Below, piece by piece: positions 1 through 64,000 of a stretch of 64,000 nt of DNA. The DNA is from Saprospiraceae bacterium. GTDB taxonomy: Bacteria; Bacteroidota; Bacteroidia; Chitinophagales; Saprospiraceae. The stretch is from the NCBI GenBank assembly GCA_029262995.1, contig JAJCYH010000005.1, forward strand, positions 1-64,000, in the 5' to 3' direction. How positions within the stretch are numbered: position 1 is the first letter of the stretch; each line of letters starts with the position of its first letter. The notes beneath the pieces were generated by a model, which was given only the letters and a program-made list of their open reading frames with translations, made no database searches and was not told where the DNA came from. Both the position numbers and the translations under genes were made by a program.

Positions 1-444
1 AGAAATCAAAGGTTAAAAATAATTCATGATAATATTTATAAACTAACAAAGCTTCCTAATAATCAACTATGGAAAGGAAATGACTTTTGTTCCTATTCAT
101 TTCTAAATAAAATCGATAGTATAATTATAAAAAAAATCCCAAATAAAAAAAGCCTGAGAAAACCTTATGATATTAGTTCATGGAATAGATTTGAACTTAT
201 TGAAGAAATAACAAATAAGGAACAAATTAAGAAACTTCAAGTTTTATTTAAATCTGGTAAGAAAACAAATCCTTTGACTGAAGATATTTACTTAAACCTA
301 TTCAAAAAAGAAAATTATTACTTACTAGAATTTTATAATGAATCTAAAAAATTAAAAACAATCAGCTACTACAATAAGTACCTACGAACATCTCAAATAT
401 GTTGGACATGTATAAAGAAAAAATATATAATTAACAGCATGTAA
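1..444 (+). CDS. 3' end of a hypothetical protein (truncated by window edge)
   Basis: Frame 1 is open from base 1 to TAA at 442-444 (RNQRLKIIHDNIYKLTKLPNNQLW...CIKKKYIINSM*). Confidence 0.55.
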   Translation, partial: RNQRLKIIHDNIYKLTKLPNNQLWKGNDFCSYSFLNKIDSIIIKKIPNKKSLRKPYDISSWNRFELIEEITNKEQIKKLQVLFKSGKKTNPLTEDIYLNLFKKENYYLLEFYNESKKLKTISYYNKYLRTSQICWTCIKKKYIINSM

Positions 445-513
445 TGGCTAGAAGTAATTACTTGTTCTCACCTGCTTCTAAAAATTCTCGCAACGTTAGA
501 CAACCGAGTTTAG

Positions 514-810
514 ACTTGGGAGGTTAATACATTTTTATTATGTGAGACAGATGATGATATAACTAGACCAGTGTCTTCTCCTCCGATAATTTCCCCTATG
601 GATGTATGTGTATCCCCAGGTGATGATTTGAGTTTAGATGAACATTTGAATTTACCTATAGGTATAGGTTCTAGATGGGTAGCACCAACCGATAGAGTCG
701 AATATATTAACGGAGTAAAACATGTTGTAGTTGGAACTGATTTAACTTGTGATAATCATCGATCCCACTCAGCCAACCACTTGCCTGCCGAAGGTAAAAC
801 CGTATGGTAG
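514..810 (+). pseudogene. Possible fragment of a surface/adhesin protein (DITRPVSSPPIISPMDVCVSPGDDLSL...)
   Basis: Open frame 514-810 without a convincing start; composition like a secreted Ig-like module; followed directly by a terminator hairpin and an IS end-like repeat array. Confidence 0.3.
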
Positions 811-812
811 GT

Positions 813-836
813 CCGCAATTGATATTGCGGTTTTAT
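813..836 (+). terminator. Rho-independent terminator-like hairpin
   Basis: CCGCAATtgatATTGCGG followed by TTTTAT. Confidence 0.5.
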
Positions 837-852
837 ACTTGATCTTAAAAAG

Positions 853-924
853 TGGCACGGTTTGAACTGAAATCACTGGCACAGACCCGACCGAAATAGC
901 TGGCATGGGTTGATCCGTTTTAAC
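853..924. mobile_element. Orphan IS21-family-like terminal repeat array (solo end)
   Basis: Three degenerate 24-bp units beginning TGGCACGG (853), TGGCACAG (877), TGGCATGG (901); first two units carry GAAAT at the same offset. No istA/istB nearby. Confidence 0.5.
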
Positions 925-962
925 CAACTCCAAAGCTAAATTTTCCTTGGTTAAATATTAGG

Positions 963-2446
963 TTAATTAATTTTAATAAATCTAGCCTTATTTAATTTTG
1001 GGGTATTTTTCATTCTTGCTATAACATTATAAACCCCGTTTGAATAACCCGATATATCAAGAGCAATTGTATGATTATTTGAATGAGATATATATTTGTC
1101 AACTACTCTTCCTAAATTATCAATTATTTCAATATATAGTGGATTTGATCCGGATTGTTTTAGATAAATAATGTTATTAGATGGATTAGGGTACAGCGAA
1201 ATATTTTCTTCGTCAATATTTAATACCGAAACAGAAGTCGTATCTAAATGCCCGGTAGAATCAACTTTGAGTAAGATTGATTGAGTCCATGGCAAATCTT
1301 CATCTTCAGAATCAAATAAAATGCTTTCACCAACAACCAGATAACCTCCGTCACTGGTTGCAATTATATCATGAAAAGATTCTCTTATATTTAGTCCAGA
1401 CCTAAAACTGAAAGTATAATACCAAAGGCTATCACCATCATATGATAATTTACCAATGCTTGGTATTAAGATAGAAGTATCCTTTGTAGGTGTTTGGTAA
1501 CTTTTAGCACCAACCAGCACATAGCCATCTAAATTAGTAGATTCAACTACAGCATTCCAATCAGGATATTCATCTACAGTTTGTAGATGATCTCCTATTC
1601 CTGCAGTCCATATATGTCTTCCATTTTTATCAAATTTTACTGCACCAGATCTAACTGAAAAATTGCCACCTTTTTGAGTAACTCTATTTCCTGTGCAAAT
1701 AATATTGTCTTCAAAATCTATTTCTAATCCTTCTCTATAGCTAAAATTCGCTTCAAAGTCAGTTTGGGAAGTTGATGTAATAAGGTTAAGATTCGGATCA
1801 AAAATTAAAACAAAAGTCGAATCTATCCATCACTTGTTTCGGCAGCAACTATTATATTTCCTTCAGAGTTAAATCTCATATTCCTTGCTATAAGATTTTT
1901 ACCAGCAATACGATGCCTAAAAATTATGGTGTCCAATTCGCTCAACATAATTACGGCAACCTCAGATTTAGATGTAGAAATATTTCTACCGCAGTAATAT
2001 CTTTTTTCTAGATTTTCTGATACAAGAAAAGAAGAAGGTCCAATGTCGAATTCAGTAAAATTAAACCTATCAATAATCTCTATTGATTTATTTTTTAGAT
2101 CATATTTAAAAATAGCTTGAATGCTACTTTTGCCAGTAAAAATATATGAATCAGAATTGCAAAAAGATCTGTCATATAAATTTAAACCATAAGTTGTATC
2201 ATTAGCTAATATGTTTCTATGAATTAAGTTCCCATTTATATCAAATTCTGCTACAAATGGTAACCAATAACCTTCAATTGAATCAAAGTACTGGCCACTT
2301 AAAATATAGGTATTATCACATTCTTGCACTTGATAAGCAGCATTGGGTTCTGCTGGATGTATATTAATCGTTGTTTTAAACCCCTTTTGTGCAGTAACTG
2401 GGCAATTTAATATTATACTAATAATTAATAAACTGAAGTGCTTCAT
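963..2446 (-). pseudogene. T9SS type A sorting domain protein, split by a single frameshift
   Basis: ORFs 1823..2446 (signal peptide MKHFSLLIISIILNCPVTAQ) and 963..1520 (ends in SLYPNPSNNIIYLKQ...GVYNVIARMKNTPKLNKARFIKIN) are joined by an uninterrupted third-frame reading (WIDSTFVLIFDPNLNLITSTSQTDFEANFSYREGLEIDFEDNIICTGNRVTQKGG...DGYVLVGAK) after a 1-nt shift near 1823-1830. Confidence 0.8.
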
Positions 2447-2852
2447 TGGTAATATTTAAATATAACAAAGCTAAAGAAACTGTGTTTAGGGAAATATTAG
2501 ATTATCATATTAAATGGCTGAAAGCTTACCCTCCGATTCCTGTAAGCTGACCCACCTAATAATATTGATGGATTAGTTGTGATTCATGACCCCAAAGATG
2601 ACAATAAAGCACACTCGTTTGTCATAGATAAAATTTCTAAAGGAAAGCAAAACCCAATACTTAAGTTATCAGCCGAAATCACCAGCAGCTAATATGTAAA
2701 ATTCAATTACATAACAATTGAATTCTGGAACATATTTAAAATAAAATACTAACTTGAAATTGCAAAAATCATTTATCATTTCGCAACTGCATATGCACTT
2801 GAACGTTAGTGCATAGGTAATGAAGAAATCCGAAAAACTAAAATCATATTAG

Positions 2853-2948
2853 ATGACAACGTCATTGATTCAAAAATACAATATACCAGGGCCTAGATAT
2901 ACCAGCTACCCCACAGTTCCATATTGGAGAGAAGAATATAATACCTAG
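2853..2948 (+). pseudogene. N-terminal remnant of oxygen-independent coproporphyrinogen III oxidase (HemN-like)
   Basis: [48 protein letters not shown] is the characteristic HemN N-terminus; stops after 31 aa. Confidence 0.75.
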
Positions 2949-2991
2949 ACAAATTTGAACCATAAATTTTTAAAACTAAATTGTGATTCAA

Positions 2992-3090
2992 ATGAAAAGA
3001 ACAAGAAGAAAACCTACCTACCGGCAGGCAGGTTCAGTCCTGAATTTAAAACGAAAGTTCGTCTGGAAATACTGGAGTGTTTATAAGTCG
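2992..3090 (+). pseudogene. IS3-family OrfA transposase 5' remnant, interrupted by a 20-bp palindrome
   Basis: ATGAAAAGAACAAGAAGAAAA (MKRTRRK) + 20 bp + TTCAGTCCTGAATTTAAAACGAAAGTTCGTCTGGAA (FSPEFKTKVRLE); removing the 20 bp restores MKRTRRKFSPEFKTKVRLEILECL*, typical of OrfA starts. Confidence 0.65.
3011..3034. repeat. GC-rich imperfect palindrome (REP-like), AACCTACCTACC/GGCAGGCAGGTT
   Basis: 10 of 12 arm positions pair; both mismatches are A-C on + strand (G-U wobble in minus-strand RNA). Confidence 0.8.
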
Positions 3091-3247
3091 ATTGATAGAT
3101 AATATATGGCAGAAGGCACAAAAAATTGAGGCATTGGAATATGGGTGGGGTGTTTTTGTAAGAGAAGACATTGGTACTCTTTATTATTCTGTTGGTGGAA
3201 TCATCAATACATATGATCTTGATTTTTTAGATATAGATATTAATTAG
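3077..3247 (+). pseudogene. C-terminal fragment of an unidentified protein (VFISRLIDNIWQKAQKIEALEYGWGVFVREDIGTLYYSVGGIINTYDLDFLDIDIN*)
   Basis: Protein-like open frame without a convincing upstream start, in a zone of truncated genes. Confidence 0.25.
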
Positions 3248-3369
3248 GATTATTTCTGTAAATTGATGGGGATGCAGAGAAAGGGTATTAAATGTGAAGA
3301 ATAAATCACATATACTATGCAATATTTATTTCAATATGTTAACCGGTATGTGCTATTAAAATAAGAAAT

Positions 3370-4284
3370 GTGAATTTTGAAGAAATAATACAAAGCGTTT
3401 ATTATAAGATCAAAGCAATCGAAGATAGAGGAAGTCTTGCATCTTATATTCCTGAATTAGAAAAGGTAGATCCAGATTGTTTTGGTGTGCATATTTCGAC
3501 AATAGACAATTTTAATTTTGGAATTGGAAATTACAATGACAAGTTTTCAATACAAAGTATAGCCAAAGTAATTTCTCTAAGTTTAGCTTATAGCAAATTA
3601 GGTGAAAAATTGTGGGACCGCGTAGGTGTTGAACCTTCAGGAACCGCATTTAATTCTCTTGTTCAACTTGAAGTTGAAAATGGGAAACCAAGGAATCCAT
3701 TTATTAACGCTGGAGCTCTGGTAGTGTCCGATATATTAATCAGCAATCTGAATAGTCCTAAAGAAGATTTTTTAAGCTTTGTAAATAGTCTTTCAAGTAA
3801 CTCTGAGATTTGTTATTCGAATAGAATCGCTACTTCAGAAAAGAATGTTGGATTCCGTAATGTTGCTCTTTGTAATTTTATAAAGTCATTTGGTAATATT
3901 GAAAATGAACCTTCTGATGTCCTCGACTTCTATTATAATCTTTGCTCACTGGAAATGAATTGCAAAGAAGTTTCAGAAGTATTCATTTTCTTGGCCAATG
4001 ACGGTCGTACATTGGTTGACAACAAACAAATACTATCAAAGAGTCAGTCTAAAAGGATAAATGCATTAATGCAAACCTGTGGATTTTATGATGAATCTGG
4101 TGAGTTTGCTTTTAAGGTAGGTCTTCCTGGTAAAAGTGGCGTTGGAGGAGGTATTGTCGCAGTGCATCCAAAACAATATACAATAGTTGTTTGGAGTCCT
4201 AAACTAAATAAAAAAGGAAATTCTTATAGGGGAATGAGATTTCTTGAAGAGTTTACCACAAAGTCTGAATTGTCAATATTTTAA
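3370..4284 (+). CDS. glsA: Glutaminase A
   Basis: FNSLVQLEVENGKPRNPFINAGALVVSD and LPGKSGVGGGIVAVHP are glutaminase motifs; GTG start. Confidence 0.93.
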   Translation: MNFEEIIQSVYYKIKAIEDRGSLASYIPELEKVDPDCFGVHISTIDNFNFGIGNYNDKFSIQSIAKVISLSLAYSKLGEKLWDRVGVEPSGTAFNSLVQLEVENGKPRNPFINAGALVVSDILISNLNSPKEDFLSFVNSLSSNSEICYSNRIATSEKNVGFRNVALCNFIKSFGNIENEPSDVLDFYYNLCSLEMNCKEVSEVFIFLANDGRTLVDNKQILSKSQSKRINALMQTCGFYDESGEFAFKVGLPGKSGVGGGIVAVHPKQYTIVVWSPKLNKKGNSYRGMRFLEEFTTKSELSIF

Positions 4285-4431
4285 ATAAGGGAACAACTTT
4301 TATTTTGTTTAAAATAAGCTGAATTATAGTTTTAGTAAAGAAAGACTGTGGATTCAGTAAATGATTAAATTAAAGACGAGACATCAAGTTTCTATTCGAA
4401 TTTATATTAAAGGAATAAAAGATACTTCAAT

Positions 4432-4893
4432 ATGAACAACACTGCAATTTTTAAGAAAGGAATTAAGCTATTCATATTTTTATATATCCTGATAGGAATT
4501 TATCTTTTGACGGATTGCATCATAAGGTCAGTAGGTTCTCCCTCTTCATATCTTTTATGGTTTGTTATGGTAATGATATTTATTGCTTCATTCGGCACAT
4601 TTATCTTAGCTCAAGTCATAACTTTTTTACATAGTTTTTTATATATGCTTATCGCAAAACGATATCTAAATCAGGCTTTGGCAAAAGCGGTAACTTCTAT
4701 ACTAATTTGCATTATTGTAATTATCTTTTATTTTATGATTATGATGGTCTTCGAAGATTTCCGCAATCAATTTACATTTGCAGAAAATGAAAGCCTAATT
4801 GAGAAAGCTATAAATATTCTTAAACAAGAATATATTGTCCCAAGTTTAGTGATTATTAGTACAATCTATTTATCTATAAAGTATGATGAATGA
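4432..4893 (+). CDS. Hypothetical membrane protein
   Basis: 153 aa, several hydrophobic helices. Confidence 0.6.
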   Translation: MNNTAIFKKGIKLFIFLYILIGIYLLTDCIIRSVGSPSSYLLWFVMVMIFIASFGTFILAQVITFLHSFLYMLIAKRYLNQALAKAVTSILICIIVIIFYFMIMMVFEDFRNQFTFAENESLIEKAINILKQEYIVPSLVIISTIYLSIKYDE

Positions 4894-5151
4894 TCAAGTT
4901 AGCATTTTATCTTTTGCATAAATTCTTCAAAATGTATTTTGACTAAATGCTAAATTCGTATTTGTACATCATTCCTGATGCAATTCAATTGTACATTATT
5001 TAATATTTTATGGTATCTTGATTTATAGAAGGTTCTTCCTAAGGGATTTTTTGTCTGAATGCTTTCAACATTAGACAAGACATTCATTCTATAGTATTTT
5101 AGTGATCCGTTAGGAAGTATAATCATTAGTTATTATTCAAAATTATTTATT

Positions 5152-5643
5152 ATGAATCCTATTGCTTTACTTCTATTCTTAATTATATTCTTGGGTGCGG
5201 GGCCTAGAGAAACATTAGAGCATTTTTTAAAGGCTAAAATAGTATCGGATTATAAAACTGTATACGAATTGCTGTTTGAAGAGAGCAGGGAAGGAAAGAC
5301 TTTGAACGAATTTCTTAGTACAAGAGATGAAGGTATGTTAATCTTTAGCTCTATGATGAAAAGGGCTGATTTTGAAATCGCAGAGTTTGTTGAAAATGGT
5401 GATAAGGCATCTGCGATTGTTAGAATTACACTACCGGATTTAATTAATATGGATAAGATTACCAACGAACTAATGCCTCTTTTTATGCCTTCTTTGGATA
5501 GAGAGAAAATATTAGATATTAATTTTGATTCTATTATAAGTATTCATTACCCAAATAATATTTATCCAACATTGACTAAGACTGATACAATGTATATGAT
5601 TACAGAAAACGATATATGGAAAATTGAGTTATTGAAAAAATAG
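5152..5643 (+). CDS. Hypothetical secreted protein
   Basis: 163 aa with N-terminal hydrophobic signal (MNPIALLLFLIIFLGAGP). Confidence 0.6.
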   Translation: MNPIALLLFLIIFLGAGPRETLEHFLKAKIVSDYKTVYELLFEESREGKTLNEFLSTRDEGMLIFSSMMKRADFEIAEFVENGDKASAIVRITLPDLINMDKITNELMPLFMPSLDREKILDINFDSIISIHYPNNIYPTLTKTDTMYMITENDIWKIELLKK

Positions 5644-5703
5644 CTTCTCCTAATTTTCAATAATTATGTGTTAATATTATTTCCATGGCTTAGTAACGAG
5701 TGT

Positions 5704-5738
5704 AAACTCCTTTCTAAGGAGTTTTGCATTTATTTTTT
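5704..5738. terminator. Bidirectional terminator hairpin between convergent genes
   Basis: Perfect 9-bp stem AAACTCCTT-tct-AAGGAGTTT between stops at 5643 (+) and 5744 (-). Confidence 0.75.
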
Positions 5739-5743
5739 ATTAA

Positions 5744-7009
5744 TTACAACTCCGGCGCCTTCCACTTCATATCCGCCACAGATAAGGCCTGAGATTTTGC
5801 TATCGCTTTGCCTGCTCTTTTTTTATCTGCGATCATTGCAAAAGTCATAATCAGACTTGTTCCAATAATAACAAATAACAAGATGCCTTCCGAAAAAGCA
5901 GGAATATTAGCTTTTGCAGGTATAGCATTAAACAATAAAACTGTAATTAAACCCCTAGGCGCAATGAACAATTGAGGCGTTATATCACTACCAATAGACA
6001 CTCTAAGTATGATAAAACGAATAACGTAGATCACTATTAAACACAAGGCTGAGACACCAACGACACTCCAGCTGAGTAATGATGAAAATACAATGGTAAT
6101 ACCAAAGATGACAAAGAAAAATGTACGGACAACAAATGCTGTCTCCAGAGTCACCACATGCAAACCGTGATATATTTCATTCGCCTTTACTTTGTCTAAC
6201 CATTTCTTAAGTGGTCCCTGGAAAAATAAATCCATATTAGCGATCACCAAGCCAAAAATCAATATGATAATCAGGGATGACAAGTGCATCAATTTGCCCA
6301 AGCTATATAAAAGCAGTAATACCGAAAGGAGAAGAAATTGTTTGGCATCACTTTTTACTTTCTGAAATATTAAAATGACGACATAACTAAAGATTAGTGA
6401 TAATACAATAGTTAATAATGTAGTCAAACCAAAGCCTAGCAATCCACCACTATGATCAACACCGTCGGCACTAGGAAGTTTGTTGGCTAGAAAGTAAAAC
6501 ACCATAATTCCTAAGATGTCGGAAAACGTACTTTCATAGATGTGGAATTCTTTTTTATCTCCTCTAAGGTGGGAAACACTAGGAATGATAATAGCACTTG
6601 AAAGGATAGATAGTGGGGTCGCATAAAGCCATGCATGTAAAGCATCCATTCCTTCTATGAAAAATTGTAATATCTCAGCAGTTATCCAAATCGATAACAT
6701 TAATCCTACTAAAGCAATGGCAAAAGATATTGTTATTGGTGCTATTTTATCTCTTGTTAATTTGAGTTCTAACGCCGCCTCCAATACGATCATTATCAAA
6801 CCTACGATACCAAGTATTTCCAGGATGGAAGAATAATCTATATTAGGTACACCTAAAGCTTGAAGTCCTAGATTGACGAAAACCCCTGTAATAATAAGCA
6901 TCAGAACGGAAGGTATACTTGTTTTTTTGGAAATTTCTCCAAAGAAAAAAGAGAGGATCAATATGACGGATGAACCTATAATGATTGCATATGGTGATGA
7001 AAAATCCAT
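5744..7009 (-). CDS. CPA-type cation:proton antiporter
   Basis: 421 aa polytopic; SIPSVLMLIITGVFVNL, GLIMIVLEAALELKL, SPLSILSSAIIIPSV-like and PRGLITVLLFNAIPA motifs; no TrkA-C domain. Confidence 0.85.
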   Translation of the reverse strand: MDFSSPYAIIIGSSVILILSFFFGEISKKTSIPSVLMLIITGVFVNLGLQALGVPNIDYSSILEILGIVGLIMIVLEAALELKLTRDKIAPITISFAIALVGLMLSIWITAEILQFFIEGMDALHAWLYATPLSILSSAIIIPSVSHLRGDKKEFHIYESTFSDILGIMVFYFLANKLPSADGVDHSGGLLGFGLTTLLTIVLSLIFSYVVILIFQKVKSDAKQFLLLSVLLLLYSLGKLMHLSSLIIILIFGLVIANMDLFFQGPLKKWLDKVKANEIYHGLHVVTLETAFVVRTFFFVIFGITIVFSSLLSWSVVGVSALCLIVIYVIRFIILRVSIGSDITPQLFIAPRGLITVLLFNAIPAKANIPAFSEGILLFVIIGTSLIMTFAMIADKKRAGKAIAKSQALSVADMKWKAPEL

Positions 7010-7011
7010 AG

Positions 7012-7560
7012 TTAGTTTTTATCTTTTATATAAATGACTTGAAATCCAGCCTTGGTTAAATATTGCCTTAGGCTTGATAAATAATTGTTTGAGGATAACT
7101 CCAGCGATACACGATACTCTATTCCATCAAACTCTATATTAGGTGAAGAACTAATTACGATGTAAGGTGCACTAAAAATACATTTACTCAATTTATTCCG
7201 AGCCTCACGCACTGAATCTTCTCCATTGGGCTTGCATAGGATGTTAATTATATTTAGTGAACTGGAATCATTATTATTTAGAATAATATTCTTTGTATCA
7301 CCTTTTTTGGACTTTATTATGAAAACATATAATAAAGCCAATGTGGCTATAATAATTCCATGAGTAACAGGATGCACAAGTTCGAAAGCAATGACTGAAA
7401 TTATTATTTGTAGTGGCACAATGTATTTTGGCAACCATGGCGTATACGTTCTTATTAAGTTGTTTCCCCAATTAGTACGCTTGTAAAATATTAGTACCAG
7501 CGCTTCTATAACTATGATTATCCAGAAAGTAGTCCAAGAAATTGTATACAGATCAATCAT
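7012..7560 (-). CDS. Small membrane protein with C-terminal soluble domain
   Basis: 182 aa; N-terminal TM helices, soluble C-terminus; 2 bp from the antiporter gene and 4 bp from the ATPase gene. Confidence 0.65.
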   Translation of the reverse strand: MIDLYTISWTTFWIIIVIEALVLIFYKRTNWGNNLIRTYTPWLPKYIVPLQIIISVIAFELVHPVTHGIIIATLALLYVFIIKSKKGDTKNIILNNNDSSSLNIINILCKPNGEDSVREARNKLSKCIFSAPYIVISSSPNIEFDGIEYRVSLELSSNNYLSSLRQYLTKAGFQVIYIKDKN

Positions 7561-7564
7561 TTTA

Positions 7565-9847
7565 TTAGTTATTTAGAATTGAATTATCATTAAGAATATC
7601 TGATATTAAATGCCTTAGGTAAGGATTGATAGTTACATACCCTTCTTTAAGTACCATAACAATCTTTTGTTTAGCAAGGTAGTCTATTTCGGCTTTTGTA
7701 TTTTCTATTTCAACTTCATCAAAAATATTTTTTAAACTTGGAAAATGTTGTTTATCGTACATGATTAGATGATTAAGCATAGTTTGATTATCCAAGACTC
7801 TATCACTAAATTCTTTTGAATTTTTTACAAGGTTGAAATTACTTTCTTCCATGCACCACAATTGCATGGCGAATCCTATGTTACCTTTACTAATATTGGC
7901 AATTGACCGCGATTTTTGACGCATTTCACTAGAATTAAATTCTATCTCATCGTGATCAGCTACAGCATGTGCTCTCATTAAAAGAGCTTCTTCTATCTTT
8001 TCTACTGCCATGTTGTCTGTACGAATGATTTCTGTAAAAATCTTATCTAGATCAAACAAGCATCTTAATCTGTTTTCTAATTTTTGCGTAAAGCTTAAAG
8101 CAAAATAGATATTCTGATTATTTCTTTGCACCAAGGGTAGAAGAGTATTCATCAAATCAAACAATTCTTCTGACGAATGGGAATAATGACTTAAATCATC
8201 AATTGTGAGTATACAAAAGTCATTGCTTTTGTTCTTGATTACATGTTTTATTACAGCAATAAGATTATTATCGACATGTATTTTATTGCCATTGATGTCT
8301 AGTGATTGTCCTTGAACAATATGATAGCTGATAACACTGGATTGGATGAGTGGAATTAATTCAATTAAAGCGGACTTACCACTGCCATATGAGCCACTTA
8401 TCAAAAGTGACCCTCCAAATCCAGATTGCCAAAGCTTAAAATGATTCTCAATTTTTTCTATAAGTATTGGTCTCCTGACAAAAAATGAAGATCCTAAAAA
8501 TCCTTTTCTCATAAACAATGAATTGCTATCACTGTCTGGATTAAAGCCAAGTACACCGTTAATATATTCTGATAAGCTTGTTTTATTTGTTAGATAATTT
8601 TTGGTAAAAATCCTATTCTTTAAACGCTGAAGAAATTGCTTTATAGCATTAATTTCATATCTCTGCTCGAGAGTAGGCATATAGCTAATACCACTGGTTA
8701 ACTGTCCTATTTTTGATATTGGCAGAAAGGAATAATTATCATTAAATAGTTGAGAAACATTTATATAACGGTACAGGTTTTGCAGAATTTCATCTAATGG
8801 TTCAAAGATTTCTTTTCTTATCTGTTGCTCATAGTCCAACATTAACTTGGCTAATGATTTCCTCAATTCGTTAGGTGAAAATGAAATGGTATTTCCATCC
8901 CTAGTTTCGACTTTAGCCTTTAGTCTATTGGATAGTTGCAACAAGACAACATTTACTTTCTCTAAAAAGATTACAACTTTACGATCAATTGATCTTAGTG
9001 GACTAGTGAGGTTAAAAGAAGACCATGTAGATACTTCGGATAAAATATCTATATTTTTATATTGAAATCTACCACCAAGTGTCACGAATGGTAATGAAAG
9101 TCTATCTGTGTCTTCCAGGACTATATTTTCATAAGATGAAAAGCTAGGCCTCTCTTCAATTGCTTCTAAGGCAGCATCTATATCTGAGGTAAGTTTGACT
9201 ACTTCTGATTTAGGGATTTCAGAACCTAAAGATTGAATCTGCGTATGTATATTTGATAATATATCAAAATTGTATGTTAAGGCCTGTTGCCTTTGTGAAA
9301 TTGCTTCTTTATAGGCGAGGTTAAAGGCTTTAAAAGATTTATTTATATCATCGATTTTGTGTTCACTCCTTTGAATCCTCTTTATTTGATCTTCTAGAGT
9401 ATTAAGTTGATTTAAGACAACGTGTACTGGGTTGGTTTCATGTATCCACTCTTGTTGTTCGGACCGTTTACCTTCAATAATTTCCTTGAAGTTAATGTCT
9501 AATTCATTTGTTGCTTTAGTAATAGTTGAACAAATTTTTTGTTTGTAGTCATTCGCTTCTTGCTCTGTTTTATTGTTGTGTAGTAGATATTTTAGTTTGA
9601 ACAAATTAAGTGTACAATCTCTGAGCAAGATAGACACTTGCTTGGCTTCGTCCGCCCACGAATAAGAGATAACTATGGCAGAGTCAGGAGGAAGTTTATT
9701 CAAGTTTTGTGATAGGACCTCCTGTATTTTTTCAATATAAAACAGAGACTTGACGGCAAGTATAGGCGCAGAGACAGATTCTGCTTTTACATCAATTGTA
9801 AAGGAGGGTAATGGTTCCGTCATAATTGTATGATTTGTTTTGTTCAT
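7565..9847 (-). CDS. P-loop ATPase with long N-terminal helical/coiled-coil region
   Basis: Walker A LLISGSYGSGKSALIEL, Walker B-like FCILTIDDLSH, ISKGNIGFAMQLWCMEES sensor-like segment; N-terminal ~400 aa helical. Confidence 0.75.
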   Translation of the reverse strand: MNKTNHTIMTEPLPSFTIDVKAESVSAPILAVKSLFYIEKIQEVLSQNLNKLPPDSAIVISYSWADEAKQVSILLRDCTLNLFKLKYLLHNNKTEQEANDYKQKICSTITKATNELDINFKEIIEGKRSEQQEWIHETNPVHVVLNQLNTLEDQIKRIQRSEHKIDDINKSFKAFNLAYKEAISQRQQALTYNFDILSNIHTQIQSLGSEIPKSEVVKLTSDIDAALEAIEERPSFSSYENIVLEDTDRLSLPFVTLGGRFQYKNIDILSEVSTWSSFNLTSPLRSIDRKVVIFLEKVNVVLLQLSNRLKAKVETRDGNTISFSPNELRKSLAKLMLDYEQQIRKEIFEPLDEILQNLYRYINVSQLFNDNYSFLPISKIGQLTSGISYMPTLEQRYEINAIKQFLQRLKNRIFTKNYLTNKTSLSEYINGVLGFNPDSDSNSLFMRKGFLGSSFFVRRPILIEKIENHFKLWQSGFGGSLLISGSYGSGKSALIELIPLIQSSVISYHIVQGQSLDINGNKIHVDNNLIAVIKHVIKNKSNDFCILTIDDLSHYSHSSEELFDLMNTLLPLVQRNNQNIYFALSFTQKLENRLRCLFDLDKIFTEIIRTDNMAVEKIEEALLMRAHAVADHDEIEFNSSEMRQKSRSIANISKGNIGFAMQLWCMEESNFNLVKNSKEFSDRVLDNQTMLNHLIMYDKQHFPSLKNIFDEVEIENTKAEIDYLAKQKIVMVLKEGYVTINPYLRHLISDILNDNSILNN

Positions 9848-10461
9848 TTGTCTGCCTGTAAAGGTAGCGAAAGCTCATTATAGGATATAGTAATTGGAAA
9901 TTTGAGAATATTTATTCATTTTATTACAACATTTATTGGTGACTAATTCCAATAATCACTTATTGAGACATTCTTTTTGATTTGCTTAACTTATTTATTA
10001 TGATAATTGGTCTTTAAGTTAATAGGGTATAGCACATTTTGATATTAGGTTAAATAGAGGATTGGCCCTTCTTAATTATAAATTGATATTTTAATTTAAT
10101 AAATTTATAAGTGGGATTTATATTTCTAATGTATAATGAAAATGAATGGTTATATTTTATTTGTTAGATATATAGATAATTGAAAAAGAGACAGTTGGCA
10201 GGTAAGTTAAATTTCGATTTGAAGAGAATTAAAAACAGAAATTAAGTAAAATATATTTTGCAGTAATTTTTACACATTAAAATTATATTTTAAGTATTAT
10301 TTACCATATTTTTGGTATTTGATTGAGGATTTCCCTATCCCAATGACAGTAATGACTAATGGTTTGGTAAAATGACCGACATATACTTGGATAGTATAGT
10401 GCTTCGGTGATTAACCGTCTCCTTTAGTATAGCTTTTGATAATGTATTAAAAAAGTGAAAC

Positions 10462-13400
10462 ATGTCGTTGAGATCATTTACAATTCCAGCCATTACAGTG
10501 GCTCTTTTATTTTCCTTTAATTTTTTGACTGCAGAAGCTTCTCTTCTGTTAAAAGAAGAAGAGCCTACCATCCATGTGGACTTCAATGAATGTGTATCAT
10601 ATTTTGGTGGATATAATGAAGATTATTCAGAATTTACTGGAGATGTGACTGAGAATCCTGATTGTAGTTTGATGCAATTGGTTGGTGGATTTGTTTATCG
10701 CAGAAATGCTTCAGTGAATACACACTCCTGCACACCTGGTCTGAATTCTCTAGCCATGTGTATTAGCAGCTTGGATTCTTGCAATTATTCTGTAGATAAT
10801 GATAGAGCTCTTAGGTTTGATGTATTAATTTTGCCTGGCTCTACTGGATTTGGCTCAATCAGTGATATTAAGTTTCTATCACAAGCGCCTGAAATGTTCA
10901 GTTTTGTTGATGGAGAAACTGGTGCAAATAATTATCCGACTAAAATGGCACTAAGGGTTTTAGCCAATGGGATAGAAATATATAGAGAGATAGATATAGA
11001 GACATCACGTAACTGGGAAATGAGTGAATTTGATTTCACCAGTGTTCCTGGATTTAGCGTAGCAGTACCAACTCTTTTTTCCTTTGAAATTTTGCCTTAT
11101 TGCCTGATTGGTATAGAATCAGATATGATGGCTTGGGATATTGATGAGTTAACAATAACAGGAGGATGTAATGATCTGAATGGTGGATTGATAAGTGTGA
11201 ATGAGTCTTCTGAGATTTGCTACCCCGATTCTTTGGAAGGGCATAGGTCCTTTAATTTGGAACTGGTAATTGGTTCGACATTTTCGTGGTTTATTCTAAA
11301 TCAGGCTGAAGAGATAGTAGCTTTATCAGATACAAGTGTTTTTGATTTTAATTCTTTGGAAAATGGAATATATACAGTTTATCATATTTCCTATGATACA
11401 ACAGACTTTTCTGGCCTTTTGGTAGGCGGAGTTTTAGAAGATATTGAGGGTTGTTTTGACCTTTCTAATAGTATTGAAATAGCGAACAATAAGCTTGAGG
11501 CAGGAGAATTAAGCAGCGACGAGTCACAAATTGTATTTATATGTAGTGATGATACTCTAAACAACACAATTGTATTAGAGTTAGATGGCTCAACAGCATT
11601 GATAACTGAATACTTGCTGATTGATACAACAGGTAATATTTTAGTAAACACTACTGTAGCCACTATAGATTTGTCTTCATTTTCTGAGGGCAGTTATCAG
11701 ATTATAGCTGTTGGTCATAATGGATCTTTAAGTAATTCCAGTGAAGGAAACTTATTAAGCAGTCTAGAAGGGTGTTTTGTACTTTCCAATGTAATTGATA
11801 TTGAAAAAATGAGGATCAGCGCTGGTCAAATTTCATTTGATGGAGATGACAATTTTCAAGCATGTACAACCAGCAGTTTTGAATTAAACCCAACTTTAGT
11901 TGATTCGATAGGAGGAACTTCACAGTGGGTTTTATATACACCTAACGGAATGATCGTAGGAATTTTTGATGATACACCCATCGACGTAGGAATGATGTTG
12001 TTTCCAACCTTAAGATTGGTTCACCTTAGTTATCTAGGAGTCATCGAAGGGCTTGAATTAGGAGAAAACATAAATGATCTAGAAGGATGTTTTGACGTCT
12101 CAAATGTATTGATAGTTGATATTCCAACTGTAGAAGGCGGAGTTATAAGTTCTAACGGTCTTGACAGTTTAAATATATGTGTAAATGATCCTATAGAATC
12201 AATGGTAGAAGTACTCGTTGAAGGTATTTCTGGAACGGCATCTTCATTAATTGTTACAGATGAAAATGGATTGATACTTGGAATTCCAAGTGACAATATC
12301 ATTGACTTTAGCAATGCTGGAACTGGTATTTGTTTTATATGGAATATCTCTTTTGTAAATGTTTTACAAGGCTTTTCTATTGGACAAAATATTGAGGATA
12401 TAGTTGGTTGCTATGATCTGTCTAACTCGATTGAAGTTAATAGAATAGAGTTACAGTCTGCTGAACTTTCGCTTGAATCTGGTGAAACAGAAATTGAAAT
12501 TTGTTCTGGAGATGGAGAAAGTGACAGTTTGATATTCAACGCAATAAACTTTAGTGGTCCTTTTAGCAGCTTGGTTGTAACAGACAACTTAGGAAATATT
12601 TTGGCTATCCCTGATTCAGATATAATTGATTTTGAGGGTGTACCTGATGGGCTGTGTCTTGTTTACCATCTGGTATCCTCTAATGACAGTATTTTAAGTA
12701 ATCAGCAGAGCAGTTTAGATAGTATAGTAGGATGTTATGAGCTTTCCAATGCAGTTACAGTTATTCGTCACCAAGTAATAGGTGGTAACCTGATGACAAC
12801 AGATAGCCTAACAGAAGTTTCTATTGTCATCGGTGATAATGTATCAGATGAAGTGGATGTGATACTAAATGATGCATTTGGAGAGCAAATGTCATGGATA
12901 ATTACAGACACCCTTGGTGAGATATTGTCTATTCCTAGTGACCCTCCATTTGATTTTTCAACAGCTGGTGCAGGCGTTTGTAATATATACAATATAAGTT
13001 ATTATGGAATACTTACTGGATTGGACGTGGGATCAAATGTCAATGATATTGTTGGTTGTTATGATCTTTCAAACGCTATTATAGTTAACAGAATAATGTT
13101 GAATGGTGGGGTTATCGTTTTTGATAACGGTAGAGACACAGTTGCCATTTGTACAGGAGACCCTATAGTTGACAGTCTGAATGTAACATTGACTGATTTT
13201 GAAGGTCCATTATCTTCCTGGATAATTACAGATATAAGTGGTCTTATTCTTGAATTGCCATTAGGTCCTCCGTTTGCATTTGAAAATGCACCAACCGGAA
13301 TATGTCAGATTTGGCACATCAGTTATACAATGGACCTTGATGGCCTTGAAGTTGGACTTAATGTCAACGAACTGGATGGGGCTTTTAATTTATCTAATGT

Positions 13401-16400
13401 ACTGGTAGTTGAAAGAACACATGTTGATGGAGGAGACATTATGACAGTTGATTCTATGACCGTGGTTTCGCTTTGTACAGGAGATGGTATAGCTGATATA
13501 GTAAGTGCTTTTGTTGAAGGAGAAGAAGGAGATAGTTCGGCTTGGATTATTACGGATGCAAGTGATGTTATCCTTGCCTTACCAGATTCACTTACAGTTG
13601 ATTTTGATGGTGCAGGTGCAGGAACTTGTTTTATTTATCATATTTCATTTTACGATAATCTTACGGCTTTAGCTATAGATAGTTCATTGAATGATTTGAT
13701 TGGTTGTTATGATTTATCGAATGCCATAACCGTAATAAGAACGGAAGTTGATGGAGGTATCATATCAGAAGCATCTGGTTTGGATACGATAAATATTGTT
13801 GTCGGCGAAGGCGTAGTTGACTCATTAGAATTTTCTGTGATTGATGCAATGGGAGATTCTTTAGTGTGGGTTATTACAGATACAACAGGTATGATATTAA
13901 GTATTAGTTCTAATCCTCCAGTGGATTTTGAATCTGCAGGTGAAGGCGTATGTTTGGTATACCATTTAAGTTATGGTGCTGGTATACAAGGCTTAATTAT
14001 TGGGAATAATCTAAATGATATTATAGGTTGTTTTGATCTTTCAAATTCAATAACCGTAATAAGAACGGAAGTTAATGGAGGTGTAATTTCGAGTATTGAT
14101 TCCTTGGTACTCATCGATCTTTGTATTCAGGAAATGAATTCTGATTCTATTGATGTGCTTTTAAGCGATGAAAAGGGGACTGAATTTCAATGGATAATTA
14201 CAGATGATTTGGGTGTAATTCTGGCTTTGCCAGTTTCTCCGCCGTTTGATTTTTCGAATGCTCCAACAGGCACTTGTCAAATTTGGCATTTGGCTTCATT
14301 GGGCAGTGTTACTGGGTTGACAGTAGGAGAAAATATTGCAGATATTACAGGAGTTTTTGATTTTTCTAATCCAATTGAGGTTGTTAGACAACAAGTAGAT
14401 GGAGGGCTGATAAGTCATAACTCTGGTTTGGATACTTTGATGTTGATAACGAATGACGGTATTGCTGATTCAATTGATTTAAATTTGGTAAATGCTGTTG
14501 GTGATTCAACGCATTGGATAATTACAGATGAACAAGGATTAATTTTGGCATTACCTGATACCTTGCCTTTTGACTTTGAAGGCTCTGCTCCAGGTATTTG
14601 TTTGATGTGGAATATTTCTTTTAATGAGATACCTGAAGGCTTAGAAATTGATTCTTCGGCATTTGATCTAGGAGGCTGTTTTGATCTTTCCAATGCAATT
14701 ACAATTATAAGAGATCACATACAAGGTGGTAATCTTATTACGGTTGATAGTCTTACATCTGTAAATGTTTGTTTGAATGACACAATTATAGATTTGATCG
14801 ATGTCATTGTAACGGATACATTTGGGATGAACTTTGGATGGGTGATTACGGACACTTCGGGCTTAATACTTAATTTGCCGATATCCCCTCCATTTGATTT
14901 TTCTAGTGCTGGAGCAGGAATATGTCAGATATGGCATTTGAGTTATCAAGATAACCTTATGGGTCTTGTAGAAGGAAATAATGTTAGTGATCTAACGGGT
15001 TCTTTTGATTTTTCTAATCCAGTTGAAGTAATAAGAGATTCACTAGCGGGAGGAAGTTTAACTTTACTTGATGGTACAACCAGTGATACCATAATATTAG
15101 GTGATGGAAATATTGACACTTTAGAAGTTGTATTGAATATTGCTATAGGAGCAAACTTAATTTATGTGGTTACAGATACTCTAGGGGAAATTCTTGACAC
15201 TACATCAAACAGTAGTTTTACTTTCGAAAATGCAGGTGGAGGCGTCTGTCAGATATGGAATCTTAGCTACGCAAATGGGTTATCTGGTCTAGAGATTTCT
15301 AACAATGTATCTCAACTTAGTGGTTGTTTTGATCTTTCCAATCCAGTAACGATAACGAGAGTAGGTCTTATGGGAGGTGAATTGATGACTACAGATAGCT
15401 TGGTCTTTATTCAGATATGCGTTAGTGATACGTTATCAGATGTATTTGATGTTATACTTTCAGATACAGTTGGACCGATTCAGTCATGGGTTGTTACTGA
15501 TGCTATGGGAATTATTTTGGATCTTCCAGCAAATCAACCATTTGACTTGAGTTCTCAATCAGTGGCGACATGTTTCTTATGGAACCTAAGTCATGATATG
15601 GATATTACGGGTTTAGAAATTGGTCTAAGTGTAGATTCATTGGTTGGCAACTATAATTTTTCTAACGCGATTACAGTAGATAAAGCTTCAAGTACTGCCA
15701 GTTCCATAATGACAACAGACAGCTTGACGGCTGTTTCAATTACAGTTGGTGAAGGCATTGTTGATCTAATCAATGCAATTTCAGCTGGAGGAGATGGAGA
15801 TAGTTCGGTTTGGGTAATTACTGACCCTATGGGAACAATCCTTGTGGTTCAGGATACTGCTTCATTTGATTTTGAATCATCTGGAGGAGGCACATGTTTG
15901 ATTTGGGAAATTAATTTTGAGTTTGGAATATCAGGATTATCTGTTGGAGCTAATATAAATAACTTACAAGGATGTTTTTCTATTTCAAATTCTATAGAAG
16001 TAATGAGAATTCCTACCCCATTAAATGGAGGTGTTTTAACGACCTCTGATTTTTTGATTGCTATTGAAATTTGCGTCGGCAATGGATTAACTGAGGAAAT
16101 AGATGTTGTATTAAATTTCAATCAAGGACCTAATTTTCAATGGGTAATAACGGATACGACGGGATTGATATTAGGCTTACCTGCTGCACCACCTTTTGAT
16201 TTAAGTTTGGCAGGTCCAGGACTATGTCAGATTTGGAATTTGAGTTATGCCAATGGTCTTACGGGATTAAGTGTTGGATTAAACATCAATGGATTGCAAG
16301 GTTTCTTTGATTTTTCAAATGCAATAAGCGTGACACGAAATGCAGCTGATGGTGGAGAAATAGAAACTACTGGCGGAATGACAGAAATTACAATTCCAGT

Positions 16401-18885
16401 TGGAGAAGGGGTAATTGATTCAGTAGATATCGTTCTTACCGGTGAAGAAGGTGATACACAAATGTGGATTGTCACAGATACTAATAATGTAATCATCAAT
16501 TTGAATGCAACATCACCATTTACATTTGAAAATAATGGAGGAGGCGCATGCCTTATTTGGAATTTAGCATCTACAGGTGCTGTTAGTGGATTAATGCTTG
16601 GAAATAATTTGTCAGAATTGGAAGGCTGTTTTGATCTTTCCAATGCAGTTACAGTAACTAAAGACGGTCCAAATGGTGGAATATTAAGTGATATCAACGG
16701 AAATAGTTCTGTTGAATTCTGTAATACAGATTCATTTAGTGACAGTCTTGAGGTAGTTCTAACAGGAACGATAGGCTCCATGAATCAGTGGATAATCGTC
16801 GATTCTTCAGGCGTAATTATAAGCCTTCCTGTGCAGGATCCATTTGATCTATCAGCATTGTCATTAGGAACATGTTACTTGTATAATATGGCTTTTGATT
16901 CTGCACCAACAGGAATTTCCTTAGGAGATACACTTGCAAATGCCATGGGAACTTATCATGTTTCCAATGCTCTTGAAATCTTTAAAGTAGAGACTTTTGG
17001 TGGTTCATTGACATTTGAAGATGGTTCATTGATAGATACGATAATGGTTGGTGAAGGAATAATTGATACTGTTGAAGTTACTCTTACTGGACAAGTAGGA
17101 GAAATTAATCAGTGGGTTGTTACTGACACCTTTGGGGTAATATTGGATTTACCAATTTCTGATCCATTTGATTTTGAATCTGCTGGTGGAGGCGTTTGCT
17201 TGATTTGGAATTTAGCATTTCAAGTAGGTATTCAAGGCTTATCAATTGGAAATAATGTAAATCAATTGGATGGTTGTTATTCGTTTTCAAATTCTATTAT
17301 GATTGTAAGAGATGGTCTTAATGGAGGATTACTTCGATTTGATGATATGACGACTGTTAGAGAAACTTGTTTTGGTGATGGTCTTCCAGACTTAACTACG
17401 TATGTCGTTTCTGGAGCTCAGGGCTTAAATGATGAATTTTTCTTTGCACGTACAAACGGTCAATTACAATTCTTGAATGCGCCTAACCCATTTGACTTTG
17501 AATTGATTCCTGCTAATATTGATACTTTCGTAATCTATAATATTGCCTATGACACCATACCAGGTGGTTATAATCAAGGTAACTTTATTTCTAATTTAAC
17601 GGGTAATTTCTCCCTTTCAAATCCAATCTTTTTAGTCAGAGATATTCAGAGAGGTGGAAGCATACAAGATACCATGGGTTTTACATCTTCAACGATTATT
17701 GTAGCTGATGGCGTAGTGGATACCTTAACATTGGAAGTGGCTGGAACATTTGCTGATTCAATGGCATGGGTGATGACCAATGATAATGATACGATAATTG
17801 CAATTCAAAATTCAAATGAATTCATTTTTGATAGTTTAGGAACTTCAGAATGTAGAATTTATCATATTGGATTTAATCCTGACATAATTGATGGTCTTGA
17901 AATAGGAGAGTCTATTGATAGCATTACAGGCTGTTATGGAATATCCAATGTTTATATATTGACTAAAAAAGCATTAAATGGGGGTGTTCTTTCAACTACT
18001 ACAGGTGAGACTTCTATTGAAATTTGTTCAGGAGACAACAATGTAGATATTGTTAACTTGATTACAGAAGGTGAAATAGGTTCATCGTTTGTTTTCATTG
18101 TTGCCAATTTGAATGGTATTATTTTGTTGAACCAAGTTTCTTCTCAATTAGACTTGACTGGTGTGCAACCTGGAATGTGTCAAATATTTAGCATTAGTCA
18201 TGATGGTTCCTTAGGTGGAGTTGCTAATGGCGTAAATATTTCAAGTTTGACTGGTTGTTTCTTACTTTCCACACCAGTAGATGTTGTAAAGAATGCTGTA
18301 TTTGGTGGAAACTTGACATTACAGTCAGGAGGAACAGTTGAAGATGTATGCGTAGGAGATGCGATAGAGGATAATGTGATTTGGCAAACTACTAGTATGT
18401 CAGGAGAATACTTTTATGCTATTACTGACACCTTTAATGTTATCGATACAATAATTAGCAATGGTGTATTTGATTTTAACGATTCAGATGTAGGTGTTTG
18501 CAGAATTTGGGGTATATCATATGTAGGTACATTAACAGCAGAAGAAGGTGACACAGTAGGTGTAGATGTATTGGCTGAAGATTGTTTTGATATATCAAAC
18601 AATTTTATTCAAATCAATAAAAATGACTGTACAATACCAGCAGCTTTAGCTTATAAGGTTTACCCTAATCCAGTTATTGACAGATTGCGACTTGATGTAA
18701 TTAATGTGCCAAACAGTAATACGTATTGTCAGATATTTGACTCTAGTGGAAAAGTGCTTCATCAACAGAATATTGGACTTGGAGAAGTAGACATTGATAT
18801 GAGTTCGCTTATGGCTGGTGTCTATTATATACGAGTAAAATCTGGTGGTTACATCAAAACAGATAAGTTTATTGTTCTGAAATAA
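10462..18885 (+). CDS. Giant T9SS-secreted repeat protein (about 23 tandem ~105-110 aa modules)
   Basis: 2807 aa; modules of form GG...ICVGDG..D...V.L....G...WIITDT.G.IL.LP..PPFDF..AG.G.C.IW.LSY...GL..G.N...L.GCFDLSN.I.V.R; C-terminal T9SS domain VYPNPVIDRLRLDV...GVYYIRVKSGGYIKTDKFIVLK. Confidence 0.95.
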   Translation: MSLRSFTIPAITVALLFSFNFLTAEASLLLKEEEPTIHVDFNECVSYFGGYNEDYSEFTGDVTENPDCSLMQLVGGFVYRRNASVNTHSCTPGLNSLAMCISSLDSCNYSVDNDRALRFDVLILPGSTGFGSISDIKFLSQAPEMFSFVDGETGANNYPTKMALRVLANGIEIYREIDIETSRNWEMSEFDFTSVPGFSVAVPTLFSFEILPYCLIGIESDMMAWDIDELTITGGCNDLNGGLISVNESSEICYPDSLEGHRSFNLELVIGSTFSWFILNQAEEIVALSDTSVFDFNSLENGIYTVYHISYDTTDFSGLLVGGVLEDIEGCFDLSNSIEIANNKLEAGELSSDESQIVFICSDDTLNNTIVLELDGSTALITEYLLIDTTGNILVNTTVATIDLSSFSEGSYQIIAVGHNGSLSNSSEGNLLSSLEGCFVLSNVIDIEKMRISAGQISFDGDDNFQACTTSSFELNPTLVDSIGGTSQWVLYTPNGMIVGIFDDTPIDVGMMLFPTLRLVHLSYLGVIEGLELGENINDLEGCFDVSNVLIVDIPTVEGGVISSNGLDSLNICVNDPIESMVEVLVEGISGTASSLIVTDENGLILGIPSDNIIDFSNAGTGICFIWNISFVNVLQGFSIGQNIEDIVGCYDLSNSIEVNRIELQSAELSLESGETEIEICSGDGESDSLIFNAINFSGPFSSLVVTDNLGNILAIPDSDIIDFEGVPDGLCLVYHLVSSNDSILSNQQSSLDSIVGCYELSNAVTVIRHQVIGGNLMTTDSLTEVSIVIGDNVSDEVDVILNDAFGEQMSWIITDTLGEILSIPSDPPFDFSTAGAGVCNIYNISYYGILTGLDVGSNVNDIVGCYDLSNAIIVNRIMLNGGVIVFDNGRDTVAICTGDPIVDSLNVTLTDFEGPLSSWIITDISGLILELPLGPPFAFENAPTGICQIWHISYTMDLDGLEVGLNVNELDGAFNLSNVLVVERTHVDGGDIMTVDSMTVVSLCTGDGIADIVSAFVEGEEGDSSAWIITDASDVILALPDSLTVDFDGAGAGTCFIYHISFYDNLTALAIDSSLNDLIGCYDLSNAITVIRTEVDGGIISEASGLDTINIVVGEGVVDSLEFSVIDAMGDSLVWVITDTTGMILSISSNPPVDFESAGEGVCLVYHLSYGAGIQGLIIGNNLNDIIGCFDLSNSITVIRTEVNGGVISSIDSLVLIDLCIQEMNSDSIDVLLSDEKGTEFQWIITDDLGVILALPVSPPFDFSNAPTGTCQIWHLASLGSVTGLTVGENIADITGVFDFSNPIEVVRQQVDGGLISHNSGLDTLMLITNDGIADSIDLNLVNAVGDSTHWIITDEQGLILALPDTLPFDFEGSAPGICLMWNISFNEIPEGLEIDSSAFDLGGCFDLSNAITIIRDHIQGGNLITVDSLTSVNVCLNDTIIDLIDVIVTDTFGMNFGWVITDTSGLILNLPISPPFDFSSAGAGICQIWHLSYQDNLMGLVEGNNVSDLTGSFDFSNPVEVIRDSLAGGSLTLLDGTTSDTIILGDGNIDTLEVVLNIAIGANLIYVVTDTLGEILDTTSNSSFTFENAGGGVCQIWNLSYANGLSGLEISNNVSQLSGCFDLSNPVTITRVGLMGGELMTTDSLVFIQICVSDTLSDVFDVILSDTVGPIQSWVVTDAMGIILDLPANQPFDLSSQSVATCFLWNLSHDMDITGLEIGLSVDSLVGNYNFSNAITVDKASSTASSIMTTDSLTAVSITVGEGIVDLINAISAGGDGDSSVWVITDPMGTILVVQDTASFDFESSGGGTCLIWEINFEFGISGLSVGANINNLQGCFSISNSIEVMRIPTPLNGGVLTTSDFLIAIEICVGNGLTEEIDVVLNFNQGPNFQWVITDTTGLILGLPAAPPFDLSLAGPGLCQIWNLSYANGLTGLSVGLNINGLQGFFDFSNAISVTRNAADGGEIETTGGMTEITIPVGEGVIDSVDIVLTGEEGDTQMWIVTDTNNVIINLNATSPFTFENNGGGACLIWNLASTGAVSGLMLGNNLSELEGCFDLSNAVTVTKDGPNGGILSDINGNSSVEFCNTDSFSDSLEVVLTGTIGSMNQWIIVDSSGVIISLPVQDPFDLSALSLGTCYLYNMAFDSAPTGISLGDTLANAMGTYHVSNALEIFKVETFGGSLTFEDGSLIDTIMVGEGIIDTVEVTLTGQVGEINQWVVTDTFGVILDLPISDPFDFESAGGGVCLIWNLAFQVGIQGLSIGNNVNQLDGCYSFSNSIMIVRDGLNGGLLRFDDMTTVRETCFGDGLPDLTTYVVSGAQGLNDEFFFARTNGQLQFLNAPNPFDFELIPANIDTFVIYNIAYDTIPGGYNQGNFISNLTGNFSLSNPIFLVRDIQRGGSIQDTMGFTSSTIIVADGVVDTLTLEVAGTFADSMAWVMTNDNDTIIAIQNSNEFIFDSLGTSECRIYHIGFNPDIIDGLEIGESIDSITGCYGISNVYILTKKALNGGVLSTTTGETSIEICSGDNNVDIVNLITEGEIGSSFVFIVANLNGIILLNQVSSQLDLTGVQPGMCQIFSISHDGSLGGVANGVNISSLTGCFLLSTPVDVVKNAVFGGNLTLQSGGTVEDVCVGDAIEDNVIWQTTSMSGEYFYAITDTFNVIDTIISNGVFDFNDSDVGVCRIWGISYVGTLTAEEGDTVGVDVLAEDCFDISNNFIQINKNDCTIPAALAYKVYPNPVIDRLRLDVINVPNSNTYCQIFDSSGKVLHQQNIGLGEVDIDMSSLMAGVYYIRVKSGGYIKTDKFIVLK
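11160..18630 (+). repeat. Tandem protein-coding repeat array (~320-bp units)
   Basis: Repeating motifs 'ITD..G.IL', 'C.IW.LSY', 'GCFDLSN' at regular spacing in the translation. Confidence 0.9.
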
Positions 18886-18907
18886 TAGATATAAATAATG
18901 AATTATG

Positions 18908-18939
18908 AAGCCCAATCATACTATGGTTGGGCTTTTTTT
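18908..18939 (+). terminator. Rho-independent terminator of the giant repeat gene
   Basis: AAGCCCAA-tcatactatgg-TTGGGCTT followed by TTTTT. Confidence 0.85.
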
Positions 18940-19044
18940 ATTAAAAAAAATGATATCGGGTGCAACGTTTTGCATGTTTTGTGCATATACTAAGTAGAAG
19001 CAAAATCATTTTTCTAGATATATAAGATGTTAAGTTGGTTTCAT

Positions 19045-19076
19045 TAAGCCTGGTCAATAAGATTGATCGGGCTTAT
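19045..19076. terminator. Terminator-like hairpin
   Basis: TAAGCCtGgTCAAT-aag-ATTGAtCgGGCTTA directly downstream of the stop of 19083..20804. Confidence 0.5.
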
Positions 19077-19082
19077 TTCTTA

Positions 19083-20804
19083 TTACCAGCTGCTACCACC
19101 TCCTCCAAATCCACCACCAGCTGAACCACCGGAAAAGCTGCTTCCACTTGAGCTTCGACTACTTGCAGGGACACTTGTAAATACACTCTTTATTTCCTTG
19201 ACGGAAAAAGTTCTTGAAAATTCATTTAATGGAATCTTTCTAGAAGAATCTGAGTAATTATAGTAAGAGTACCAATGAGGTGCCGGTAAATCCAATGACT
19301 CTATATTTTTTAGCCATGTTTTGTCAATGCCTAATGCTATAGCAAAAGGATAAATTTGTTCAAAATAACTGGGATTGGATTTTAAAATTTCGTCCGTCTT
19401 TACTGGATTCATTTCTAATAGAGCCTTCTTTAATGAAACCAAATGGGATTTGAGTTTAATGCCCTTATCTGACATTTTGGGTCTAAAAAAATAGAGTATA
19501 AAAATAGTAAGACCGATTATTAATAATACAATGGCAGAAAGTTTATACGGAGAAGCAATAAATAAGACTATAGAAATGACCATTGTAATGATTCCAAAAG
19601 CTACATTTTTCCATGTATGGAATATGCGATAATGGTCCCAATCATAAAGTTGCTTCGATAACAGTGTAGATTTAATTTTCGCGGAAGCATTAGAAATAAT
19701 AGAATAGAATTTATTTTTCAATTCTGACAGCAAAACTATATCCGTGTTATTAAAGAGCCCTTCAAAAATGATATGCTGGTACTCAGGAAATTCTTTATCC
19801 AGAGCTTTAAGCTTTTTAAAATATAAATCCTGATCACTTCCTGATACATTGCTGGACATCACTTTGATAAACCCCTTTTCCGCCCAATAGGGTAATAGAG
19901 ATATTAAATCTTCAATGTTTACTTTATAATCATGGTAAGCTCCAACATCTGCTGGTGAAAATCCTTCCGGTGCGAAATACATTAATTTTGTTGTTTCTGG
20001 GATAAATTCTTTTCTGCTTTTAAAAAAGTAATTTATAAAAAGTAAAAGAAATGCAAGGGGTAATAACCAAATGCGATCAGTCTTAAAAATTGAAACTGGT
20101 GGTGGCGGACGATCTATGAAATCTTTGGGTAACTTCACATATATTGTAATGATTTCATTCTCAGCAAGAGAATTTAAGGAATGACCAACTAAACCGGTAT
20201 TTGATTTTTCAATAATACTATTCTTCTTTTGTTCGCCTTCTTGTCCAGTAACAATCTGATAATCTGTAAAAGATAATTCTGGATCTTTATAGAAGGCAAT
20301 TTCAAAGTTTACCGAATCTAATTTTGTATTCCATCCGTTAATTATATTATAGGAAAATTCGGTATGATCTTCTAGAAACAGAAATGGAGTATTTAACGTA
20401 TAGATTATGTTGTATGTTTGTATTCCTTCAACAAAAACGTTTTTGTCACCGATTTTAATGACATGATTATCATTTTTGGATTGTATAACAAAATTATAGT
20501 CTTTTACAGTAACATTTGATATGCTTATTTTACTAGTTCCATTTTCAGAATTAAAATACTTAGGAATTTCGCGCAAAATACCATGGCTAGGTACCTTATA
20601 CTTTACAGTTATTGCTTCTTGAATATCAACTGATCCATTTTGATTGATATATACTTTTACATTATAATTGTTGATTGAATAATTTTGAGCAACTATAGAA
20701 TGTTGGATCGAAAAAGCGATAACAAGTGTTAAAGGAACAGTTATCGATTTTAAACTATTACATTTGAAAAATTTGATGATAGTGAATAGTTTATTTTTTA
20801 GCAT
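19083..20804 (-). CDS. DUF2207-family predicted membrane protein
   Basis: N-terminal DUF2207-like domain (ITVKYKVPSHGILREIPKYF), TM segments, C-terminal SSSGSSFSGGSAGGGFGGGGSSW tail. Confidence 0.88.
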   Translation of the reverse strand: MLKNKLFTIIKFFKCNSLKSITVPLTLVIAFSIQHSIVAQNYSINNYNVKVYINQNGSVDIQEAITVKYKVPSHGILREIPKYFNSENGTSKISISNVTVKDYNFVIQSKNDNHVIKIGDKNVFVEGIQTYNIIYTLNTPFLFLEDHTEFSYNIINGWNTKLDSVNFEIAFYKDPELSFTDYQIVTGQEGEQKKNSIIEKSNTGLVGHSLNSLAENEIITIYVKLPKDFIDRPPPPVSIFKTDRIWLLPLAFLLLFINYFFKSRKEFIPETTKLMYFAPEGFSPADVGAYHDYKVNIEDLISLLPYWAEKGFIKVMSSNVSGSDQDLYFKKLKALDKEFPEYQHIIFEGLFNNTDIVLLSELKNKFYSIISNASAKIKSTLLSKQLYDWDHYRIFHTWKNVAFGIITMVISIVLFIASPYKLSAIVLLIIGLTIFILYFFRPKMSDKGIKLKSHLVSLKKALLEMNPVKTDEILKSNPSYFEQIYPFAIALGIDKTWLKNIESLDLPAPHWYSYYNYSDSSRKIPLNEFSRTFSVKEIKSVFTSVPASSRSSSGSSFSGGSAGGGFGGGGSSW

Positions 20805-20918
20805 TAGTTTATCAAGCTTTTATTAATAGAATTGAAGCTTTACTATTGAGCTACTTTATATTAAATTCATACTTTGGAATTAAAGTTTCATTTTTATTAA
20901 AGAATAAGTACATCAGAT

Positions 20919-22184
20919 ATGACCTTTAAAACATGGCAAAAGTATTTAATAGCAATCATACCATTGATTGTACTTGTATTTTTGTTTCATTATTTCGGTG
21001 ATATTGTATGTTATATTATCCTTGCTTGGGTGGTTTCAATGGTTGGTGCTCCCTTATATTCATTGTTTAATAAAATTGCAGGACCATCAACGTCTGCTGC
21101 AGCTACACTTTTGGTATTGTCTTTATGCTTTATGTTGTTTCTAAGGATTGTAGTACCTCCATTGGTTAAGCAAGCTAAGAATCTGTCAGAAATTGACTAC
21201 GAGAAAATCCTTACCGGTTTAGAAGAACCCATTGAAGACCTGACTCTTTGGTTGACCAAAATTGGTATCGTTTCTGAGGCAGCTGATAAACCTAGTGAGA
21301 ATAATGTCCAAAAACATAACGACTTAATACATATGGAAGTTATCAAGTTAGACTCTCTCCTCAATAGAGATGTTGACAGCATTCCAAAGACGAATATTAA
21401 TTTATTAATTAATATTCATCAAGAGGAGAAGTTGGGAATAGAAGAACGAAGAGACTCAAAGAGGCCACCATTTTTGGTAACATTAAGGAATGATGTATTA
21501 AAGATGCTCGATCCCTCCCAATTGCCAAGTTTACTAGGGTCTTTTTTCGGATTTTTCGGCAGTTTGCTGGTGATGGTATTGTCAGTGTTTTTTATTGCTT
21601 TTTTCTTTCTTAAAGAAAAAGGTTTGTTTACTAAGATGATGACTTTACTGGTGCCTAAAGAAAAAGACGACAAAGTTCAACACGCCATTGAGGAATCTAC
21701 AACTTTACTTGTAAGATATTTCGTAGGCCTTGTAGTTCAGGTATTGATCATAACACTATTTACAACAATTGTTCTTAAGCTCTTTGGATTTAAGAGTGCC
21801 TTACTAATGGCAATTTGTTTTGCTGTATTTAATCTGATCCCATACATTGGTCCAATTCTTGGTAATTTGGTGGGTGTGATGATTGTAATATCATCAAATC
21901 TTGACTTGGACTTTTATTCTCTAATGTTGCCTAAAATGATCACAGCTGTTGTCATTTTTGCTGTTTTACAAATGCTTGATAATTTCATTCTTCAACCTAA
22001 TATATTTTCAAAGAGTGTCAAAGCTCACCCTCTTGAAATATTCCTAATTGTATTGATAGGCGCCAAGATTGGTGGTATACTCGGGATGGTTATTGCAATA
22101 CCAGTTTATACAGTAATACGCGTATTGCTTAAGGTATTCTTCAGTGAATTTGAAGTTGTAAAAAGGATAACTGCCAATATTTAG
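20919..22184 (+). CDS. AI-2E family transporter (PerM-like)
   Basis: 421 aa polytopic; FNLIPYIGPILGNLVGV and LEIFLIVLIGAKIGGILGMVIAIPVYTVIRVLLK motifs. Confidence 0.92.
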   Translation: MTFKTWQKYLIAIIPLIVLVFLFHYFGDIVCYIILAWVVSMVGAPLYSLFNKIAGPSTSAAATLLVLSLCFMLFLRIVVPPLVKQAKNLSEIDYEKILTGLEEPIEDLTLWLTKIGIVSEAADKPSENNVQKHNDLIHMEVIKLDSLLNRDVDSIPKTNINLLINIHQEEKLGIEERRDSKRPPFLVTLRNDVLKMLDPSQLPSLLGSFFGFFGSLLVMVLSVFFIAFFFLKEKGLFTKMMTLLVPKEKDDKVQHAIEESTTLLVRYFVGLVVQVLIITLFTTIVLKLFGFKSALLMAICFAVFNLIPYIGPILGNLVGVMIVISSNLDLDFYSLMLPKMITAVVIFAVLQMLDNFILQPNIFSKSVKAHPLEIFLIVLIGAKIGGILGMVIAIPVYTVIRVLLKVFFSEFEVVKRITANI

Positions 22185-22188
22185 CTTT

Positions 22189-22902
22189 TTACGGATCTTG
22201 CCTGGCAAATACTTTTTTAAGCAAGTCGCTAGTCCTCTGTGACAGATCATTTCTTATGCCAAGTTCCTTTTGTTCAATAAGATCAAAAAGAGCATAGAGT
22301 GCTTTTGAATTGATATGATCTGCAAGATCAGGGTTTACCTCTTTTACAAAAGGCAAACTGTTATACTTATTCACCGCATCAGACCAATAGTCCAAAGCAC
22401 CAAATTTGTTCAAAGAATTTTCAAGCACTGGTTTAAAGCTGGTATATAATTGATTGTAAGTATTATTGTGAAGATATGTAGTTGCAGCATTTTTATCTCC
22501 AAGCAATATATTCATAGCATCGTCAAAACTTATGTTTTTTATTGCTGATAGAAATATTGGTCCTGCTTTACCTGCTGCATCTTCTGCGGCGCGATTAATT
22601 TTCTTAAGTAACTCTTCTTCAATAGAATTGAATCCTGGTATGAATTTTAATTTGTCTATGACAACGTTGGCTTCTTCTGGAAGAAAAATCTTGTAATCTG
22701 ACACATAGAACCCATCTTGTATGGATAAGGTTTTCACGCTTTTATCAACACCAAGTTCTAGTGCTTCTTTTAAACCATTAGCTATATCTTTATCTGATAA
22801 GGCCACAGAATCCAAGCCATCAAGAAGTTTGCTTAAATCTTTAGGGTCACATGAGCAGAATACAAAGACGGTTATTATTGATACGATTATTCCATTTTTC
22901 AT
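22189..22902 (-). CDS. DUF4197 domain-containing lipoprotein
   Basis: Lipobox FVFCSC; NGLKEALELGVDKSV, AAEDAAGKAGPIFLSAI, TTYLHNNTYNQLYTSFKPVLENSL motifs. Confidence 0.88.
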   Translation of the reverse strand: MKNGIIVSIITVFVFCSCDPKDLSKLLDGLDSVALSDKDIANGLKEALELGVDKSVKTLSIQDGFYVSDYKIFLPEEANVVIDKLKFIPGFNSIEEELLKKINRAAEDAAGKAGPIFLSAIKNISFDDAMNILLGDKNAATTYLHNNTYNQLYTSFKPVLENSLNKFGALDYWSDAVNKYNSLPFVKEVNPDLADHINSKALYALFDLIEQKELGIRNDLSQRTSDLLKKVFARQDP

Positions 22903-23271
22903 GAAAAATATTTTATAAATTAACTTATAATGTTAAAGTACATTTAGCGAACACCCCCTTATTAATGAAAGGTAAGGTAGGTTTATTATAAATAACGAAT
23001 TTATTTATTTTGCGTAAGCAGATTAATTTTTATTAAACAAAGCAAAATTTCTAAGCTTAATGGCTTTATAGCATTCCGTTAGGCCTATTGGATTTTTCAC
23101 TATTTTGGTGTGACATAATAGGATTACTTCCAAGGTTTTCAAGTAACGAATCAGGAAATATTAATGATTATTCTTATAATTCTTATGCATATTGTATACT
23201 ACTGATTCTCACTTAAAAATTCTAAATTGTGAAACTAAGATGAATATTTATACTAAATTTCTTTTGTTGAC

Positions 23272-24096
23272 ATGGAAGAGAGGATAAAACATATTATTGA
23301 ATCTGGAATGTTGGAGCGGTACCTTCTTGGTAATTGTACAGAGGAACAAACTCAAGAGATTGAAACATTGCTTGAAAACTCAGCCAAATTGAAAAAATAT
23401 TTTAAAGAGATGAGTGAAGATCAATTTGCGATTACAGAATCCAAAGGGAAAGCTGGTCCATTAAAGAGGGACGAAAAGGATAGGGTTGATATAGTTGCTT
23501 CTGAATATGCTTCCAGCTCTTTTAAGAATAGTAAAGGAATTAAAAAATCCTCAATGACATTCGAGCGCGTTGTTCTTATTGCAGCTATCTTCTGTATGTT
23601 TATAAGTTTGTTTACTGCTTTTAATCTATTTATGAAAAATTTGGAACTTCAAAGATCGCTTGATCGGTCAACCCACCTCTATAAGGAACATGATTTTTTT
23701 ACGCGTCAATTGAATATGCAATTGGATCTTCTCCAAATGGTAGTTGTTAAATTAGAAGATCAGATAAAAATTTTGGACGATAGTCAAACCAAGAAAGTAA
23801 GACTAAAGGGGAATGATAAGGCTCATAGACTTGATCTTAATGTTTATTGGAACGATGAAAAAAAAGTGTCTTTGTTAACCCTAAAAAATATTCCTCAATT
23901 AACTGATGATGAATGTTTTCAGATTTGGGCGAGTAAACAAGGAGAGTTTTTAGATTTAGGTATTCTAAATAGGCAAGACTATATTATGGAAATAAAGAAT
24001 TTTGAAGATGCCAAGAGTCTAATAATAACCATTGAACCTGAGGGTGGTAGTCAACAACCAACTATGGCTAATATTGTATCAAGATCTGCTATTTAA
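23272..24096 (+). CDS. Anti-sigma factor (RskA/anti-sigma-K-like)
   Basis: N-terminal LERYLLGNCTEEQTQEIETLLE, one TM segment, C-terminal RskA-like domain (LDLNVYWNDEKKVSLLTLKNIPQLTDDECFQIWASKQGEFLDLGIL). Confidence 0.82.
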   Translation: MEERIKHIIESGMLERYLLGNCTEEQTQEIETLLENSAKLKKYFKEMSEDQFAITESKGKAGPLKRDEKDRVDIVASEYASSSFKNSKGIKKSSMTFERVVLIAAIFCMFISLFTAFNLFMKNLELQRSLDRSTHLYKEHDFFTRQLNMQLDLLQMVVVKLEDQIKILDDSQTKKVRLKGNDKAHRLDLNVYWNDEKKVSLLTLKNIPQLTDDECFQIWASKQGEFLDLGILNRQDYIMEIKNFEDAKSLIITIEPEGGSQQPTMANIVSRSAI

Positions 24097-24637
24097 TAAA
24101 ATCACTTTTTAAGAGGCCATAGTGTATTTCATCAAACCAATCATTATCGATGTTGTCCCAATAATGCTTTCTAAAATGGGCTTCTTTATTAAAACCGAGA
24201 TTAGTAAAAAGCGTAAGTGATGCAATATTTCTTATGTCTACTATAGCCATTATTTTATGCAAATCTATATGATTAAACACATAAGTAAATAATGCATGTA
24301 GAGCCTCTTTGGCAAACCCCTGTCCATGAAATTCTCTTCTGAGTGTAATGCCAATTTCAGCAACTCGAGAATCGTTTTCGTTGCACTTAAAGGCACAGTC
24401 ACCGATTAACTCTTTGTTATAAACGATTGCAATTTGTTTCCATTCTTTGGATTGATTCAGAATGATATGTTTTTGTTCTTCATAGAACTTGATTACCTCT
24501 TCTTCGGTATTTACCATAAAATTTTGATATCTGCAAAGCTCAGCATCTGACCTGTATTGAAGAAAAGTGGTAAAGTCATCAGGTATGAATTCTCTCAATT
24601 CGAGTCTATTGGTAGGGATATTTATCTTTGTTTTCAT
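24089..24637 (-). CDS. GNAT family N-acetyltransferase (RimJ/RimL type)
   Basis: TNRLELREF, EIGITLRREFHGQGFAKEALHALFTYVF, NIASLTLFTNLGFNKEAHFRKHY. Confidence 0.9.
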   Translation of the reverse strand: MKTKINIPTNRLELREFIPDDFTTFLQYRSDAELCRYQNFMVNTEEEVIKFYEEQKHIILNQSKEWKQIAIVYNKELIGDCAFKCNENDSRVAEIGITLRREFHGQGFAKEALHALFTYVFNHIDLHKIMAIVDIRNIASLTLFTNLGFNKEAHFRKHYWDNIDNDWFDEIHYGLLKSDFIK

Positions 24638-24830
24638 TTCATTGTATTCATGACAAAGTTAATTTTTATTTGTTCTTCTGTCCTATCTGATTTTAATTTC
24701 CTCTTCTATACCTTTACATTTTCCAAAACCATAAACATGACTTAACTGTGTTTCATCTACTGGCCTTGGAGAACCGTTACATGCGATTTCGGATCAATGC
24801 TTTTTAGGTGTGCATTCATCAAATTGGAAT

Positions 24831-25133
24831 CTATGATGAATGAAAATATTCAATAGGAATTCCTGATTTTACCAATTGTGAGTAATGTTCTATTCCCCAT
24901 TCTTTATCGTTAAGCCGAGCTGCAATATCTGGGGCATTTGCGACATCGATTCCTAATGGAAAAACATCTTCATTGAATGCTTTTTTAAAGTCATTTTTTG
25001 CTTTCTGTAAGTTGTTGTTTTGAAATAATTCAACTGTAGCAGATTGAGAATAATAGAAATAATTCTCGTATGTGCATGACCTATCTGTTGGATGTAACAG
25101 AGTTAAGGTAAGGTAAATTATTTCATAAACCAT
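24831..25133 (-). CDS. Hypothetical protein
   Basis: 100-aa ORF, no recognised domain. Confidence 0.4.
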   Translation of the reverse strand: MVYEIIYLTLTLLHPTDRSCTYENYFYYSQSATVELFQNNNLQKAKNDFKKAFNEDVFPLGIDVANAPDIAARLNDKEWGIEHYSQLVKSGIPIEYFHSS

Positions 25134-25402
25134 ATATGTTTGATATTTTATTAGTCAGCAATAGAATTCTAAATTGGCACTTTTATTTTGTATCACAGCT
25201 TTGGAGACTTTAATTTTTCTTTTTAAGAATAAACTAATTTGAATAAAGGGTCTTGATTTCTTCTTTTCTACAAAGCGACAGAATAAATACAATAACTAAT
25301 AAATCCATTGATGTCGTCTTTAGTGATAATCATTATATTCCTGCCAGAACTATAATACAAAATTTAAATTATTGAGTATCTTTTAGACAAATTATCATTT
25401 TC

Positions 25403-28400
25403 ATGAAATGGCTATTGCTTAACATATTCATTTTTTTGGGTCTATCTGCTTTCTCTCAAAGCAAAACTCAAGATAGATTAGTGAATTATCAAAGCAATAA
25501 GTTGATATTGCCAGAAAATGAAATTTACCAATCGGATAAATATTTTGAAAAATACCAATTCCAATTGGGATTATCAGTAAAAGACAGTTTGGTACTTAAG
25601 TCTGTTTTTAAGCATAAGAATGATATTGACATTGAAAGATATCAGCACTTTCATAATGGTATTGAAGTTGTTGGTTCAGAAATAATTATTCATTACAAGG
25701 ATAATTACATTGTAAAATCAATTAGTGCTTTATATCCGGAAGTAGCATATGATATAAAACGGAATATTAATCTTAAAATTGATGAAGAATATTTGACTGC
25801 TGTCCTTTCTAAGTCAATGAGTGACTTTTCTTACTCTGAAATTAAACCTGGAAATTGGCATTTTGAGGATAAAGGATTATGCTTAGTAGATTCTGAATAT
25901 CCTGACTTTTCTGGCACATATTTATTGTCAAGAAAATTACATCTTACAGGAGGAGATGATACTGATGGTCCTTTAAGTGAAATCGTTTTTATTGATGCCT
26001 TTAATGGCAAAATGATTAATCATATATCTGACATACATTTTGATCGCGTTAAGGGGATTGCTAATACCCGATATTATGGAGAGAAGGAAATATATATTGA
26101 TTCTTTGGGAGAAGATCAATATTTACTAAAGGATGATTTTAGACATGTCTATACATTAGATTCTGACAGAGATACATTTGAAAACAACAGTGCTTATTGG
26201 AATCAAATAAATGAATCACAAAATGAGGTAGCCGGTGATGTTCATTTTGGTGCGAGTTCATATCATGAAATGATGAAATCCCATTTTGGATGGGAAGGCT
26301 TGGATGGTAATGGTTCTGAATTAACTTCTGTTGTTCATGCGAGAGGGAAGTATTATGTCAATGCCTATTGGGATGGTAAGAGAGCCAATTTTGGAAATGG
26401 TGATTGTGATCGTTATAACCCTTTAACAACACTTGATATTGTAGGGCATGAGTTTGTTCATGGATTAACAGATCACACTTCAGATTTAGTATACCGGAAT
26501 GAGTCTGGTGCCTTGAATGAGTCTATATCTGATATATTTGGTAAAGCATTAGAGTTTTATTATGATCCAAGTGGTTTTAACTGGTTGTTAGGAGACAAAA
26601 TCCGTAAAGATGATTCTGTTAACTATTTTAGATCTATGGCAGATCCATCGCTTAGAGCTCACCCTAAATACTATAACGGTTTAAACTGGAGAACAGGTAC
26701 TTCAGATAATGGAGGAGTCCATTCCAATAGTGGGGTATTTAACTATTGGTTTTATTTATTGGTAGAAGGAGAAACTGGGATCAATGAAAAATCTGAATTC
26801 TATTCCGTAGATGAAATTGGCATGGACAAAGCACTTCAGATTGTATTCCTTATGCAATCAGCATATTTGACTTCTTCTTCTGATTATATTGATGCGTTTA
26901 ATTATTCTTTGGAAGCTTGTAATGATTTATATGGGCCAAATAGTAATGAATATAATGCAGTAGTTGAGGCTTGGAAAGCAGTAGGATTATTTGATGGATT
27001 TAGCAATTTAGATCTTTCTCTGGAGGCAGAACAATCAGTGATTACTATTTGTCAAAATGCTGAGTCTGTACTTTCTTACTGGATTAGAAATACAGGATTG
27101 GAAAAAATCAGTGAAGCTTCAGAGTTAAGAATAAAATATTTCCAATCAGGTGGATTGGCCATTGAGGAAACGATCATCTTGGATCGTGATATGTTACCTA
27201 GAGATTCGCTATACTTTCAATTTACAAATGCTGTAAATGCTAGCACCGTTAATAATGGTTTGATAACAACTGAATTGTTTTTGGATGGTGAATTTAATAT
27301 GGTGAACAACAATATTACAAGTACGATATATATTAGTGAAGAGGAAGATTTTGAAATTGTGCTGGAGTCAGCTGATTTTATTACAGAAGATGTATGTGGT
27401 ATTTCAGAAATCAATAGATTTAGATATAGAATTAGAAATATTGGTTGTGAAACTATACATGAGGACGATACAATTTATTTTGATATAATAACAGATAAAG
27501 GGTCTTTCACTTTGGAAAGAAGAGTATTTTTTGATTTTGTACCAGGAATATTATTTGGCAGTACTTCAGGAATAGCTTTTGAGCAAGTACCAAAAGACTT
27601 TAGTGTGTATGAGGTGCATTTCAGATATGGAGAAGAATTAAATACCGAAAACAATATCACAAGTGGGAATATTGTTTTTAGGGAATTTGTGAAATCAGAT
27701 TTTTTGGAAGATTTCGAAGGAGAAGAATATTCGTCAAATTTAGAAGTTCAGGTAAATGAAAACTTTATAATTGATACGATTGTGGATGTCAGATCTAATA
27801 GGATGTTGGCACTAGCATCAAATAGTAGCGGTTTGGTTTTTAGGAATTGTGAAGAAGATATAGATTTCTTTAATCAATTTTTTTATAAAGCGACATTGAG
27901 CTTTTGTGTTGACACAAGAGGTCTGGAAAGTCCAGTTTTTTCTTTAGATATGATGCAGTTAAACAATTCTGATCAACAGATATTTCTAATCAATCCAGAT
28001 TACTCAACAATGCTTAAGGTCAGACTTGATGATCCTGACTTCTCGGAGCAACTTATATATGGACAACAGGAGGGAGAACTTATTCGCCAAACGATGCCAT
28101 TGCCATTCGATTATACAGGCTTGATAAATATTGATGTCCTTAGTGTTTCTATGAACCCCAATAATCAAGATGAATTATTTTTTGGTCAGAGAGATATTGT
28201 ACTGTTAGATGAACTGCGTATCTATGATGAGGGACAAGTTTACAGTGCCTATGAAGGAACTTCATCTTATATTATCTATCCCAATCCTTCAAATGCTTTA
28301 ACTAAGATTTCTAATGCGAATAATGAAAAGGAGTTTTCAATATTTGTTTATGATAATTTGGGAAGATTAATACTTTTCGAAAGAGAAATTGTCAATCAAA

Positions 28401-28498
28401 CCTGGATTGATATGTCTAAATTGGAAGGTGGAGTATATTTTGTCAATATATATGAGAACAACGATTTTATTTTGAGTAAAAGGCTGGTCAAATTCTAG
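25403..28498 (+). CDS. M4 (thermolysin) family metallopeptidase with T9SS sorting domain
   Basis: DIVGHEFVHGLTDHTSDLVYRNESGALNESISDIFG; GGVHSNSGVFNYWFYLL; C-terminal IIYPNPSNALTKIS. Confidence 0.95.
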   Translation: MKWLLLNIFIFLGLSAFSQSKTQDRLVNYQSNKLILPENEIYQSDKYFEKYQFQLGLSVKDSLVLKSVFKHKNDIDIERYQHFHNGIEVVGSEIIIHYKDNYIVKSISALYPEVAYDIKRNINLKIDEEYLTAVLSKSMSDFSYSEIKPGNWHFEDKGLCLVDSEYPDFSGTYLLSRKLHLTGGDDTDGPLSEIVFIDAFNGKMINHISDIHFDRVKGIANTRYYGEKEIYIDSLGEDQYLLKDDFRHVYTLDSDRDTFENNSAYWNQINESQNEVAGDVHFGASSYHEMMKSHFGWEGLDGNGSELTSVVHARGKYYVNAYWDGKRANFGNGDCDRYNPLTTLDIVGHEFVHGLTDHTSDLVYRNESGALNESISDIFGKALEFYYDPSGFNWLLGDKIRKDDSVNYFRSMADPSLRAHPKYYNGLNWRTGTSDNGGVHSNSGVFNYWFYLLVEGETGINEKSEFYSVDEIGMDKALQIVFLMQSAYLTSSSDYIDAFNYSLEACNDLYGPNSNEYNAVVEAWKAVGLFDGFSNLDLSLEAEQSVITICQNAESVLSYWIRNTGLEKISEASELRIKYFQSGGLAIEETIILDRDMLPRDSLYFQFTNAVNASTVNNGLITTELFLDGEFNMVNNNITSTIYISEEEDFEIVLESADFITEDVCGISEINRFRYRIRNIGCETIHEDDTIYFDIITDKGSFTLERRVFFDFVPGILFGSTSGIAFEQVPKDFSVYEVHFRYGEELNTENNITSGNIVFREFVKSDFLEDFEGEEYSSNLEVQVNENFIIDTIVDVRSNRMLALASNSSGLVFRNCEEDIDFFNQFFYKATLSFCVDTRGLESPVFSLDMMQLNNSDQQIFLINPDYSTMLKVRLDDPDFSEQLIYGQQEGELIRQTMPLPFDYTGLINIDVLSVSMNPNNQDELFFGQRDIVLLDELRIYDEGQVYSAYEGTSSYIIYPNPSNALTKISNANNEKEFSIFVYDNLGRLILFEREIVNQTWIDMSKLEGGVYFVNIYENNDFILSKRLVKF

Positions 28499-28558
28499 TC
28501 AGACTTCACCTTGAAAACTTTCCTTTATTTAAAATGTTAACTGAGATAAAGAATTCAA

Positions 28559-29422
28559 ATGAGAACTGTAAAGTCTGTTACACGAGCAGATAAAGTAAAT
28601 ATGGGGGGAATTATCATCGATCAACCACTACCAAATTCCGAGTATGATCACTTAGATCCATTTTTATTAATACATCATTGGTCACAAAGTTTTCAAGGTG
28701 GTCAAAAACAAAAGGAAGTGGGTGTAGGACCTCATCCACATCGAGGATTCTCTCCTGTAACTATAATTTTCAAGGGTTCACTTCATCATAGAGATTCGTT
28801 GGGAAATAATAGCATTGTAGATGCTGGAGGGGTGCAATGGATGAATGTAGGCAAGGGTATTACGCATTCTGAGAGACCATCTAAGAATATTGCCGAAAAT
28901 GGTGGTGATTTTGAAATTATTCAATTTTGGATAAATTCTCCTGCTTCTTTCAAGATGAAGCCAGCTGAATACTTCCCTCTTCAGAAGAATGAAATTTCAC
29001 AGATCAATTTGGATGAAAAAGGTTCTCAATTATCGATAATCGCTGGCAACTATGACAGTCATTCATCTCCAATTCCTACCAATAGCCCATTATTTGTAGC
29101 TACAATTGATACAGTTGAAAATAGTGTTGTAGAACTTAATACCAACTCAGATCATCGTACAGTCTTGTATCAGCTTGATGGTAAGACAGAAATTAATGGG
29201 AAACAGATTGGAAACAAGACTATGCTTAATTTTGATAATGACGCCTCTAAAATTAAAATTTCTAGTAAAGAGTCTTCAAGACTTTTATTGTTATCGGGGC
29301 AACCGATCGACGAAGAAATTACAAGCTATGGTCCCTTTGTAATGAACTCAACTACAGAAATTATGGAAGCAATCAGGGATGCACAACAAGGGAAAATGGG
29401 CGTATTGATTGAAGATTTTTAA
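28559..29422 (+). CDS. Pirin family protein
   Basis: DPFLLIHHWSQSF, GPHPHRGFSPVTIIFKGSLHHRDSLGN, GGVQWMNVGKGITHSERPS. Confidence 0.94.
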   Translation: MRTVKSVTRADKVNMGGIIIDQPLPNSEYDHLDPFLLIHHWSQSFQGGQKQKEVGVGPHPHRGFSPVTIIFKGSLHHRDSLGNNSIVDAGGVQWMNVGKGITHSERPSKNIAENGGDFEIIQFWINSPASFKMKPAEYFPLQKNEISQINLDEKGSQLSIIAGNYDSHSSPIPTNSPLFVATIDTVENSVVELNTNSDHRTVLYQLDGKTEINGKQIGNKTMLNFDNDASKIKISSKESSRLLLLSGQPIDEEITSYGPFVMNSTTEIMEAIRDAQQGKMGVLIEDF

Positions 29423-30640
29423 TTATTCAATTGAAGTTGTGCAATTCAAGAGTTCGCTTTTGCCATAGCAAATAATCTGAGCTGAAATGTCTTTTTTACT
29501 CTGGACTATAATGCCTTGCCATTGTAAATTACAATCGTTATGTAATGTTGCATCATAGAGGAATAATTGTGCACCAGGCATTAAGGTTATTGAACTGTTT
29601 TGTGGCATGGAAATTCTACAATAGATATGCAGGTCAACATTTTCTTTAACGACTATATTATGGGTGATATCCTTAGACCCATACCAATTGGTTTCTTTAT
29701 CTATTATAATTGTCTTTGATTTATCCAAGTGACACCAATCGCGGGTAATCAATTTTCTGTTTTTAGAATTTATTTTGTTGAAACCCTTATGAACAATTCC
29801 CAGCTGGCAAGGCGTTAATGCCATTTGTTCAGCATTATAATCCATCATATTATTTGAAGGAATCGTATCACACGGAGGTTCATTTGTTCGACCCCAACAA
29901 TTAGGGTGCTCAGGTGTGTCATCACATCTATCATATCTTAACCACGAATGGGATAGCCCTAAGATATGACCAACTTCATGATTGAGTAAGGTTGCATATT
30001 TCCAGGGTTCTGGGTCACCTTCTAGCATTCCTGCCATCTTTAATGAAGTTCCTAGTGCGATTCCAGTTTTCGTTGCTTTATAATGTTCAGTAGCTACGCT
30101 ATCAGGATGATGTGGTAAAATAAAGATATTGATAATGCTATCGGATCCAATCGAATATTTATCAATAAGCTTACGATCATAGTTGTTTTTATTTCTTCCT
30201 TTATTAACATAATAATAGAGCTTGTCGTCGTAGTGTTTATAAAAGCCATCATCATTAGGATCATTTGTGGCAGCAACAATTTTATATCGATATTGAGTAG
30301 CGAGAGTAGCAGTTGTATTGCCAACAGGTAAATTCATTTTCTTATTTTCTGAGAGTCTTTTATTTGCATTTGAAATTAAATATCTTATGAATTTTTTCCC
30401 TTCATCCATTTTGAAATTCCTAGTTCCAGATTCATCGTCCATGAAGTGAACATTTATGCGTAGGTATCTGATATTGGTCAAGCTGTCTGGAAAATAATAG
30501 AGGGGATCATTACAATTATGAACGCCTTGTTTTTTAAGGGGATCAATAGTACTTAAATCCTTTAGTATTATACTTTTGACCTTTGGTGAACAGCTGCAGC
30601 AGATAAGGAGAATTAATATTCCGGTTAGGTTTTTATACAT
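29423..30640 (-). CDS. M43-like (pappalysin/cytophagalysin) zinc metalloprotease, lipoprotein
   Basis: LLNHEVGHILGLSHSW (HExxHxxGxxH) and Met-turn NNMMDY; lipobox LLICCSC. Confidence 0.85.
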   Translation of the reverse strand: MYKNLTGILILLICCSCSPKVKSIILKDLSTIDPLKKQGVHNCNDPLYYFPDSLTNIRYLRINVHFMDDESGTRNFKMDEGKKFIRYLISNANKRLSENKKMNLPVGNTTATLATQYRYKIVAATNDPNDDGFYKHYDDKLYYYVNKGRNKNNYDRKLIDKYSIGSDSIINIFILPHHPDSVATEHYKATKTGIALGTSLKMAGMLEGDPEPWKYATLLNHEVGHILGLSHSWLRYDRCDDTPEHPNCWGRTNEPPCDTIPSNNMMDYNAEQMALTPCQLGIVHKGFNKINSKNRKLITRDWCHLDKSKTIIIDKETNWYGSKDITHNIVVKENVDLHIYCRISMPQNSSITLMPGAQLFLYDATLHNDCNLQWQGIIVQSKKDISAQIICYGKSELLNCTTSIE

Positions 30641-30644
30641 TGGA

Positions 30645-31388
30645 TTATATATTCATACCCCCACAAACGCTAAGTACTTGACCTGTTATATATGTTGACA
30701 TATCAGAACCTAAAAAGGTACATGCATTGGCTACATCATTGCCTTGTCCAAACCTTTTTAATGGGATGCTGTTTACATAACTATCCTTAACGCTATCCTC
30801 TAGCTCAGCTGTCATTTCAGATTCAATAAATCCTGGAGCAATAGCATTACATCTTATTCCTCTAGAGCCTAATTCTTTGGCCATAGATTTTGTGAAACCA
30901 ATTATTCCGGCTTTGGAAGCTGAATAATTTGATTGTCCAGCATTACCGAAAACTCCAACGACTGAACTCATATTAATTATCGATCCTGATCTGTTTTTGA
31001 GCATTGGACGAACTACATGTTTGGTCAGATTAAATACTGATTTTAGGTTTACTTGTATGACATCATCCCATTGTTCTTCTGTCATCCTTAGTATCAAAGT
31101 ATCTTTTGTTATCCCTGCGTTATTGATTAGAATGTCAATTTTCCCAAAATCATTTAATACTTGTTTTACCAATTCTTCAGATTGTTCATAGGAGCTAGCA
31201 TCCGATTTATAAGCTTTTAGATTTTCTCCGGAATTTAATTCTGCCATGATTGCTTCTGAAGCAGTTGCAGAAGATTGGTAGGTAAAGGCTACCCGAGCAC
31301 CTTCTGACAAAAATCGTTCAACTAAAGCCTTTCCAATTCCTCTGGAACCTCCTGTTATTAGTGCTGTTTTTTCATTTAATAATCCCAC
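30645..31388 (-). CDS. fabG: 3-oxoacyl-[acyl-carrier-protein] reductase
   Basis: SDR motifs TGGSRGIGKALVERF, NNAGITKDTLILRMTEEQWDDVIQVNLKSVFNLTK, YSASKAGIIGFTKSMAKELGSRGIRCNAIAPGFI. Confidence 0.93.
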   Translation of the reverse strand: MGLLNEKTALITGGSRGIGKALVERFLSEGARVAFTYQSSATASEAIMAELNSGENLKAYKSDASSYEQSEELVKQVLNDFGKIDILINNAGITKDTLILRMTEEQWDDVIQVNLKSVFNLTKHVVRPMLKNRSGSIINMSSVVGVFGNAGQSNYSASKAGIIGFTKSMAKELGSRGIRCNAIAPGFIESEMTAELEDSVKDSYVNSIPLKRFGQGNDVANACTFLGSDMSTYITGQVLSVCGGMNI

Positions 31389-31426
31389 GTATAATTATTT
31401 TAGTTTTTAATTAATCAACCATTACC

Positions 31427-34069
31427 CTAAATTATTGTATCTGGTTTTGTATCTATTATTTTTAGGCTGTCGGTTTTTTCCGTTTCATATTCATCTTCCC
31501 ATTGAAAATCGAATTGATCTTCTCTCAAGTTAAGTTTATTTACATTTTGTTCCTCAATAACAGACTTTTGTTTATATTTTTCGCAATTGATAAAATCTAG
31601 TAGATCAGAAGGTGGAGTAGGGAATTCAGTGTCTGACTTATAACCACTTAGGGAATCAGCTTCAAGATGTTGAATAAATTTTTGAACTATTGGTCTAGCC
31701 ATAATAAATCCCTGACCGTCATTCAAACTAAGAAATCGGATCCATTTATCATCTCCTCCTACCCAAACGCCTGTAACTAATTCTGGGGTTATTGACATAA
31801 ACCATCCATCAGCGTAATCATTAGTCGTACCCGTTTTTCCACCAATAGGCGTTTTTACCCCCAAGCCATAACCACCGCCAACATTGTTTTTTAACATATC
31901 CACCATTACTCCGTTAAATAAGGAGTTTATTGCTCTTCTGGTCTCTGGAGCATTACTATATATAATCCTACCTGATTTATCTTCAATTCTATAAGCAAAA
32001 ATTGGTTCTGTGTAAATCCCGTCATTTGCAAATGTTGTGTATGCACCAGCCATTTCGTGTAGGGTTAAATCCATTGAGCCAAGACATATTGAAGGAACGT
32101 TTGGAACAATTAAGTCTCCATTAGGATAGGTCGCTGTTTTACTTATCCCTGCATTGTCCAGCATTTCTCTGATTACATCTACGTTTCCCATTTCTTTGAT
32201 CAACCTAACTGTAATTGAATTTTTTGAATATAAAAGTCCTTGATAAAGATTATACATGTTACGGGAGAACTCACCATTGGCATTTGAAGGAGACCATTCC
32301 TTCAGCACATTAAATCCGCTATCACCAGGAGCAATTGTATATTGAATGTCTTCATAAGACTGACATGGGGATATTCCCATAAGAGATATGGCTGTAGCGT
32401 ATACAAAAGGCTTGATTGTAGAACCCACTTGTCTCCTTGAGTTTACATGATCATATTTAAAGTAACTAAAACCAGGGCCACCTACCCATGCTTTTATATG
32501 TCCAGTACGAGGATGTACGGCCAAGAGACTTGCCTGTAGATGTTGATTATGGTATTTAACTGAATCTAATGGACTCATTTCTTTAAGCTCAAAATTATCC
32601 TCATTATAGGCGAATACTTCCATTTGTATAGGCTTAGCAAAAATTTTAGGATAATCTTCTTGCAACTTGAGATAGTTTGATTTTAAGGGCAAGAATAAAC
32701 TGTCAGTTTGAACTATTTGCTTATAGGGTTTTATGTTTTTTTGACCGAGATAATTTATAATTTCTTCGTTCTTCCATGATTTTGGATCCTGTTCCAGATC
32801 GATTAAAGTTTTAATCACATTTTCATTCAAAGGAATTTCGTCATATACTTGTTGAATAGCAAGTTTAGTTCCTGAAAGATATTTATCATGGAGTTTTAAG
32901 TAGCGTTCTGATTCTTTAATTTTTCTATTTAGTGATGCTTGTCTGATTTTGCGTTGTTCTGAATCTGAATCATATGTCCAAGGGTTTCTATTCTTCCAAA
33001 CTTTCCAATACCTTTCCTGCAGTGACTTCATATGATCTTTGACGGCCTGCTCTGCATATTTTTGATATTTTAAATCTATGGTAGTATAAATTTTCAGACC
33101 ATCGGTATAAATATTGTAATCTGTACCGTCTGCTTTTTTGATGTCTTCTTTTTCAAAAAGAGTCTTGAGCCATTTGGTTAATTCTGATCTGAAATAAGGT
33201 GCAGGTCCAGTATCATGAGCTTCTCTTACAAAGAGACTCATATCTACCAATTTGTTTTTTATAGAATCATGAACCAGGCTATCTACATCAAAGTATTTTT
33301 CGGTTTGATTAAGAACAACATTTCTTCTAATAGTGGCATTTTCTGGAAATCTGATAGGATTGTACAAACTTGGGTTTTTGAGCATACCTACTAGCAATGC
33401 CGCTTGATCAAGGCTTAGCTTATTCTGGTTTTTACCAAAATAGGTTTGTGCAGCAGCTTGAATCCCATGTGCTCCATTTATAAATTCAAATTTATTGAGA
33501 TACATAGCCATGATTTCTTCTTTGGTATAGCTACGTTCCAATTTGACCGCAGTTATCCACTCCTGAATTTTAGTTCTAAGGAGTGTAATAGATCTCCTGA
33601 TCTTTCCCATTCCATACAAAGATTTTCTCTTGTATAGTAATTTTGCAAGTTGCTGAGAAATGGTACTACCTCCTCCTGAGCTTTCTTTTTGTAGTAAAAT
33701 CGTCTTAAAAGCAACACGAAATAATGCCTTGAAATCGATCCCAGAGTGTCTGTGAAATCGAATATCTTCAGTAGCTAGTAAAGATTTAATTACAAATGGT
33801 GATAACTGCCTGTAAGGAATTATTTCTCTGTTTTCAATATAATATTTTCCGAAAGGCGTTCCATTGATATCATATATGATAGACGCTTCATCGTAATTTG
33901 GATTTTCTAAATCTGCGAATGAAGGCAGGTCACCGGAAGCCGTAGACATGATAAAATAAAGCACAATCAATAGCCCAGCAACAATACTGGCCCATAATAC
34001 GATAGCAATTTTTTTTAGCACCGTGTAAGTTCTATGATCTGTGTCTTCCCAAAATTTCATGTAGACCAA
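31427..34069 (-). CDS. Penicillin-binding protein 1A (transglycosylase/transpeptidase)
   Basis: GT51 motifs LLATEDIRFHRHSGID, GGGSTISQQLAK; transpeptidase RQVGSTIKPFVYA, YSKNSITVRL, GGKTGTTNDYADGWF. Confidence 0.95.
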   Translation of the reverse strand: MVYMKFWEDTDHRTYTVLKKIAIVLWASIVAGLLIVLYFIMSTASGDLPSFADLENPNYDEASIIYDINGTPFGKYYIENREIIPYRQLSPFVIKSLLATEDIRFHRHSGIDFKALFRVAFKTILLQKESSGGGSTISQQLAKLLYKRKSLYGMGKIRRSITLLRTKIQEWITAVKLERSYTKEEIMAMYLNKFEFINGAHGIQAAAQTYFGKNQNKLSLDQAALLVGMLKNPSLYNPIRFPENATIRRNVVLNQTEKYFDVDSLVHDSIKNKLVDMSLFVREAHDTGPAPYFRSELTKWLKTLFEKEDIKKADGTDYNIYTDGLKIYTTIDLKYQKYAEQAVKDHMKSLQERYWKVWKNRNPWTYDSDSEQRKIRQASLNRKIKESERYLKLHDKYLSGTKLAIQQVYDEIPLNENVIKTLIDLEQDPKSWKNEEIINYLGQKNIKPYKQIVQTDSLFLPLKSNYLKLQEDYPKIFAKPIQMEVFAYNEDNFELKEMSPLDSVKYHNQHLQASLLAVHPRTGHIKAWVGGPGFSYFKYDHVNSRRQVGSTIKPFVYATAISLMGISPCQSYEDIQYTIAPGDSGFNVLKEWSPSNANGEFSRNMYNLYQGLLYSKNSITVRLIKEMGNVDVIREMLDNAGISKTATYPNGDLIVPNVPSICLGSMDLTLHEMAGAYTTFANDGIYTEPIFAYRIEDKSGRIIYSNAPETRRAINSLFNGVMVDMLKNNVGGGYGLGVKTPIGGKTGTTNDYADGWFMSITPELVTGVWVGGDDKWIRFLSLNDGQGFIMARPIVQKFIQHLEADSLSGYKSDTEFPTPPSDLLDFINCEKYKQKSVIEEQNVNKLNLREDQFDFQWEDEYETEKTDSLKIIDTKPDTII

Positions 34070-34196
34070 AAATATGGCTTTATAATCAATTAGGAATTAC
34101 AAATAGCACTTAATAAATTAAATTTCTTGGATGAAAAAGCCTTGTAATGTGGCATTAAATATATACTTGAAAATTGTACTTGGTTTATAATGTTTT

Positions 34197-34664
34197 TTAT
34201 TGACAAATAACAGCTTCAAACCTTCCTTTTACAAAATTTTCATTATTAACTTTAACGTCCATTTCTGCTTCGATGATATCATTATTTATGCTTATAATTT
34301 CTACATAACCATTTTCAGCAATGATATTATTAGCACCATCCGGGTTAAATAGTGTAACCGTAAATCCTTCTAAAGTATTTATATCTATAAATAGTTCTTG
34401 TTTTTCCAATGTATTCTCTGCTATAAAGAATACTCTGATATCTCCAGGAATCAAGCCACATACATCAATCGCTGAAGACCCTTCATTGAATATTTCAAAA
34501 TGTAGTTTACCATTCGTCTGCACTTTATATCTAGCAGTTTTCATCTCAAATGCAATTCCATCTATTTTTCCGTTTAGCAGTTCATCAGGCGTACTATCAC
34601 TGTCATCTGAACATGAAAATAGAAACATAAAAGAAAGTGATGTTAGTAGTAATAGTCTTTTCAT
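34197..34664 (-). CDS. Hypothetical lipoprotein
   Basis: 155 aa, lipobox LFSCS. Confidence 0.65.
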   Translation of the reverse strand: MKRLLLLTSLSFMFLFSCSDDSDSTPDELLNGKIDGIAFEMKTARYKVQTNGKLHFEIFNEGSSAIDVCGLIPGDIRVFFIAENTLEKQELFIDINTLEGFTVTLFNPDGANNIIAENGYVEIISINNDIIEAEMDVKVNNENFVKGRFEAVICQ

Positions 34665-34719
34665 CAGAAAGCTGTTTTTATAAAATTATAAAGAATTGTG
34701 CCTTAAAACAATAATGAAT

Positions 34720-36588
34720 TTATGCATGCTCAGACATTTCAAGCCATCTGTCTTCTTTTTCAGAAATAGATTTTTCAATGGTTCCCAATTCGATTGATAG
34801 TTTTTGTATATCATCCCCGGGAAGGTCTGATTGCTGAAAAATCAAGGAAATTTCATTTTTTCTTAACTCTAGCTTTTTTAATTCTTTTTCGAGATCCTTC
34901 AATTCCATCTTGTCTTTGTAGCTCAGCTTACGTACTTCAGTATCATTTCCACTGGATGGTTCAGGAATGCTATCTGCAACATGAGATATTTCCTTATTGC
35001 TTTCATCTTTAAAGTTTGAAGCCTTAAAGGCAGAATAATTGCCATTAAAATCTTTAATTTTGCCATTGCTATGAAGGATGAAGCTATGCTCAACCAATTT
35101 GTCCATAAAATATCGATCATGTGAAGTGATTAAAAGGCATCCTTCAAAGGATGCAAGAAACTCTTCCAAGACATTAAGACTAATGATATCGAGATCATTT
35201 GTGGGTTCATCCAGTATTAAAAAATTAGGATTGGACATCAGGACACGTAAAAGACTCAACCTTCTTTTTTCTCCACCACTCAGCTTCGAAACAAAAACTT
35301 GCTGTTGAGATCTTGGAAACAAAAACCTTTCAAGGAGCGTTTCTGCTGTCATCTTCCTGCCTTTTTTTAGTGGTATATATTCAGCAATTTCTCTAACGAC
35401 ATCGATTACTCTAAGTTCTTCCTTCAAATCTTCATTGTCCTGGCTGTAGTAACCAAATTTGACGGTATCCCCTACAATTACTTTACCTGAGTCAGGTTTT
35501 ATTGCTTGTGTAAATAATCGAATCAAACTTGTTTTTCCGCTTCCATTTGGTCCAGCTAAACCAATGCGTTCTCCTTTTCTAAATTTATACGAAAAGCCAT
35601 CTACTATAACTTTATCACCATAAGCTTTAGAAACATTATGAAGTTCAAGAATTTTTCCACCTAGACGATGCATATCAATCTCTATGCTCAACTCATCATC
35701 GGATAGATTTTGTTGAGCCTTTTCTTTGATGGTTTGAAAGCTGTCGACTCTTGCTTTGGCTTTTGTACCCCTAGCCTTTGGTTGCCTTCTGATCCAATCA
35801 AGTTCTTTTTTAAACAGTTTTTTGGATTTATCTAAATTGGCATGGTCGTTTTGAGATCTTGCCGCTTTTTTTTCAAGGAAGTCGGAATAGCTACCTCGAT
35901 AGACAAATATTTTTCCATGATCAAGTTCAATAATTTCGTTGCAAACTCTTTCCAGAAAGTAACGGTCGTGGGTAACCATAAATAGGGTTAAATTCGAACG
36001 CGATAGATATTGTTCTAGCCATTCAATCATGTCTATATCCAAATGGTTGGTAGGTTCATCCAAAATCAAAAAATCAGGCTCATCTATCAGCAATCTTGCC
36101 AATGCCAGTCGCTTTCTTTGACCTCCTGACATAGTGCCTACTTTTTGATCAAGATCATGAATATTCAACTTGCCTAAAACCTCTTTAACGTTGACTTCAA
36201 TGTCCCATGCTTTGAGGTCTTCAAGTTTTTCTATAGCTTTTTGAATCCGTCTATCGTCTTTTTGATAACTGGCTAGTTCAAATTCCTTTATTGCAAGAAT
36301 TTTTTCATTTTCAGAGTTTAGTACTGTATCAATTGCGCTTGCCTGAGGATCAAAACTTGGATCTTGTTCAAGGTATCCAGTTCTGATGTTTTTATGTAGA
36401 AGTATTTTGGCATTTTCACCTTCAATAGATTCCTGACCAGCAATTAGCCTTAATAAGCTTGTTTTTCCGGTTCCGTTTTTAGCTATTAGAGCTATTTTTT
36501 GGGATTTACCAATGGTAAGGTCTATATTTTCGAAAAGAATTTTTTCGCCAAAAGACTTTGAAACATTTTCTAGGGTAAGGTAATTCAC
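34720..36588 (-). CDS. ABC-F family ATPase (Uup-like)
   Basis: Two ABC domains (GKNGTGKTSLL/ MSGGQRKRLALARLL; GPNGSGKTSLI/LSGGEKRRLSLLRVL) plus C-terminal coiled coil. Confidence 0.93.
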   Translation of the reverse strand: MNYLTLENVSKSFGEKILFENIDLTIGKSQKIALIAKNGTGKTSLLRLIAGQESIEGENAKILLHKNIRTGYLEQDPSFDPQASAIDTVLNSENEKILAIKEFELASYQKDDRRIQKAIEKLEDLKAWDIEVNVKEVLGKLNIHDLDQKVGTMSGGQRKRLALARLLIDEPDFLILDEPTNHLDIDMIEWLEQYLSRSNLTLFMVTHDRYFLERVCNEIIELDHGKIFVYRGSYSDFLEKKAARSQNDHANLDKSKKLFKKELDWIRRQPKARGTKAKARVDSFQTIKEKAQQNLSDDELSIEIDMHRLGGKILELHNVSKAYGDKVIVDGFSYKFRKGERIGLAGPNGSGKTSLIRLFTQAIKPDSGKVIVGDTVKFGYYSQDNEDLKEELRVIDVVREIAEYIPLKKGRKMTAETLLERFLFPRSQQQVFVSKLSGGEKRRLSLLRVLMSNPNFLILDEPTNDLDIISLNVLEEFLASFEGCLLITSHDRYFMDKLVEHSFILHSNGKIKDFNGNYSAFKASNFKDESNKEISHVADSIPEPSSGNDTEVRKLSYKDKMELKDLEKELKKLELRKNEISLIFQQSDLPGDDIQKLSIELGTIEKSISEKEDRWLEMSEHA

Positions 36589-36645
36589 GATTTTTATTGA
36601 AGTGCAAACTTAAGACATTGAACAGGAAAGAAGTATTCTTTGCAA

Positions 36646-36674
36646 TAAAAAAGGAGACCTGAAATCAGATCTCC
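36646..36674 (-). terminator. Rho-independent terminator of the HPF gene
   Basis: Minus strand GGAGATCTGATTTCAGGTCTCCTTTTTT. Confidence 0.85.
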
Positions 36675-36684
36675 ATGTTTTTAG

Positions 36685-36981
36685 TTAAGACGCATTTTTA
36701 TAGCGTTTTGATTTATACTTTTCTACTTGTTTTTTTAATTTTTCTGCTGCCAGATCAAGAGCGATATCATGCTTTGCTGCACTGGCTTCAACAAAAACAT
36801 CTTTTCCCTTCAACCTCGCTTGTAATTTAATTTTTTTGCTTGGATGTTTTTCTCCTCTGAAAAACACTTTTATGGATTCAACAAATGGATAATTTTGAAA
36901 ATATTTTTGGAGATTCACTCTAGCATAATTTTCAAAATAATTTCTTCCTTCCAGAAGTTCCTTCTCTACTCTAATATCCAT
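36685..36981 (-). CDS. hpf: Ribosome hibernation-promoting factor / HPF-YfiA family
   Basis: KIKLQARLKGKDVFVEASAAKHDIALDLAAEKLKKQVEKYKSK. Confidence 0.88.
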   Translation of the reverse strand: MDIRVEKELLEGRNYFENYARVNLQKYFQNYPFVESIKVFFRGEKHPSKKIKLQARLKGKDVFVEASAAKHDIALDLAAEKLKKQVEKYKSKRYKNAS

Positions 36982-37509
36982 ATTATTTTTTTTGGTTAGT
37001 TAGAAAATATTTCAATTTACCGGACTTCCCTTGTGGAAGCCCTACATATTTAAATCTAATAAAATTTTGCCAAACTTACAATGGCATTCCATTAATATTT
37101 TTAATAACCTAAATCGGGCTTCTATAAGTTAATTGACTGGTGATTTGCAAAATCTTTGTATTTATTGTCAAGATAGCCTTTGTTTAGGGCATAGCGACAA
37201 TTTTATTGTTATATGTATAGGGGTTATTGTTTGAATTTCTGTCTTTAAGTTACTTGGACATTAGTTTGCTATTTGAAATATTTCTACATAAACTAATGTC
37301 AGAATCAAATACCCAGAGATTTTATGAAAAGAAAAGGACAGTAATGGCCATATGATTCATAAAAGATCTTGTAAACCATATGAAATAAAAAGTAGATGTT
37401 TATATGTAACCAACCTGTTGCTTAAAGAAAATTTGTTTTAATATGCCTTTATTCAAACGAATATTTTAGATAGGTAGAATTGGGGTTCATCTTTGATGTC
37501 CCCTTTTTC

Positions 37510-38967
37510 TTATTTTATTAGTTGCTTTATCTTAATGCCAAACAATGCAAATGCCAAGGTCATCAATGGACTTACATAATTGAAGATTGCATAAATGAAG
37601 TAATCAAATACAGAAACCCCAAGTACTGAACTTTGATAAGCGCCACAAGTATTCCAAGGAATTAAGACTGAAGTTACTGTGCCAGAATCTTCTAAAGTTC
37701 GGCTGAGGTTTTCTGGAGCTAGACCTCTGTCTTCATATGCTTTTTTAAACATTTTCCCCGATACAACTATAGATAAGTACTGATCAGAGGCTGTTACATT
37801 CAATGCTAGACAACTTGCTACAGTGCTGGCAAATAATCCAAAAGTCGTTTTGGCAATGGACAATAAAGTCTCACTGATTCTAGATAGAGCGCCAATGGCT
37901 TCCATCACACCTCCGAATACCATAGCACAAATAATCAACCAAATCGTACCAAGCATACCACTCATACCTCCTGCGGTAAATAAATCATTTAATTCTTCAT
38001 TATTAGTAGTTATAGCAATGTCGGTAGTAAGTGAGTTCACAACACCTTTGTAGCCGGAGATGAACGAAAGCGTCTCTGCATCTCCTACTTGAGCTACTAG
38101 CTGTGGTTGTGCAAATAAGGCTACTACACCTCCTAAAAGTGCACCTACCATTAGGGCAATAATAGGTTTGAATTTTTTTATTACCATGTAAAGAACTATA
38201 ATGGGCACTATAAATATCAATGGCGTAATGTTAAATGTAGTTCTGATTTCTTCTGCGATAATATTGGAATCCACTATTCCTGAAAAGTTAACATTCATTC
38301 CTATAATGACAAAAGATATAAGAGCAATAGTAATGGATGGAATGGTTGTTAAACTCATATATTTAATGTGAGAGAATAATTCAGATCCTGCCATTGCTGA
38401 CGCCAAATTTGTTGTATCTGATAAGGGTGACATTTTATCACCAAAATAAGCTCCTGAAATAACAGCTCCGGCGACCATAGCAACTGGGAAACCCATTGAT
38501 TGACCGATACCAATCAATCCAATCCCCACAGTAGCAGAAGTCGTCCATGAACTACCCGTAGCAACCGAAATAATAGCACAGATGATTAAACTTGCAGGTA
38601 GGAAGATGGATGGATTCAAGATTAATAATCCATAATATATCATAGCCGGAATAATGCCACTCAATAGCCAAGTACCAGCTAATGCTCCAACAAGTAATAA
38701 TATTATCGTTGCTTCGCTGATCGATTTTAGATTTTCTGACACCCTCTCTATCATTTGCTTATAACTGACCTTATTAAAATAACCAACGATTCCAGCGATT
38801 GCTGCTCCAATCAACAAAACAAATTGGTTTGATCCACCTAGGGCATCATCCTTAAAGATGTAGACATTTATTCCTAATAATATTATCAATGAAACCAATG
38901 GGATAAGTGCTTCCCATATATTTAATTCTTTATTTAGCTGAATTTCCTCTTGATCCTTAATATCCAT
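37510..38967 (-). CDS. Na+/H+ antiporter NhaC family
   Basis: SSWTTSATVGIGLIGIGQSMGFP, GAVISGAYFGDKMSPLSDTTNLA, LSRTLEDSGTVTSVLIPWNTCGAYQ. Confidence 0.93.
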   Translation of the reverse strand: MDIKDQEEIQLNKELNIWEALIPLVSLIILLGINVYIFKDDALGGSNQFVLLIGAAIAGIVGYFNKVSYKQMIERVSENLKSISEATIILLLVGALAGTWLLSGIIPAMIYYGLLILNPSIFLPASLIICAIISVATGSSWTTSATVGIGLIGIGQSMGFPVAMVAGAVISGAYFGDKMSPLSDTTNLASAMAGSELFSHIKYMSLTTIPSITIALISFVIIGMNVNFSGIVDSNIIAEEIRTTFNITPLIFIVPIIVLYMVIKKFKPIIALMVGALLGGVVALFAQPQLVAQVGDAETLSFISGYKGVVNSLTTDIAITTNNEELNDLFTAGGMSGMLGTIWLIICAMVFGGVMEAIGALSRISETLLSIAKTTFGLFASTVASCLALNVTASDQYLSIVVSGKMFKKAYEDRGLAPENLSRTLEDSGTVTSVLIPWNTCGAYQSSVLGVSVFDYFIYAIFNYVSPLMTLAFALFGIKIKQLIK

Positions 38968-39027
38968 TTTTACTTTTTGAGCACATCGAATATAGTTTTA
39001 TTTTTTTACTCTATCCTACCTCTAAAT

Positions 39028-39690
39028 TTAGATCATTTCGATTCTTTTAAGACTTTCAAAGAATTGTTTGGTTTTTAACCTGTCTAGATTATCTGATGTT
39101 CGAAGACTTGAACATAGGTCAATACCATAAGGCTTTACTATGGCTGCAGCTTCTTCTACGTTTTTGTAATTGATACCGCCCGCAAGGAAAACAGGTATAT
39201 CAACTGTTTTTACAATCTGCTTACTTATTTCCCAGTTATGTTTTTTACCTGTTCCACCTAACTCCTTAATCTTATTGGTAGGGGTGCCAGAGTCCAAGAG
39301 TAAATAATCAGAATTTTGTGAATAGGATTTAGCCAGTTCAATGGAGGACTCATCAGTTACATGAACTACTTGAACAATAGCTGTATTTGGATAAGCCTTT
39401 TTAAACGTTTGCCGAACACTTTCCTCTACATGATCAGTAAGTTGGATATGAGTTGTTTTGATTTGCTCATATTCCATTAGAATGTCTTTTATACTGGTTT
39501 TGCTTGTAAGATAAAAGCACTCAATTCGTGGTGATAGTTGTACTTTAATATCTTTAATTTGATCAACGGTCAAAGTCCCGGGACCGCTTGGCATTGGACC
39601 TACTAGGCCGATAAAATTGGCTCCAAATGATAGTGCCATTCTGGCTTCATGGATAGATTTAATGCAACATACTTTGACTTTAAGCATCAT
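39028..39690 (-). CDS. Phosphoribosylanthranilate isomerase-like (TrpF-like) protein
   Basis: VKVCCIKSIHEARMALSFGANFIGLVGPMPSGPG; FLAGGINYKNVEEAAAIVKPYGIDLCSSLR; diverged from canonical TrpF. Confidence 0.75.
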   Translation of the reverse strand: MMLKVKVCCIKSIHEARMALSFGANFIGLVGPMPSGPGTLTVDQIKDIKVQLSPRIECFYLTSKTSIKDILMEYEQIKTTHIQLTDHVEESVRQTFKKAYPNTAIVQVVHVTDESSIELAKSYSQNSDYLLLDSGTPTNKIKELGGTGKKHNWEISKQIVKTVDIPVFLAGGINYKNVEEAAAIVKPYGIDLCSSLRTSDNLDRLKTKQFFESLKRIEMI

Positions 39691-40309
39691 TTAAGTTGCT
39701 TTGAAATCGGTCAAAAAATTGAGCTACATGATAACCATCCATTAGGGAGTGATGCACCTCAACGTTGACAGGCATGATTGTTTTTTCTTCAAATGTGGTG
39801 TATTTGCCGAAGCTTATTTTAGGAATTGAAGGGTTGACTCTTTTGTCTTGTGCATGTTTAATGCTAGTAAATGTTAACCAGGGAAGAGATGAAAAATAGA
39901 TAAGATCCAAGTTTTTATTGGAGGGGTCGAAAGTCTTGGTTTTCTTTAAGTCATCAATTTGAATAATTGCATTTCTAACAAACTCTTTTGATGAAGAATT
40001 AAATGAATAATAAGCGAATCCAAAGCTTTCATCATCAAACAGAATTGTTGATCCTCCATTAATTACCTCGTAATGTCTTACCTCATCATTTAACATTCTT
40101 AGTTTGAAGTTTTCAATAGAATTTGCGGCAAGCAAAGCTCGATGCAGGCAGTAGAGAAAAAATGAAGATCCAGATGCCTTAGAGTGCTGTAATGCAATTT
40201 CTACGCTAAGATTTACAGTTACATTAAAAAAGGGGTCATCAAAATCCTTATAAAAATTAAAGGCATTTTTTCTAGACCAGCTTTGTGTATTAAATACAGA
40301 ATAACTCAT
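39680..40309 (-). CDS. Chloramphenicol acetyltransferase-like (CatA-like) protein
   Basis: HHSLMDGYHVAQFFDRFQ matches CAT catalytic HHxxxDGYH; N-terminal WSRKNAFNFYKDFDDPFFNVTVNLSV. Confidence 0.88.
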   Translation of the reverse strand: MSYSVFNTQSWSRKNAFNFYKDFDDPFFNVTVNLSVEIALQHSKASGSSFFLYCLHRALLAANSIENFKLRMLNDEVRHYEVINGGSTILFDDESFGFAYYSFNSSSKEFVRNAIIQIDDLKKTKTFDPSNKNLDLIYFSSLPWLTFTSIKHAQDKRVNPSIPKISFGKYTTFEEKTIMPVNVEVHHSLMDGYHVAQFFDRFQSNLNDA

Positions 40310-40310
40310 A

Positions 40311-40344
40311 TTAAAATGTAAAGCCAGAATGTTCTGGCTTTACA
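40311..40344 (-). terminator. Rho-independent terminator/attenuator-like hairpin between CatA-like and TonB genes
   Basis: Near-perfect TGTAAAGCCAGAA-tg-TTCTGGCTTTACA; T-run on minus strand. Confidence 0.8.
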
Positions 40345-40357
40345 TAGAATTTAATTA

Positions 40358-43300
40358 TTAGAATGAATATCTAAGGCCAATTTGCATTCTCCATCTGCTT
40401 GATATACTGAAATCATTGAAGAATGTAGATTTCAAGTCTGAATCAAATGAATAAACTGGATTGCCATCGCTAACGCTTACAGCTATAGGTTGTGCTAGAG
40501 CAGTACCGGTAGCAATTTGTCTTACGCCCCATGAGGAGCTAATCAAATTACCAAGATTCAAAATATCCAGACTGACCTGAAATTTGTTGTTAGAGTTTGG
40601 TATCCCGATATCCTGAAGAATTCTTAAATCCCAAGTGTTATACCAAGGTGATAAGGCGGCATATTTTTCAGCAAACTCTCCTCTGTTGGCAGAGAGGTAA
40701 TCATCTTGAGCTATAAAATCTTTAAATGCTTGGCCTTGTCCAGCACCGGAAAAATTCATCTGATCAATTTCAGAATCTGTCGGTATATAAAGTAAGTCAT
40801 TTAATACGGATCCATCATTATTGATATCTCCTGCATAGGTATAACTGAATCTATTGCCTTCTACATACTCGAAGAACAAACTTACTGTAGTTGCAAAATT
40901 TTCGTTGGTCCAATTGAATTTTTTAGAGGCGACACCTACAACTCTATGTCTGTTTCCATATAGTGATGGCGCAACTAGAGGTGCATTGGTATGAGTAGGG
41001 TTAGCTGGATTCCTATCATAGGCATCAGAAGATATTTCAGCATCTATTGACATAACGTCAGTTGCTTTTAGATAGTTGTAAGCCAATTTCACATAAGTAT
41101 TGTTCCAATTTCTTTCGATAGACACGGAAGCATTATAAGAGTATCCACCATCAACATTTGTGAAAACATATGCATTGGTAGGTGCACCAAATACCAATAC
41201 TCTATCATCATTGGTATAAATAGGTCTTGAATCAGGTCCAGATAATCTTCCAGTGGGCAGTCTTAATCCATAATTGTTAACGACTTGTGCCTGTAAATCT
41301 TTTGTGTAAAGTAAATCAACAGTTGCTATCCATCCATTACCAAACTCTCTATCGTAACCCAAACTGGTTCTCCAAACCTGTGGAAATTTAAAGTCAGGAT
41401 CTGTCATATTATAAAAGAAGAAATTAGGGTTTGCTACTTGATTGCCTATCCAAACGAAAGGAAATCTACCAGCGAATAGGCCCGTACCACCTCTAAGTTG
41501 TGCAGATCTATCACCGTTGATATCATAATTAAACCCAACTCTTGGATTAATAAGTGGAGTAGATGATGGAAGTGTAGTGTGATCAAATGTTACATCCATT
41601 CCTTCTTCATCAGAATAAACAATAGCAGGATCATAGCAACAGTTACGATCGATGTTCTCTTGAATTTTATCAGCAGTGTTGAAATACAATGGAAAATCTG
41701 CTCTTAAACCAAGAGTGACAATCAGTTTGTTATTTAATTGTATTTCGTCCTGTGCATAAATAGAAAATTGACCGAGATTGGTTTCTGCTAATGCCCAACT
41801 ATCATTGCTGTTGTTGTTTTCAAAAACTTCAGCTGCCGTTGTTACAGCGTCATCAAGTGCACCACTATTTATATAGTTTTCGAAATCTTCAATTGGAATG
41901 TCTGGTGCAAATGCTGACCCAGCGTAGGCACCTAAGTTAAATGAGTTGTTAAAGTCAAATCTTTCTGCAGAAGCACCAAAAGTCAAGGAATGTTTACCAG
42001 AAAAGACATTGAATTCATTTTTAATCTGAAAGACATCCTGATCTAGCACATTGTTAATAGAAAATGGTTCATGTCCAGCAATGATATATCTAATGCCATC
42101 TTTGGAGATATTAACCACTGGAAATGCACTTGACTTAGGATCTCTAGAATCTCTGAACTGGGTATAACCAACGCTGAATTTATTTGCGTATTTGCTACCA
42201 AAATATGATTTCAGTTCAGTTCTAAACTGATGTAGTGTATTGTTTATGCGATAACCACTATTTTCAAACTGAAGAGTCAAGAAGTCAGGACCTCTCCTTC
42301 CAATAGCAGATGGGTGTGCTGTATTGTCATTATAAGCATCGAGGAAATTATAAGTGGCACTTAATTTATGGTTGGTTCCAATGTTAAAATCTAATTTGAA
42401 TAATCCTTTAATATTGTTTTCATCATGGATATAACCTGAATTTGCGCCGGTATCATAGCCATATCTACTAGATAAAAGATTGGATACTAACTCCATATCA
42501 GAAGCACTGACTCTTGAGATGTTACTTCCGTCAGAGGTACCACCGCTAGGAGACCATAAAGAACCTAGGTCTGACCTGTCTTCTTTTTCAAAATTGGCAA
42601 AAAAGAAGATTTTGTTTTTTACGATTGGACCACCAATGCTAAAGCCTAATTGAGACTGTTTGGGGTCACCTATAAAAATAGACTCACCATCTAATTTGCT
42701 GCCGGTCAAACTGGAATTTCTATAGAAGCCAAAAACAGTGCCTTTAAACTCGTTGGTTCCGGATTTTGAAACAGAATTTATCGAAGCACCTGTAAAACCA
42801 GATTGAGTTACATCATAAGGGGCAATGGCAACATTAATCTGCTCAATGGCATCCAATGAAATTGGTTGTGCATTGGATTGTCCACCTGGAGTCGCAGCAT
42901 CCAATCCAAATGGATTGTTAAAGATTGCGCCATCTAGGGAGTAGTTATTAAACTGATCGTTTCTGCCAGCAAAAGATCCGCCTTCTGCAGACATAGGATT
43001 GAGTCTTGTATAATCGGATGCAGATCTGCTAATTGTAGGTAAATTGTTTATTTCATCAGACGTAATTGAAGTTGCTGGACCGGTTCTTTCTCCATTTAAA
43101 ATTGGATCCAAACTCCCACTTATAACAATTTCATCCGCCACAACACCTTCTTCAACCAGATTGAAGTCTAGGTTTAATTGTTGGCCTAATTCTAAGAATA
43201 CATTTTCTTCAACTTCTGTACGGTAACCTAAATAATCAACAGAAACTGTGTAGGGTCCACCAACCCTCATGTTTTTAATAATAAATCTACCGTTATTAAA

Positions 43301-43471
43301 GGTAGTTACTGCGTATTTTGAACCTGTAGGGACATGTACGGCTGAAATCGCAGCACCAATCATAGATTCTCCATTTGCATCAGTCACGTATCCACCAAGG
43401 GATGAGCTTGTCACTTGAGCAATTGCAAATGTTGAAAAAAGTAATAGAACAACTGTAGTAAGAGTTTTCAT
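40358..43471 (-). CDS. TonB-dependent receptor with carboxypeptidase-regulatory-like domain (Oar-like)
   Basis: Signal peptide; SLGGYVTDANGESMIGAAISA; plug YSLDGAIFNNPFGLDAATPGGQSNAQPISLDAIEQINVAIAPYDVTQSGFTGASINSVSKSGTNEFKGTVF. Confidence 0.93.
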   Translation of the reverse strand: MKTLTTVVLLLFSTFAIAQVTSSSLGGYVTDANGESMIGAAISAVHVPTGSKYAVTTFNNGRFIIKNMRVGGPYTVSVDYLGYRTEVEENVFLELGQQLNLDFNLVEEGVVADEIVISGSLDPILNGERTGPATSITSDEINNLPTISRSASDYTRLNPMSAEGGSFAGRNDQFNNYSLDGAIFNNPFGLDAATPGGQSNAQPISLDAIEQINVAIAPYDVTQSGFTGASINSVSKSGTNEFKGTVFGFYRNSSLTGSKLDGESIFIGDPKQSQLGFSIGGPIVKNKIFFFANFEKEDRSDLGSLWSPSGGTSDGSNISRVSASDMELVSNLLSSRYGYDTGANSGYIHDENNIKGLFKLDFNIGTNHKLSATYNFLDAYNDNTAHPSAIGRRGPDFLTLQFENSGYRINNTLHQFRTELKSYFGSKYANKFSVGYTQFRDSRDPKSSAFPVVNISKDGIRYIIAGHEPFSINNVLDQDVFQIKNEFNVFSGKHSLTFGASAERFDFNNSFNLGAYAGSAFAPDIPIEDFENYINSGALDDAVTTAAEVFENNNSNDSWALAETNLGQFSIYAQDEIQLNNKLIVTLGLRADFPLYFNTADKIQENIDRNCCYDPAIVYSDEEGMDVTFDHTTLPSSTPLINPRVGFNYDINGDRSAQLRGGTGLFAGRFPFVWIGNQVANPNFFFYNMTDPDFKFPQVWRTSLGYDREFGNGWIATVDLLYTKDLQAQVVNNYGLRLPTGRLSGPDSRPIYTNDDRVLVFGAPTNAYVFTNVDGGYSYNASVSIERNWNNTYVKLAYNYLKATDVMSIDAEISSDAYDRNPANPTHTNAPLVAPSLYGNRHRVVGVASKKFNWTNENFATTVSLFFEYVEGNRFSYTYAGDINNDGSVLNDLLYIPTDSEIDQMNFSGAGQGQAFKDFIAQDDYLSANRGEFAEKYAALSPWYNTWDLRILQDIGIPNSNNKFQVSLDILNLGNLISSSWGVRQIATGTALAQPIAVSVSDGNPVYSFDSDLKSTFFNDFSISSRWRMQIGLRYSF

Positions 43472-43584
43472 TTCAGGTGGGTTAATTTAGTGTTAACAAT
43501 ATTTTACCCTAATTTAATACTTGAAATAAATATTAGATCATTTATACATGTGATTTTATAAACATTTGTTGATAAATGACATTT

Positions 43585-43932
43585 TTAGTATTTCATTTCG
43601 ACAACGGCTTGAGCAGCAATACCAACTAAAGGCGGATTGAGTTTTATCAATTTAACATTTGCACCTGTCACATTATCAAGGAGTTTTATCCTTTCAATGA
43701 TATTATAAGCTACTGTTTCAATCAATTTGCAAGTTTTTTTCATTTCTTCTTCAACTATTGCATATACTTCTTCATAGTTTACAGTATCATGAATATTGTC
43801 ATCTAAGGAATCAAAACTTTTGAGTTCCACATGAACATTACATACAAATCGATTGCCACTCTTTCTTTCTTCGTCATAGAAACCGTGATAAGCTTTGAAT
43901 TCCAGACCTTCCAATGATACAATTGTTTTCAT
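43585..43932 (-). CDS. folB: Dihydroneopterin aldolase
   Basis: ISLEGLEFKAYHGFYDEERKSGNRF-type N-terminus; DTVNYEEVYAIVEEEMKKTCKLIETVAYNIIERI. Confidence 0.92.
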   Translation of the reverse strand: MKTIVSLEGLEFKAYHGFYDEERKSGNRFVCNVHVELKSFDSLDDNIHDTVNYEEVYAIVEEEMKKTCKLIETVAYNIIERIKLLDNVTGANVKLIKLNPPLVGIAAQAVVEMKY

Positions 43933-44305
43933 CTATATAGTTTTGAGCAACTAAGATGAATAAGAATATTAAATAAGAAAACTAATGGTATAATAAAAAT
44001 AATGAATGACTAATGTAATTTTAAAGATATCCACCACTCTTCCCAGTCTTAAATCAACAAAAGATCAAAAAGAGGGTGGATACTCTTTTCTTAAAATGTG
44101 TCTTTTGCTCGAGCTAAAAAATGGGGAAATAGGAAATTTGCTTTAGCAATATCAAAAATATCTTAATGTTTGCTATTTTTTATCAGTGCAACCCCTTGAA
44201 TGGAACTAAGGGTTTACACGGGTTTGTGTGTAGAAATGTAGTATTCTGAATGCGTTTAGATTTTATATTATCATACATTTGTGACGCTTAAATAAAATAT
44301 ATATT

Positions 44306-45511
44306 ATGGATCATAAAAACCAATCATCAGGTTCAAAAGTAGATAGATATCAGCATCATGATTATTACCATATAGATGAACTTTTGAATGAAGATCATTT
44401 GTTAGCAAGGGATGCAGTTAGAGAATGGGTTAAATCAGAAGTAAGCCCAATAATTGAAGATTATTCGGAAAGAGGAGAATGTCCTACACATCTCTTTAAG
44501 CAGTTAGCAGAGATTGGTGCCTTTGGGCCAAGCTTGCCTGTACAATATGGCGGCGGCGGAATGGATGAAATCGCTTATGGCGTGATCATGCAAGAGCTGG
44601 AAAGAGGAGATTCTGGAATACGCTCAATGGCGTCAGTCCAAGGTTCTTTAGTTATGTATCCAATCTTTAGATTTGGAAGCGAAGAGCAAAGGCTAAAGTA
44701 CCTACCAAAATTGGGATCCGGAGAATATATTGGTTGTTTTGGTCTTACAGAACCAGATCATGGATCCAATCCCAATGGCATGACAACACATTTTAAGGAT
44801 GATGGAGATCATGTGGTATTAAATGGGTCAAAAATGTGGATCACAAACAGCCCATTGGCAGACATTGCAGTAGTATGGGCAAAAAACCCTGAAGGAAAGA
44901 TACAGGGTTTGATTGTAGAAAAAGGTATGCCTGGATTTTCTGCTCCAGAGATTCATGGGAAATGGTCTTTACGTGCAAGTATCACTGGGGAATTGGTATT
45001 TGAAGATGTAAGAGTTCCAAAATCTAATATTCTTCCTAGTGTTGTAGGCTTAAAAGGACCGTTATCATGTTTGTCAAAAGCCAGATATGGCATTGCCTGG
45101 GGAGCTATTGGTGCGGCTTTAGATTGTTATGACTCAGCACTTAGATACAGTTTGGAAAGAATTCAGTTTGGTAAGCCAATAGGACAATTCCAATTGACTC
45201 AAAAGAAACTCGCTGAAATGATCACAGAAATCACCAAAGCTCAGCTTTTAGCCTGGAGACTTGGCAGTTTGGCAAATGGTGGAAAAGCAACACCAGCACA
45301 AATTTCTATGGCAAAGCGGAATAATGTATTTATGGCTCTTGAAATAGCCAGAGAAGCAAGACAAATTCATGGTGGTATGGGAATTACCAATGAGTATCCT
45401 TGCATGAGACACATGATGAACCTAGAGACAGTTCTAACCTATGAAGGTACACATGATATTCATTTGCTGATCACAGGAATGGATGTGACAGGTCTAAATG
45501 CTTTTGGATAG
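44306..45511 (+). CDS. Acyl-CoA dehydrogenase (glutaryl-CoA dehydrogenase-like)
   Basis: CFGLTEPDHGSNPNGM, WITNSPLADIAVVWAK, ARYGIAWGAIGAALDCYDSALRYSLERIQFGKPIGQFQLTQKKLAEM, HGGMGITNEYPCMRHMMNLETVLTYEGTHDIH. Confidence 0.95.
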   Translation: MDHKNQSSGSKVDRYQHHDYYHIDELLNEDHLLARDAVREWVKSEVSPIIEDYSERGECPTHLFKQLAEIGAFGPSLPVQYGGGGMDEIAYGVIMQELERGDSGIRSMASVQGSLVMYPIFRFGSEEQRLKYLPKLGSGEYIGCFGLTEPDHGSNPNGMTTHFKDDGDHVVLNGSKMWITNSPLADIAVVWAKNPEGKIQGLIVEKGMPGFSAPEIHGKWSLRASITGELVFEDVRVPKSNILPSVVGLKGPLSCLSKARYGIAWGAIGAALDCYDSALRYSLERIQFGKPIGQFQLTQKKLAEMITEITKAQLLAWRLGSLANGGKATPAQISMAKRNNVFMALEIAREARQIHGGMGITNEYPCMRHMMNLETVLTYEGTHDIHLLITGMDVTGLNAFG

Positions 45512-45528
45512 ACGATGGAATTACAGAT

Positions 45529-45975
45529 CTAATCATTTTCTTTATTTTCAATGTAAGCCTTGAATTGCTGCATCCATTTATCGACTTGTTTTTTAAATAA
45601 TTTTGGATAAATAAAGGCAATCAAGTTTACCATGAAACCACTTAGGCGGTAATAGTCAATTTCTGCTTTGTAAATGGTTTTTCCATTTTTTTCTGAAAAT
45701 TTAGAAAGCATTGTATTTTCGGTATGTTTATGATCATACTTTGCGTAAAAATAATCTGGTAGCTTATTGTCTAAAACAGTTTCAGTAATAAGCATTTCTT
45801 GTCCTCTCATCAAATATTTCATTTCTGATTTAGAACCCGTTGCCATATTGTTTCCGACAATTGTTGTCTTTGAGACAAAGCCATCTTGCCAATATTTTAA
45901 TTTTTCAGAATCAGAAAATTCTTTGATAACGGAATCCAATGAATCGTTAATTTCAACTTGACAAGTGAACTTCAT
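45529..45975 (-). CDS. SRPBCC-like protein
   Basis: 148 aa START/SRPBCC-type layout (KFTCQVEINDSLDSVIKEFSDSEKLKYWQDGF). Confidence 0.65.
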   Translation of the reverse strand: MKFTCQVEINDSLDSVIKEFSDSEKLKYWQDGFVSKTTIVGNNMATGSKSEMKYLMRGQEMLITETVLDNKLPDYFYAKYDHKHTENTMLSKFSEKNGKTIYKAEIDYYRLSGFMVNLIAFIYPKLFKKQVDKWMQQFKAYIENKEND

Positions 45976-46153
45976 ATTCTTTGATTTGGGCTATTTTATT
46001 AATAGAAGATACATATTTATGGAAAAATTCTGTGAATTAATCGAAATTGAAAGAAGAATAAATGAATGCTTTGTACATTGCTGTAACTTATCTCTTTAGA
46101 AGGATTTACACTTTACTGTTTTTGGAAATTATTATTAATTAAAAATTTAACTA

Positions 46154-48901
46154 ATGAAAAAAGTACAATACCTTTTGTTGATTATGTTTTGCTTTGCTTT
46201 CGCAAATGTTATAGCCCAGTCTGTTGAATTACCTACAGGCGTTAAGAAAAATACTTCCGTTGAAGGCATTACCGAATATGAATTAAACAATGGATTGAAG
46301 GTTCTCATGTTTCCAGATCAATCCAAGCCAACAATTACTGTTAATGTTACTTATTTGGTAGGATCAAGACATGAAGCTTACGGAGAAACGGGAATGGCAC
46401 ATCTATTAGAGCATCTTGTATTTAAAGGAACTCCTGACCATCCTGATATTCCTCAAGAACTTACAGAGCATGGTGCTAGACCTAATGGTACAACTTGGTA
46501 CGATAGGACCAATTATTATGAAACCTTTAGTGCTTCGGATGAAAATCTTAAATGGGCGCTAGACATGGAATCAGATCGAATGGTAAATTCTTTTATTGCA
46601 AAAGAAGATTTAGATAGTGAAATGACAGTAGTAAGAAATGAATTTGAATCAGGCGAAAACAGTCCTGTTGGTGTATTGATGAAAAGAACGATGGGTGCTG
46701 CTTTTCAATGGCATAATTATGGAAAATCCACTATTGGAGCTCGTGCAGATCTCGAAAATGTGCCCATAGATAGGTTACAGGCGTTTTATAAAAAATATTA
46801 TCAACCCGACAATGCAGTGTTGACTATAGCAGGAAAATTTGATGAAGCGAAGACATTGATGCTTGTCAATGATTATTTTGGTAAAATTCCTCGCCCTGAT
46901 AGAACATTAATCCCTACTTATACAAAAGAACCTACTCAAGATGGTGAACGATTGGTAACTCTGAGGCGAGTTGGTGATGGACAAAATATTTCTGTTGTAT
47001 ATCATACAGCACCAGGACCACATTCTGATTATGCAGCGATATCAGTGCTTGAAAGCATACTAACCAATGAGCCATCTGGAAGGCTATATAAGGCCTTGGT
47101 AGAAACCAAATTGGCTTCTTCGCAATGGGGATTTGCTCCAGGTTTGAAGGAGGGCGGATTCATCTACCTTAATGCAGATGTACGTAAAGACAATGACATT
47201 AATGCTGCTAAAAACGCAATGTTGGAAGCTCTTGATGGAATTACCAGTACACCTCCTACTAAAGAAGAAGTGGATAGAGCCAAAGCCAATATATTAAAAA
47301 ACTGGAATCTAGCCTATAATAGTTCAGATCGGATCGGTCTCGCTATGAGTGAGTTTATTGCTCAAGGAGATTGGAGATTAGGACTATTGTACAGAGATAG
47401 AGTTGAGGCAGTTTCTACTGAGGATGTTGTACGTGTTGCTGCCCAATACTTTGTACCATCTAACCGAACAATTGGATTATTCATTCCGGATAAAGACCCT
47501 GTAAGAGCTGAAATCCCTGATGCACCTAATGTAAGATCGTTATTAGCCAATTATCAAGGGAAAGAAGAGATTGCTATTGGTGAAGAATTTGATCCCTCTC
47601 CATCCAATATCGATAAAAGAACCACTACGGGACAAACCAATTCTGGTTTGGAGTATGCTCTTTTGAAAAAAGAAAACAGAGGTGACGGTGTAGTCGCAAC
47701 AATGACCATGCGTTTTGGTACTCCCAAAACCTTAATGGGTAAAAGTACCGCAGCTGGATTTGTAGGCTCACTTTTGGATAAAGGAACAAGCTCTATGACA
47801 AGGCAAGAGATCCAAGATAAATGGGACGCTTTAGAGGCTAGAGTCAATATCAATGGTGGTTTATCTAGTGGTTCTGTCAGAATAGAAACAACCAATAAAA
47901 ATTTAGTTGAAGTAATCGATCTTGTAGCAGAAATTTTAAAGGACCCTGTTTTCAGCCAAGAAGAATTTAATAAATTAAAAGAAGAGCGGTTGTCTCAGAT
48001 TGAAGAAAGCCTATCAGATCCACAGGCATTGGCTGGAGAGAAATTTGGAAAGTTACTTAGCCCATATCCTAAAACCGATATACGTTACCAAAAAAGCATG
48101 CAAGAGCAAATCGATGATATAAATGCTTTAACTCTCGATGAAGTAAAAGACTTTTATACAAGATTTTATGGTGCTTCAGATGCAACTTTCTCTGTTGTTG
48201 GTGATTTTGATGAAGCAAAGATTAAATCACAAATTGAATCCCATTTTGGTGGATGGGAAAGCAAGTCTTCCTATGAAAGAATAAGTAACCCTTATATTGA
48301 GGTAAAGTCTGCGGATGAAGAGATCAATACACCTGATAAAGCGAATTCTTTGTTTTTGGCAGGAATGAATATGCCAATCTCTGACAATGGAGAAGATTAT
48401 GCAGCACTCATGATTGGTAATTATATGCTAGGTGGAGGTTTTTTAAACTCAAGACTTGCAACAAGAATCCGTCAGAATGATGGGCTAAGCTATGGTGTAG
48501 GTTCTTGGTTTAATGCTTCTTCTTATGAGAAAAGCGGGACTTTTGGTGCCTATGCAATTTCAGCTCCTGAAAATACTGCTAAAGTGCAAGCAGCACTAAA
48601 GGAAGAAATTTTGAAAGTTATTGCAGAAGGCTTTTCACAAGAAGAACTTGAAGCTGCAAAATCTGGTTGGTTGCAGTCTCAAAGTGTAAACAGGTCTCAG
48701 GACAGATCATTGACAGGCACACTAAACAACAATCTTAGACTAGACCGAACGATGATGTGGAGTCAGGAATTAGAAGATAGAATTTCTGGGCTGACTGCAG
48801 AACAAGTAAATGCTGCATTTAAAAAATACATTCACCCTGATAAAATGATTTATGTCAAGGCGGGAGACTTTGAAAAAGTAAAAGATATGATTAAACCTTA
48901 A
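46154..48901 (+). CDS. M16 family (insulinase/pitrilysin) peptidase, two-domain, secreted
   Basis: Signal peptide; zinc motif HLLEHLVFKGT (HxxEH) with downstream E; second M16 domain. Confidence 0.95.
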   Translation: MKKVQYLLLIMFCFAFANVIAQSVELPTGVKKNTSVEGITEYELNNGLKVLMFPDQSKPTITVNVTYLVGSRHEAYGETGMAHLLEHLVFKGTPDHPDIPQELTEHGARPNGTTWYDRTNYYETFSASDENLKWALDMESDRMVNSFIAKEDLDSEMTVVRNEFESGENSPVGVLMKRTMGAAFQWHNYGKSTIGARADLENVPIDRLQAFYKKYYQPDNAVLTIAGKFDEAKTLMLVNDYFGKIPRPDRTLIPTYTKEPTQDGERLVTLRRVGDGQNISVVYHTAPGPHSDYAAISVLESILTNEPSGRLYKALVETKLASSQWGFAPGLKEGGFIYLNADVRKDNDINAAKNAMLEALDGITSTPPTKEEVDRAKANILKNWNLAYNSSDRIGLAMSEFIAQGDWRLGLLYRDRVEAVSTEDVVRVAAQYFVPSNRTIGLFIPDKDPVRAEIPDAPNVRSLLANYQGKEEIAIGEEFDPSPSNIDKRTTTGQTNSGLEYALLKKENRGDGVVATMTMRFGTPKTLMGKSTAAGFVGSLLDKGTSSMTRQEIQDKWDALEARVNINGGLSSGSVRIETTNKNLVEVIDLVAEILKDPVFSQEEFNKLKEERLSQIEESLSDPQALAGEKFGKLLSPYPKTDIRYQKSMQEQIDDINALTLDEVKDFYTRFYGASDATFSVVGDFDEAKIKSQIESHFGGWESKSSYERISNPYIEVKSADEEINTPDKANSLFLAGMNMPISDNGEDYAALMIGNYMLGGGFLNSRLATRIRQNDGLSYGVGSWFNASSYEKSGTFGAYAISAPENTAKVQAALKEEILKVIAEGFSQEELEAAKSGWLQSQSVNRSQDRSLTGTLNNNLRLDRTMMWSQELEDRISGLTAEQVNAAFKKYIHPDKMIYVKAGDFEKVKDMIKP

Positions 48902-48909
48902 TAAAATGA

Positions 48910-48944
48910 AAAGCCTCTTCGATTGTCTGAAGAGGCTTTTTTAT
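48910..48944 (+). terminator. Rho-independent terminator of M16 peptidase gene
   Basis: AAAGCCTCTTC-gattgtct-GAAGAGGCTTTTTTA. Confidence 0.88.
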
Positions 48945-48961
48945 TTAATCAGAAATTAAGT

Positions 48962-49618
48962 CTAATCTCTACAGTCTTTTTTTGCTTGTTTCAAATCTTC
49001 CTTACTTGCTATTTCTTGTGTTGTTCCGTCTTCATATTCTATGGTAATCGGGAAGTCAAGTGTAGGTCTTTGGGCGGAATCTGGGTGATTAGCTTTCCAT
49101 TCTCTTAGAGACTGCTTTAACTCTATTCTATTATTTACATCAAGAGTTGTACCATCTGGTAGACTAAGACTTATAGGGTATTGAACCTTAAAGCAAGGTC
49201 TAAAATGTCTCGGTCGTGGAGGAAAGTCACTTCTGCATTCACGCAATTGAACTTTTAGTTCGTCCTTATCTGCAACAGAAACTACACTTCCATCTTCCGT
49301 TATAATTTCAACAGGAAATACAACATGTGGTCTTCCATCGACATTAGGATTGGCTTCTTTCCAGGCTTGTAATTGTTCTTTTCCGTCTTCAAATGAGCTG
49401 ATTTCAATGACGTTTCCATCAGGTAATTCAAGATTTAATGGAAAGACCAATTCAAAGCATCCGTGCACTCCTGCATTGAGATTCTTCTGCATTTCATAGC
49501 TTTCTGTAAATCCATAGTTTTCAACTTGTACGTCAGAATCTTCTTTACTGCAAGAACTGATCATAATTCCAAGGCATAAAAGTGCTAGAACTTTTATTTT
49601 AATCTGATTATTCAACAT
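48962..49618 (-). CDS. Lipoprotein with four tandem ~40-aa modules
   Basis: Lipobox ISSCSK; four internal repeats FP(L/V/I)...(P/E)DG...L.W/C. Confidence 0.8.
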   Translation of the reverse strand: MLNNQIKIKVLALLCLGIMISSCSKEDSDVQVENYGFTESYEMQKNLNAGVHGCFELVFPLNLELPDGNVIEISSFEDGKEQLQAWKEANPNVDGRPHVVFPVEIITEDGSVVSVADKDELKVQLRECRSDFPPRPRHFRPCFKVQYPISLSLPDGTTLDVNNRIELKQSLREWKANHPDSAQRPTLDFPITIEYEDGTTQEIASKEDLKQAKKDCRD

Positions 49619-49731
49619 AGTATTAAATTTTAGTTTTACAATTAAATTACACCTATAGAAGAAATATATTTATCCTTTGTACTCGTTTAAACTGAAAAAT
49701 ATTTTTTTAGTCTTAAATATAAATTAAAATT

Positions 49732-50277
49732 CTGACAGAAATTACAGACATAGAGCTATGGAAGCGATTTAAAAAAGGCGATCGCGATGTTTTTGAATTC
49801 ATCTATAATCGTGAATATGAAGCCTTGATTGGTTATTCACGAGCCTATCTTAATGATATTGAAATTATTGAAGATGCTATTCATGATCTATTTGTATATC
49901 TATGGAACAAAAAGGAACGATTATCTGATGTAGATAGAATTAAACCCTATTTGTTCGTTTCTCTCCGACATATCCTACTTAAGGTATTAAAAAACCAAAA
50001 GACTCAAGAACAATTAGAAGAACAAAGCGGTTTTTTTGAAAAGGAATCTTCAATAGAAGACAAGTGGATTCAAGAGGATTTTAATACAGAGGTACAGGGT
50101 AAACTTAAAGAGGGGTTTGCAAATCTAAGCAGTCGACAAAAACAGGCTGTTTACCTCAGATATTATGAAACCATGGAATACGAAGAAATATGTACAGTGA
50201 TGGAAATCAATTATCAATCTGTACGAAATCTTATAAGCAAGGGCATTAAAGCCTTGGGAAAGCATTTAAAAAATTAA
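49732..50277 (+). CDS. ECF-type RNA polymerase sigma factor (start codon uncertain, non-ATG)
   Basis: ORF track gives TTG at 49825, but upstream frame ILTEITDIELWKRFKKGDRDVFEFIYNREYEALIGYSRAYL is canonical sigma region 2; region 4 YLRYYETMEYEEICTVMEINYQSVRNLISKGIKAL. Confidence 0.88.
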   Translation: MTEITDIELWKRFKKGDRDVFEFIYNREYEALIGYSRAYLNDIEIIEDAIHDLFVYLWNKKERLSDVDRIKPYLFVSLRHILLKVLKNQKTQEQLEEQSGFFEKESSIEDKWIQEDFNTEVQGKLKEGFANLSSRQKQAVYLRYYETMEYEEICTVMEINYQSVRNLISKGIKALGKHLKN

Positions 50278-50341
50278 ATCTGATGTATATATGAGTACAT
50301 TATCTAAAATACAGTCTTATAAAGGTGAAATAGTTACTAAG

Positions 50342-50800
50342 ATGAAGCAATTGCTTATTCTACTTCTTGGAATGCTCTTCTTTTATTCCTGTGCAAAAGA
50401 AGATTTGGTAGAGACAGATCCAGAATTGCAACCATATTTTGAACTGTTTGCAGAAGAAGCAACAATGAGAGGCTTTTTTGTTGATTATGATGTAGAACGA
50501 ATTGAAGGTTTACTCCAGGATATTCCAAGTACCAATGTACAAGGGCAATGTTTCCAAAATGAAAGGAAACCAAAGAAAGTAATTATAGATATAAACTACT
50601 GGAACAATGCTTCGAAATTGGAAAAGGAGTTTATAGTATTTCATGAATTGGGACATTGTTTTCTCAATAGGGATCATCTGGATGATGCATTAGCAGATGG
50701 TACATGTGTTAGTATAATGCATAGCAATCCAGGTGTTTGTTTTTTTGAGTTGAAAGCGGATAATAGAGATGAATATCTTGATGAACTTTTTTCCAATTAA
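50342..50800 (+). CDS. Lipoprotein with HExxH zinc-protease-like motif
   Basis: Likely start MKQLLILLLGMLFFYSCAKED (in frame with ORF start 50291); VFHELGHCFLNRDH and SIMHS. Confidence 0.78.
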   Translation: MKQLLILLLGMLFFYSCAKEDLVETDPELQPYFELFAEEATMRGFFVDYDVERIEGLLQDIPSTNVQGQCFQNERKPKKVIIDINYWNNASKLEKEFIVFHELGHCFLNRDHLDDALADGTCVSIMHSNPGVCFFELKADNRDEYLDELFSN

Positions 50801-50812
50801 TTTAATAATAGC

Positions 50813-51781
50813 ATGTCATTCGAGCATTTAGACCAGAATAATGAGTTCCTTGAAAATCTTGATTTTATCAAGTGGGTAAACTCTGGTTTTGTATATCAAA
50901 ACGAATACTGGCAAGAAATAAAAGCTGAATTAATTGATAAAAGCTCGTTTGATAATGCAATCTCTATAATCGAAGGATTCAGTTTTGCGAAAGCTAAATC
51001 CACTTCAGAAGATAGGAAAGAGAAGTTGATAAATAGAATAAATCAGACCATTGACTCTGATGTTATTAAGTCCAATAAACCCAAACTTATCTCTTTGCGA
51101 TTGTTTGCTGCAGTAGCAGCTACTTTAATATTATTGGTATCATCTTTTTGGTTTTTTGATAATACGCTTTCTGTAAAAACAGAATTTGCGGAAAGTGAAA
51201 AAATTAAATTGCCTGACCTTTCATTTGTGCAATTAAATGTTGCATCTAAAGTGCAGTATAAAAAAAGAAACTTCAATAAAAACAGACTGGTTAAGCTTGA
51301 AGGTGAAGCTTTTTTCCAAGTAGAAAAGGGTGAGTCTTTCATTGTTGAATCTTCAAATGGAACAGTTGAAGTTCTTGGCACATCATTTAATGTTTATTCA
51401 AGAAATCAAGTTATGGAAGTTGTCTGTCATACTGGGAAAGTAATGGTTAAGCCCAAAGACAAGAAATCTCAAGCTATTTTAACCAAGGGTATGTCATGTC
51501 GCATTGAGAATGGAGTATTAACATTAGGTGTGAGTAATACTGATGGAAATTGGACCTCGGGAATGTATAATTATAAAAATGCTTCTCTTGGTCGTGTGCT
51601 GGATGATATTGAAAGACAATATGACATATCAATAGTAAGTCCAGCAGAAATCAAATCTTTGAATTACACTGGTTTTTTTGAGTCGGACCATTTGGATGAA
51701 GCATTGCAATCTGTATTATGGCCACTACAATTAAAATATGAAATGACAGGCGATTCAGAGATTTCTATTTCAAAAAACTAG
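50813..51781 (+). CDS. FecR family anti-sigma/transmembrane sensor
   Basis: TM segment then FAESEKIKLPDLSFVQLNVASKVQYKKRNFNKNRLVKLEGEAFFQVEKGESFIVESSNGTVEVLGTSFNVYSR. Confidence 0.93.
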   Translation: MSFEHLDQNNEFLENLDFIKWVNSGFVYQNEYWQEIKAELIDKSSFDNAISIIEGFSFAKAKSTSEDRKEKLINRINQTIDSDVIKSNKPKLISLRLFAAVAATLILLVSSFWFFDNTLSVKTEFAESEKIKLPDLSFVQLNVASKVQYKKRNFNKNRLVKLEGEAFFQVEKGESFIVESSNGTVEVLGTSFNVYSRNQVMEVVCHTGKVMVKPKDKKSQAILTKGMSCRIENGVLTLGVSNTDGNWTSGMYNYKNASLGRVLDDIERQYDISIVSPAEIKSLNYTGFFESDHLDEALQSVLWPLQLKYEMTGDSEISISKN

Positions 51782-51785
51782 GCAT

Positions 51786-54410
51786 TTGAATTTTAGAAAC
51801 ATCATCTTTTTAATATTTTTATTTTCTTGTTTGATTCAGGAAGTACATTCCCAAACAAGTACTTTGAGCGTTGAAAGAGAAGAGAATCTTACCAGTCTTT
51901 TAGAAAAAATAGCTATTCAAAATCAAGTTCTATTTGCTTACCCTTCAGATCTTATTTCAGAAATAATTATTGACCCAGTAGAGATTAGCTATAATTCAGT
52001 TGATCAACTCATGGATGAACTATTTGCTGGTAAATCTCTTGAATTTTATAAAGCTGATGAAAGGAAATACTTGATAAGACCTGTATTTGTTAGCCCTCAT
52101 GAACCTATTGAGATCAAAGGAACAATCTCAGATGAAGAAAATGGAATTTCTCTTCCATTGGCGAGTATCTTTTTTGAAGATCTTAGCTATGGCGTATTAA
52201 GCAATAACTTAGGGGAATATACTTTTATCGTTTCTCCAGATGAAACACGAAAGGTGATTATTTCTTATTTGGGATACAGAAATCAAAGTTTGTCTATTGA
52301 GCAATTAAGAAAGTCTGCCACGATAAGATTAAAAACCGATAGTTATCAATTGGAAACGCCTCTGATCGAGTATGTGTTACCACCGATTATTGAAACCAAA
52401 AGAATTGGGTTGATAACAGATACGGATAAACTTGCAGGAGTGTCTTCAAGCTCTGGACTATTTGGAAAGGATTTATTGCGATATTTGCAGTTGCTTGCAG
52501 GCGTTTCTGCCTATGAAGATAATCGAGTTGATTTAAAAATTAGAGGATCAAATTCTGAGTCAACCCATATTATTCTGGACGGAATGCCTCTATATAATGT
52601 CTCTCATTATTATGGCATTTTTTCTTCTATCAATAGTGATTTTGTAGAATCGATTGAGTTATATAAAAATGCACAACCAATTCAATATGAAGGTAGGGGT
52701 GGAGGAATGGTAATCATGAAATCTGATCAAGTTAAACGAGATGATCATTCCTTTAACATAAACCTTTTGACCTCTTCGTTTACCTTAGACTTTCCATTAA
52801 GCAAGAGGGTTAGTTTTAAACTATCAGGGAGGAGTTCGTATCGAAACGTTAATGATGCCAGTATTTTGGATTTGAATCCAAGAGAACAAGAAAACATAGA
52901 TTTTGCGAACCAGCAATCAACAAACTTTATAAGCAATCAACCTGATTTTAGGTTTTATGATTTGAATTCTACCTTATCCTACAAGAGCAAAGAGCTTGAT
53001 TTATTTTTAAATATTTTTCGCAGTTACGATAAACTAAGCAATAACTATAACCTGGAATTCAACTTGCAGGGAAAGGAGTTTGAACGACAACTTTTTAATC
53101 ATGACGAAACATGGCAGAACAGTTCTGTCAGTCTAGTTGCCAGAAAATCTATTACAGATAAGTTTTCCATTTACCTTTCGGGATATGCTACTGAATATAA
53201 CTTTAACTCAGCTCTTAATTCTGAGTTGCCAGGAGCTATTGGCAATAATATGATTTCGAGTGGCAATAGTAATGAGATTGTTGACAAGGGCATACGAGCG
53301 TATTTGAAATATGATAATACTAGCAGCCAATTTGTTATTGGGACCGAATACAAGCATCTTGATGTTAATCATCAGCTTGAGGCTGAATTTTCACAAAAGT
53401 TGATAAACTATAAAGACAGACTTGGATTTTATAGCATGTTTTCTTCATACGGCCTTACTTTAGGTAAATTATTTATTGAAGCTGGTCTTAGAGTGCCTGT
53501 CCATAATTCTAGAAATCATACCAAACTGCTATACTCACCTCAACTTATTGCACGGTATCGTATAGGTGATTTTCAGTATTTAAAATCTTCGATTAGCCGA
53601 ACGAATCAAATTCTGCGTGAAATAGAATATGAGACGAGACTTGGACAGACTTTAAGCTTTTATCAGATTTCTGAAAACAATGACATTCCTATTCTCAGAA
53701 CAGACAATTATATGTTGGGATATGGAATGGACCAGGGCTTATGGGGTGTTGATGTAGAGTTATTTTATAAGAACATGAAAGGCAACTTATTGGTAAGTAC
53801 CGAATCTCCAGGATTCAACCTTGACCAAGGACCTAGACCTCTAGGAGTTTCGGGTTATCAGGTATTTAAAGGTGATCGCAGGGTGTATGGTATTGATTTA
53901 AGTTTCAATTATCGAAATAGTAATTACACATCATGGTTGGCTTATACTTTGTCATGGAATGAAGATAGGTTTCCAAGAGTGTTCAAAGGCAATTATTTTT
54001 CAAGCCAGGATGACCGACGCCATCAGCTTAAATGGATTCATCAATGGGAGCTGAATAACTGGACCTTCAATACTAACTTTGTATATACAAGTGGGAAGAC
54101 GTACTTGGCATTAGAGCAAATTCAGGACAGACGTCCAAGAGAAATGCTAAATCAAAAAGAGGTACTCAATATGCTTCCGGATTATTTTAGATGGGATATT
54201 GGAGCAACTTATAATTTCAATATTATAAAGAAGAGAGCTCAACTAGGTCTGTCTGTATTTAATATCTTAAATCGTCGAAATCTTAAGTATGTGCAATATG
54301 CGTTTAAGCTTGAGACACAACATATGGGATCGCCTAAAAATATAATTATTGGAACAGAGTCTGAACTTCTTGGAAGAAGTTTAAACTTAGATTTTACATT
54401 TATGTTTTAA
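51786..54410 (+). CDS. TonB-dependent receptor with STN and carboxypeptidase-regulatory-like domains
   Basis: STN-like N-terminus; IKGTISDEENGISLPLASIFFEDLSYGVLSNNLGEYTF; plug GVSAYEDNRVDLKIRGSNSESTHIILDGMPLYNVSHYYGIFSSIN. Confidence 0.92.
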   Translation: MNFRNIIFLIFLFSCLIQEVHSQTSTLSVEREENLTSLLEKIAIQNQVLFAYPSDLISEIIIDPVEISYNSVDQLMDELFAGKSLEFYKADERKYLIRPVFVSPHEPIEIKGTISDEENGISLPLASIFFEDLSYGVLSNNLGEYTFIVSPDETRKVIISYLGYRNQSLSIEQLRKSATIRLKTDSYQLETPLIEYVLPPIIETKRIGLITDTDKLAGVSSSSGLFGKDLLRYLQLLAGVSAYEDNRVDLKIRGSNSESTHIILDGMPLYNVSHYYGIFSSINSDFVESIELYKNAQPIQYEGRGGGMVIMKSDQVKRDDHSFNINLLTSSFTLDFPLSKRVSFKLSGRSSYRNVNDASILDLNPREQENIDFANQQSTNFISNQPDFRFYDLNSTLSYKSKELDLFLNIFRSYDKLSNNYNLEFNLQGKEFERQLFNHDETWQNSSVSLVARKSITDKFSIYLSGYATEYNFNSALNSELPGAIGNNMISSGNSNEIVDKGIRAYLKYDNTSSQFVIGTEYKHLDVNHQLEAEFSQKLINYKDRLGFYSMFSSYGLTLGKLFIEAGLRVPVHNSRNHTKLLYSPQLIARYRIGDFQYLKSSISRTNQILREIEYETRLGQTLSFYQISENNDIPILRTDNYMLGYGMDQGLWGVDVELFYKNMKGNLLVSTESPGFNLDQGPRPLGVSGYQVFKGDRRVYGIDLSFNYRNSNYTSWLAYTLSWNEDRFPRVFKGNYFSSQDDRRHQLKWIHQWELNNWTFNTNFVYTSGKTYLALEQIQDRRPREMLNQKEVLNMLPDYFRWDIGATYNFNIIKKRAQLGLSVFNILNRRNLKYVQYAFKLETQHMGSPKNIIIGTESELLGRSLNLDFTFMF

Positions 54411-55505
54411 TCAGTTTTGCAGCTCTCTGATGTGACCCCCCTCGTCGATAATATACGACTTATTTAAACTTGTGTTTTTGACAACTAGATCGAACCCATG
54501 TGCAGTCTTGTAGTAGATTGCTTCGAAGGTTTGGTCAATTACAGTAAAAGGTGGAATTTTCTTGGTGAAATAGTTTTTTTTATCTGTGAAGTGAACAAGG
54601 TCACCAAATTTGAATCTTCTGAAAAGTTCATAGGTTATCTGTCTTGATATTTCATCATCGGAGGCTTTGTATTCGATTTTTTTATCAGCCCTGTTCGTGG
54701 AGAATTGAACATATCCCCAAAGCTCTGGAATATGCATATTTATTTCGCCATGAGGGGACCATACCCAATTCATTTCAGGTAGAAGTTTGCCCTTCTCTTT
54801 TTTTCTTTGATAGTTGTTGTCAACAACTTCAAAATTCCATTCTACTCTTGAAAAGTTTATTCTCCAAATATCTAGATTTTTTGGGTGTTTGGGACCGGCG
54901 TGTTTGGACAATAATACAGATTGCATAGGAATAGCCATTTCGACCGACCAATAATTATCAATATCCGAGGGATTATTTATTGTTCCATCAATATAAATGG
55001 CAGACTGTAGCCCTGCCAGCTCATGATAATCGTTTGCGGTCCCACCTAATCGGTAGGGTTTGTCCAAAATTAAGTCCCATGTTGTATTGTATGCATTTAC
55101 TTCAATCTCTGAATAATTACGGCCATCATTATCGGGATCAATGAATATTTCAAAGTCATTGTCGTGGAAGATGATATCATCATGGTTTTTGAGACTGGCC
55201 CATATATGTTCTTCTTCCATTTCGGCATAAACGTATAGATAGTCGTTATCCCATAACATTTTAACGCGCGTTTGATAATTGACACTTCTTTCGCCTTCAA
55301 TGTCCACAAAATCTTCGGTGAAAGGAACCTCATTCCAATCGCTATCATCGTCAATGCCATTGATGTTAATGGATTGAGTGGTTCTGTAAACGACATACTC
55401 ACGTTGTTTGATGACTTCTTCATTGGAAGGATAGATGATTTCATCATTTTGTGCAAAGCAAAGGTTTGAAAAAAATAATAAGAGAATGATGGATAAAAAC
55501 TTCAT
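54411..55505 (-). CDS. Carbohydrate-binding family 9-like (CBM9-type) secreted protein
   Basis: ININGIDDDSDWNEVPFTEDFVDIEGER...YVYAEMEEEHIWASLKNHDDIIFHDNDFEIFIDPDNDGRNYSEIEVNAYNTTWDL. Confidence 0.88.
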   Translation of the reverse strand: MKFLSIILLLFFSNLCFAQNDEIIYPSNEEVIKQREYVVYRTTQSININGIDDDSDWNEVPFTEDFVDIEGERSVNYQTRVKMLWDNDYLYVYAEMEEEHIWASLKNHDDIIFHDNDFEIFIDPDNDGRNYSEIEVNAYNTTWDLILDKPYRLGGTANDYHELAGLQSAIYIDGTINNPSDIDNYWSVEMAIPMQSVLLSKHAGPKHPKNLDIWRINFSRVEWNFEVVDNNYQRKKEKGKLLPEMNWVWSPHGEINMHIPELWGYVQFSTNRADKKIEYKASDDEISRQITYELFRRFKFGDLVHFTDKKNYFTKKIPPFTVIDQTFEAIYYKTAHGFDLVVKNTSLNKSYIIDEGGHIRELQN

Positions 55506-55511
55506 ATAAGG

Positions 55512-56228
55512 TTATTTTGAAGGTGGTTGTGTAGGTCTTATTTCTATTTTACTAGGCAAACTCCTCTGTGGGATATTTAATAAATCTGTAACGACCTGTG
55601 CTATGTCCTCAGGTTGAATTTTCCAAGCATCTGCTTCGGAGGGCGTGTGGTTGTTAAAATAAGTTGAAACAGAACCGGGCATAATTGTAGTACATTTAAT
55701 ACCATAAGATCTTAGATCTAACATTATGGCTTGTGTAAAACCAACTAAGCCAAACTTACTAGCATTATATGCAGAACCTTTTGCAAAGAAATTTGTGCCC
55801 GCAAGGCTAGCAATAGTGATAATATAACCTTTGGTTTTTTTCAATTCTTCTACTGTTGTTTTGACGGTATTGAATACTCCTGTAAGGTTTGTATTAATGG
55901 TCTCATTCCATTGCTCTTCTGTTAAATCTTCAATTGAAGCAAAATGTCCTATGCCTGCATTGGCAACGACAACATCTATTTTTCCCCATTTGTCAACTAT
56001 TATCTGTGAGCAAGCTCGCATGTCGGTCATGGAATAGACATCTGCAGTTTTTCCAATAATATTTGATCTTAATTCAGAAGGTATTTGCTCTAAGGCATTG
56101 TGGATACTGTTTTGGGATCTACCTGTAATTAGGACTTTCATACCTTTTGAGAGCATTTCTTGAGCTATTGCAAGGCCAATTCCTTTACTTGCTCCGGTAA
56201 TGATTGCTGTTTTGTCTTTTAAATTCAT
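55512..56228 (-). CDS. SDR family oxidoreductase
   Basis: TAIITGASKGIGLAIAQEML, NAGIGHF, YNASKFGLVGFTQAIMLDLRSYGIKCTTIMPGSV. Confidence 0.92.
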   Translation of the reverse strand: MNLKDKTAIITGASKGIGLAIAQEMLSKGMKVLITGRSQNSIHNALEQIPSELRSNIIGKTADVYSMTDMRACSQIIVDKWGKIDVVVANAGIGHFASIEDLTEEQWNETINTNLTGVFNTVKTTVEELKKTKGYIITIASLAGTNFFAKGSAYNASKFGLVGFTQAIMLDLRSYGIKCTTIMPGSVSTYFNNHTPSEADAWKIQPEDIAQVVTDLLNIPQRSLPSKIEIRPTQPPSK

Positions 56229-56283
56229 ATGAAATGTGAATTAAGTTTTTAAAGCTATTATTTTTGTCAAAATAAAAAGAACT

Positions 56284-56757
56284 ATGAGATTTATTCTATT
56301 GTGTATAACAATTTTAATCTTTATTGGTTGTGGCGATGATACCTGTGATATAGGAATGCGATTACCTTCTATAACCAATGCAACTGTTTATGATACAGAT
56401 ATTGTGAAAATTAATGATTATTTAGATGCTAATAATATTGTGGCGAATAGTACAGCCTCTGGTTTGCATTATATAATTGATGAAGCTGGATCTGAAGAAA
56501 AGCCTGAACAATGTGATCTTGTACAAGTTGCATATACCGGTTATTATTTAGATGAGACAGTATTTGATTCAAGTTTTGAATCACAATTTCCTTTAACCAA
56601 CGTTATTGCAGGCTGGAGAGAAGGCATACCATTGTTTGGTAAAAATGGTAAAGGAAAGCTTCTTGTGCCATCTTACTTGGCTTATGGTGACCAACCACCA
56701 TCTTCGATTCGGCCCAACGCAGTGATGGTTTTTGACATAGAACTGAAGAATTTCTAA
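56284..56757 (+). CDS. FKBP-type peptidyl-prolyl cis-trans isomerase, lipoprotein
   Basis: VQVAYTGYYLDETVFDSSF, GWREGIPLFGKNGKGKLLVPSYLAYGDQPPSSIRPNAVMVFDIEL; lipobox IFIGCG. Confidence 0.9.
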   Translation: MRFILLCITILIFIGCGDDTCDIGMRLPSITNATVYDTDIVKINDYLDANNIVANSTASGLHYIIDEAGSEEKPEQCDLVQVAYTGYYLDETVFDSSFESQFPLTNVIAGWREGIPLFGKNGKGKLLVPSYLAYGDQPPSSIRPNAVMVFDIELKNF

Positions 56758-56761
56758 GGAA

Positions 56762-57712
56762 GTGGAATATTCTCCTTCTTTAATTTTGAAAAATGGGCAT
56801 ATCAATACCATCTTTCCAACTCTATTTAGAAGGCAAAAGACACCTGATTATTCTAGGCAGAGGTTGGTTACATCTGATGATGATTTTCTTGATTTGGATT
56901 GTCTGTTTAACAACAACAAAAGGCTTACAATTTTGTGCCATGGACTTGAAGGGTCTAGTTTGTCAAATTATATGATTGGCACTGCTCGGCTATTGCAAAA
57001 AAATGATTGGGATGTCATGGCAATGAACTTTAGATCATGCTCTGGTGAGATGAATCGTCAAATTAAAATGTACCACAGCGGAGCAACGTATGATTTAGAT
57101 GAGGTAATTCAAGAATATTTTCCATTATATTCTGAAATTGTCTTGGTCGGGTTTAGCTTAGGGGGGAATGTGATTCTTAAATATGCAGGAGAGCAAGGGA
57201 TAGATATTAATCCAAAGATTAAGGCAGTTGTTGGTATATCGGTTCCTGTTGATCTAGAGGCGGGAAGTATTAATATTGGAAAGCCTAGTAATTTCATTTA
57301 CGAGAATAAATTTCTAAAAGCACTTCTTGAAAAAATTACTTTTAAGGCAAAAAAGTATCCAAGTCAAATCGATGCTGAGCTGATTAACCAAGTAAAGACA
57401 CTGTATGATTTTGATGATTTTTTTACAGGTCCTATTCATGGTTTTGAAAATGCAAAAGATTATTATACCAAATGCAGTAGTAAGCAATTTATTAAAGCGA
57501 TTCATTTGCCTTCCAGAATTATAAATGCAATCGATGATCCTTTTTTACCTGAGGAATGCTATCCTTATAAAGAAGTTGAGAATCATCGATATGTAGAGTT
57601 AATAACACCAAGATATGGTGGTCATGTAGGGTTTGTTGAATTGGGTAAGGAATTTTATTGGAGCGAGAAGATGATATTAAGCTTTATTAATAGTCACAGT
57701 GATCTTGAATAA
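56762..57712 (+). CDS. Alpha/beta hydrolase, YheT-like
   Basis: NGHINTIFPTLFRR, CHGLEGSSLSNYMIGTARLL, NFRSCSGEMNR, VGFSLGGNVILKYAGE. Confidence 0.92.
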   Translation: MEYSPSLILKNGHINTIFPTLFRRQKTPDYSRQRLVTSDDDFLDLDCLFNNNKRLTILCHGLEGSSLSNYMIGTARLLQKNDWDVMAMNFRSCSGEMNRQIKMYHSGATYDLDEVIQEYFPLYSEIVLVGFSLGGNVILKYAGEQGIDINPKIKAVVGISVPVDLEAGSINIGKPSNFIYENKFLKALLEKITFKAKKYPSQIDAELINQVKTLYDFDDFFTGPIHGFENAKDYYTKCSSKQFIKAIHLPSRIINAIDDPFLPEECYPYKEVENHRYVELITPRYGGHVGFVELGKEFYWSEKMILSFINSHSDLE

Positions 57713-57713
57713 A

Positions 57714-58970
57714 TCAATAGATTTTAAAAACGTAGTAAACGGCCTCAAGGAATCTATCCATTTCGCTCATCCTGCTGTAAATATTAGGGCTAATGCGAAT
57801 CATTCCCCTGCCTGGATAGGATGTTGCCTTAACGTGAACTCCAAATTTTTCGTTCATTATCTTCTTGATCTTATTACCACTAATATTTTTAATACCCATA
57901 GAGGCAACTGCACATGATTTAGAGGTATCGGTATAAATGCTAATTCCATCTGTATTTTTTAAAGCATTTATCCAATGTAAATTTAGGTCTCTCAGCCTAT
58001 TACTTTTCTTGTTTATGCCAGTTAATTCTAAAAAGTCTAAAGCACTTCCAAGAGTCATAAGATTTTGCCAAGTCCTAGTGCCTAGGTAGTCGTATTTTAC
58101 TATTGTATCTGTGTGTTGGCTGTCATAACTTATCTTGGGACTTTGGCTTGACATTTTATCTTCTTTGATATACAGTATTCCGCTGCCTAATGGAGCATTA
58201 AGCCATTTGTGCAATGAGCTTGCAAAATAATCACAGGATATACTTTGCAAATCAACATCTATTTGTCCAATGCTATGTGCACCATCTACCAGTACTTCAA
58301 TATTGTTAGCATTGGCAAGTTGGCATATTCTTTGAACAGGTAATCTGTTACCTTCACGGTGGGTAATCCAAGTAGCTATGATTAGTTTGGTCTTTGGTGT
58401 AATTTTGTTTTTGTATAATGTGATGATCTCATCATCACTTAAGCCATGGATATTTTCGTTTATTTTTTTGATTTTAACAGCTTGCTTATCTTGTAGGTGT
58501 TGCAATGTAAACTCAACTAGAGGGTAGTCCCAAGAGGCGCAAATTATTTCATCGTCTGATTCCCATTGTTTACCCCATATAACAAGATTAATAGCTTCAG
58601 TTGTGTTCCGTACAAAAGCTATTGTTCCTTTAGGTGCGTTGATTAATTCTCCAAGTCGGTTAATGTGGTTTTCACAAAACGGCTTCCAATTGTTCAAAAC
58701 ATAATAGGGTGCAAATGAATTTATTTCCTTGAGATAGCCTTGATAGACCTCTAAAACAGGAATAGGCATAATCCCTGAGCTTCCATTGTTTAAATTGATG
58801 AGATTATAGTCATTCTTAAGAAACAAGGATCTGATTTCTTCCCAGTCAGGATTATCAGGACGATTTAATGGCTGTGCTATCAGCGATTTTGCTATTCCCT
58901 CTATTGCAAATGGGATGGCGATACCTGTAGTTCCAATATGTTTTATAAAATTTCTTCGCTTATTCATCAT
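57714..58970 (-). CDS. Class V aminotransferase-fold PLP enzyme (isopenicillin-N-epimerase-like), Tat-type N-terminus
   Basis: LNNGSSGIMP, FVRNTTEAINLVI, VDGAHSIGQIDVDLQSISCDYFASSLHKWLNAPLGSGILY; N-terminal NKRRNFIKHIGTTGIAIPFA. Confidence 0.9.
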   Translation of the reverse strand: MMNKRRNFIKHIGTTGIAIPFAIEGIAKSLIAQPLNRPDNPDWEEIRSLFLKNDYNLINLNNGSSGIMPIPVLEVYQGYLKEINSFAPYYVLNNWKPFCENHINRLGELINAPKGTIAFVRNTTEAINLVIWGKQWESDDEIICASWDYPLVEFTLQHLQDKQAVKIKKINENIHGLSDDEIITLYKNKITPKTKLIIATWITHREGNRLPVQRICQLANANNIEVLVDGAHSIGQIDVDLQSISCDYFASSLHKWLNAPLGSGILYIKEDKMSSQSPKISYDSQHTDTIVKYDYLGTRTWQNLMTLGSALDFLELTGINKKSNRLRDLNLHWINALKNTDGISIYTDTSKSCAVASMGIKNISGNKIKKIMNEKFGVHVKATSYPGRGMIRISPNIYSRMSEMDRFLEAVYYVFKIY

Positions 58971-59050
58971 TGCACTATATGATGTTAAAATACAAATAAA
59001 TATCTTGTCATAAGAAAGCTTATTTTAAAATCTGAATAAGAATTTAAACT

Positions 59051-59761
59051 ATGAGATTTACAAAGTACAAATCAACTAATGTTGTAATCCCGGACAATGA
59101 TTTAATCGGAATAACAGATGTTATTGAAATCAAGTCTCAACATTTTCCTAAATCGGTTTCATTAGCATTAGATATAGACCACGATTATCTGGATGATTTG
59201 ATTATTGAACTTACCAATCCTGCAGGATATAAAAGAGTTGTTCTACAACCTAGACATGGTTTGACTACATTAAATAATACAATAATTGAGATAACCGACA
59301 ATGCAGAGATGACAAGAGGAGGGACTCGAGGTAAGTGGAAAATTAACATCATCGATCGAGGCGTTAAGGATGAAGGAAGACTTAAGAAGTGGGCATTGAT
59401 TTTTGGTGGTATTGAAGCTGAAAGGGAGATTGATATAGAAGATAACAGCATATTGCAAATGGAAAAATATTGCGAATCTACGTCTGCCGTTGGTTCTCTT
59501 GATTTAAGGTTTTCAATTTCTCATGACCATATTGGCGATTTGAATATTGAATTGGTATCTCCAACTGGTGTTAAAAAGAATTTGCATAAAAGACAAGGTA
59601 AAGATGAAAGCGAATTAAAGATGCATTGGAATGCTACTATGTTATCGGAATTTGTTGATTTACCATCAAATGGCACATGGATTCTGGCAATTGAAGACAA
59701 GCTTAAAGGCGATTCTGGAAGGCTTAATGACTGGAATCTCGCTATAACGACAAAAGATTGA
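59051..59761 (+). CDS. Tandem proprotein convertase P-domain (P/homoB) protein without signal peptide
   Basis: Two P-domain copies: DIDHDYLDDLIIELTNPAG...GKWKINIIDRGVKDEGRLKKWALIFGG and SISHDHIGDLNIELVSPTG...NGTWILAIEDKLKGDSGRLNDWNLAI. Confidence 0.82.
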   Translation: MRFTKYKSTNVVIPDNDLIGITDVIEIKSQHFPKSVSLALDIDHDYLDDLIIELTNPAGYKRVVLQPRHGLTTLNNTIIEITDNAEMTRGGTRGKWKINIIDRGVKDEGRLKKWALIFGGIEAEREIDIEDNSILQMEKYCESTSAVGSLDLRFSISHDHIGDLNIELVSPTGVKKNLHKRQGKDESELKMHWNATMLSEFVDLPSNGTWILAIEDKLKGDSGRLNDWNLAITTKD

Positions 59762-59783
59762 GATTATTTTTAGTTAAATTAAA

Positions 59784-60926
59784 GTGCGTAATCTCAAATT
59801 AACTGTATTCTTGTTAAAACCTTTGATTTTAATGCTAAGGCAAATTAAGAACAGCAATTTTATTATTAAATGGACACATTGGGAGTTTTGGCCAATGTGG
59901 TTGGCCTATATGCCTGTTTTGCCTATTGTTTTATATTATGTTGCAAAAACAAGAAGATGGTTTTTCTTTTCTAATGTAAATCCACTATTTAAGACTGGTG
60001 CTTTAATGGGAGCATCAAAGTATAAAATCCTGGATCAGATTCCAGATAAGTACAAGCCTATTACATTATATTTTTCATCCTATGAAAAGGATTTGGCCTA
60101 TATCCTTTCAAAAATTGAAGAGGCAAACTTAAATTTTCCTTTAATAGCCAAACCTGATGTCGGAGAAAGAGGTTTATTGGTCGCATTAATTCAAAATGAG
60201 AAAGAATTAAAATCCTATCTAGACGCCAATAAAATTGATATCCTTATCCAGGAATTTATCGATCTTCCTAATGAATGCGGAATTTTCTACATCAGGAAGC
60301 CTTCGGATAAAAAGGGTAAAATTGTCTCTATAGGGTTGAAAGATTTTTTAAAACTAAAAGGAGATGGGAAGTCTACTATAAGAGAGCTTATGTATAGTAG
60401 ACCTAGGACAAAGATTCAAATTAAAAGGTTGGAGGAAGAAGGGGCTTATGATATTCTAGATAAAATTCCTGTAAAAGGAGAATACTATCTCCTTGAACCA
60501 ATTGGGAATCATTGCAGAGGTACATGTTTTATCGATGGTAATCACCTTATCGAGGAAAAAATAAATGATCTTTTCAATGAGATTAACAGCGAGATGAAAG
60601 AAGTCTATTATGGACGATTTGATATAAAATATCAAAGCTGGGAAAAATTGATCAATGGAGAAGATCTCAAGATACTTGAAATGAACGGGATTGCTAGTGA
60701 ACCTATTCACATATATGATCAAAGCGTTAGTATTTTTGATAAATACAAAACCTTTTATTCTTTGTGGAAAGTAATCTACGAAATTTCAGATATTCAAAAG
60801 TCCAGAGGTATTCAACCGATCAGTTTGAAAATGGCCTACATTGCTTTCCGTGAATATAAAATTTACCTCAAGTCAATTAATTCCGATTGGAAAAACACTC
60901 AGATTCCAGAACTAAGTTTGACTTGA
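59784..60926 (+). CDS. ATP-grasp-like (D-alanine-D-alanine ligase-like) protein
   Basis: FPLIAKPDVGERGLLVALI, IQEFIDLPNECGIFYIRKP, YGRFDIKYQSWEKLINGEDLKILEMNGIASEP. Confidence 0.82.
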   Translation: MRNLKLTVFLLKPLILMLRQIKNSNFIIKWTHWEFWPMWLAYMPVLPIVLYYVAKTRRWFFFSNVNPLFKTGALMGASKYKILDQIPDKYKPITLYFSSYEKDLAYILSKIEEANLNFPLIAKPDVGERGLLVALIQNEKELKSYLDANKIDILIQEFIDLPNECGIFYIRKPSDKKGKIVSIGLKDFLKLKGDGKSTIRELMYSRPRTKIQIKRLEEEGAYDILDKIPVKGEYYLLEPIGNHCRGTCFIDGNHLIEEKINDLFNEINSEMKEVYYGRFDIKYQSWEKLINGEDLKILEMNGIASEPIHIYDQSVSIFDKYKTFYSLWKVIYEISDIQKSRGIQPISLKMAYIAFREYKIYLKSINSDWKNTQIPELSLT

Positions 60927-60974
60927 TTGCAACAATTTAATAGCATTTATAGTTATAAGTCAAATTCAAATTGT

Positions 60975-61652
60975 ATGTATTTTAGTTCCATCTTTATTGC
61001 ATTAAGTATCTTCCTTTCATGTGGTTCTAATCAGGCTATAGCTGATCCACCTCAAGAGGACAAGACTTATAGAGTCGAAAAATATATTAATGAACATAAG
61101 CTTTCTGATTATGCTCAGGCGATTTTTGCAGGTGGTTGCTTTTGGTGTACTGAAGCTTGTTTTGAACGGATTGATGGTGTTGTAGATGTTATCAGTGGAT
61201 ATTCAGGAGGACACAAGGATTTTCCAGAATATTATGAGGTGGGCAAAGGCATAACGGGACACACTGAGGCAATTTATATATTCTATGATCCCCAAATTAT
61301 AGATTACGAAACTTTATTAAATGTACTTTTTATTGCTCATGACCCTACTACTCTTAATAGACAAGGACCAGATGTGGGAGAAGAATATCGCTCTGCAATT
61401 TACTACAAAACACCTGAAGAGCTAAGAATAATAGAAAAGGTAATAAATGAAGTGAATGCTAAGTCTATATACGACAATAAAATCGTGACTGAGATTGCTC
61501 CGTACAAAGAATTTTGGGTAGCAGAGTATTATCACCAAAACTACTATGAGCTAAACCCAGATAACGGGTATGTGGCGAGGGTAAGCAAACCTAAAGTTGA
61601 AAAGATTATAAAGACTTTTCCAGAGCTTTTAAAGAAAAAATATAGAAAGTAA
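60975..61652 (+). CDS. msrA: Peptide-methionine (S)-S-oxide reductase, predicted lipoprotein
   Basis: AIFAGGCFWCTEACFERIDGVVDVISGYSGGHKDFPEYYEVGKGITGHTEAIYIFYDP; in-frame ATG at 60975 gives MYFSSIFIALSIFLSCGSN. Confidence 0.94.
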   Translation: MYFSSIFIALSIFLSCGSNQAIADPPQEDKTYRVEKYINEHKLSDYAQAIFAGGCFWCTEACFERIDGVVDVISGYSGGHKDFPEYYEVGKGITGHTEAIYIFYDPQIIDYETLLNVLFIAHDPTTLNRQGPDVGEEYRSAIYYKTPEELRIIEKVINEVNAKSIYDNKIVTEIAPYKEFWVAEYYHQNYYELNPDNGYVARVSKPKVEKIIKTFPELLKKKYRK

Positions 61653-61658
61653 CCAATA

Positions 61659-63329
61659 TTATAATAGGTTTTTAAACCTTGGTCTTTTTGGAGTTACATC
61701 TCCTAATTCTTCTTTTTTCTTGGCTTCGTAATCGCTAAAGTTTCCTTCAAAGAATCTAACTTTTGCTTCATCTTCAAAAGCAAGGATATGGGTAGCCAGC
61801 CTATCGATAAACCATCTATCGTGAGAAATCAATAGCACACATCCTGCAAAGTTGTCAATGGCTTCTTCAAGTGCTCTTAAAGTATTTACATCAATATCAT
61901 TGGTGGGTTCATCCAGTAATAAGACATTGCCACCTTCCTTTAGCGTAATGGCTAGATGAACTCTGTTTCGCTCTCCACCTGAAAGCACAGATAATGGTTT
62001 TTGCTGATCAGCACCAGTAAAATTAAATTTACTGATATAGGCTCTTACATTTAATTCTTTACTTCCTATCTCTATAATTTCATTACCATTTCCAACAATC
62101 TCATAAACGGTTTTTTCTGGTACAAGATCCTTGTGAGATTGGTCTACATAGCTCATATGAACAGTAGACCCAATTTTTACATCTCCAGAATCTGGTGTTT
62201 CTTCACCCATGATCATTCTGAAGAGGGTTGACTTCCCAACACCGTTGGCACCAATAATTCCGACAATAGCATTTTTAGGGATGCTAAAGCTTAGGTCCTC
62301 AATCAAAACACGACCATCATAAGCCTTTGTAACATTATTTAATTCGATGACTTGATCGCCGAGCCTAGGACCTGGCGGGATATATAATTCTAATTTTCTT
62401 TCTTTCTCTTTCATCTCTTCTCCGGCCAGCTTATCGTAAGCATTCAAACGAGCTTTACCCTTTGCTTGTCTTGCTTTTGGAGCCATCCTAGACCATTCCA
62501 ATTCTCGGTCTAATGCTTTTTTTCTTTTAGATTCCTGCTTTTCTTCCATTTCCAATCGATTGGACTTTTGCTCCAGCCAAGAAGAATAATTGCCTTCCCA
62601 AGGAATACCTTCACCTCTATCCAATTCCAGAATCCATCCAGCGACATTATCTAAGAAATATCTATCGTGGGTAACAGCTATTACTGTTCCAGGGAAACTT
62701 TTTAGAAACTGTTCAAGCCAGTGGACCGATTCAGCATCAAGGTGGTTTGTAGGTTCATCTAATAAAAGTATATCTGGTTGACTTAATAATAATCTGCATA
62801 AAGCCACCCGACGTCGCTCTCCTCCAGAAAGAACTTTAATCTTTTGATCATCTGGAGGTAGCCTTAATGAATCCATCGCAAGGTCTAGTTTGTAGTCTAG
62901 TTCCCATGCATTGAGGTGGTCCATTTTTTCAGCTAGGTCTCCCTGTTTTTCAAGTAATGAGGTCATTTCATCGTCTGTCATTGGTTCTTCAAATTTGGCA
63001 TTGACAGCATCGTATTCTTTTATGACATCCACAATATGCTGAACACCTTCTTGAACAACCTCCTTTACAGTCTTTTCTTCGTCAAGTACGGGCTCTTGTG
63101 CTAGATATCCTATTTTATATTCTTTGTCAAAAAAGACTTTACCTTCAAAATTATCATCTATACCCGCAATGATTTTTAAAAGACTAGATTTACCCGATCC
63201 GTTCAATCCGAGAACACCAATTTTGGCTCCATAGAAAAAGGAAAGCCAGATATTGTTTAAAACTTTTTTACTTGGAGGGAAGGTTTTTGAAACACCTTCC
63301 ATTGAAAAGATCACTTTATTGTCAGACAT
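61659..63329 (-). CDS. ettA: ABC-F energy-dependent translational throttle protein
   Basis: ISMEGVSKTFPPSKKVLNNIWLSFFYGAKIGVLGLNGSGKSSLLK-type N-terminus; LSGGERRRVALCRLLLSQPDILLLDEPTNHLDAESVHWLEQFL; KARQAKGKARLNAYDKL. Confidence 0.94.
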   Translation of the reverse strand: MSDNKVIFSMEGVSKTFPPSKKVLNNIWLSFFYGAKIGVLGLNGSGKSSLLKIIAGIDDNFEGKVFFDKEYKIGYLAQEPVLDEEKTVKEVVQEGVQHIVDVIKEYDAVNAKFEEPMTDDEMTSLLEKQGDLAEKMDHLNAWELDYKLDLAMDSLRLPPDDQKIKVLSGGERRRVALCRLLLSQPDILLLDEPTNHLDAESVHWLEQFLKSFPGTVIAVTHDRYFLDNVAGWILELDRGEGIPWEGNYSSWLEQKSNRLEMEEKQESKRKKALDRELEWSRMAPKARQAKGKARLNAYDKLAGEEMKEKERKLELYIPPGPRLGDQVIELNNVTKAYDGRVLIEDLSFSIPKNAIVGIIGANGVGKSTLFRMIMGEETPDSGDVKIGSTVHMSYVDQSHKDLVPEKTVYEIVGNGNEIIEIGSKELNVRAYISKFNFTGADQQKPLSVLSGGERNRVHLAITLKEGGNVLLLDEPTNDIDVNTLRALEEAIDNFAGCVLLISHDRWFIDRLATHILAFEDEAKVRFFEGNFSDYEAKKKEELGDVTPKRPRFKNLL

Positions 63330-63512
63330 ATTGTTTATTTGACTGCAAATATGCTAAAAATCAATAATTAGGGCACTTAGCTCATGTGTTTATTTGTATT
63401 ACAATCGTATTTTTAGAAGATTAACCTAATTGGATCACTGAAACTTGCAATTAACACTTGGTTGAACTAAAGCGTTGATTTTAGCATTATATTTATTAAA
63501 AACAGACTGACT

Positions 63513-64000
63513 ATGTTATCTAAGAAAATGCAAGAAGCACTTAATGAACAGGTAAAGATAGAAGCACAATCGTCTCAGGTATATTTGGCGATGGCTTCTT
63601 GGGCTGAAATCCAGCCAGGGATTGACAATATAACAGCATTTTTCTACAGGCATTCTGAGGAAGAAAGAATGCATATGCTAAAATTGATACATTTTATCAA
63701 TGAAAGAGGAGGATTCGCTATGGTCCCTGCACTTGAACAACCTACTGTAACATATCCATCCATTAAGCATTCATTTCATGAATTGTTGAAGCATGAAATT
63801 ATGGTTTCAGAGAGCATTAATAAATTGGTGGATATTGCTTTGGATGAAAAAGATTATGCTACTCATAATTTTTTACAGTGGTATGTAGCAGAGCAAGTTG
63901 AGGAGGAATCCCTTGCCAGAACTCTGAACGATAAACTTGAATTGATTGGCGAAGAAAAAAGCGGATTATATTTGTTTGATAAAGATATTTTAAATGTCAC
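63513..64000 (+). CDS. Ferritin (truncated by window edge)
   Basis: MLSKKMQEALNEQVKIEAQSSQVYLAMASWAEIQPGIDNITAFFYRHSEEERMHMLKLIHFINERGG...FLQWYVAEQVEEESLARTLNDKLELIG. Confidence 0.93.
   Translation, partial: MLSKKMQEALNEQVKIEAQSSQVYLAMASWAEIQPGIDNITAFFYRHSEEERMHMLKLIHFINERGGFAMVPALEQPTVTYPSIKHSFHELLKHEIMVSESINKLVDIALDEKDYATHNFLQWYVAEQVEEESLARTLNDKLELIGEEKSGLYLFDKDILNV

Follow-up and report, generated by a model that had tools for sequence, protein, structure and literature searches.

Why is the gene of a predicted AAA+ ATPase placed directly ahead of genes for a small membrane protein and a cation antiporter, and what could such a combination do? The question is raised by three genes on the minus strand of the window, meaning the whole stretch of 64,000 nucleotides of Saprospiraceae DNA that was analyzed. 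The ATPase gene (7565-9847, minus strand; 760 aa) is followed by the gene of the small protein (7012-7560, minus strand; 182 aa) and that of the antiporter (5744-7009, minus strand; 421 aa). The intergenic gaps are 4 and 2 bp, respectively. Hence, the three co-directional and tightly spaced open reading frames described in the first-pass annotation are found as described. The common terminator that it assigned to them is not established: a terminator-like hairpin is present at 5704-5724, and its T-rich tail lies on the plus strand. This orientation favors a plus-strand gene over the trio, and the hairpin most plausibly terminates the one that ends at 5643. Two further proteins encoded in the window were noted. 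The first (10462-18885, plus strand) has 2807 aa with many similar repeats and, at its end, a tail reminiscent of a sorting signal for type IX secretion (YKVYPNPV...). The second (19083-20804, minus strand) is a membrane protein of 573 aa, DUF2207-like by eye, with a Gly/Ser-rich C-terminal tail.

The ATPase consists of a long helical N terminus (approximately aa 27-361, minus strand) and a AAA+ core with a winged helix (approximately aa 460-755, minus strand), as seen in an AlphaFold model with a mean pLDDT of 78.9 and a pTM of 0.46. The core contains a Walker A motif (GSYGSGKS, aa 485-492; 8372-8395, minus strand) and a Walker B motif (FCILTIDD, aa 544-551; 8195-8218, minus strand). In an alignment of 21 ATPase sequences (A1), G485, G490, and D550 are invariant, and D551 is kept in at least 90%. 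Arg625, located in the helix after the core (7973-7975, minus strand), is likewise invariant in A1 and is a candidate sensor-2 residue. The motifs and the model both agree with the helical N terminus and C-terminal P-loop NTPase that had been proposed from the letters of the sequence. The best fold matches of the C terminus are Orc1/Cdc6 and RuvB (E of approximately 1e-5), herein with a poor global fit because the match is confined to the C-terminal part. The Pfam scores for AAA_16 (23.3 bits, cut-off 32.6) and AAA (18.6 bits, cut-off 21.2) both lie below their cut-offs. A search of the ATPase profile against PDB sequences gave chance matches to coiled coils alone, for example haemagglutinin, which were rejected. 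In some relatives, the Walker A lysine is replaced by arginine, which suggests that, across the family, a switch based on nucleotide binding may be more widespread than hydrolysis.

The small protein had been described as a transmembrane protein with a soluble tail. This holds for its architecture, as three membrane helices (AlphaFold helices 9-28, 43-62, and 64-86; aa 9-86, 7303-7536, minus strand) precede a C-terminal α/β domain (aa 103-180, 7021-7254, minus strand) that is seen in both alignment A2 and the AlphaFold model, but its kinship with the MscS superfamily had been missed. The 182-aa window protein itself has no meaningful Pfam match, including none to the MscS family PF00924, and its model gives weak fold matches to MscS. 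The kinship becomes visible with the family profile (A2), which matches MscS in the PDB with an E of 4.8e-6 over the membrane part and the β-domain. Furthermore, a profile–profile comparison of A2 with A5, the small proteins from a related class of loci with SLC12 fusions described below, yields an E of 3.4e-23, and at least two A5 members score above the PF00924 cut-off. At the family level, the small protein is thus classed, from these profiles, as a reduced MscS-superfamily protein. Most of its relatives have approximately 240 aa, with a stretch typical of the MscS β-domain between the membrane helices and the α/β domain. In the window copy, this β-domain is missing, the junction lying at approximately aa 87-102 (A2). 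It is also gone in two other loci (L032 and L143), in which the membrane helices and the C-terminal α/β domain are kept. Since the ATPases of these three loci form one supported clade, the β-domain appears to have been lost only once. The window protein, being devoid of the β-domain, may not form a channel. A PF00924 search of the whole host genome returned four ordinary MscS matches, the 182-aa trio gene not being among them; hence, the module is not the sole osmotic valve of its host. One of the four, a complete and ordinary MscS gene, lies shortly beyond the right-hand end of the window (G000:C5:64707-64904; PF00924, 81 bits).

The antiporter matches Pfam Na_H_Exchanger (PF00999) over its whole membrane part with an E of 4.8e-16 (59 bits, cut-off 26.2). 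This is its sole Pfam match, and the protein ends at aa 421 with no RCK/TrkA_N domain, which corroborates the initial description of a cation:proton antiporter lacking TrkA. It is of the CPA type, with cation/H+ exchange as the predicted activity. An invariant ESTFSDI motif (aa 159-165; 6515-6535, minus strand; alignment A3) sits where, by our reading, CPA transporters have their ND/DD motif. A search of the antiporter profile against PDB sequences found nothing. At the C terminus, a W-x-x-P comparison revealed a trio-specific tail motif, WKAP in the window copy (W416 and P419; 5753-5764, minus strand). W-x-x-P is present in all 49 distinct trio antiporters and in none of seven stand-alone paralogs, which retain the SD motif. 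The tail may be where the ATPase or the MscS-like protein docks. The idea that antiporters of this kind always occur in trios was rejected, as the stand-alone paralogs, devoid of the tail motif, exist.

The three genes form a conserved unit. A query of genome contigs with the single protein found no relatives; an alignment-based query recovered them. Among 100 genomes of the same family, the ATPase search found relatives in 36, and a profile search found them in 40, approximately 36 of these being of the trio class. Of 54 distinct trio-class ATPase loci, 50 show the ATPase, the small protein, and the antiporter in this order, so the grouping is far beyond chance and the trio homologs do co-occur elsewhere, as the proposed check of genome neighborhoods was meant to establish. 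The four exceptions are two contig ends, one Aureispira MAG without the antiporter, and one locus without both partners. In the first 20 loci for which wider flanks were taken, every ATPase has the small membrane protein next to it and the antiporter one gene further on. Viewed from the antiporter, all 32 full-length proteins above 660 bits in the 100 family genomes lie on the same contig as an ATPase and adjoin it; the lower-scoring paralogs examined are located elsewhere. A comparison of neighbors across loci found no other gene family beside the trio that recurs to a comparable extent. In a named collection, 42 loci were found, all in Saprospirales or in records named no further than Bacteroidota (Lewinella, Aureispira, Flavilitoribacter, and Saprospiraceae MAGs). 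Within the family, the trio is patchy and absent from the one genome of the same genus that was sampled.

The three proteins evolve at different rates and are inherited together. Pairwise identity averages 28% among the ATPases, 27% among the MscS-like proteins, and 66% among the antiporters. The distances of ATPase and MscS-like protein correlate with r = 0.94, and those of either with the antiporter with r = 0.77; none of 2000 permutations reached the observed correlations, to which shared species history contributes.

A phylum-wide search with the ATPase profile uncovered two further classes of approximately 1000 and 1700 aa. In the former, the next gene encodes an MscS protein for 17 of 17 ATPases. 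These partners mostly have 270 to 370 aa, and those tested match PF00924 with an E of approximately 1e-18 to 1e-21. In most cases, the pair has no transporter gene beside it. The proteins of approximately 1700 aa combine an SLC12/AA_permease N terminus with the ATPase as the C terminus (six by Pfam, more by profile). Their loci (L125, L126, L127, L149, L151, L153, and L181-L185) encode proteins of mostly approximately 1650 to 1790 aa, the fusion being split in L184 and truncated in L185, where the contig ends. An MscS-like gene comes next in all 10 loci with downstream sequence, the eleventh being L185. SLC12 genes without the ATPase also exist as stand-alone genes. A tree of the AAA region shows three clades that correspond to the three architectures, each strongly supported, and one genome (G030) contains all three ATPase types. 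Occasionally, another transporter is encountered: at L136 and L139, a CorA Mg2+ transporter gene directly follows the ATPase–MscS pair, and at L139 two more MscS genes come after CorA. The trio as an ATPase–antiporter unit, as it was first seen, is hence conserved, but that view missed a wider ATPase family that always adjoins MscS genes and is combined with other transporters (SLC12, sometimes CorA). Across architectures, the comparison points to a constant ATPase–MscS core and a variable cation transporter.

The pair also appears to reach Alphaproteobacteria on two plasmids, linked to the forms of approximately 1000 aa. On the Novosphingobium plasmid pLA3, a gap of 2 bp separates the gene of an 'AAA family ATPase', which scores 78 bits against the profile of that class, from a mechanosensitive channel gene downstream. 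On a Caulobacter sp. NIBR2454 plasmid (L193), an ATP-binding protein, linked to the family solely via the Novosphingobium protein, precedes two mechanosensitive channel genes in a row.

The fusions bear on another possibility, an ATPase that binds DNA as a regulator of the Orc1/Cdc6 type and would control the expression of the neighboring transport genes without binding their proteins. The fold matches to Orc1/Cdc6 and RuvB and the winged helix would suit such a role. However, approximately ten relatives have the ATPase fused to a transporter of the membrane, as would suit a partner located there rather than a protein of the nucleoid; we regard a regulator of this type as very improbable. The constant core and the swappable transporters also speak for the main rival to the reading that we prefer (below), according to which the MscS-like protein is no channel and instead acts as a membrane tension sensor or scaffold that connects the ATPase to the antiporter, the sole transporter of the module. 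The window clade, which still keeps the operon after loss of the β-domain, speaks for it as well. Against it stands the class of approximately 1000 aa, with its fuller MscS protein (PF00924, E = 2.9e-19) and usually no adjoining transporter, where the channel is likely the output. For the trio, we consider a pure scaffold role rather unlikely.

An anti-phage abortive system, in which the ATPase would sense infection and make the MscS-like protein and the antiporter leak ions to lethal effect, had been suggested early on. The patchy presence of the trio, the fast evolution of its ATPase and MscS-like protein next to a conserved antiporter, and weak STAND-type Pfam matches in relatives are compatible with this. 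On the other hand, the PADLOC 2023 models gave no match to the window trio and none of note among relatives, and a phage collection contained no matches. A plasmid collection queried with the window ATPase gave none either, the plasmid matches being those to the alphaproteobacterial pair only. Defense genes do not recur among the neighbors, and one family keeps the ATPase–MscS pair in a conserved housekeeping neighborhood of uridine kinase-like, pantothenate kinase-like, and DEAD-box helicase-like genes (named by sequence inspection). Because of the missing PADLOC match of note, the lack of phage carriage, and this housekeeping neighborhood, a defense role for the trio is unlikely.

The remaining part of the early proposal, an ATPase-controlled ion-transport or volume module, is the best reading of the conserved unit. 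A cell can lose cations and relieve its turgor by CPA antiport, by K-Cl cotransport, or by MscS conduction. As the variable part of the family is a cation transporter, and as plastids offer an analogous combination of KEA and MSL proteins, we favor a cation-efflux/turgor module serving cation homeostasis, in which the ATPase controls the MscS-like protein and a swappable secondary transporter; we give this an even chance of being correct. The conserved gene order, the correlated distances, the trio-specific tail, and the SLC12 fusions, a Rosetta-stone type of evidence, speak for it, as do the MscS genes beside the ATPases of the other two classes. In this module, the AAA+ protein would be cytosolic, with the C-terminal domain of the MscS-like protein as a docking site and the W-x-x-P tail of the antiporter as a probable second one. 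Swelling or an ionic-strength signal, sensed by the membrane part of the MscS-like protein or by the helical N terminus of the ATPase, would change the nucleotide state of the ATPase. In response, the antiporter would expel K+ (or Na+) against protons, whether or not the MscS-like protein also passes ions. In the related branches, the same ATPase–MscS core would work with an SLC12-type cotransporter fused to the ATPase. The arginine at the Walker A position of some ATPases counts against the module, since hydrolysis is perhaps not general. The β-domain missing from the window copy, the four ordinary MscS matches in the host genome, and the patchy distribution of the trio weigh against it as well. 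More tentatively, and with less than even confidence, we propose a new ion-transport machine of Bacteroidota and some Alphaproteobacteria, in which an Orc1/Cdc6-like AAA+ ATPase would gate, by physical contact, an MscS-family protein together with an exchangeable secondary cation transporter (CPA or SLC12).

MscS channels are passive safety valves gated by membrane tension. If the proposal is true, some MscS-family proteins are controlled by ATP and not purely by tension. MscS-like and AAA+ proteins recur as partners in three architectures, and the transporters are interchangeable; this points to ion efflux under the control of energy or nucleotides, for which the module provides a small genetic unit amenable to testing. 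The relative devoid of the β-domain additionally raises the question of which part of the MscS fold binds the partner and which part conducts. Each part of the module belongs to a known superfamily, and their partnership looks undescribed in the open-access literature, in which no description of such a module was found; subscription papers and preprints were largely outside the scope of that search.

A close parallel in bacteria is formed by KefB/KefC and MscK (KefA) of Escherichia coli, where a CPA-family antiporter and an MscS-family channel each mediate K+ efflux and both protect the cell under stress. The Kef antiporters contain an RCK/KTN domain and employ a small ancillary protein, there is no AAA+ ATPase, and MscK is encoded separately. 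In contrast, the trio has no RCK domain, and its AAA+ ATPase is encoded together with both the antiporter and the MscS-like part. In plastids, the K+/H+ antiporters KEA1/KEA2 and the MscS-like channels MSL2/MSL3 reside in the same membrane, are both osmoregulatory, and may act together (PMC4770017). They differ from the trio in being separate genes, in the KTN domain of KEA, and in that no ATPase partner is described in PMC4770017. With Orc1/Cdc6-type AAA+ proteins and STAND NTPases, the window ATPase shares Walker A and B and a winged helix after the core, whereas its long helical N terminus has no known match and its partners are transport genes, up to the SLC12 fusion in relatives. SLC12 cation-chloride cotransporters are represented by the N terminus of the relatives of approximately 1700 aa, and the window module employs a CPA antiporter instead. 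Finally, the small proteins have the membrane part and the α/β domain in common with the MscS superfamily, and most relatives also the β-domain. They differ from it by their reduced size (approximately 240 aa, and 182 to 187 aa in the window clade, where the β-domain is lost) and by the ATPase that is their constant neighbor.

Follow-up and report, generated by a model that had tools for sequence, protein, structure and literature searches.

Which of its cysteines are partners is the question raised by a giant repeat protein encoded in the 64,000-nucleotide window analysed here (the whole stretch of DNA under study, from a Saprospiraceae bacterium). The cysteines of its tandem modules are kept or lost in step across module junctions, and the original prediction was that a Cys close to the end of one module is joined by a disulfide to a Cys close to the start of the next, at every second junction. 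The reading that we consider highly probable differs in register: the protein would be a T9SS-exported rod of 23 modules in which the early Cys of each module pairs with the late Cys of the module that follows, the ends of the array are capped, and alternate joints in mid-array are left unstapled.

Gene, Protein, and Export

The open reading frame encodes 23 Ig-like modules of ~108 aa each, preceded by an N-terminal region and followed by a C-terminal tail (Table 1). The N-terminus is hydrophobic as judged by eye (a putative signal peptide), and ends resembling that of the Cys-rich domain downstream of it, AWDIDELTITGGC, were found ahead of many homologous arrays. The tail is of the Por_Secre_tail kind, with both PF18962 and TIGR04183 scoring over their cutoffs. 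Searches of Pfam and NCBIfam returned no family that matches the ~108-aa module, and a sequence search of the PDB with the module profile returned no relative. The genes nearby that we examined (a Na/H exchanger, DUF2207, an AI-2E family transporter, DUF4197, an M4 peptidase with a T9SS tail, and a glutaminase) gave no added functional clue. The same genome encodes a second giant protein with modules of this family (L090, G000:C23:36000-47500), a 2066-aa frame with 14 modules and two copies of the Cys-rich domain with an AWDxD...C end.

Table 1. Features of the repeat protein and its predicted stapled blocks (M, module; C followed by a number of three or four digits, cysteine residue; positions are those of the window).
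Feature	Position	Strand	Evidence
ORF, 2807 aa: N-terminal region, 23 Ig-like modules, T9SS type A sorting tail	10462..18885	+	
N-terminal region, residues 1-237: putative signal peptide, then Cys-rich domain with end AWDIDELTITGGC	10462..11172	+	
N-terminal cap Cys C236, predicted partner C331 (C3 of M1)	codon 11167..11169	+	Cys counts at array starts
M1-M6, predicted continuous stapled block: C253-C438, C361-C543, C468-C650, C573-C758, C681-C866	11173..13095	+	
M7-M9, predicted stapled block: C897-C1082, C1005-C1190; joint 6/7 unstapled	13096..14067	+	
M10-M11, predicted stapled pair, C1221-C1406; joint 9/10 unstapled	14068..14715	+	
M12-M13, predicted stapled pair, C1437-C1622; joint 11/12 unstapled	14716..15363	+	
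M14-M15, predicted stapled pair, C1653-C1838; joint 13/14 unstapled	15364..16011	+	
M16-M17, predicted stapled pair, C1871-C2056; joint 15/16 unstapled, with 2-residue insertion	16012..16665	+	
M18-M19, predicted stapled pair, C2087-C2272; joint 17/18 unstapled	16666..17313	+	
M20-M21, predicted stapled pair, C2303-C2491; joint 19/20 unstapled	17314..17970	+	
M22-M23, predicted stapled, C2522-C2708; joint 21/22 the sole exception (partnerless C2599)	17971..18621	+	
C-terminal cap Cys C2723, predicted partner C2630 (C1 of M23)	codon 18628..18630	+	Cys counts at array ends
T9SS type A C-terminal sorting domain, residues 2733-2805	18658..18876	+	PF18962 E=5.6e-12, TIGR04183 E=3e-12

Cysteine Columns and Module States

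Cys is frequent in three columns of the module alignment only: column 19 (C1, in ICVGD), column 70 (C2, in GxCxIW), and column 96 (C3, in GCFDLSN). When the presence (1) or absence (0) of C1, C2, and C3 is written in that order, modules 1-3 are in state 101, modules 4-5 in 111, module 6 in 011, module 7 in 110, and module 8 in 111; modules 9-19 then alternate strictly between 011 and 110, and are followed by 100 in module 20, 011 in module 21, and 111 in modules 22-23. This table bears out the both-or-neither alternation of C3 in one module and C1 in the next that had been described for the 13 junctions from 9/10 to 21/22, which is unbroken, and junctions 5/6, 7/8, and 8/9, which had been given as its exceptions, are the only mismatches for this pair.

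Register of the Cysteine Pairing

A perfectly alternating array leaves the two inter-module pairings, C1(n)-C3(n+1) and C3(n)-C1(n+1), indistinguishable, and it is therefore the exceptions that decide. We gathered 80 frames from relatives, with a total of 855 modules, nearly all of one family, and phi values were computed on the first 612 modules. C1(n) and C3(n+1) covary with a phi of 0.91 (424/8/5/76), vs. 0.72 (409/19/23/69) for C3(n) and C1(n+1), the pair chosen originally, with the caveat that many junctions are related by descent and the counts therefore overstate independence. Within one module, the phi of C1 and C3 is −0.18, and none of 605 modules lacks both. C2, a third conserved Cys that the original prediction left out, shows no positive covariation and varies independently (phi −0.12 vs. 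C1 and 0.02 vs. C3), by which it was ruled out as the partner of either.

The same preference is seen closer to home. Agreement in the protein itself extends to 19 of 22 junctions for C3(n)-C1(n+1) (shuffle p ~0.002) and to 21 of 22 for C1(n)-C3(n+1) (p ~3.5e-5), with which the exceptions 5/6, 7/8, and 8/9 disappear. Across the twelve arrays of its own gene family, C1(n)-C3(n+1) holds at 238/243 junctions, the five failures being one orthologous junction, 21/22, vs. 214/244 for C3(n)-C1(n+1), with 30 mismatches. At junction 21/22, C2599 (C3 of module 22, codon 18256-18258) is the only C1 or C3 Cys of this protein without a predicted partner; the mismatch is common to five orthologues and absent from the others.

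Once linker Cys are included, the number of Cys is even at 738/745 junctions, and the seven unbalanced ones represent two events. The first is the orthologous junction 21/22, seen in five genomes; the second affects L087 and L105, whose module 4 carries a substitute Cys in column 78, close to C3 at the N-terminal pole by the contact map. Compensation occurs in other lineages: thirteen junctions without C3(n+1) have one linker Cys instead (e.g., in L059), and one linker Cys is likewise present at a junction without C1(n) in L116. Linkers with two Cys (e.g., NCGEPVC), besides C1 and C3, occur at 105 junctions (L061, L100, L101, L106, L107, L111, L114, and L116).

Judged by covariation across the sampled arrays, the partner of C1(n) is C3(n+1) and not C3(n−1), and we infer that the two would form a disulfide. 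With a conserved Cys pair across its junctions and capped chain ends, the array has the features of an inter-domain disulfide array, the disulfides themselves being predicted. The predicted architecture is a cap, the blocks M1-M6 and M7-M9, six pairs from M10 to M21, the pair M22-M23, and a second cap, i.e., 14 inter-module disulfides plus two at the caps. Thus, of the proposed inter-module disulfides at every second junction, the bond type (as inferred) and the alternation stand, but the pairing was off by one register and its phase inverted: the "both" junctions 9/10, 11/12, 13/14, 15/16, 17/18, and 19/20, taken as bridged, would be unstapled, and the "neither" junctions 10/11, 12/13, 14/15, 16/17, 18/19, and 20/21, taken as unbridged, would be stapled.

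Fold and Position of the Cysteines

An isolated module is predicted by AlphaFold to be all-beta (pLDDT 96, pTM 0.86), a self-contained sandwich of seven or eight strands resembling Ig and FN3 domains. It has no significant match among catalogued Ig, FN3, PKD, BIg, or cadherin families and structures (no Pfam match; weak Ig/FN3-like matches in Foldseek, the best in the PDB at E=0.008, TM 0.45-0.50). Five modules in a row retrieve cadherins and other beta-sandwich rods in Foldseek, with cadherins ranking first and GhpA of Aureispira at rank 16.

Mean-field co-evolution on 845 modules recovered the strand ladders F-G (76-98, 75-99, and 70-107), B-E (25-61, 23-63, and 30-58), and C-F (40-74 and 38-78), together with the intramodule contacts 19-61, 20-63, 17-106, and 65-107, coupling of residue 107 to 65-70, and the contacts 2-96, 3-98, and 76-98. 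The contacts 19-61, 20-63, and 17-106 and those of residue 107 with 65-70 place C1 at the C-terminal pole, where the chain exits, while 2-96 and the contacts of residue 98 with 3 and 76 place C3 at the N-terminal pole, where the chain enters; C1(n) would therefore face C3(n+1). The two sites of the bridge proposed originally fall, on the same map, at opposite ends of a two-module rod.

The strongest inter-module coupling is n:19-(n+1):96 (17.1 sd), and that of n:19 with (n+1):2 is also high. With the Cys columns removed, the inter-module couplings held no significant docking signal, so that the inter-module contact rests on Cys covariation and the intramodule poles. Paths through the contact graph are 31-42 for C1(n)-C3(n+1) vs. 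74-76 for C3(n)-C1(n+1), or 69 vs. 84 with the strongest contacts only, and coarse contact-based 3D models give 19 ± 5 vs. 28 ± 5 angstrom, a weak separation too loose to decide alone. Further, AlphaFold predicts residues 19-20 and 108-109 as strand in modules with a successor, but not when a module stands alone or comes last, which fits a position of C1 at the exit joint. C1 and C3, at opposite poles and without within-module covariation, lack the features of an intradomain cross-link. Some modules of L104, L109, L092, L090, and L055 carry an extra Cys pair in columns 40 and 76, which co-evolution predicts to touch and which is likely an added intramodule disulfide.

End Caps and Linker Insertions

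A C1(n)-C3(n+1) pairing would leave the first C3 and the last C1 of an array in need of partners outside it. A Cys is present within 9 aa of the first module in 56/65 arrays (control, 6/65), and within 9 aa after the last module in 64/82 (control, 16/82). The arrays of L061 and L115 come directly after the signal peptide, with no cap Cys, and their module 1 is without C3; the last module of L115 is also without C1. Counting against the rule, L101 and L106 have a cap Cys though module 1 is without C3, and in L059 and L105 module 1 carries C3 but no cap precedes it. Joints differ as well in what they accommodate: no insertion is present at 146/159 bridged joints vs. 37/79 unbridged ones (p=4e-14).

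The expected outcome was fixed before arrays from another genus and from other families were retrieved (L123-L130). All 28 junctions of these arrays were balanced, as predicted, and in L123 and L124 the first module is an uncapped 110 module, i.e., without C3, and the last C1 is capped. The single module of L126 has neither C1 nor C3. The array end of L127, and a Cys far ahead of the array in L125, fit less clearly.

Alternative Pairings

The disulfide C3(n)-C1(n+1), which would put the bridges at the "both" junctions (9/10, 11/12, etc.), accounts for the 19 agreeing junctions in this protein and has a strong secondary coupling (12.0 sd). However, in an alternating array this correlation is an automatic by-product of the shifted pair, and in the same gene family mismatches are seen at 30/244 junctions, vs. 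5/243 (one event) for C1(n)-C3(n+1). The original prediction had named independent Cys loss in homologues as evidence against its bridge, and such loss is what these mismatches and the first modules lacking only C3 in L115, L123, and L124 represent. Moreover, the two Cys lie at opposite poles, the joints that they would bridge are those that accept linker insertions, and uncapped arrays begin with a module without C3, not without C1. We rejected this pairing on the contact map and the junction mismatches, and regard it as the least probable of the readings considered. Hardly less improbable is a C1-C3 disulfide inside each module, with the orphan Cys of 011 and 110 modules pairing across the joint. 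Most homologous modules are indeed of the type 1x1, and single modules with both Cys exist; yet such a bond predicts co-loss of the two, which none of the 605 modules displays, and the contact map sets them at opposite poles. Where caps are absent, first modules lose only C3 and a last module only C1 (L115, L123, and L124), and it was the contact map and this end-cap pattern on which the intramodule bond was rejected.

It is also conceivable, though very unlikely, that there are no disulfides and that the alternation is the footprint of duplications of a two-module unit, with Cys kept by descent. The higher identity at even lags, the sister modules two apart in one relative, and the array sizes of the orthologues, all described below, agree with this. 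Descent accounts for the alternation, but not for the fact that unrelated arrays from many genera are balanced, and it leaves the end caps and the compensating Cys in linkers and column 78 unexplained; besides, the Cys pairs were strictly kept while the modules diverged to ~40% identity.

Origin of the Alternation

With the Cys columns omitted from the tree, modules group by their 011 or 110 state (11 and 10 changes vs. 40 and 37 in shuffles), in agreement with the separate descent that had been anticipated for odd and even modules; a tree from the modules of this protein alone held too little signal. Modules an even number of positions apart are more alike than those at odd lags (40.4% identity at lag 2 vs. 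35.9% at lag 1), in one relative M11/M13 and M12/M14 are sister pairs two modules apart, and most orthologous arrays have 21, 23, 25, or 27 modules. Twelve alternating arrays were found, all of them (12/12) in the same genus group. Taken together, the clustering by state, the sister pairs, the even-lag identity, and the array sizes point to growth of the pattern through gains and losses of module pairs; consequently, the 13 alternating junctions are not independent events. The two-module higher-order unit of the original prediction is thus upheld, at ~216 aa, and looks inherited through module-pair duplication.

Relatives contain further unusual arrays. In L059 (G054:C25), frame residues 913-2063 form another alternating array, in which the repeating unit consists of 110 and 111 modules and a 16-aa linker, VDSGAVCGDTMVVTPL, whose one Cys apparently replaces the absent C3. 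L085, L081, L079, and L071 have a 011 module with C3 plus an extra column-78 Cys, for which no partner was found. The array of L079 is interrupted after a 011 module, at a would-be unstapled joint, by an unrelated three-Cys domain (159-aa gap).

Comparison with Known Systems

Joints in SiiE and in the cadherins are set by bound calcium and not by disulfides. Both SiiE (PMC5466336) and the cadherins are long tandem beta-sandwich rods, as is the predicted Saprospiraceae protein, with which they share ~10% sequence identity. Covalent cross-links stiffen giant surface proteins with numerous Ig-like domains, such as an adhesin of Mobiluncus mulieris (PMC10619420) and the FimP/FimA and Spy0128-type pilins. 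In these cross-linked adhesins, isopeptide, ester, and disulfide bonds are found within the individual domains and the inter-domain linker is described as flexible, whereas the bond proposed here would join neighbors. In our literature search on disulfides between the domains of bacterial Ig arrays, the Mobiluncus adhesin was the nearest system.

Grappling hook protein A (GhpA) of Aureispira is a T9SS substrate. It is likewise a giant Saprospiraceae protein, and a fragment of it matches in structure (PDB 9flx, E=6e-8, TM 0.37 on the target). The module profile does not match the GhpA sequence at E<=10, and the likeness is at the fold level only. SprB-type and other Bacteroidota Ig-like repeats are also exported by the T9SS, and carry Cys ahead of an early strand and of the last strand. 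They are set apart from the Saprospiraceae module, since no Pfam model matches the latter.

A Proposed Rod with Stapled and Unstapled Joints

We hypothesize that the T9SS exports the protein as a rod of 23 Ig-like modules, either secreted or at the surface, in which the joint would bring C1(n) and C3(n+1) together in a single inter-module disulfide, while the first C3 and the last C1 would be capped by a Cys just outside the array. Nearly all joints would be stapled in most relatives, and in this protein and its same-genus orthologues the mid-array loss of both Cys at alternate joints would leave stapled two-module pieces, a pattern that may have spread via module-pair duplication. Its export by the T9SS and its predicted shape, a long rod of modules, would suit a surface stalk or adhesin, and the insertions at unstapled joints fit greater mobility there. 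We give roughly even odds both to greater stiffness at stapled joints, with more mobility at unstapled ones, and to a role of the protein as an adhesive or spacing stalk.

For the reading of such arrays, a caution follows: covariation in an alternating array can indicate the wrong neighbor. More tentatively, and at less than even odds, the module may define a domain family not described before, shared by Saprospiraceae and a few relatives, whose rods would be self-capping ladders of disulfides between domains; one genus would have dropped alternate rungs, so that the period of stiff two-module segments and hinges would be set by sequence alone, and the rule may extend to other Bacteroidota Ig-like repeats with ICxGD...GC. 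From sequence alone, a simple rule, that C1 of a module goes with C3 of the next and that the ends are capped, predicts ~16 disulfides for this protein and, across its relatives, hundreds. Arrays with staples at all joints or at alternate joints would thereby form a natural series of rods, whose comparison could test joint stiffness in the mechanics of surface proteins.
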